A DNA stretch of 24,624 bases, from contig JADFJB010000064.1 of NCBI GenBank assembly GCA_022566355.1, forward strand, positions 1 to 24,624, given 5' to 3'. The first letter of the stretch is position 1. Each line of letters begins with the position of its first letter. This document shows, piece after piece, positions 1 to 24,624 of the stretch. The notes beneath the pieces were generated by a model. It was given only the letters and a program-made list of their open reading frames with translations. It had not been told where the DNA came from and searched no databases. Position numbers and translations under genes: made by a program. The DNA comes from a candidate division KSB1 bacterium. Lineage in GTDB: Bacteria > Zhuqueibacterota > JdFR-76 > DREG01.

Positions 1-36
1 CAATAAAAATGAGACACTTTTCATTTTTTATTTAAG

Positions 37-1053
37 CTAGTTTTTCGGTTTATTAATCCACACCATTTGCTGCAACCTTTTCACTTCTGGTTTTCCCTTC
101 ACAAAACGTTCCGGATATTTTTTATATGCTTCTTCAAGAACTAGTTGCCTTTTAGCAAGAACCAGATCTGCTTTCCCATAATGAACTGTACCCGGTGTCA
201 ACATTCCAATTCCTGAGTGTCTATGTTCGTTATTATACCAGTTATAAAATTTCCTGCAAAATAACCGGGCATCATAGATACATCCAAAACGGTCAGGAAA
301 TTCCGGCCTGCCTTTAAGAACACCAAAATGTGATTCGGAATAAGGATTATCATCAGGAACATGCGGCCTTGAGAATGATTTTATTATTCCAAGATCAATA
401 AGTAATTGTGCCAGGGTCTTTGATTGCATCTGTTTTCCCCGATCCGAATGAATTTTCAATTGTCCCGGTTCGATGTTCTGTTTCAAGCAACTTTCGGCAA
501 TTAACTCCTTTGCCAAAGTTGCGATTTGTCTGTAAGCTACCATCCAGCCAACAACATAACGACTAAAAATATCAAGGATCGTATAAAGATAATAATAAGT
601 CCATTTTTGCGGACCTTTTAATTTCGTAATATCCCATGACCATAGCTGATTCGGGTTTTTTGCCAATAGTACAGGAACAGAAAAATTATGATGGACTCGA
701 TTTCGCCGGTCTACATTTTGTTCATGTCTCGAAAGAATACGATACATTGTCCGTTCACTGCAAAGATATGTTCCTTCATCAAGTAAAATCGCACATATTT
801 CAGCCGGTGACAAATCTAAGAAACGTTCCGAATTAAGTGTGTCCAAAATTATCGTCTCCTCATGCTCTAATATGCGTCTGGGCGACTCTTTTATGGAAAT
901 CCGTACCATACTATCATTCTTCATTGAACGATAAAATGTAGCCCTTGAAACAGAAAAAGCCGTGCAAAGAGGCTTAACGCCGTGTTCTGTCTGGTGATAC
1001 TCTATCATAGTTATTCGCTCTCTTAAATATCCTTTTCTGTCTCGGCCAGGCAA
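37..1053 (-). CDS. IS3-family OrfB-type transposase (DDE integrase), no OrfA partner
   Basis: Transposase of 338 residues with an rve/DDE catalytic core. It has an N-terminal helix-turn-helix-like part (about 20-45, 'AFSVSRATFYR'), an HTH_21-like segment (about 60-115) and the integrase core from about 130. The three acidic residues are visible in 'WSWDITKLKG', 'IHSDRGKQMQ' and 'PYSESHFGVLK'. The C-terminal tail ending in 'VWINKPKN' is typical of a group of IS3-type OrfB proteins. The annotated start is a TTG; an ATG at 1008 with a purine-rich 'aagagag' about 9 nt upstream is an equally good start. IS3 elements normally carry an orfA just upstream that supplies the leader by frameshifting. 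Here the minus strand upstream of 1053 is closed by a TAG four codons away and no orfA is visible. I found no terminal inverted repeats. It is probably an incomplete or decaying element, although the core itself looks intact. Confidence 0.9.
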   Translation of the reverse strand: MPGRDRKGYLRERITMIEYHQTEHGVKPLCTAFSVSRATFYRSMKNDSMVRISIKESPRRILEHEETIILDTLNSERFLDLSPAEICAILLDEGTYLCSERTMYRILSRHEQNVDRRNRVHHNFSVPVLLAKNPNQLWSWDITKLKGPQKWTYYYLYTILDIFSRYVVGWMVAYRQIATLAKELIAESCLKQNIEPGQLKIHSDRGKQMQSKTLAQLLIDLGIIKSFSRPHVPDDNPYSESHFGVLKGRPEFPDRFGCIYDARLFCRKFYNWYNNEHRHSGIGMLTPGTVHYGKADLVLAKRQLVLEEAYKKYPERFVKGKPEVKRLQQMVWINKPKN

Positions 1054-1244
1054 TAATATTTGCTAATAGTACCTCTGAGATCTAATAAAAAAGAAAAATA
1101 TTCTTGATTTGTATTAAAAAAATCATCTAAACTTCTAACGTTTTCCCTGCAATTCGTAAATAAAGTTTTCAATTAGCAAGCTTAGAAATTTTTTAGGAAT
1201 CAATATAACAGACTCTATTAATAATTTTAATTGTAAGTCGATAA

Positions 1245-1744
1245 TTAAAAGATATCAGGTTCAAGTTAAGGAATGAATCGGATTTACAATTTAAAAAGCC
1301 AGCAGGGGCTGAATTCAAGTTACAAATTCCAAATTCCTTAAAGGATCAGTTACTTAATCTATCTAAAGAACTTTCTGCACCTCCTAATATTCTTACTCGT
1401 ATTCTTGAATTGACGAGTGGATTAAATAGTGATGTGGATTATATTGTAGATGTCCTGTCCACTCAACCTATTATCGCCGCCAGAATAATAAAAGTAGCTA
1501 ATTCTGCTTTTTATGGTTTATTTCGAACGGTTTCTAGTGTCAATCAGGCAATCTTATTTTTGGGCATGCAGGTAATTCGCAATATTGTCGTAACGGATTC
1601 AATCCAAAATATTTATCAAAAAAAAGGTCCGCACCACCAGTATTACAATAAAACAATAAGTTATGGAAACACAGTTTAGCTACGGCCATCTTTTCCCGTA
1701 TGTTGGCCGTAAAGCAACCATACGTAATTTTGATTATCGATTAA
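1245..1744 (+). pseudogene. HDOD-domain protein fragment, frameshifted and truncated
   Basis: Remnant of an HDOD (HD-related output domain) signalling protein and the only plus-strand coding trace in the window. The frame is open from 1245 with no usable start codon. It encodes the typical HDOD run 'ELSAPPNILTRILELTS', then 'IIAARIIKVANSAFYG' and 'SVNQAILFLGMQVIRNIV'. That frame stops at 1679. The family motif continues in another frame from about 1661 ('LWKHSLATAIFSRMLA'), so an indel lies near 1650-1660. The second frame stops at 1744, before the HD-like half of the domain is complete. Both the N-terminus and most of the C-terminus are missing. The neighbouring IS3 transposase suggests, without proving it, that insertion or deletion around the element caused the damage. 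Confidence 0.8.
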
Positions 1745-1873
1745 GGGAATCATTCTAAAATTAAACCAGGCATCAATTTCATACCCGATCCAAGCATTAA
1801 CCAAGCTGATTTTCATTCCAAGGAAAAAACTTCCTTTATTTATATCATAATGAAGCCGGCTATATAAACAGAG
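1676..1873 (-). pseudogene. Possible C-terminal scrap of a minus-strand membrane/barrel protein
   Basis: A 65-codon open stretch without a start codon, closed upstream by TAA at 1874-1876. Its residues alternate aromatic and polar positions ('GMKISLVNAWIGYEIDAWF'), like a beta-barrel strand pair. Its 3' end lies antisense to the HDOD remnant, so only about 1727-1873 could be genuine and the rest may be a chance extension. I recognise no family. The call rests only on composition and an open frame in a stretch that otherwise looks like debris. Confidence 0.22.
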
Positions 1874-1924
1874 TTAATAAAATCCGCAATTGAAATGGCA
1901 ACTAACTTATTATTTTTAAGGTAG

Positions 1925-3340
1925 TTAGTTACCTTCCTCAGCCAGCACATAAGCAAAAATTGCCATACCGATAGCGCCTATTTCCAACTCTCTTGGACTC
2001 ACAGTTTCCAACACATCATTTTCCGAGTGATGAACATCAAAATAACGCTGGGAATCCGGTGCGAGGCCTATCAGAAGCGTATCCCATTGCCGAGCCAAAG
2101 GTCCGATATCCGCGCCACCGCCACCAGCAGTAAACAAGTCCATACCCAGCTCTTGAAAAAGCGGCAGCCATTTTCGGTATTTCCCGGCAACTTCTTCATT
2201 TCTTCCAACCCGGAATCCTCGTGGAATGAAACCGCCCGCATCCGACTCAAATGCCGCCACATGTTTCTCGTTTTTGCGTCGACCCGATTTCACATAATCG
2301 CTGCCACCGGTTTGCCCGAATTCTTCATTCATAAACAGCACAGCCCGGATCGTTCGTTTTGGCTGAAGTCCCAATTCTTTTATTAACCGCAATGCTTCAA
2401 CAACTTGAACACAACCAGCGCCATCATCATGAGCACCGACGCCTTTATCCCAGGCATCCAAATGAGCGCCTAATAAAATGACTTCATTAGGCTTTTCGCT
2501 TCCTGTAATCTGTCCCACCACATTTGCCGAAGGAACCGGCGACCGTGTTTCACAGCTTAATCTTAAATTTACAATAACTTCCGGATCTCTTAACAATAGC
2601 ATACTCAGGAAATTTGCATCCCGGGTACTAATTGCTGCCGCAGGGATTTTAGGAACATTGTCTTCGTAACGCATCATCCCGGTATGAGGGACATTATCCA
2701 ATCGAAGGGTCATTGATCTAACCAGCACCGCAACTGCCCCAACTTTGGCAGCCGCAATTGCGCCGCTTCCTCTTTGGTCCACTGCTCCACCATAAGCTCT
2801 GAAAGTTACAATCTGGTCAGGATCTAAAGGCCTGTTATAAAACAGAATTTTTCCTTTTGCTTTTTCACCCAAATTTTCTGCTTCTTCCAACGATTGGATT
2901 TCAATCACAGATGCGGAAATTCCAAGCTCAGATGTGCCTATACTATTTCCTAATGCGCAAACGGAAAGAAGCCTGGTACCAACAGTCGGCGAATTGATTA
3001 CACTTGCTTCTTCAACGGTTCCCCTGACCCATCGTTGAACCATCATGGGCTCCAGGTGAACGTCATCAAAATCCAAATCCTGCATCCATTGACGGGTTTG
3101 CTCTACTGCTGCCGCGGCTCCCGGTGACCCTGCCATTCTTTTGCCCGCCACAGCAATCAACTCATCCAGCATTGAATAAGCTTTCAGCTCTGCCATTCCT
3201 TTTGCCCGCATTTTTTTCACAATATCCATGTAGGGTTGTAGACTTGATTTATCCTGCGTAATTCCTTTAAAAAATGGGATCATTAATATTAGTACAAAAC
3301 TGATATAGCTTTTGGTTAACGATCGGGTTCTTTGTTTCAT
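1925..3340 (-). CDS. Secreted M28-family zinc aminopeptidase/carboxypeptidase with PA-type insert
   Basis: Exported metallopeptidase of 471 residues. A signal peptide occupies about residues 1-29 (basic start, then a hydrophobic stretch 'YISFVLILMIPFF'). A protease-associated-like region lies between about 140 and 260. The M28 catalytic domain runs from about 270 to the end. The zinc and catalytic residues are visible: H293 in 'GAHLDAWDKG', D305/D306 in 'HDDGAG', the pair E339-E340 in 'MNEE', D367 in 'ESDAGG' and H437 in 'DVHHSEND'. The overall plan resembles carboxypeptidase Q or bacterial aminopeptidases that trim peptides outside the cytoplasm. It stands alone, with 131 nt to glnE upstream, and nothing points to an operon partner. 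The substrate cannot be told from sequence. Confidence 0.93.
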   Translation of the reverse strand: MKQRTRSLTKSYISFVLILMIPFFKGITQDKSSLQPYMDIVKKMRAKGMAELKAYSMLDELIAVAGKRMAGSPGAAAAVEQTRQWMQDLDFDDVHLEPMMVQRWVRGTVEEASVINSPTVGTRLLSVCALGNSIGTSELGISASVIEIQSLEEAENLGEKAKGKILFYNRPLDPDQIVTFRAYGGAVDQRGSGAIAAAKVGAVAVLVRSMTLRLDNVPHTGMMRYEDNVPKIPAAAISTRDANFLSMLLLRDPEVIVNLRLSCETRSPVPSANVVGQITGSEKPNEVILLGAHLDAWDKGVGAHDDGAGCVQVVEALRLIKELGLQPKRTIRAVLFMNEEFGQTGGSDYVKSGRRKNEKHVAAFESDAGGFIPRGFRVGRNEEVAGKYRKWLPLFQELGMDLFTAGGGGADIGPLARQWDTLLIGLAPDSQRYFDVHHSENDVLETVSPRELEIGAIGMAIFAYVLAEEGN

Positions 3341-3396
3341 CTTATCGCCTCTTTTCGATTAGCAGTTAGGATTTCAAATTCATTCTTCAAAATAAG

Positions 3397-3428
3397 GAAT
3401 CCCAATATATCAATTATAAAAGGGATTC
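3397..3428 (-). terminator. Weak hairpin downstream of glnE
   Basis: A 7-bp inverted repeat (gaatccc at 3397-3403, gggattc at 3422-3428) with an AT-rich loop lies about 45 nt after the glnE stop. On the minus strand it is followed by the T-rich stretch 'cttattttg'. The stem is AT-rich and the T-run is broken, so termination would be weak at best. Confidence 0.35.
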
Positions 3429-3471
3429 TCAATATGGATTATGGAAATGGGTGGATCGATACCAAAGTTCT

Positions 3472-6400
3472 CTAGTTTGGATAAGGAAGCAAGCGATTGT
3501 TTAGCTCTTGAACGTTGGTCGTAAACTTCAAAATATCCTTTTTTAACTGGTTTTTTTCCAGATAACCAAGTCTTCTGGCAAGAAAATAAAATTCTTCGGT
3601 GTCAGTGGAAGGAACAGTCAAATCCCGTGTATTTCCGCGAACGACCCTGAGACTATCAATTAACAATCTAAGGGAAACCAGTGCATTTGTAAGCGTTTCC
3701 TCTTCTTGTTTCGTGATAATGCCAGTCTCATGTAGCTTTAATATTGCCTGACGTGTATTTTGTAACTTTAATTCTGGTTTTGCCTTGCCATGTGTAATTT
3801 GAAGGCCTTGAACCAGGTACTCCAAATCAACCAAACAACCCGGACTGAATTTCGCGTTCAAAGTCCCACCAGTTACCAATTGCCGGATTTGACGTTCCCG
3901 CATTGCACGCATAGAAATTACATCAAATGGCTCATCAGTATAAAGGATCTTGTCACGAAGCTCAACAATCCCTTTGCCAAAATTTGGGTCGCCAGCTATG
4001 GGGCGTAATTTAACTAGTGCTTGACGTTCGTAATTCCAGGCAGGTCCATCCGGATCAAAATATTTTTGGAACGCATCTTTTGTTACTGAAAATCGTCCTG
4101 CCTTGCCATAAGGCCGCATACGCATATCTATTTCAAATACACCTGCACGTTTGGCATGTATCGAATTTCTGACTTCATGAACCAATGCTTCAAAATATTC
4201 AGCATTTGTAATTGAATTTGGACCTATTGTTTTGCCTTTTCCTTCATAAATAAACATCAACTCTATATCCGATGCAAATCCCATTTCTCGCCCACCAAAT
4301 TTACCTAATGCGAATAACGTTATCGGGCTTCTTTTACTGCCAACTACCGGCATTCCATATTTCTCAACGAGGTGTTTTTCACAAAAGGCGAATGCAGTTT
4401 CAACGATTACTTCGGCAAGATCGGAAAGCTCTGCGGAAAATTGACCGAATTCGGTAATATATCCTTGAATGTGGCGCATATCGATGCGAAACATCTCACG
4501 GTCTTTAAATTCATTTAATTTCAGTACAGTCTCGCTTTCATCAGATATTTTGTTTAGAGCCATATTTAGTTCTTTTCTCAAATCCGCTTTTGATTTTACG
4601 GTAGAAAGGGCTTCTAAATCCTTAAGGACTGGAAACAAATTGTGATGCTGCAACCTGAGAAAATCAGTCCAAAGAAAATCACTCACGCCAAAAAGTTTTG
4701 CAAGTGCATCCATTACATCCGGTTTTTGGATAAAAACCAGCTCATTCATCCAATTACTCTGCTGAAAAAGTTGCTCGATGAATTCACGAAAATGCAATAA
4801 TGCAGATTCTGGGTTGGGTGCATTTGGCAACAAGCGAACAAAGTGTTTTACCAACGTAGTTGCGATTCGCAATTCCCGCTGTTTTGAGGGTTCTGTGATT
4901 TTTTGACCTTGTATATCAGTAACGAAAATGGTATCATGCAAACGATCTTCAATAGAGCTGATCATAACCCGCCAAATGAATATTCCATTCAAAGTTAGAG
5001 CGTTTGTTAATTCATATAAAAATCCGATTGTATCCGAAGCATCAATCCTTAGAATCGTATGATGTTCGGAGGCTGTATTATCAATATCAATTAATATCGG
5101 TTGCATTGAAGTTGTTACCTCTGTGGTTGTTTGACGTAGCGTGTTCGCAACACGCTTAGCCAATTCGCCTTGCACTTCCTTACTTTGTTTTGCGCGTATC
5201 TTACGCAAAAAATCCACAAGCTCGGTCTCATAGTTTTGCCAAATTTCTTCAGAAACATGTTTTTGAGTTTGAGTAATTCGAAACACATCTACAATTTTTC
5301 GCAGGGAACCTTTTTCCACATTAGAATGGGATATTCTCTTGCGTCTTCTTCGGCTACCCGGTTGTTTGGCGCCGGTCGAATCTACTGATTCATAGGTGAA
5401 AATTTGGCCGCTTTGTATATTGAATCCATAAATGAAGAGCAATCCACATATGACGGATAAAGCACCTAAATAATCATAACCGACAATGACGAGCTGCCAG
5501 GAATGATCCGTTAAAGAAGTTGCTTCAATTTTTGCCAATGTATTCTCATCGAGAAACTGAATTAGTTTTTCATGTTTTTCAATTTCCTCGTTTGAAAATA
5601 TTTCTCGGTAAGAAGCATTCATTCTGGAAACATGTTTACTTAAATCATTCTCAATCCCGTGAATATTAGAAGGTAACTGACCTAATCGAACCTGTTTAGG
5701 AATCTTGGAACCGCCAAGGTACTCTTCATAGATTTCTCGGATTGCTCTACTATGTTCCTGATAACGAGCCATGAAGTTTTTACCGGCATTTTTTCCCGAA
5801 AATGCAAGTCTATTGGCAAGATAAGTAATATCATCAGCTTTGGATGGAATAAGATGAGTTTGGCGATAATGCATCAATTGCAAATGGTGTTCAATAATAC
5901 GCAGAAAAGTATATCCGTCTGTTAAGATTCTAAATTGCTCTACTGGTAAGAGATCACATGCGCGCAAACGAGCCAAAGCATCAATAGTGTTGCGACTGCG
6001 TATTTCGGGTCGATTGGCACCATGAATAAGCTGGAGGTATTGCGTTAGAAATTCAATATCACGGATGGAACCTTCTCCATGCTTAACTTCCCGTTGGTTT
6101 TCACCTCGTATGCGCAAATTTGCTTCAACACTTTTTTTCATTAGGCTAACTTCAGCCCGCACATTATGATTGGCTACATCGAAAACCAAAGGTTGAATTC
6201 GATTCAAAAATTCTATGCCAACTCTTTCTTCGCCTGAAATAACCCTGGTTTTCAATAGAGCCTGTTTTTCCCATAACCGGGCCGTCGTTTCAATATATTT
6301 AAAATGATCCTCCAAAGATGAAATAAGAGGTCCATCACGGCCCCATGGGCGAAGACGCATGTCCACACGGTATAAAAATCCTTCACCGGTAGCTTTTGAA

Positions 6401-7206
6401 AGTGAATTGATTAAACTTTCACCAAGTTTGCGATAGGCTATTGGGATGGATTCAACGATAAACAACAAATCAATATCGGAACTGTAATTTAATTCTTGTC
6501 CCCCAAGTTTTCCCATTGCAAGAACAGCAAATCCTTGCGGATCGATTTGAGTTTTTTCAGCGGCGATCTCAAGACATGCACGTACCAAACTATCTGCAAG
6601 GTTAGAAATTTGCAAAGTAACCGTTTGAAAATCTAAAAGCCCCATTAAGTCACTGGCGCCAATGCGAAGCAATTCTTTCTTTTGATATTTTCTCAAATTA
6701 TCCAGTTTTTCAGATATGTGTTCGGTAAATTGAATTGACTTTATGGATTCGGCATAAAATTGATGAACGGTTTTAGTCTGGGCTAGCTGTTTACGATCTT
6801 TTAACTGTTCGAAATATTCGGGGTGTCGAAACAAAATTTCTGAAAGGAATTGGCTGCCGGCAAAAAGCGTAATTAAAATTTCTACCATACGAGGTTCGTG
6901 GTTCAGATACTGAAGCAAGGCCGACTTATCTGAAGCTCCATCCAGGAATTGTTCAAAATTGATTAATGTCTGATTGGGATTAGCTGCTTTGGAAATGACC
7001 TCCAAGAGAAATGGGTACAATTGATTAAGATTGGGAATCAACTCATCGGTTTCAGCCATTCGTAAAAGACTTCGATGGGCAGCCTGCCAATCTTTAAAGT
7101 TCAAACTTTGTAAAAAGTTAGAAATTTGTTCCGGGTTTAGCTGTTCCCGTAACAGAAGGTCTATTTTTTTATAATCTATTAAAGTGGTCACAAAAGGGTC
7201 CGACAA
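3472..7206 (-). CDS. glnE: Glutamine synthetase adenylyltransferase/deadenylase GlnE with inserted ACT domains
   Basis: Bifunctional enzyme that adds and removes AMP on glutamine synthetase. It is 1244 residues long against about 950 for the usual GlnE. The first half has a nucleotidyltransferase core ('GKLGGQELNYSSDIDLLFI', D244 and D246), then 'RLRPWGRDGPL' and a helical domain to about 500 with 'GEGSIRDIEFLTQ'. The second half has 'GKFGGREMGFASDIELMFI' (D980, but E982 where Asp is usual), 'MRMRPYGKAG' and 'LVDLEYLVQG'. Between them, about 505-800, is extra sequence. It has one ACT-like unit at about 568-650, with a basic loop 'SRRRRKR' at 618-624. A clearer ACT unit at about 715-790 ('DASDTIGFLYELTNALTLNG', 'DTIFVTDIQGQKIT') resembles the GlnD C-terminus. 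The start is TTG. It lies 171 nt downstream of glnA beyond a terminator, so it is probably transcribed separately or by read-through. The GlnE identity is firm; a sensing role for the ACT pair is inference. Confidence 0.95.
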   Translation of the reverse strand: MSDPFVTTLIDYKKIDLLLREQLNPEQISNFLQSLNFKDWQAAHRSLLRMAETDELIPNLNQLYPFLLEVISKAANPNQTLINFEQFLDGASDKSALLQYLNHEPRMVEILITLFAGSQFLSEILFRHPEYFEQLKDRKQLAQTKTVHQFYAESIKSIQFTEHISEKLDNLRKYQKKELLRIGASDLMGLLDFQTVTLQISNLADSLVRACLEIAAEKTQIDPQGFAVLAMGKLGGQELNYSSDIDLLFIVESIPIAYRKLGESLINSLSKATGEGFLYRVDMRLRPWGRDGPLISSLEDHFKYIETTARLWEKQALLKTRVISGEERVGIEFLNRIQPLVFDVANHNVRAEVSLMKKSVEANLRIRGENQREVKHGEGSIRDIEFLTQYLQLIHGANRPEIRSRNTIDALARLRACDLLPVEQFRILTDGYTFLRIIEHHLQLMHYRQTHLIPSKADDITYLANRLAFSGKNAGKNFMARYQEHSRAIREIYEEYLGGSKIPKQVRLGQLPSNIHGIENDLSKHVSRMNASYREIFSNEEIEKHEKLIQFLDENTLAKIEATSLTDHSWQLVIVGYDYLGALSVICGLLFIYGFNIQSGQIFTYESVDSTGAKQPGSRRRRKRISHSNVEKGSLRKIVDVFRITQTQKHVSEEIWQNYETELVDFLRKIRAKQSKEVQGELAKRVANTLRQTTTEVTTSMQPILIDIDNTASEHHTILRIDASDTIGFLYELTNALTLNGIFIWRVMISSIEDRLHDTIFVTDIQGQKITEPSKQRELRIATTLVKHFVRLLPNAPNPESALLHFREFIEQLFQQSNWMNELVFIQKPDVMDALAKLFGVSDFLWTDFLRLQHHNLFPVLKDLEALSTVKSKADLRKELNMALNKISDESETVLKLNEFKDREMFRIDMRHIQGYITEFGQFSAELSDLAEVIVETAFAFCEKHLVEKYGMPVVGSKRSPITLFALGKFGGREMGFASDIELMFIYEGKGKTIGPNSITNAEYFEALVHEVRNSIHAKRAGVFEIDMRMRPYGKAGRFSVTKDAFQKYFDPDGPAWNYERQALVKLRPIAGDPNFGKGIVELRDKILYTDEPFDVISMRAMRERQIRQLVTGGTLNAKFSPGCLVDLEYLVQGLQITHGKAKPELKLQNTRQAILKLHETGIITKQEEETLTNALVSLRLLIDSLRVVRGNTRDLTVPSTDTEEFYFLARRLGYLEKNQLKKDILKFTTNVQELNNRLLPYPN

Positions 7207-7317
7207 AAAATCAACAAAATAAGTATAGCTAAATCTATAAATTATTTTGTTTACAGCAAATTTGTAAGCTCACAAAATAAGTTGAAAGATTTAATTTATA
7301 TTATTCTTGAATTCGGT

Positions 7318-7360
7318 AAAAAAAAACGCCCGGCGATTGTCTCATCGTCCAGGCGCTTTT
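7318..7360 (-). terminator. Rho-independent terminator after glnA
   Basis: Just past the glnA stop, the minus strand folds a 9-bp stem (agcgcctgg with ccgggcgtt, including G-T pairs). An inner cgat/atcg extension follows, and then a run of nine T. It is a strong intrinsic terminator and separates glnA from glnE. Confidence 0.88.
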
Positions 7361-7377
7361 AATTTGATTCAATCTTC

Positions 7378-8796
7378 TTAAATATCGTAATACAAAGCGA
7401 ATTCATACGGATGTGGCCGCAACCGCATCGCATCCACTTCGTTTACTCTTTTGTAAGAGATCCATGTTTCAATTACATCACTGGTGAAAACATCACCCTT
7501 CAGAAGAAAATCATGATCTTTTTCCAAGCTTTCCAAAGCCTCATCCAATGAAGCAGGCGTGGATGGGATTTCTGCCAATTCTTCCGGAGCCAATTCATAA
7601 ATATCCTTATCCAACGGTTCACCAGGGTGGATCTTATTGGTAATGCCATCCAAACCGGCCATTAGCATGGCGCTAAAAGCTAAATAAGGATTACAAGATG
7701 GGTCCGGCCAACGGCATTCTACTCGTTTGGATTTTGGATTATCGGAATAAACTGGAATTCTGCATGCAGCGCTACGATTTCTCATTGAATACGCCAGGTT
7801 AACCGGGGCTTCATAACCGGGTACCAATCTCTTAAAAGAATTGGTTGTTGGATTGGTTATAGCGACAAGAGCCGGCGCATGTTTTAATAAACCACCCATA
7901 AAAAACATGGCTATTTCACTGAGGCCTGCATAACCGGAACCGGCGAATAGCGGAGTTCCTTCTTTCCACAAACTTATGTGGGTATGCATCCCGCTACCAT
8001 TATCACCAAAAAGCGGTTTCGGCATGAAAGTAGCGGTTTTACCATGCTTCCGTGCAGTATTTTTGACAATGTATTTAAACAACAGCATCCCATCAGCCAT
8101 ACTTACCAAAGGCCCATACTTCAAATCGATTTCTGCCTGTCCACCTGTGGCAACTTCATGATGGTGGCATTCCACATCCAGCCCGCTCTCGATCATGGTT
8201 AGTATCATTTCACTACGAATATCATGAAACGCATCGCTAGGCGGAACTGGAAAATATCCTTCTTTGTAGCGTGGTTTATAGCCAAGATTTGGATTTTCCT
8301 CTTTTCCTGAATTCCAACGGCCTTCCACGGAATCAATAAAATAATAGCTAGAATTGGCGGTTTGGTCAAACCGAATATCGTCAAAAATGAAGAATTCTGC
8401 TTCCGGGCCTAAGTAAGCTATATCTGCTATACCTGTAGATTTCAAAAATGCTTCAGCTTTTTGGGCAATATTACGCGGGCACCGGGTGTATTTTTCTTTA
8501 GTTAGAGGGTCATGGACATCACAAACCAAACTTAAAGTCGTTGGCTGCATGAATGGATCTATAATAGCAGTGTTTGGATCTGGAATGACAATCATGTCAC
8601 TTTCATTGACCGCCTGCCAACCCCGGATACTGGAACCGTCAAACCCGAATCCTTCGGTAAATAAATCATCTGTTAATGTGGAAATGGGAGCAGAAAAGTG
8701 CTGCCATAAACCCGGGAAATCCATAAACTTTAAGTCTAGAATTTTTGCATCCTTATCTTTAGCCATTTGCAGGACATCCGCAATAGATTTAGCCAT
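7378..8796 (-). CDS. glnA: Type I glutamine synthetase, adenylylatable (GSI-beta-like)
   Basis: Makes glutamine from glutamate, ammonia and ATP as a cytoplasmic dodecamer. The 472-residue length is normal for type I. Visible motifs are '[10 protein letters not shown]' (51-60), metal ligands E132 and E134 in '[10 protein letters not shown]', E214 and E222 in '[14 protein letters not shown]', H271 in '[11 protein letters not shown]', '[12 protein letters not shown]' with R323, and R362 in 'VECRWPDPS'. Y400 in '[16 protein letters not shown]' matches the context of the tyrosine that GlnE modifies in E. coli (NLYDLPPEE). The start is well fixed by 'aggaggt' 7 nt before the ATG. A near-consensus sigma-54 promoter lies upstream and a strong terminator follows, so it is a monocistronic, nitrogen-regulated unit. 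The adjacent glnE supports regulation by adenylylation. Confidence 0.98.
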
Positions 8797-9107
8797 GTTC
8801 TTACCTCCTGTAAATTTTAATGTTTATTAATTGATAAATGGTTAAGTGGTTAACAGTTTATTATCTTATATCTCCAAATAAATTTAAATTGAGTAAAAAT
8901 GCAAATTGTATGCCATCCACAACCCAAAATAAATTTCTTAGTTTAGATCTGGTTATATGTATTTTAAAATCAATAAGTTAAAATTTTCTATGATCGATTT
9001 TCATATTAAACTTTGGAAATATTTTATGCCTTAAATACAACAGGTTGCACAAAATCGGGCAGAGGTGTTCAGAAAATGACCAGCTTTAAAAAAATTAGAA
9101 CAAACTG
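8797..9107 (-). promoter_or_regulatory. glnA upstream region (leader, promoter, possible activator-binding stretch)
   Basis: These 311 bases hold no gene. The part next to glnA carries the Shine-Dalgarno 'aggaggt' (about 8804-8810). About 93 nt of AT-rich leader then reach the predicted transcription start near 8889, with the sigma-54 promoter behind it. Further upstream (8916-9107) is where an NtrC-type activator would bind. I saw only a loose 'ttgcac'/'gaggtg' pair near 9046-9067, too weak to call a site. No riboswitch fold was recognised. Confidence 0.55.
8900..8915 (-). promoter_or_regulatory. Sigma-54 (RpoN) promoter of glnA
   Basis: The minus strand reads TGGCATACAATTTGCA. The consensus is TGGCAC-N5-TTGCA. 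The GG (-24) and GC (-12) doublets are present at exactly the right spacing, and only the sixth base differs. It sits 104-119 nt before the glnA start codon, giving a leader of about 93 nt. Sigma-54 promoters drive glnA in many bacteria and need an NtrC-like activator. No such intact activator is in this window. Confidence 0.82.
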
Positions 9108-9206
9108 CTATGATATTGGAGAATTGTTCTGAGATTGCAGATGATATTTTTTCATTCGGCTCCGTAATGTATTGCGATGAATACCAAGCATTTTAGTAGC
9201 TTTATT
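9108..9206 (-). pseudogene. Orphan Fis/NtrC-type C-terminal helix-turn-helix fragment
   Basis: Thirty-two codons ending in TAG encode 'KATKMLGIHRNTLRSRMKKY' and a short tail. This is the hallmark recognition helix of the Fis-type HTH at the C-terminus of NtrC-family sigma-54 activators (family pattern 'AA..LGI.RNTLR.K...Y'). The frame is closed by TAA at 9207-9209, and the only internal ATG lies inside the HTH, so it cannot be a working gene. It overlaps the last bases of the amidohydrolase gene in another frame. It is best read as the broken-off end of a former activator gene, tantalisingly next to the sigma-54 promoter of glnA. Homology is judged by motif only. Confidence 0.65.
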
Positions 9207-10023
9207 TTAACCAGGCGCCATATAATTCCGGTCTCCGATCAATTAAGAAATGTTTTTTTGCATGGGAATTAGGGATTTCATTAAGGTCAATCTCAGCATA
9301 CAGAATGGCATCGTCTGAATCGGGAGCTTGTGCAATAATCCTTCCATCTGGCGCTGTAACAAAAGACTTTCCCTCGAACTCAATGCAATCTTCCTTTCCA
9401 ACACGATTACAAAGTGCAGTAAAATAGCCATTTTGAAAACCTGCAACCTGAAGTTCAGATTCAAACAACCCAGGAGGCCATTCGCCTACGGAACCTGCCT
9501 GGGGGATAACGACTAATTCTGCTCCCTGTAAAGCCAAGGACCGCATATACTCAGGATAATGTCGATCATAACAAATGGCTATTCCGACTTTACCGATAGT
9601 TGTTTCAAATACCTGAGTGCCATGATTCCCTGGTGTATAATATCCTCCTTCATGAAAACAAGGCGCTTCAATTATGTGAACCATACGTGTCGTACCAAGT
9701 ATGGATCCATCAGAATTAATCATCGGCGAAGAGTCAAAAGTCTCATTGCCATAGCGTTCGAATAGATTTAAAACAATAACAATACTAAACTCCTTAGCCA
9801 ATTGGGAAAATATATCTGTTGTTCTTCCAGGAATGGTTTCAGCGAGTTTCGTCACATCTCCGGAAGCCGGAGTTTGGGGATAAAATCTAGAAAAGGCCAA
9901 TTCTGCAAATGCGATAAGTTGAGCCCCTTCATTTGCGGCTTTCTTAGTTGAAGCCACTGCGCGATTTATATTTTCATCAATATCCAAAGAAGCATACTGT
10001 TGAATTAAAGCTAATTTGGTCAT
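9202..10023 (-). CDS. Nitrilase-superfamily carbon-nitrogen hydrolase with Met at the usual catalytic Lys
   Basis: A cytoplasmic amidase/carbamoylase-type protein of the nitrilase superfamily, closest in feel to N-carbamoylputrescine amidase-like proteins. I chose the ATG at 10021-10023 ('MTKLALIQQYASL'), where the conserved fold begins and 'agga' precedes; a TTG at 10050 would add nine residues of low plausibility. Numbering from the TTG, the catalytic Glu is E50 ('AFAELAF') and the nucleophile is C160 ('AICYDRHYPEYM'). A second conserved Glu is E134 ('FHEGGYYTPG'). The residue that aligns with the catalytic Lys ('YRK.H' in the family) is M123 in 'TTRMVHI'. This may be a trait of a subfamily rather than a mutation. 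The substrate is unknown. It is a stand-alone gene whose end overlaps the HTH remnant. Confidence 0.9.
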   Translation of the reverse strand: MTKLALIQQYASLDIDENINRAVASTKKAANEGAQLIAFAELAFSRFYPQTPASGDVTKLAETIPGRTTDIFSQLAKEFSIVIVLNLFERYGNETFDSSPMINSDGSILGTTRMVHIIEAPCFHEGGYYTPGNHGTQVFETTIGKVGIAICYDRHYPEYMRSLALQGAELVVIPQAGSVGEWPPGLFESELQVAGFQNGYFTALCNRVGKEDCIEFEGKSFVTAPDGRIIAQAPDSDDAILYAEIDLNEIPNSHAKKHFLIDRRPELYGAWLK

Positions 10024-10253
10024 CTTTTTAATCCTATTAACTTCTTCCAAATATATATCATCAAATTACAATTATTTAAATATGGGACAAATTAATGGAA
10101 TTTGCAATCACCAATTATCCTTAAAAAGGATTCATAAACTAACCCAAGTTCTCAAAAATAAATTCAACAAAATCGTTTATGAATTTTGAAAAATGTAGTA
10201 CTACTAAGTTATAATAATGGCATAATGAGTTATATTAAATTGAAAATAAATAT

Positions 10254-10285
10254 AAAAAAAAGCCCTCAAACAAGAGGGCTTTTTT
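10254..10285 (-). terminator. Intrinsic terminator after the barrel/coiled-coil gene
   Basis: A perfect 7-bp stem (agccctc / gagggct) with a 6-nt loop is flanked by seven A on one side and five T on the other. It can terminate the minus-strand gene ending at 10310 and would also work in the opposite direction. Confidence 0.9.
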
Positions 10286-10309
10286 AACTCTAAAATTAAT
10301 TATCTATTA

Positions 10310-11476
10310 TCAGTTTGAATCGTTTTTCTTCTTATCGCTTTTCTTAGAACCGTCGCCTTCTAAAAGTTTTCGTAATCTTTCGAGTTCTTGCTCAGCCTTT
10401 AGCCGTTCTTCTTTGATTCTTGTTAATTCTTTTTCAGCTTTTTCAGTTTCTCTTTGCTCTCTTACAATCTGTTCAAATACATCACGGCGTGTTTCCGCTT
10501 TCCTTACCAGAATATCTCTTTCACTTCCTTGATTATAGGAAGCTGATAGAATATTAAATTTCACACCGGTATTGATTCTCCAGGTTGGATAGGAGTCTGG
10601 TAGCTCACTAAACGGTTTGGTAACAAAATTATAGTCAGTTGCATCTTCACCTGATGTGAGGAGAAGATCGGCAGCTACATTTAATTGCACCCAATCAAAC
10701 AGTTGATAGGAAACACCAGGGGTAAAATACACGAAACTTTCTCGACTATAAGCTGAAACCGGAGGCTTCTGAACAAAAAAGCTTCCATGGACCTCAGCAG
10801 ATACATTCCATTTATCATATGGCTGTCCAACACCAACAGCAAAATTTAGAGAAGAAGAAGTACCTTTGTTTTCTAAACTGTCAGGAAGCAGCTTGTTTAA
10901 TCCACTCCCTGAATCATTATGCAAATTAAAGCCAAGATTAAAATGGGCATTGAGTGATTCATTCGGGAAAAGAACATCACTTGCATAGCTGCTTAAACCG
11001 GTAAAACCAACTTCAAATGATCCAGCAGAGTAGGGTTCATAAAGAACATTATGACGTTCGGCAAGAGGTATTCTTGTTGTGACCAGGGCACCATATTTAA
11101 ATTTACTTGCTGCAGAACCAAGAGAACCTATTTTTAATTTGAAAAATAAATCATCTGGTATATTACTATTCACAAGGGCATCATCCTGATATATGATTGG
11201 TTGAAAAGTAATTTCAACCCGATTACTCAATCCATAGGTCAACGCAAAAGAGCCTTGAACATCCCATATTGTTAATGGGCCAGACACGTATTCAATTCCT
11301 TTGCCAAAAAAACGAGAATGAAAAAAAGCATTTAAACCTCCTTTTTCCAATGTTCTCGCAGAGTGGGTATACATCAAACCTTGGCCACCAGCATGGAATT
11401 GTGCGTTCACAAGCGGCACTAATGTTATTGTAAACAACAATATAAGCAATAATGATACTTTTGATACTTTCATCAC
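10310..11476 (-). CDS. Putative outer-membrane beta-barrel protein with charged coiled-coil tail
   Basis: Unrecognised 388-residue envelope protein. A signal peptide covers about 1-26 ('LLLILLFTITLVPLVNAQ'). Residues about 30-318 alternate polar and hydrophobic positions with many aromatic residues and Gly/Asn/Asp turns, as in outer-membrane barrels. Examples are 'IEYVSGPLTIWDVQGSF', 'YGLSNRVEITFQPIIY' and 'TWRINTGVKFNI'. Residues about 320-388 form a highly charged helical segment with heptad-like spacing ('EKELTRIKEERLKAEQEL') and a Lys-rich end. The tail could project into the periplasm and bind a partner or the cell wall; that is inference. A good ribosome site ('aaggagat') precedes the start. 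It lies 40 nt behind the nucleotidyltransferase gene and is closed by a terminator, so it is the last gene of the envelope cluster. Confidence 0.75.
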   Translation of the reverse strand: MMKVSKVSLLLILLFTITLVPLVNAQFHAGGQGLMYTHSARTLEKGGLNAFFHSRFFGKGIEYVSGPLTIWDVQGSFALTYGLSNRVEITFQPIIYQDDALVNSNIPDDLFFKLKIGSLGSAASKFKYGALVTTRIPLAERHNVLYEPYSAGSFEVGFTGLSSYASDVLFPNESLNAHFNLGFNLHNDSGSGLNKLLPDSLENKGTSSSLNFAVGVGQPYDKWNVSAEVHGSFFVQKPPVSAYSRESFVYFTPGVSYQLFDWVQLNVAADLLLTSGEDATDYNFVTKPFSELPDSYPTWRINTGVKFNILSASYNQGSERDILVRKAETRRDVFEQIVREQRETEKAEKELTRIKEERLKAEQELERLRKLLEGDGSKKSDKKKNDSN

Positions 11477-11516
11477 AGATCTCCTTGAATGTGATTATAG
11501 TTCGATAAATTAAGTC

Positions 11517-12245
11517 CTAAGTAAAATTTAAATTACTATTTGCGATTAAATGATTTGCATTATATAAAGACTCAAAAGTCCCGGCATCCGTCCACCAACC
11601 ATCCAAAATGTTATAACTCATTTCCTTTAATCGGATATACGCATTGTTTACATCTGTAATTTCTAATTCACCTCGATCAGATGGATTTAGTGTTTTTATA
11701 ATATCAAATACTCTTGAATCATACATATAAATACCAATTACTGCATAATTTGTCTTTGGAACTTGTGGTTTTTCAACAATGCCTATCACTTTTTCATCTT
11801 CGACTTCTGCAACACCAAATCTCTGGGGATCTACTACTTCCTTTAAGAGAATTTTCGCTCCAGATTTTTGTTCTTTAAATTCATCAACATATTGTTTTAT
11901 ATCTTTTTCAAGTATATTATCGCCAAGAACAACAATAACTTTATCATTATCTATAAAATATTCTGCTAAATCTAGCGCTTCGGCAATGCCGCCTTCGCCC
12001 TCCTGGTAGGTATAGTTTATATGCCTTAACCCAAATTCTTTGCCATTTCCAATTAGACGTAAAAAATCTCCTGCATTTTTACCACCGGTTACAATCAAAA
12101 TATCATCAATCCCGGAACGAACCAATGTTTCGATTGGATAATATATCATTGGCTTATCATAAATTGGAAGCAGATGCTTGTTTGTGACTTTGGTAAGAGG
12201 AGAAAGTCGCGATCCTAAACCGCCTGCTAAAATTACACCCTTCAT
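11517..12245 (-). CDS. Short RmlA-type glucose-1-phosphate thymidylyltransferase
   Basis: Sugar-nucleotide pyrophosphorylase that would make dTDP-glucose (or a related NDP-sugar) for surface polysaccharide. Motifs: the nucleotide-binding 'GGLGSRLSPLT' (8-18), 'KPMIYYPIETL' (31-41), D109 in 'VVLGDNI', 'GIVEKPQVPKTNYAVIGIY' and D220 in 'GWWTDAGTFESL'. At 242 residues it lacks the C-terminal extension of classical RmlA (about 290) and resembles the short form (for example Bacillus SpsI). It follows the SLBB gene by only 9 nt, so the two are co-transcribed. No RmlB, C or D partners are in the window, so the sugar made and the polymer it enters are unknown. Confidence 0.88.
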   Translation of the reverse strand: MKGVILAGGLGSRLSPLTKVTNKHLLPIYDKPMIYYPIETLVRSGIDDILIVTGGKNAGDFLRLIGNGKEFGLRHINYTYQEGEGGIAEALDLAEYFIDNDKVIVVLGDNILEKDIKQYVDEFKEQKSGAKILLKEVVDPQRFGVAEVEDEKVIGIVEKPQVPKTNYAVIGIYMYDSRVFDIIKTLNPSDRGELEITDVNNAYIRLKEMSYNILDGWWTDAGTFESLYNANHLIANSNLNFT

Positions 12246-12254
12246 GTGATTTAA

Positions 12255-12782
12255 TTATCTCTGAATTCTAATTATAAGATATGTTAGGTTAGCTATTATT
12301 GCTAATTGTCCTAATATTTGAAATGATTTTGCAATTAACGCACCAGTCGTGCCTTTAACCATGATCATATCATTCGGCATCAATAATGGATTAAAATTCA
12401 TATCGCCAGTTTCTAGGAATTTCTTGATATCAAACTCAATAATCTTCTCTTGCGGCTTTCCATTTGTACCATTAGTTTCTAGTTCAAAAGTTCTGACAAT
12501 TTTTATTTTGGAAAGTTTTGCATTTGCAGAAGGTCCACCGGCATATGATATCAAAGAAACCAGGTCCGTATTGCGTGGAACAAGATATTGTCCAGGAGCT
12601 TGTACGAAACCCCAAATATTCACTTTTATGAGCAATTCATCGTCCGACCCAATTTGATATTGTGCACCTCTATTTTGAAAATTGAGGATCGTACTTCCCT
12701 GAGCATAAGCATTAGTAAAAATCACAAACCCAAGGAATAAACAAAAGATTATTACTCCCAATTTGTAAAATTGATGAATCAT
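12255..12782 (-). CDS. SLBB-domain polysaccharide export-like protein, short form
   Basis: Envelope protein of 175 residues. Residues about 7-28 form a signal peptide or anchor. An SLBB-like domain runs from about 45 to 100 ('IWGFVQAPGQYLVP', then 'DLVSLISYAGGPSANAKLSK'), followed by a loop and 'NPLLMPNDMIMVKG'. A C-terminal hydrophobic segment (about 152-172) looks like a membrane helix. Wza-type export proteins carry a Poly_export domain before SLBB; it is missing here, so this is not a full export channel. The terminal helix may tether it. A clear ribosome site ('ggagg') precedes the ATG. It lies 14 nt after the decayed FN3 gene and 9 nt before the pyrophosphorylase gene. A role in polysaccharide export or assembly is likely, but the exact function is not clear. 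Confidence 0.78.
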   Translation of the reverse strand: MIHQFYKLGVIIFCLFLGFVIFTNAYAQGSTILNFQNRGAQYQIGSDDELLIKVNIWGFVQAPGQYLVPRNTDLVSLISYAGGPSANAKLSKIKIVRTFELETNGTNGKPQEKIIEFDIKKFLETGDMNFNPLLMPNDMIMVKGTTGALIAKSFQILGQLAIIANLTYLIIRIQR

Positions 12783-12796
12783 TTATCCTCCAATTT

Positions 12797-13505
12797 TTAA
12801 AGTTCCAATAAATTCCAAACTGATTCTGAGCCGGAAAAAATATCCGGGCCTAACACATCCACACGCCAACGAAACTGACGGTTAGTTGGAATTGAATCAA
12901 GCAAAGCTTTTCCATCCCAATCATATTGGATTTCAGTGATTGAATCAAATGAAGTTACAAGTGATATCCATATCACTTCATCAGAATTTACATCTTCCAT
13001 TCGAAGTAGATATCCAACTGGAGATATAAACGGATAATGCCATGCAAAAGTGGGCTTTGCGGCATTAAGAATGATTCAAATTCCTGGCTTTGGATAAGAG
13101 CATATAACTAACGGTATCTGACGTGACACTATCAAAACGCCTTTTATCCACCGATTTGAGGTAATAATAATAACGCGATTCTAATTCAATATCATAGTCA
13201 ATAAAAATTGAATCCGGTGCATTCACAGAAGTTAAAAATTGAAATTCATTTTCAGCCTCTGATTTTCTATAGATTTTTGTCGTCCCCGAATGGGCTGGAT
13301 GATCATCTCAGTAAATCAAATTGATTTCCTGATGCTTTTAGTTCCCTCCTTAAAAATAACCAGGAAGAATTTCTATCGATTCCCAAATCAAATGTAATTT
13401 TAAAACTGTAGGCACGCCCATACCAATTAATGATATCTGCATTGCCTCACATACGATAGTAATCGGATCAAAAATCATAACCTATGACACCCATTTCCTT
13501 AAAAT
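12797..13505 (-). pseudogene. Decayed FN3-type extracellular protein gene
   Basis: Three consecutive reading frames together spell one former protein. An upstream part (about 13505-13320) includes 'NADIINWYGRAYSFKITFDL'. A second part (about 13310-13065) begins 'DDHPAHSGTTKIYRKSEAEN' and contains 'LESRYYYYLKSVD', typical of a fibronectin type III module. A third part (about 13070-12797) includes 'AAKPTFAWHYPFISPVGYLL', 'RQFRWRVDVLGPDIFSGSES' and a normal end. At least two frameshifts separate them. Three in-frame TGA codons (complements at 13308-13310, 13447-13449 and 13468-13470) fall where Trp would fit. It ends 14 nt before the SLBB gene, so it was probably the first gene of that operon. 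The original function is unknown, probably surface-exposed. Confidence 0.75.
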
Positions 13506-13660
13506 TAAGGAGCTTCGTTTATGGGATCATATCTCTGCTCAAAATTAAATTAGAAGTATAATTATTTTTTTAAGTCACCCTATACCTCTAAATTCCTACA
13601 TTTTCTGTTTCTCCATAACTCCACTTCTCCGTTATCATCTTACTTCTCAGTTTCACGTCT

Positions 13661-14440
13661 TTATTTCGACTTAATGGCTTGTTCAATCATTTCGTACAAT
13701 TTCTTTTCATCCAAATTTCTATGCAGTTGACCATCCATAGCCACTGAGATTTTACGTGTTTCTTCGGAAACAATAATGATCACAGCATCAGATTCTTCGG
13801 CCAAACCTACAGCTGCCCGATGTCTTGTGCCTAACCAAGGTTCTAATTTTGTCGATTCAGATAAAGGTAAAATACATTTGGCAGCTTCTATTAATTCATT
13901 TTGAATTATCAAAGCGCCATCATGCAAAGGAGATAACGGGTTAAAAAGTGATACGATCAGAGGTGATGATATTTCCGCTTGAATTGGTTGTCCTGTTTCG
14001 ATCACCCGGCGCAATCCGGAATTTCTGGCAAGCACAATTATGGCGCCAAAACCGCGATTCGAAAGCTCTAAACTGGCTTTGATAATCTCGTCAATTGCAA
14101 GTCCACTACGAACAAGTACAAATTTTCGAATCAAGGGTATTTGACCAATATTGAGTAAAAGCCTGCGCAATTCGGGCTGGAAAACAATAACAAATGCTAT
14201 CAGCCAAATTGTTTGTAAGTTATTAAATATCCATACCATACCGTTTAAGTTGAATAAATTCACAAGAGCCGACATCAGAAGAATGATTAGTAAACCTACA
14301 GCCATTTGCAAAGCGCGGGTCCCGCGTAAAAACTGGTATAATCGATACAGGATAAACGCAATTAACAATACATCCAACACGTCTATTAACGTGACTTTTA
14401 GAAAGCCAACTTGAAACAAGGTGATGTTTATTTTACTCAT
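13661..14440 (-). CDS. cdaA: Membrane diadenylate cyclase CdaA (c-di-AMP synthase)
   Basis: Makes cyclic di-AMP from two ATP. The 259-residue length fits CdaA/DacA. Three transmembrane helices occupy roughly 17-36, 44-63 and 67-87, followed by a linker helix and the DAC domain (about 110-245). The signature residues are present: D174-G-A in 'SPLHDGALII' and R206-H-R in 'LGTRHRAAVGLAEESDA'. In Firmicutes cdaA sits with cdaR and glmM; here it follows folP by 83 nt, a pairing seen in other non-Firmicute bacteria as I recall. No cdaR-like regulator is present. c-di-AMP usually controls potassium and osmotic balance and the cell wall, so the adjoining envelope cluster may be relevant, though this is not shown. 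Confidence 0.96.
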   Translation of the reverse strand: MSKINITLFQVGFLKVTLIDVLDVLLIAFILYRLYQFLRGTRALQMAVGLLIILLMSALVNLFNLNGMVWIFNNLQTIWLIAFVIVFQPELRRLLLNIGQIPLIRKFVLVRSGLAIDEIIKASLELSNRGFGAIIVLARNSGLRRVIETGQPIQAEISSPLIVSLFNPLSPLHDGALIIQNELIEAAKCILPLSESTKLEPWLGTRHRAAVGLAEESDAVIIIVSEETRKISVAMDGQLHRNLDEKKLYEMIEQAIKSK

Positions 14441-14492
14441 CGATTACTAGATAGAATTTTGTAATTGGTTTTGTTTTTTTTCATTCGCAACA

Positions 14493-14566
14493 ATTCAGCC
14501 GCTAAGACTCAAAGGCTCCAAGTTCATAGTTTTATCTTTTGAGTCGTAGAGGCTTCGAGGCTGAAT
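14493..14566. repeat. Nested palindrome overlapping the folP 3' end
   Basis: Two nested perfect 8-bp inverted repeats: attcagcc (14493-14500) with ggctgaat (14559-14566), and gactcaaa (14506-14513) with tttgagtc (14538-14545). The right half forms the last codons of folP and the left half lies in the gap before cdaA. It could act as a hairpin between the two genes or be a mobile palindromic repeat that has replaced the end of folP. There is no clean T-run, so it is not a classical terminator. Confidence 0.6.
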
Positions 14567-15699
14567 AGATTCTTTCTTTCTAAAAATAAATCGGCAACAA
14601 GAGCGGCTTTCTTGGTTTCTTTTACATCATGAACCCGCACAATATGAGCGCCATTCTTCACCGCCATCACATGGGACACCAGGGAACCCTCCAATTCCCC
14701 CCCCCGATCCATTGATAGAGCTTTGTTCAAAAAAGATTTTCGCGAAGCTCCAACTAATATTGGAGCGTTCAATACCTGTAATTCTTGCAAGCGGTTAATC
14801 AAGTCATAATTATCAAACCATTGTTTGCCAAAACCAATTCCGGGATCCAAAACGATCTGATCAGAATTAACACCCATTTCCATTGCTTTATTCTTGCTAT
14901 TATTCAAAAAAAGAAGGATTTCCTCCATTAAATTATCGTACGATGGATTCCGTTGCATATCCCTGGGTGTACCCTTAATATGCATTAAAATCAATCCAGC
15001 GCCATCTGAAGCCAATTTTGCAATTTCAGGATCATTGCCTAAGCCGCTAATATCATTGAGGATTTCCGCCCCGGCTTCAATAGCCAATTTTGCTACTTTG
15101 ACTTTTTGGGTATCAATTGAAATTGGGACACCGCTTTGTTTTCTAATCGATTCAATCACAGGGATTACACGACTTATCTCTTCTTGTTCTGATACCGGTA
15201 AAGCACCCGGCCTAGTGGATTCACCACCAACATCTATAATATCAGCTCCATCTTCCACCATTTGCAAGGCATGCTCTACAGCTTTTGCGGTTTGGATATA
15301 TTTTCCCCCATCGAAAAAAGAATCGGGGGTTATGTTTAAAATTCCCATTATATGCGTTCGCTCATGCAATTGTAAAGAGCGTCCTTTAATCTTCCACACC
15401 AATTCAGTTTGATTTTCAAAGTTTCCCAATACTTCAGCAATTTCATTTGAAATGAATACAAGGCCCTGTTGAGCTGACATTTCAACTGTTAAATTGGCAT
15501 ATTCGGAGTGTAATCCTGTCAAAAAGAGTTCGGAATCCAAACTCTTGAAGGAAAATTTGTTCCTCAACAAAATCTCTTTTAGTTTTTTTTGTTTTTCAGG
15601 AATCAGATTCGCGAGCTTTAAACAAATTATTTGATCACCCGGTAATCCATGGATGGAATGATTTGATAGAATCCGAACATGTGATGGTAATGCTGTCAA
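14524..15699 (-). CDS. folP: Dihydropteroate synthase with about 110-residue N-terminal extension
   Basis: Condenses hydroxymethyl-dihydropterin pyrophosphate with p-aminobenzoate to give dihydropteroate in folate synthesis. The standard TIM-barrel enzyme occupies about 113-375. Its motifs are 'GILNITPDSFFDGG' (119-132), 'GGESTRPGA' (158-166), 'SIDTQKVKVA' (194-203), 'NDISGL' (215-220), 'LMHIKGTPRDMQ', 'DPGIGFGK' (285-292), 'VGASRKSF' and 'VRVHDV' (354-359). Residues 1-110 are extra relative to the usual 270-280-residue enzyme and match nothing I recognise. The TTG start overlaps the TGA stop of the TPR gene by 4 nt (15696-15699), which argues that the extension is really translated and coupled. 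The last dozen codons are formed by a palindromic repeat. Confidence 0.95.
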   Translation of the reverse strand: MTALPSHVRILSNHSIHGLPGDQIICLKLANLIPEKQKKLKEILLRNKFSFKSLDSELFLTGLHSEYANLTVEMSAQQGLVFISNEIAEVLGNFENQTELVWKIKGRSLQLHERTHIMGILNITPDSFFDGGKYIQTAKAVEHALQMVEDGADIIDVGGESTRPGALPVSEQEEISRVIPVIESIRKQSGVPISIDTQKVKVAKLAIEAGAEILNDISGLGNDPEIAKLASDGAGLILMHIKGTPRDMQRNPSYDNLMEEILLFLNNSKNKAMEMGVNSDQIVLDPGIGFGKQWFDNYDLINRLQELQVLNAPILVGASRKSFLNKALSMDRGGELEGSLVSHVMAVKNGAHIVRVHDVKETKKAALVADLFLERKNLFSLEASTTQKIKL

Positions 15700-17276
15700 T
15701 TCGGTAACTCTCCCTGTTTTTTTAAAAGCATAACCAGTCTTTTTCTGGCTTCTTCTTTATAGCGATCGTTTGGCCCGCGATTGTACCGGATTCTCTTGCG
15801 TAAATATTCGATTGATTGCTCAATATCTTCCTCTTTCTCGCTAATGTAAGCAAGGTAAAGAAAAGCATCGGGATTCATGTTTTGAGTTGCTATCCTGGTA
15901 AAGATTTTTTTTGCATTAACAAAATCTTCCTGGTGAAAATAAACGACACCTAAATTAAATTTAACAGGCATTTTATTAAAATAATTGCCAGACAACATTT
16001 TGCTGAAAATAGCATGGGCATCCACGTAATTTTGTCGTGAAACATAGAATTTCCCAAGCGTTAGCAAAACATCAAATTGATCCGGGAAAACCTCTAGAAA
16101 TTGCAAAAGGATGTTTTCACTTTCCTCATATCGACTATTCAAGTTAAGAAAGTCTGAATATTGGATTATTGCTTGAAAGGAAGCGGGATTAACGAATAGC
16201 GCTTGGCGAATGAGCGATTCCTCGTTGAGAAATTTTAGATTTTGATAGCGGCTCGGGTGTAACTGGGTCAAATCCAAATACAGCCTGTCGCTAAATCGAT
16301 CTAATTTATGGCTCTCCTTTAACTTCTGTTCAGCAACCACAAAATTTTCCAACAAAATTGCATGCTCACCCCAAATTCTTTCTACATCACCATTTATGAT
16401 ATTTTGATCACGCAATTGGTAAAGATATTGAGTAGCTCGGGAAAGATGATTTTGATAATAGCCTCCATCGGCTTGTAGAATTTGTGCAGAATCCACATCC
16501 AACTGGGCCAATTCGATTTGAGCAGTATAAAAGCCCTCATCTATTTGTAAACACTGCAAATAACTGTGTTGAGCAGAAATCAAGTCCTTTGAAATATAGG
16601 CAAGTTTGCCTTTAGCCCATGTTTTTTGTATTTGTTGAGGCCATCTGCTTGTAAAGATTTTGGAATATTGTGAATCAATTGAAAAAATATCCAAAACTCC
16701 CGGCTGTAATTCAATTTCTTCCGGTGTGCCTGAAAGAACATCTCTTGTGGTATCAAATCCTGCAGATTGGTTTTGAACTAATAGGTCTCCTGTAATTAAC
16801 TCAGATGATGTTTCGTTTCTTATATAAATGACATAACTGGCTCTCATAAATTTAGTGAGCTTGGTTTGATAGGAAGAATATTTTAAAGAATCCCAATTTG
16901 CAATAGCGAGATAACTATCCGGCTTATATACCAGAAACCGGCTCAAATCAATTTTGCTCTTTAGAAATTCATATAAATAGGTTTGATAGAGATAAGTTTG
17001 TGAAGAGGAGTCTGATAACTCAGGATTTATATCAGCCAGTATAAGAATCCGTTGGCGTTCATGTGGCGGAGGATATTTAAACCAAAAATAAACATAACCT
17101 ATGCAAATACTTAAACTGCAAATACCCCCTACTAAAATTAACCGATCAAGACGCAGTAATTTTGAAAAATGAAATACGAACCAAAGAACGAACCAGGTAA
17201 TTGCCAGTAATGCAACGAGAAGAAATATTCCTCCTGGGACATTTCCAGAATAGTATTCTAAACTGGTTTGAAACAT
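15696..17276 (-). CDS. Membrane-anchored TPR protein of unknown function
   Basis: A 526-residue protein. Two N-terminal transmembrane helices occupy about 15-37 and 43-66 ('GGIFLLVALLAITWFVLWF', 'LVGGICSLSICIGYVYFWF'). A globular part (about 70-220) begins 'QRILILADINPELSD' and looks like an alpha/beta domain. Tetratricopeptide-like helical repeats then run from about 235 to 515, for example 'WAKGKLAYISKDLISAQHSY', 'FDVLLTLGKFYVSRQNYVDA' and 'VKFNLGVVYFHQEDFVNAKK'. No enzyme motif is visible. It sits between ftsH (72 nt upstream) and folP (4-nt overlap), so it is part of the same transcription unit. TPR arrays bind proteins; a link to FtsH-related membrane quality control would be a guess from context only. 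Confidence 0.8.
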   Translation of the reverse strand: MFQTSLEYYSGNVPGGIFLLVALLAITWFVLWFVFHFSKLLRLDRLILVGGICSLSICIGYVYFWFKYPPPHERQRILILADINPELSDSSSQTYLYQTYLYEFLKSKIDLSRFLVYKPDSYLAIANWDSLKYSSYQTKLTKFMRASYVIYIRNETSSELITGDLLVQNQSAGFDTTRDVLSGTPEEIELQPGVLDIFSIDSQYSKIFTSRWPQQIQKTWAKGKLAYISKDLISAQHSYLQCLQIDEGFYTAQIELAQLDVDSAQILQADGGYYQNHLSRATQYLYQLRDQNIINGDVERIWGEHAILLENFVVAEQKLKESHKLDRFSDRLYLDLTQLHPSRYQNLKFLNEESLIRQALFVNPASFQAIIQYSDFLNLNSRYEESENILLQFLEVFPDQFDVLLTLGKFYVSRQNYVDAHAIFSKMLSGNYFNKMPVKFNLGVVYFHQEDFVNAKKIFTRIATQNMNPDAFLYLAYISEKEEDIEQSIEYLRKRIRYNRGPNDRYKEEARKRLVMLLKKQGELPN

Positions 17277-17348
17277 GCAAATTCATTCAGTTTATTCACA
17301 ATGAGTCAAAAAATAGTATGAGACTAGTTAGTACCGTATTAAAAAGAA

Positions 17349-19400
17349 TCATTCTGTTTTTGATTCTTCTTCTACTTTTTTCTTTCTCCTTGTTGTACCG
17401 CTAGCTTGCTTTTTTTGAGATTTCCCATCTCCGGAATTATCAGATGATTTTGCTGAATTTTCTGCTTTTCTACTTTTGATTTTCAATGTTTTGCCTTTAA
17501 AAATCTGATCAACTTCGTCACCATCTAAGGTCTCATATATCAACAAAGCCTCAGCTATTGCATGAAGCTTTTTCATATTTCCTTTGATAAGTCTTTCAGC
17601 GCGATTCGAAGCATCCTTTACAATTTTTGAAGTTTCGGAATCAATTAATAATGCCGTCTGTTCACTATAATTTTTTGATCTCGCAATTTCTCTACCAATA
17701 AAAATCTCTTCATTCTCTTTTCCAAATGCAAGAGGACCAATTTTGTCACTCATGCCCCATTCACAAACCATCTTTCGAGCCAATTCAGTTGCTCGTTCGA
17801 TATCATCTCCTGCTCCAGTTGTAAAATGATTATATACAAGCTTCTCCGCTACACGACCACCAAGCAAATGCACAAGACGAATTTCCAATGTGGTTTTGGA
17901 ATAGGAGTGACGTTCATCTATGGGTAAGTACGAAGTTACACCAAGAGCTCTTCCCCTCGGAATTATAGTTACTTTATGAACAGGATCCGATTCAGGAATT
18001 AATTTTGCAACCAAAACATGTCCCGCTTCATGAAAGGCGGTGCTTCTTTTTTCATCTTCGGTAATGACCATACTCTTTCTCTCGACGCCCATCAATTCCT
18101 TATCTTTGGCTGATTCCATATCCTCCATTTCTACGTGCTTTTTTCCGTTACGAGCGCTAAGTAGCGCTGCTTCGTTAACCAGGTTTGCCAGGTCGGCGCC
18201 GGAGAAACCAGGTGTTCCTTTTGCCAAAATGTCTAGCTTAACATCATCGGCAAGAGGAACCTTTTTTGTGTGGACTTTTAGAATACCTTCTCTTCCCCTA
18301 ATATCTGGCCGATCCACCACAATTTGGCGATCGAAGCGACCCGGACGCAGTAAAGCTGTGTCCAGCACATCAGGTCTGTTAGTTGCAGCAAGTAATATTA
18401 CGGTTTCATCGGTCTCAAATCCATCCATTTCAACCAAAAGTTGGTTTAAGGTTTGCTCCCTTTCGTCATGACCTCCACCGAGCCCGGCGCCTCTGTGTCG
18501 TCCGACAGCATCAATTTCATCAATAAAAATGATGCACGGTGCATTGCGTTTGCCTTGTTCAAACAAGTCACGTACGCGGGATGCTCCAACGCCGACAAAC
18601 ATTTCAACAAAATCCGCACCACTAATGCTGAAAAATGGAACTGAAGCCTCGCCTGCCACTGCCTTTGCCAAAAGCGTCTTTCCCGTTCCTGGAGGACCTA
18701 ATAAGAGAGCTCCTCTTGGAATCCGGCCACCGAGCCTCTGGTATTTATCAGGAACTTTAAGGAAATCAATAATTTCGAGCAGTTCTTCTTTCGCTTCATC
18801 TGCACCTGCAACATCATCAAAAGTTACCCGGGGTTTGCTCTCCGTTATCAACTTAGCACGGCTTTTTCCAAACGAAAAAATTCCGCCAGCACCGCCTCCT
18901 TGCATTCGCCGTAGAAAAAATATCCAGAAAACAGCCATGATCAAAATCCAGGGAAGCAGGTTGAGAAAGTACCCTAACCAATCAACGGATTTCCTTTGGA
19001 AATTATAATCTACTCCATAATCGTCCCATTCTTTTAACATCCAATCTTCAATAAAGGGCAGGGTAACATGGAACCTTAATACTTTAATCGCTTTACGATC
19101 TATTTCAATGGTATTTTCATATTTTAATTCCCCATGTAATTCGTCACCTTCAATAATCGCTTTTTCAATATCACCAGCCTCTAGGAAGTCACGATAATGA
19201 CCATACTCTATTGCCTGCTCACCTCTACCACCCAAATTCCCGAATGCATTGGCAAACAAAACCGAGCCAAGGATTACCAAAATCCAAATGATTAACGAGC
19301 GAGATTTCCACTGGAAGTTATCAGGTTTTTTACCTTGTCCACGGTTTGTACCGCCATTTTGTTTTTTTGAAGAGCTACCTTTTTTTCTTTTTTTATCCAT
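17349..19400 (-). CDS. ftsH: ATP-dependent zinc metalloprotease FtsH
   Basis: Membrane-bound AAA+ protease that extracts and degrades damaged membrane proteins and short-lived regulators. Of 683 residues, the first about 33 are Lys-rich and cytoplasmic. Two membrane helices (about 34-53 and 142-163) enclose the periplasmic part. The AAA domain has Walker A 'GPPGTGKT' (235-242), Walker B 'IIFIDEID' (290-297) and the pore motif '[14 protein letters not shown]'. The peptidase has 'HEAGH' (457-461) and the third metal ligand in '[13 protein letters not shown]' (probably D533). A basic, low-complexity tail follows from about 637. It lies 28 nt after hpt in the widespread tilS-hpt-ftsH order. Confidence 0.98.
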
Positions 19401-19428
19401 AAACTATATTATAACTCCGAATTTCTTA

Positions 19429-19995
19429 TTATTCTTGCATTATATAGACATTCTTTAGATTCCGTAGTTTTTGCTTGTAATCTAAACCATAACCAATAAC
19501 AAACTCCGGTGGGATTGAAAAGCCAACATAATCGATCTTTCTATTTGGTTTTGCGTTATCCCATTTTACCAATAACGTAATGAAACTAAGTGACGCTGGG
19601 TTCATGGCCAATATTTTTTTATTCAAAAATTGTACAGACAAACCGGAATCAACTATATCTTCGGCAAGAATTACATCTTTTCCTTCCAAATCACAATCTA
19701 TTTCCTTCATTAAATTTACTTTGCCAGATGATTTTAGTGCATCTTCATAGCTGGAAATTTTAATAAAATCCACTTCACAATCAATTGACAGTTGCCTGAT
19801 TAAATCAGCTAAAAAAATAAAACTTCCATTTAACACGCCTACTAAAACAGGACACCTGTTGGCGTAATCCGTAGAAATCTCATCGGCGAGTTCTTTGATT
19901 CTATTTTGAATTTGCTCTTCCGATAGTAAAAGACGGTACCGACCGGATTCTTCGATTTCTGTTTTTAAATTTGGATATGTTATCACTTCACTCAT
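19429..19995 (-). CDS. hpt: Hypoxanthine (guanine) phosphoribosyltransferase
   Basis: Purine salvage enzyme turning hypoxanthine or guanine plus PRPP into IMP or GMP. Its 188 residues fit the family. The PRPP-binding loop 'VILAEDIVDSGLSV' (108-121) carries the acidic pair E112-D113. K144 ('LLVKWD') should contact the base, 'GVLNGSFIF' (53-61) is the PPi loop, and 'VIGYGLDYKQKLRNL' (166-180) closes the site. The ATG overlaps the end of tilS by 8 nt, which implies translational coupling. Confidence 0.96.
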   Translation of the reverse strand: MSEVITYPNLKTEIEESGRYRLLLSEEQIQNRIKELADEISTDYANRCPVLVGVLNGSFIFLADLIRQLSIDCEVDFIKISSYEDALKSSGKVNLMKEIDCDLEGKDVILAEDIVDSGLSVQFLNKKILAMNPASLSFITLLVKWDNAKPNRKIDYVGFSIPPEFVIGYGLDYKQKLRNLKNVYIMQE

Positions 19996-21379
19996 ATTCG
20001 ATTTTTAGTTTAATAACATTGCTGGTATTTTCCGTGATTCTATACCTGTGATCCAATCGACATCCGCAAACCCAGACAATTTCACTTCCATTAGTTAATA
20101 CTAGAATTTTTCGCCGCTTATGATAAGGCACTTTATGATTTATAAAAAAATTCGATAATTTTTGTTTGTGGCCAAGACCTAAAGGAAAAAAATAATCTCC
20201 ACTTTCAATTGATCGAATCTCAATCTCATTGTTTTTTAGTTTCTTTGCATCGATAAATTCAACATTACAATCATTTTCGAATGCTGTCAGACTTTCTTGT
20301 GAAAATTGGCTCGAAAATTTAAGCCTTAAACTGTCCAATGATATTTTTTCGCCAATCGTCACAGACCTATGAATAGGTTTCAGCTGATGATCTTTATACA
20401 AGACAATCCCTGAATGATCAATGCCAATCTTCCAACCTGACGGAAGTTCATACCAACGTCCTGATTTGCCACGATGTATGATTTCCAAAACTTGACCTAA
20501 TTGACGAAATGAAAGAACATTTTGTTTAAATTTGACCTTTGCAAGTATATGAAACAGAACATATTTTTGCAGTATTGAAAAGTAAGAGCAAAAACGTTCA
20601 ATATCAAGCGTAAAATTTTCATCTTCTTCTGAAATTAAACAAGCCTGATAAGCCTTTTTCGCTTCAACCTTTAAATAGTTGTCACCTTCCAGGAAAATGG
20701 CACTAAAATCGTTAAGTCTTTTATGAATGTTAGAATTTAATTCCTTTTTGATTACCGGAAGCAAATTATGTCTAATGTAATTGCGTGTGTGGTCCATAGA
20801 CAAATTCGAAGAATCCTGCACGTATTGCAAGTTCTGATCCTCGGCAAATTTTTTGATCTCCCAACGATAGGCAAATAATAGCGGCCGAACGATATTTTTC
20901 CTTTTCGGTAAGATTCCAGCCAACCCTCCCCAACCGCTGCCACGAACAAAATTGAACAATACCGTTTCAGCCTGGTCATTTGCATGGTGGCCAGTTGTAA
21001 TTTTATCGAATTTTTTTTCTGCTCTAATTTCTTCTAAAAATTGGTAGCGTACTTCACGGGCAGCCAGCTCGACGCTAAGCTTATTTTCTTTCGCATAATT
21101 ATCGACATTGATTTGCTTGGAAACAAATTTGATGTTTAGATTTTGAACATATTCCGAAACAAATTTCTCATCATGGTCAGATTCCTCACCCCTCAATTTA
21201 TGGTTTAGATGGGCTACCAATAAGCTTAGATTATATTTCGACGCCATTTGGTTAAAACAGGACAATAATACCATCGAATCCATTCCTCCTGATACTGCCA
21301 CGACAATTCGTTCTTCATCTGAAATTAGATTTTTCTTAATGAGGTAATCCTGGAATCTATTTAGAAAATCTGTTTGCAT
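19988..21379 (-). CDS. tilS: tRNA(Ile)-lysidine synthase TilS
   Basis: Modifies C34 of the tRNA-Ile CAU anticodon to lysidine so that it reads AUA. Of 463 residues, the N-terminal PP-loop ATPase carries 'SGGMDSMVLLSC' (30-41), 'AHLNHKLRGEESD' and 'GHHANDQAETVL' (130-141), plus 'TRNYIRHNLLPVI' (198-210). The middle part is the TilS substrate-binding region and the C-terminal domain includes 'KLSNFFINHKVPYHKRRKI'. This is the full architecture, as in E. coli. The start ATG at 21379 leaves a PP-loop at the usual position. It heads the tilS-hpt-ftsH run, and upstream is the terminator of the preceding gene. Confidence 0.96.
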   Translation of the reverse strand: MQTDFLNRFQDYLIKKNLISDEERIVVAVSGGMDSMVLLSCFNQMASKYNLSLLVAHLNHKLRGEESDHDEKFVSEYVQNLNIKFVSKQINVDNYAKENKLSVELAAREVRYQFLEEIRAEKKFDKITTGHHANDQAETVLFNFVRGSGWGGLAGILPKRKNIVRPLLFAYRWEIKKFAEDQNLQYVQDSSNLSMDHTRNYIRHNLLPVIKKELNSNIHKRLNDFSAIFLEGDNYLKVEAKKAYQACLISEEDENFTLDIERFCSYFSILQKYVLFHILAKVKFKQNVLSFRQLGQVLEIIHRGKSGRWYELPSGWKIGIDHSGIVLYKDHQLKPIHRSVTIGEKISLDSLRLKFSSQFSQESLTAFENDCNVEFIDAKKLKNNEIEIRSIESGDYFFPLGLGHKQKLSNFFINHKVPYHKRRKILVLTNGSEIVWVCGCRLDHRYRITENTSNVIKLKIEYE

Positions 21380-21463
21380 AAGTTAATAACACGCGTTTAA
21401 CAAATTGATTATCATCATTATGTTATCTTTTAAATGTAATCCACAACTATTCTTGAATAAAAT

Positions 21464-21487
21464 AAAAACCCAGGATAATTTCCTGGG
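21464..21487 (-). terminator. Intrinsic terminator after the TIM-barrel protein gene
   Basis: A perfect 7-bp stem (cccagga / tcctggg) with a 5-nt loop is followed on the minus strand by 'tttttatttt'. It lies about 97 nt after the stop of the gene at 21584 and insulates it from tilS. Confidence 0.85.
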
Positions 21488-21583
21488 CCGGTGCATAAAT
21501 AGTTCAGGAACAAATAATAGAAATGTCAAAAAAACATTTGACTTATTTTTGTGAATTGCTGATATCACACCTGTCACCTATTA

Positions 21584-23146
21584 CTAACGCGACATCACCA
21601 TCACCAAAATCAATCCTTCTCCTTTTTCCAGACCTTCAAGCGCCTTGCCTATAGCTGCCCCTTTACATCCTTTACCTTCAGCACACCGTTGGGCATAACC
21701 CGGTTTGCTGGCTGCCATCAATAAATCTCCAGGGATTATTGATCCATTTTCGGTTGTGGCTTTCACCGGCACTCGACCCATCAATGCCAGCATAGGTCTG
21801 TCCGTTGGTACGGATTTTCTTTCAACTGAATTACCAGAAGACATTGTCATTCGATCCTGATTATTGCCAAGTATAAATCCTGGTTCGGTGGTTACAACTC
21901 CGGTAATCGAATGACTGTTAGCACTCGCTTTTCGATAGTAGCCGGGTTTTGTGGGATCCAGTTCCACAACGTCGCCGAATTCGACGCGCCCGGAAACATT
22001 GATAACCTCAGACATGTCTGCTCCACTACCTATGAAGGCACCCTTTGCAAACACATCACCGGTTGAACGATCTACATAGAATACAATTCCACCCTTCAAG
22101 AATTTTCCGGTATGAGCAACAACATCCAATTCTATCGTCCCATTGGATGTTGTACGTATATGCATAGGTGTGTTTGTGTGGTTTACCGGGGAAGTGAAGG
22201 CATCTCCAATCTCGTCGGGATCCGGACGTAAACGAAACGGCAAGTTACTATCCGAAGCAGAAAAAAATAGTTCGCCCCAACCCATAGCATCATAACCATA
22301 AAGCAATGTCGACCACCAGGCATAATCAAATTTTCCCTGGTCAAACGAGGGATCGTTTTCTGAAACTGTGGTAACGGTCGCCATCCGGGTCCCAAATTGG
22401 TTTTTATAAGCAAATGCCTTGTCGGATTTGTTTGCCCAGAATGTCGGATCTTGAAATTCACTCAATATAATTTGGAAGCTTTCATTCAGGTAAATATCGT
22501 TAGGACCAAGGGATGCCGGTTCACCGGTTGGATTGAAACCAGGGTCGATTGCTGAACTGAAAACATCATCCGGATTAAATGCGTTAATGAACACCCCAAG
22601 CCCTTTGCCATGAACATAGTCTATCGCATCATTCTGTCTTTGGCGGGATACTCCAAAGTCGTATCCTGCTTCATCGAGGAAAATACCTTCGACTCCCATC
22701 GAAGCCCAGGCATCGACACGACTCTGAATCTCAGTCATTGGCAAATTGACTGTTTCAGCAAGCAAAGCTCCAACAATTCCCCTTGCAGCCCAGGCATCTA
22801 CACGATTCTTAATCTTCTCCTGGGACAGGTTAACTACTGTCACTCCAATAGGGATATATCCGTAAACTGCCGTATTATTTGGTGGAGTCCTGAGATTGCT
22901 AATGATCGTATCTGTGTTCGAGTGATCGGAATGCGCCAGATTTTCCAGTCCACTGCCAAATACAACAAGATCATAATCGCTAAACACATCTGTTGCGGCT
23001 GTAAGGTCTTCCAACGATCCGTTGACCAGACTGGGAAATCCATAATAAATAGCAAGTTTACCTGGCAAGAAAGGACTCTGGACGGAAGCAGTGCCTATAG
23101 CGATAATAAAAATAAGAATTGAAACGATAAGCTTATTCAGCTTCAT
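21584..23146 (-). CDS. Secreted TIM-barrel (GH114/spherulin-4-like) protein with C-terminal tail-spike-like domain
   Basis: Exported 520-residue protein. The signal peptide is about 1-23. Residues about 28-310 look like the TIM barrel of the GH114/spherulin-4 type: 'KLAIYYGFPSLVNG', 'VEGIFLDEAGYDFGVSRQRQ' (D158, E159 as candidate acids) and 'GLGVFINAFNPDDVF'. The segment 103-131 is repeated in altered form at 132-159 (both contain 'RVDAWA'), an internal duplication. Residues about 355-520 resemble the region found in phage-tail or self-cleaving surface proteins: 'VFAKGAFIGSGADMSE', 'GDVVELDPTKPGYYRK', 'ITGVVTTEPGFILG', 'ALMGRVPVKATTENGSIIPG' and 'LLMAASKPGYA'. A clear ribosome site ('aagga') precedes the ATG, and a terminator follows. 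A carbohydrate-related surface role is likely, the substrate unknown. Confidence 0.72.
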   Translation of the reverse strand: MKLNKLIVSILIFIIAIGTASVQSPFLPGKLAIYYGFPSLVNGSLEDLTAATDVFSDYDLVVFGSGLENLAHSDHSNTDTIISNLRTPPNNTAVYGYIPIGVTVVNLSQEKIKNRVDAWAARGIVGALLAETVNLPMTEIQSRVDAWASMGVEGIFLDEAGYDFGVSRQRQNDAIDYVHGKGLGVFINAFNPDDVFSSAIDPGFNPTGEPASLGPNDIYLNESFQIILSEFQDPTFWANKSDKAFAYKNQFGTRMATVTTVSENDPSFDQGKFDYAWWSTLLYGYDAMGWGELFFSASDSNLPFRLRPDPDEIGDAFTSPVNHTNTPMHIRTTSNGTIELDVVAHTGKFLKGGIVFYVDRSTGDVFAKGAFIGSGADMSEVINVSGRVEFGDVVELDPTKPGYYRKASANSHSITGVVTTEPGFILGNNQDRMTMSSGNSVERKSVPTDRPMLALMGRVPVKATTENGSIIPGDLLMAASKPGYAQRCAEGKGCKGAAIGKALEGLEKGEGLILVMVMSR

Positions 23147-23441
23147 TGGATTCCTTAAGACAAAATCTCGTTTTATATCCTATAATTAATTCATAAAGTC
23201 TTGAAATGAAGATTGTGATTCCCGGGAATCACTTTTTGAAAATTTAGCCAACGGCATTCTTATCAATCTAGATAACTATTTTTATTTCTGTTAGTAACTC
23301 AATTTACCTAAAGTCAATTGAGATGGCAAGAAGATTTTAAAAAATTTTGAATATTTTGTAAAATATGGTTTTTTGAATTATTTGTAACTCTCTTGTTTTA
23401 TTTTAGTATTCAGCTTTGTGACAAACGAAATAAATTTCGCT

Positions 23442-24020
23442 TTACAAAACAATCTTTCCTATTAACCTCTGTCGGTACAAAGCTGGATCAACGACTCCAA
23501 GCATTTCTTCAGTATTCATGTTCATTTCGAGGAATACAACAATCCGTTTGATTTGCTTTTCCGGATGATCTATCACTTCTTTATAATCAAAAAAAATGAC
23601 ATGAATGTTTTCCTGTTGCATTAGCCATCTCTTGATTTCGTCCAAATGTTCCTGATATTTCGTTATGTGAAAATCCGGATATTCATTTGGAGATTTTCCT
23701 CCTGCGTTTTGCAACATCAATTTTTGCGATTGGACTACTTCTGCCAGGTTCCGTTCAATAAATAGAATTTTATATTTGTGTTCAGTTGGTAAAAACGTAA
23801 GATATTTTGGTACAATTTTGATCACTTTATCATCGGCAATAGATAACCAGGAGTTATCATAAGGCAACTGTTTGACTTTCTGGTATTCCTGATAACCGCA
23901 AGGATTATTCACATCCGGTTGGCGTTCTTTATCATCCAATACATCCATTCCAACTTTGTGTAAAATTTGCATCATCATAGAGGTGCCGCTACGGGGTAAT
24001 CCGGATACGATTGTAATCAA
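23442..24020 (-). CDS. Small sulfotransferase-family protein
   Basis: A 192-residue P-loop protein of the PAPS-dependent sulfotransferase fold. The 5'-phosphosulfate-binding loop is 'SGLPRSGTSMMMQIL' (6-20). The 3'-phosphate-binding part is probably 'KILFIERNLAEVVQSQ' (about 84-99), and 'HVIFFDYKEVIDHPEKQI' follows. It would transfer sulfate to a sugar, lipid or peptide. It is shorter than typical sulfotransferases (about 250-300), although some bacterial members are compact. The start is TTG with 'aagga' upstream, 3 nt after the stop of a truncated frame (24024), so it was once the second gene of a coupled pair. A UDP- or other nucleotide-binding alternative cannot be excluded, but the 'GLPRSGT' loop favours sulfotransferase. 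Confidence 0.8.
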   Translation of the reverse strand: MITIVSGLPRSGTSMMMQILHKVGMDVLDDKERQPDVNNPCGYQEYQKVKQLPYDNSWLSIADDKVIKIVPKYLTFLPTEHKYKILFIERNLAEVVQSQKLMLQNAGGKSPNEYPDFHITKYQEHLDEIKRWLMQQENIHVIFFDYKEVIDHPEKQIKRIVVFLEMNMNTEEMLGVVDPALYRQRLIGKIVL

Positions 24021-24023
24021 AAT

Positions 24024-24203
24024 TTAATTCCTTGATTCAGAGTCAATTTCTGTAAGCCCTTTAGGACCAAACTTATTTATCTTTGACCCTTGTAATTTTC
24101 CATTTACAGTATCTACCACGGTAAAAGTAATATGTTCTTTTTCTTTGAAATAACCTACCCAATATGGATAATAGCAACTTTTTTGAAATTGAAATAAACT
24201 GAT
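24024..24203 (-). pseudogene. Truncated 3' end of an unrecognised gene before the sulfotransferase
   Basis: A 59-codon open stretch with no start codon, closed upstream by TAA at 24204-24206. It encodes 'YPYWVGYFKEKEHITFTVVD' and 'GSKINKFGPKGLTEID', which look like real protein rather than chance. Its stop lies 3 nt before the sulfotransferase start, the spacing of a coupled operon pair. The upstream body of the gene is not recognisable beyond 24206, so it is either broken or carries frameshifts I could not follow. The family is not recognised. Confidence 0.45.
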
Positions 24204-24479
24204 TTACTGATGATTGGATGTTTTTATATTCATTTAATATAAAATTCTTCGTATGTTGCTAATCCCTTTTGACTTGCAGTTCTGTGATTCATAATGAGGG
24301 GATACTCGCAGTTCCTTCTGATGACTTATTATCATTAAATGTTATATTTTGGTAATAAGAAAATAACCTTAAAACAGCACTAATTGCTGGTTATATGCAA
24401 AATAAAAGTGAGCAGCTAATTATTGATTAAGTTATGTCCAATTGTTTCACAGATGTAGTTTAGTTTTTGATCTCAATTA

Positions 24480-24557
24480 CCCCTCCTAACCTCCCCTTAG
24501 CAAGGATTAGCAAGGGGAGGAATTTCCCCTCCTTGTTTAAGGAGGGGTTAGGGGAGG
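24480..24557. repeat. Composite palindromic intergenic repeat
   Basis: Two perfect 9-bp hairpins stand side by side: cctcccctt (24490-24498) with aaggggagg (24512-24520), and cccctcctt (24526-24534) with aaggagggg (24539-24547). They are framed by an outer imperfect pair, CCCCTCCTAACC (24480-24491) and GGTTAGGGGAGG (24546-24557). The GC-rich unit sits in AT-rich sequence and looks like a REP/MITE-type dispersed repeat. The stretch 24204-24624 around it contains no gene that I can support. Confidence 0.75.
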
Positions 24558-24624
24558 TTTAATAATATTGATAAGTACAATTTTAATATGTTACAGTTAT
24601 AATAATTAGGTTTTTATATACTAA

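Follow-up and report, generated by a model that had tools for sequence, protein, structure and literature searches.

The glnE gene of a candidate division KSB1 bacterium, located on a stretch of 24,624 nucleotides (contig JADFJB010000064.1; hereafter, the window), encodes an adenylyltransferase with an insert between its two catalytic halves, and the homology of this insert to the tandem ACT tail of GlnD was confirmed by protein family models and profile searches. The protein is a GlnE variant assembled from known parts, and the fused form occurs as an established architecture in several phyla. As the best explanation, we consider it probable that the adenylyltransferase senses glutamine directly via the GlnD-type ACT pair of its C-terminal half (C-half) and acts on the glutamine synthetase GlnA.

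In the textbook cascade, GlnD senses glutamine and informs GlnE via PII, and adenylylation by GlnE controls glutamine synthetase. Glutamine sensing by GlnD is attributed to its ACT domains (PMC3173338), and in E. coli GlnE, adenylylation is carried out by the C-half and deadenylylation by the N-terminal half (N-half) (PMC12409994). A GlnE with an ACT domain was not found to be described in the literature searched, with subscription journals and preprints lying outside the scope of the search; the architecture may already be visible in domain databases.

Gene and Domain Organisation of glnE

The coordinates of glnE, its domains and the neighbouring glnA are compiled in Table 1. Pfam analysis identified the product of the single open frame as a GlnE, with two matches each to PF03710 (329 bits, cut-off 24) and to PF08335 (GlnD_UR_UTase-like). 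The protein stayed below the cut-off of every NCBIfam GlnE equivalog (576.7 of 625, 474.4 of 487 and 450.6 of 724 bits), which fits its divergence and its insert.

Table 1. Coordinates of glnE, its domains and motifs, and the adjacent glnA in the window.
Feature	Position	Strand	Basis and remarks
glnE with internal tandem ACT pair	3472..7206	-	1244 aa, TTG start; homologues 1230-1244 aa
N-terminal half, residues 1-500	5707..7206	-	PF03710 at 110-335, PF08335 at 370-495, motifs
Pre-ACT linker, residues 519-557	5536..5652	-	TIGR01693 alignment begins here; alignment with GlnD
ACT1, about residues 558-671	5194..5535	-	GlnD models, AlphaFold
Basic loop inside ACT1 hairpin, residues 606-637	5296..5391	-	pLDDT under 50
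ACT2, about residues 702-795	4822..5103	-	PF24931 at 706-780, GlnD models, AlphaFold
C-terminal half, residues 790-1244	3475..4839	-	PF03710 at 3976-4707, PF08335 at 3487-3864
C-half catalytic motif D980-I-E982	4261..4269	-	D-x-E, characteristic of the ACT-linked clade
glnA, type I glutamine synthetase	7378..8796	-	directly upstream of glnE, same strand
Tyr400 of GlnA	7597..7599	-	expected adenylylation site

The N-half consists of a deadenylylase-type nucleotidyltransferase and a helical domain, with D244-I-D246 and D282 present. The C-half consists of an adenylylating-type nucleotidyltransferase and a helical domain with a fold like that of 3K7D/1V4A, and carries D1027 in addition to D980 and E982, the latter two being found in 59/59 ACT-linked C-halves aligned. 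The catalytic carboxylates are intact in both halves, with Glu replacing Asp in the C-half as a variant.

The halves are separated by about 230-260 extra residues (approximately residues 519-785). The inter-half region comprises about 264 residues, compared with about 38 in L191, a standard GlnE from the same order, and the gap between the PF03710 matches amounts to about 1,495 bp in the window versus 829 bp in L191.

Homology of the Insert to the GlnD Tail

The GlnD model TIGR01693 aligned residues 519-780 of the protein to model positions 617-842 of 850, corresponding to both GlnD ACT domains, and a search with the insert by itself returned the two GlnD models NF003467 (3.3e-19) and TIGR01693 (7e-17). 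The insert profile, in turn, matched both ACT domains of same-order GlnDs with E values of 1.6e-28 and 7.4e-32. Linker, ACT1 and ACT2 follow each other in the order of a GlnD-type tandem, the linker resembling the GlnD stretch preceding ACT1 (Y..xF...EI..H). ACT2 was called by Pfam as ACT_ACR9_3rd (PF24931) with 30.3 bits (cut-off 27), and the generic Pfam ACT family scored under its cut-off on GlnE. ACT1 alone obtained no Pfam call; its assignment comes from the predicted fold together with the GlnD models and the GlnD alignment. Outside the shared nucleotidyltransferase/catalytic part, no match to the GlnD tail was obtained with E. coli GlnE and the same-order standard GlnE as controls, which rules out an ordinary GlnE linker merely resembling ACT.

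The β1-α1 loop of ACT1 contains D578 and G581, and that of ACT2 contains D725, T726 and G728. D578/G581 and D725/G728 are invariant in seven proteins of the own phylum, and D578 (59/59), D725 and T726 are invariant across 59 relatives; in the split forms of the enzyme described below, the β1-α1 glycine is S or A. The loop within the ACT1 hairpin (RRRRKR) is basic and probably disordered, its length being 9-45 residues and its median net charge +5 in the 59 relatives, and it was not present in the GlnDs aligned.

AlphaFold modelling of residues 497-830 (7 sequences) revealed two ACT folds at a pLDDT of 75, and that of residues 497-1244 (59 sequences) attained a pLDDT of 87 and a pTM of 0.82. 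The ACT-type units were placed at about residues 569-671 and 717-795, and in the model, the last ACT2 helix runs almost directly into the C-half. In Foldseek, the C-half matched the E. coli GlnE domains 1V4A and 3K7D alike, with neither favoured, and the insert matched ACT-like domains, the best being the ACT region of the large glutamate dehydrogenase of M. smegmatis. Despite this best fold match, the large glutamate dehydrogenase was rejected as the origin of the insert, since the sequence models name GlnD and the insert profile matched no sequence in the PDB.

A long GlnE with an extra block between its halves, two ACT units within this block and their likeness to the C-terminal ACT domains of GlnD had been proposed in a first-pass annotation of the window. 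The block was found as described, with good domain limits and coordinates; the two units are seen in the AlphaFold folds, the Pfam call for ACT2 and the GlnD models, and the likeness extends to an aligned GlnD model tail with both domains in order. None of the outcomes named there as speaking against the proposal (no ACT match, a linker common to GlnE, a full glnD in the genome together with an ACT pair binding no ligand) occurred.

Distribution of Fused and Split Forms

Searching 82 genomes of the own phylum revealed a full-length fused GlnE in seven, including the genome of the window, and one more that is cut by a contig end (G078); four genomes of the own order had a standard GlnE. The full-length homologues are 47-50% identical and originate from independent assemblies. 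A scan of genome contigs with the insert profile yielded 121 related loci, 80 of which were kept.

The fused N-ACT-ACT-C form (loci within L069-L116, a few of them cut by contig ends) was present in Chloroflexota and KSB1/Calditrichaeota as well as in single MAGs of Spirochaetales, Planctomycetales and Thermoanaerobaculia. Among Anaerolineae, of which an even draw of 121 genomes was analysed, GlnE was found in 32; all 25 proteins that were intact in one frame were long (1153-1387 aa), with standard length in 0/25. The first-pass annotation had not counted the architecture among the standard ones, but it is not confined to this genome.

A split form, in which ACT-ACT-C is a protein of about 770 aa (L117-L148), was found in Nitrospirota, Latescibacterota, Glassbacteria, Gemmatimonadales and one Acidobacteria-labelled MAG. 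In Nitrospirota, an N-half gene (about 575 aa) lies divergently transcribed beside the ACT-ACT-C-half gene, an arrangement that is also shown by a chromosome record (CP092081.1, L140), and in Latescibacterota, the N-half is encoded elsewhere in the genome. GlnE-family searches of two Glassbacteria MAGs and one Gemmatimonadales MAG (L132, L141, L142; G122, G128, G129) returned no N-half. A type-I glnA adjoins the ACT-ACT-C-half gene in L132 and L141.

The fused gene could, in principle, be an assembly chimera or a frame or fusion artefact, or its insert an ordinary linker mimicking ACT. The sub-cut-off score of the generic Pfam ACT family is the one observation found in favour of this explanation; given the single open frame, the recurrence of this architecture in numerous independent genomes with full-length homologues, the more than 100 related loci and the controls without an insert, its chance of being correct is practically nil.

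Evolution of the Halves and of the ACT Pair

In a tree of the halves, the ACT-linked C-halves formed one clade (100/100), inside which the fused C-halves were again a clade (100/97), and the fused N-halves likewise grouped together (100/100). In this unrooted tree, a branch with modest support (64/88) had all C-halves on one side, the standard as well as the ACT-linked ones. D-x-E occurred in every ACT-linked C-half of the 59-sequence alignment, and D-x-D in the sampled N-halves and in those standard C-halves with a readable motif. In a tree of ACT domains, the pairs from GlnE grouped in one clade (100/100) apart from the sampled GlnDs; this tree had no outgroup and contained three GlnD rows with very long branches.

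The simplest reading of these data would be that a GlnD-type tail became attached once to an adenylylating half. Evolutionarily, the ACT pair can be assigned to the C-terminal (adenylylating) half, because the split forms carry the pair on the C-half alone.

Control of the N-half by the ACT pair, with glutamine stopping deadenylylation and adenylylation being constitutive, would be conceivable from the fused chain, where the pair comes after the N-half helical domain, and from GlnD, whose ACT tail controls both of its activities. The split forms, however, carry the pair on the C-half protein and have a separate N-half without it, the Glassbacteria and Gemmatimonadales MAGs are without a detected N-half, and the ACT2 helix enters the C-half directly in the model, so that we regard control of the N-half as quite improbable.

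GlnD and PII in Genomes with ACT-Linked GlnE

In the genome of the window, which is 98.5% complete, neither PII (PF00543) nor a full GlnD was found at the sensitivity used, leaving the bicyclic GlnD-PII-GlnE cascade without these two members. The only GlnD_UR_UTase matches fall inside glnE, and searches with PF03710 and GlnD likewise found glnE alone. The full-length GlnD model covers the window GlnE in parts only, and no HD family was among the Pfam matches to this protein up to E = 10. The missing glnB and glnD, which the first-pass annotation had noted for the window, thus hold for the whole assembly at this sensitivity. Its suggestion that the roles of GlnD and GlnE are merged had to be abandoned, as the uridylyltransferase and the HD (uridylyl-removing) parts are absent and the sensor tail only is present.

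A family-mate (G002) and two order-mates (G005 and G006) possess an ordinary GlnE together with full GlnD and PII, and G003 (72% complete) contains a GlnE piece and GlnD. In the two order-mates, the full-length glnD is convergent beside the standard glnE (L191 and L192).

Partner counts, which derive mostly from draft genomes and are uncorrected for relatedness, gave GlnD in 0/7 and a PII match in 2/7 of the fused-GlnE genomes of the own phylum, with no clear PII in 5/7. Fused-GlnE genomes elsewhere (31, accessed via named loci) had a full or near-full GlnD in three cases and a clear PII (over 60 bits) in seven, with none clear in 24. Absence of glnD from genomes with a long, ACT-bearing GlnE is common but not obligatory, as 3/31 keep GlnD. 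Genomes with the split form had a clear PII in 18/19 and GlnD in at least 9/19, and Nitrospira mostly retains both. In Anaerolineae, GlnD was found in 0/121 genomes, and a clear PII in 5/32 of those that have GlnE versus 13/89 of those that lack it. In this group, PII frequency is independent of GlnE, which gives no support to the idea that the ACT pair strictly replaces PII there. We conclude that the fused enzyme is usually without GlnD and often without PII, and that the ACT pair is no strict substitute.

The same counts bear on the explanation that the ACT pair adds to PII control, with GlnE combining its own glutamine reading and a PII signal, and that seemingly PII-less genomes have a divergent PII or an assembly gap. 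It would be in line with the PII and GlnD content of the split-form genomes, with the full GlnD retained in three fused-GlnE MAGs and with the PII matches in two fused genomes of the own phylum. Against this stand the lack of a clear PII in most fused genomes, both elsewhere and in the own phylum, and the uniform lack of GlnD in Anaerolineae; these absences are too consistent for assembly gaps, and we consider the explanation doubtful, albeit with a real chance of being right.

Genomic Context of glnE

The product of the adjacent glnA is likely the substrate of GlnE. The Tyr400 motif is present in this GlnA, and relatives have it in their adjacent type-I GlnA as well; in the relatives L078, L085 and L088, a glnA that is 79-82% identical adjoins the fused gene. 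A carbon-nitrogen hydrolase gene (9202-10050, -) sits immediately upstream of glnA in the same orientation and may be connected with glutamine metabolism. A σ54 promoter upstream of glnA was considered and rejected: the σ54-like element TGGCATACAATTTGCA, about 100 bases upstream of the gene, is a near-match (8900-8915, -), for which 0.78 occurrences are expected by chance in the window, and it was not found consistently in relatives. Elsewhere in the window, a c-di-AMP cyclase gene of the CdaA type (13661-14440, -) lies beside a dihydropteroate-synthase-like gene (14524-15699), and an integrase-core (rve) transposase-like gene (37-1053, -) is situated near the contig end. No tRNA and no Rfam families were found in the window.

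Proposed Mechanism

According to the reading that we favour, abundant glutamine would bind to the ACT pair, and the signal would travel through the ACT2-to-C-half helix, favouring adenylylation, whereupon the neighbouring GlnA, adenylylated at Tyr400, would be turned down. Upon falling glutamine, the N-half would strip AMP from GlnA. GlnD and PII would be dispensable for such control in the genome of the window. The sequence relationship with GlnD points to glutamine as the ligand; the direction in which it shifts the activity and the dispensability of any other regulator are likewise inferred. Weighing against this reading are the GlnD and/or PII kept by Nitrospira and by three fused-GlnE MAGs, the independence of PII from GlnE in Anaerolineae, and the S or A at the β1-α1 glycine position of the split forms. 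The tie of the ACT pair to the C-half in both architectures, together with the three genomes without a detected N-half, suggests that glutamine promotes adenylylation.

E. coli GlnE responds to glutamine although it is without ACT domains, and the pair may, for this reason, do something else. It could sense another small molecule or mainly dimerise, with glutamine acting via the catalytic halves as in ACT-less GlnE. ACT domains bind many ligands, the basic loop of the ACT1 hairpin was not seen in the GlnDs aligned, and structurally the insert comes closest to the ACT region of a glutamate dehydrogenase, all of which would agree with such a function. We nevertheless judge it unlikely, since the nearest sequence models are GlnD tails with both domains in order, the Asp residues of the ligand loops are invariant, and the target enzyme produces glutamine.

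Direct glutamine sensing by GlnE can be extended to a one-protein nitrogen switch, where the relay from glutamine via GlnD and PII to GlnE would have collapsed into a glutamine-gated adenylyltransferase across phyla; its minimal form would be an ACT-ACT-adenylyltransferase half without a deadenylylating half, as in Glassbacteria and Gemmatimonadales. We regard the chances for and against this extension as evenly balanced. One protein may then sense and switch where three are usually needed.

A widespread GlnE carrying the GlnD sensor would allow for a direct test of the contribution of PII, and the fused GlnE would reveal which GlnE half the sensor acts on. A sensor-bearing GlnE would also explain the control of nitrogen assimilation in lineages without GlnD or PII. 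For these groups, a PII cascade inferred from glnE alone would be a misleading annotation.

Comparison with Known Systems

Plant ACR proteins of the ACR11/ACR9 type, the group from which PF24931 stems, share GlnD-like ACT repeats with the window protein; unlike the latter, they are plant proteins with no catalytic domain attached. The large glutamate dehydrogenase of M. smegmatis (L-GDH180) provides the best fold match of the insert and likewise has ACT-like domains on an enzyme of nitrogen metabolism, but it is a different enzyme, and the insert profile gave no sequence match in a search of the PDB.

With GlnD, the window protein shares a homologous tail of linker, ACT1 and ACT2 in the same order. 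It differs from GlnD in having catalytic halves of the GlnE type, without an HD domain or a uridylyltransferase call, and its ACT pair falls in a GlnE clade that is separate from the sampled GlnDs. E. coli GlnE (1V4A, 3K7D) is alike in its two nucleotidyltransferase halves with helical domains, the carboxylates in both halves and the glnA product as substrate; it differs in lacking an inter-half ACT pair, and the C-half of the window protein belongs to a separate D-x-E clade. The split GlnE of Nitrospirota and Latescibacterota has its ACT-ACT-C-half in that same D-x-E clade, and differs from the fused form in being encoded by two genes, in the replacement of the β1-α1 glycines by S/A and in its occurrence in genomes that mostly contain GlnD and/or PII.
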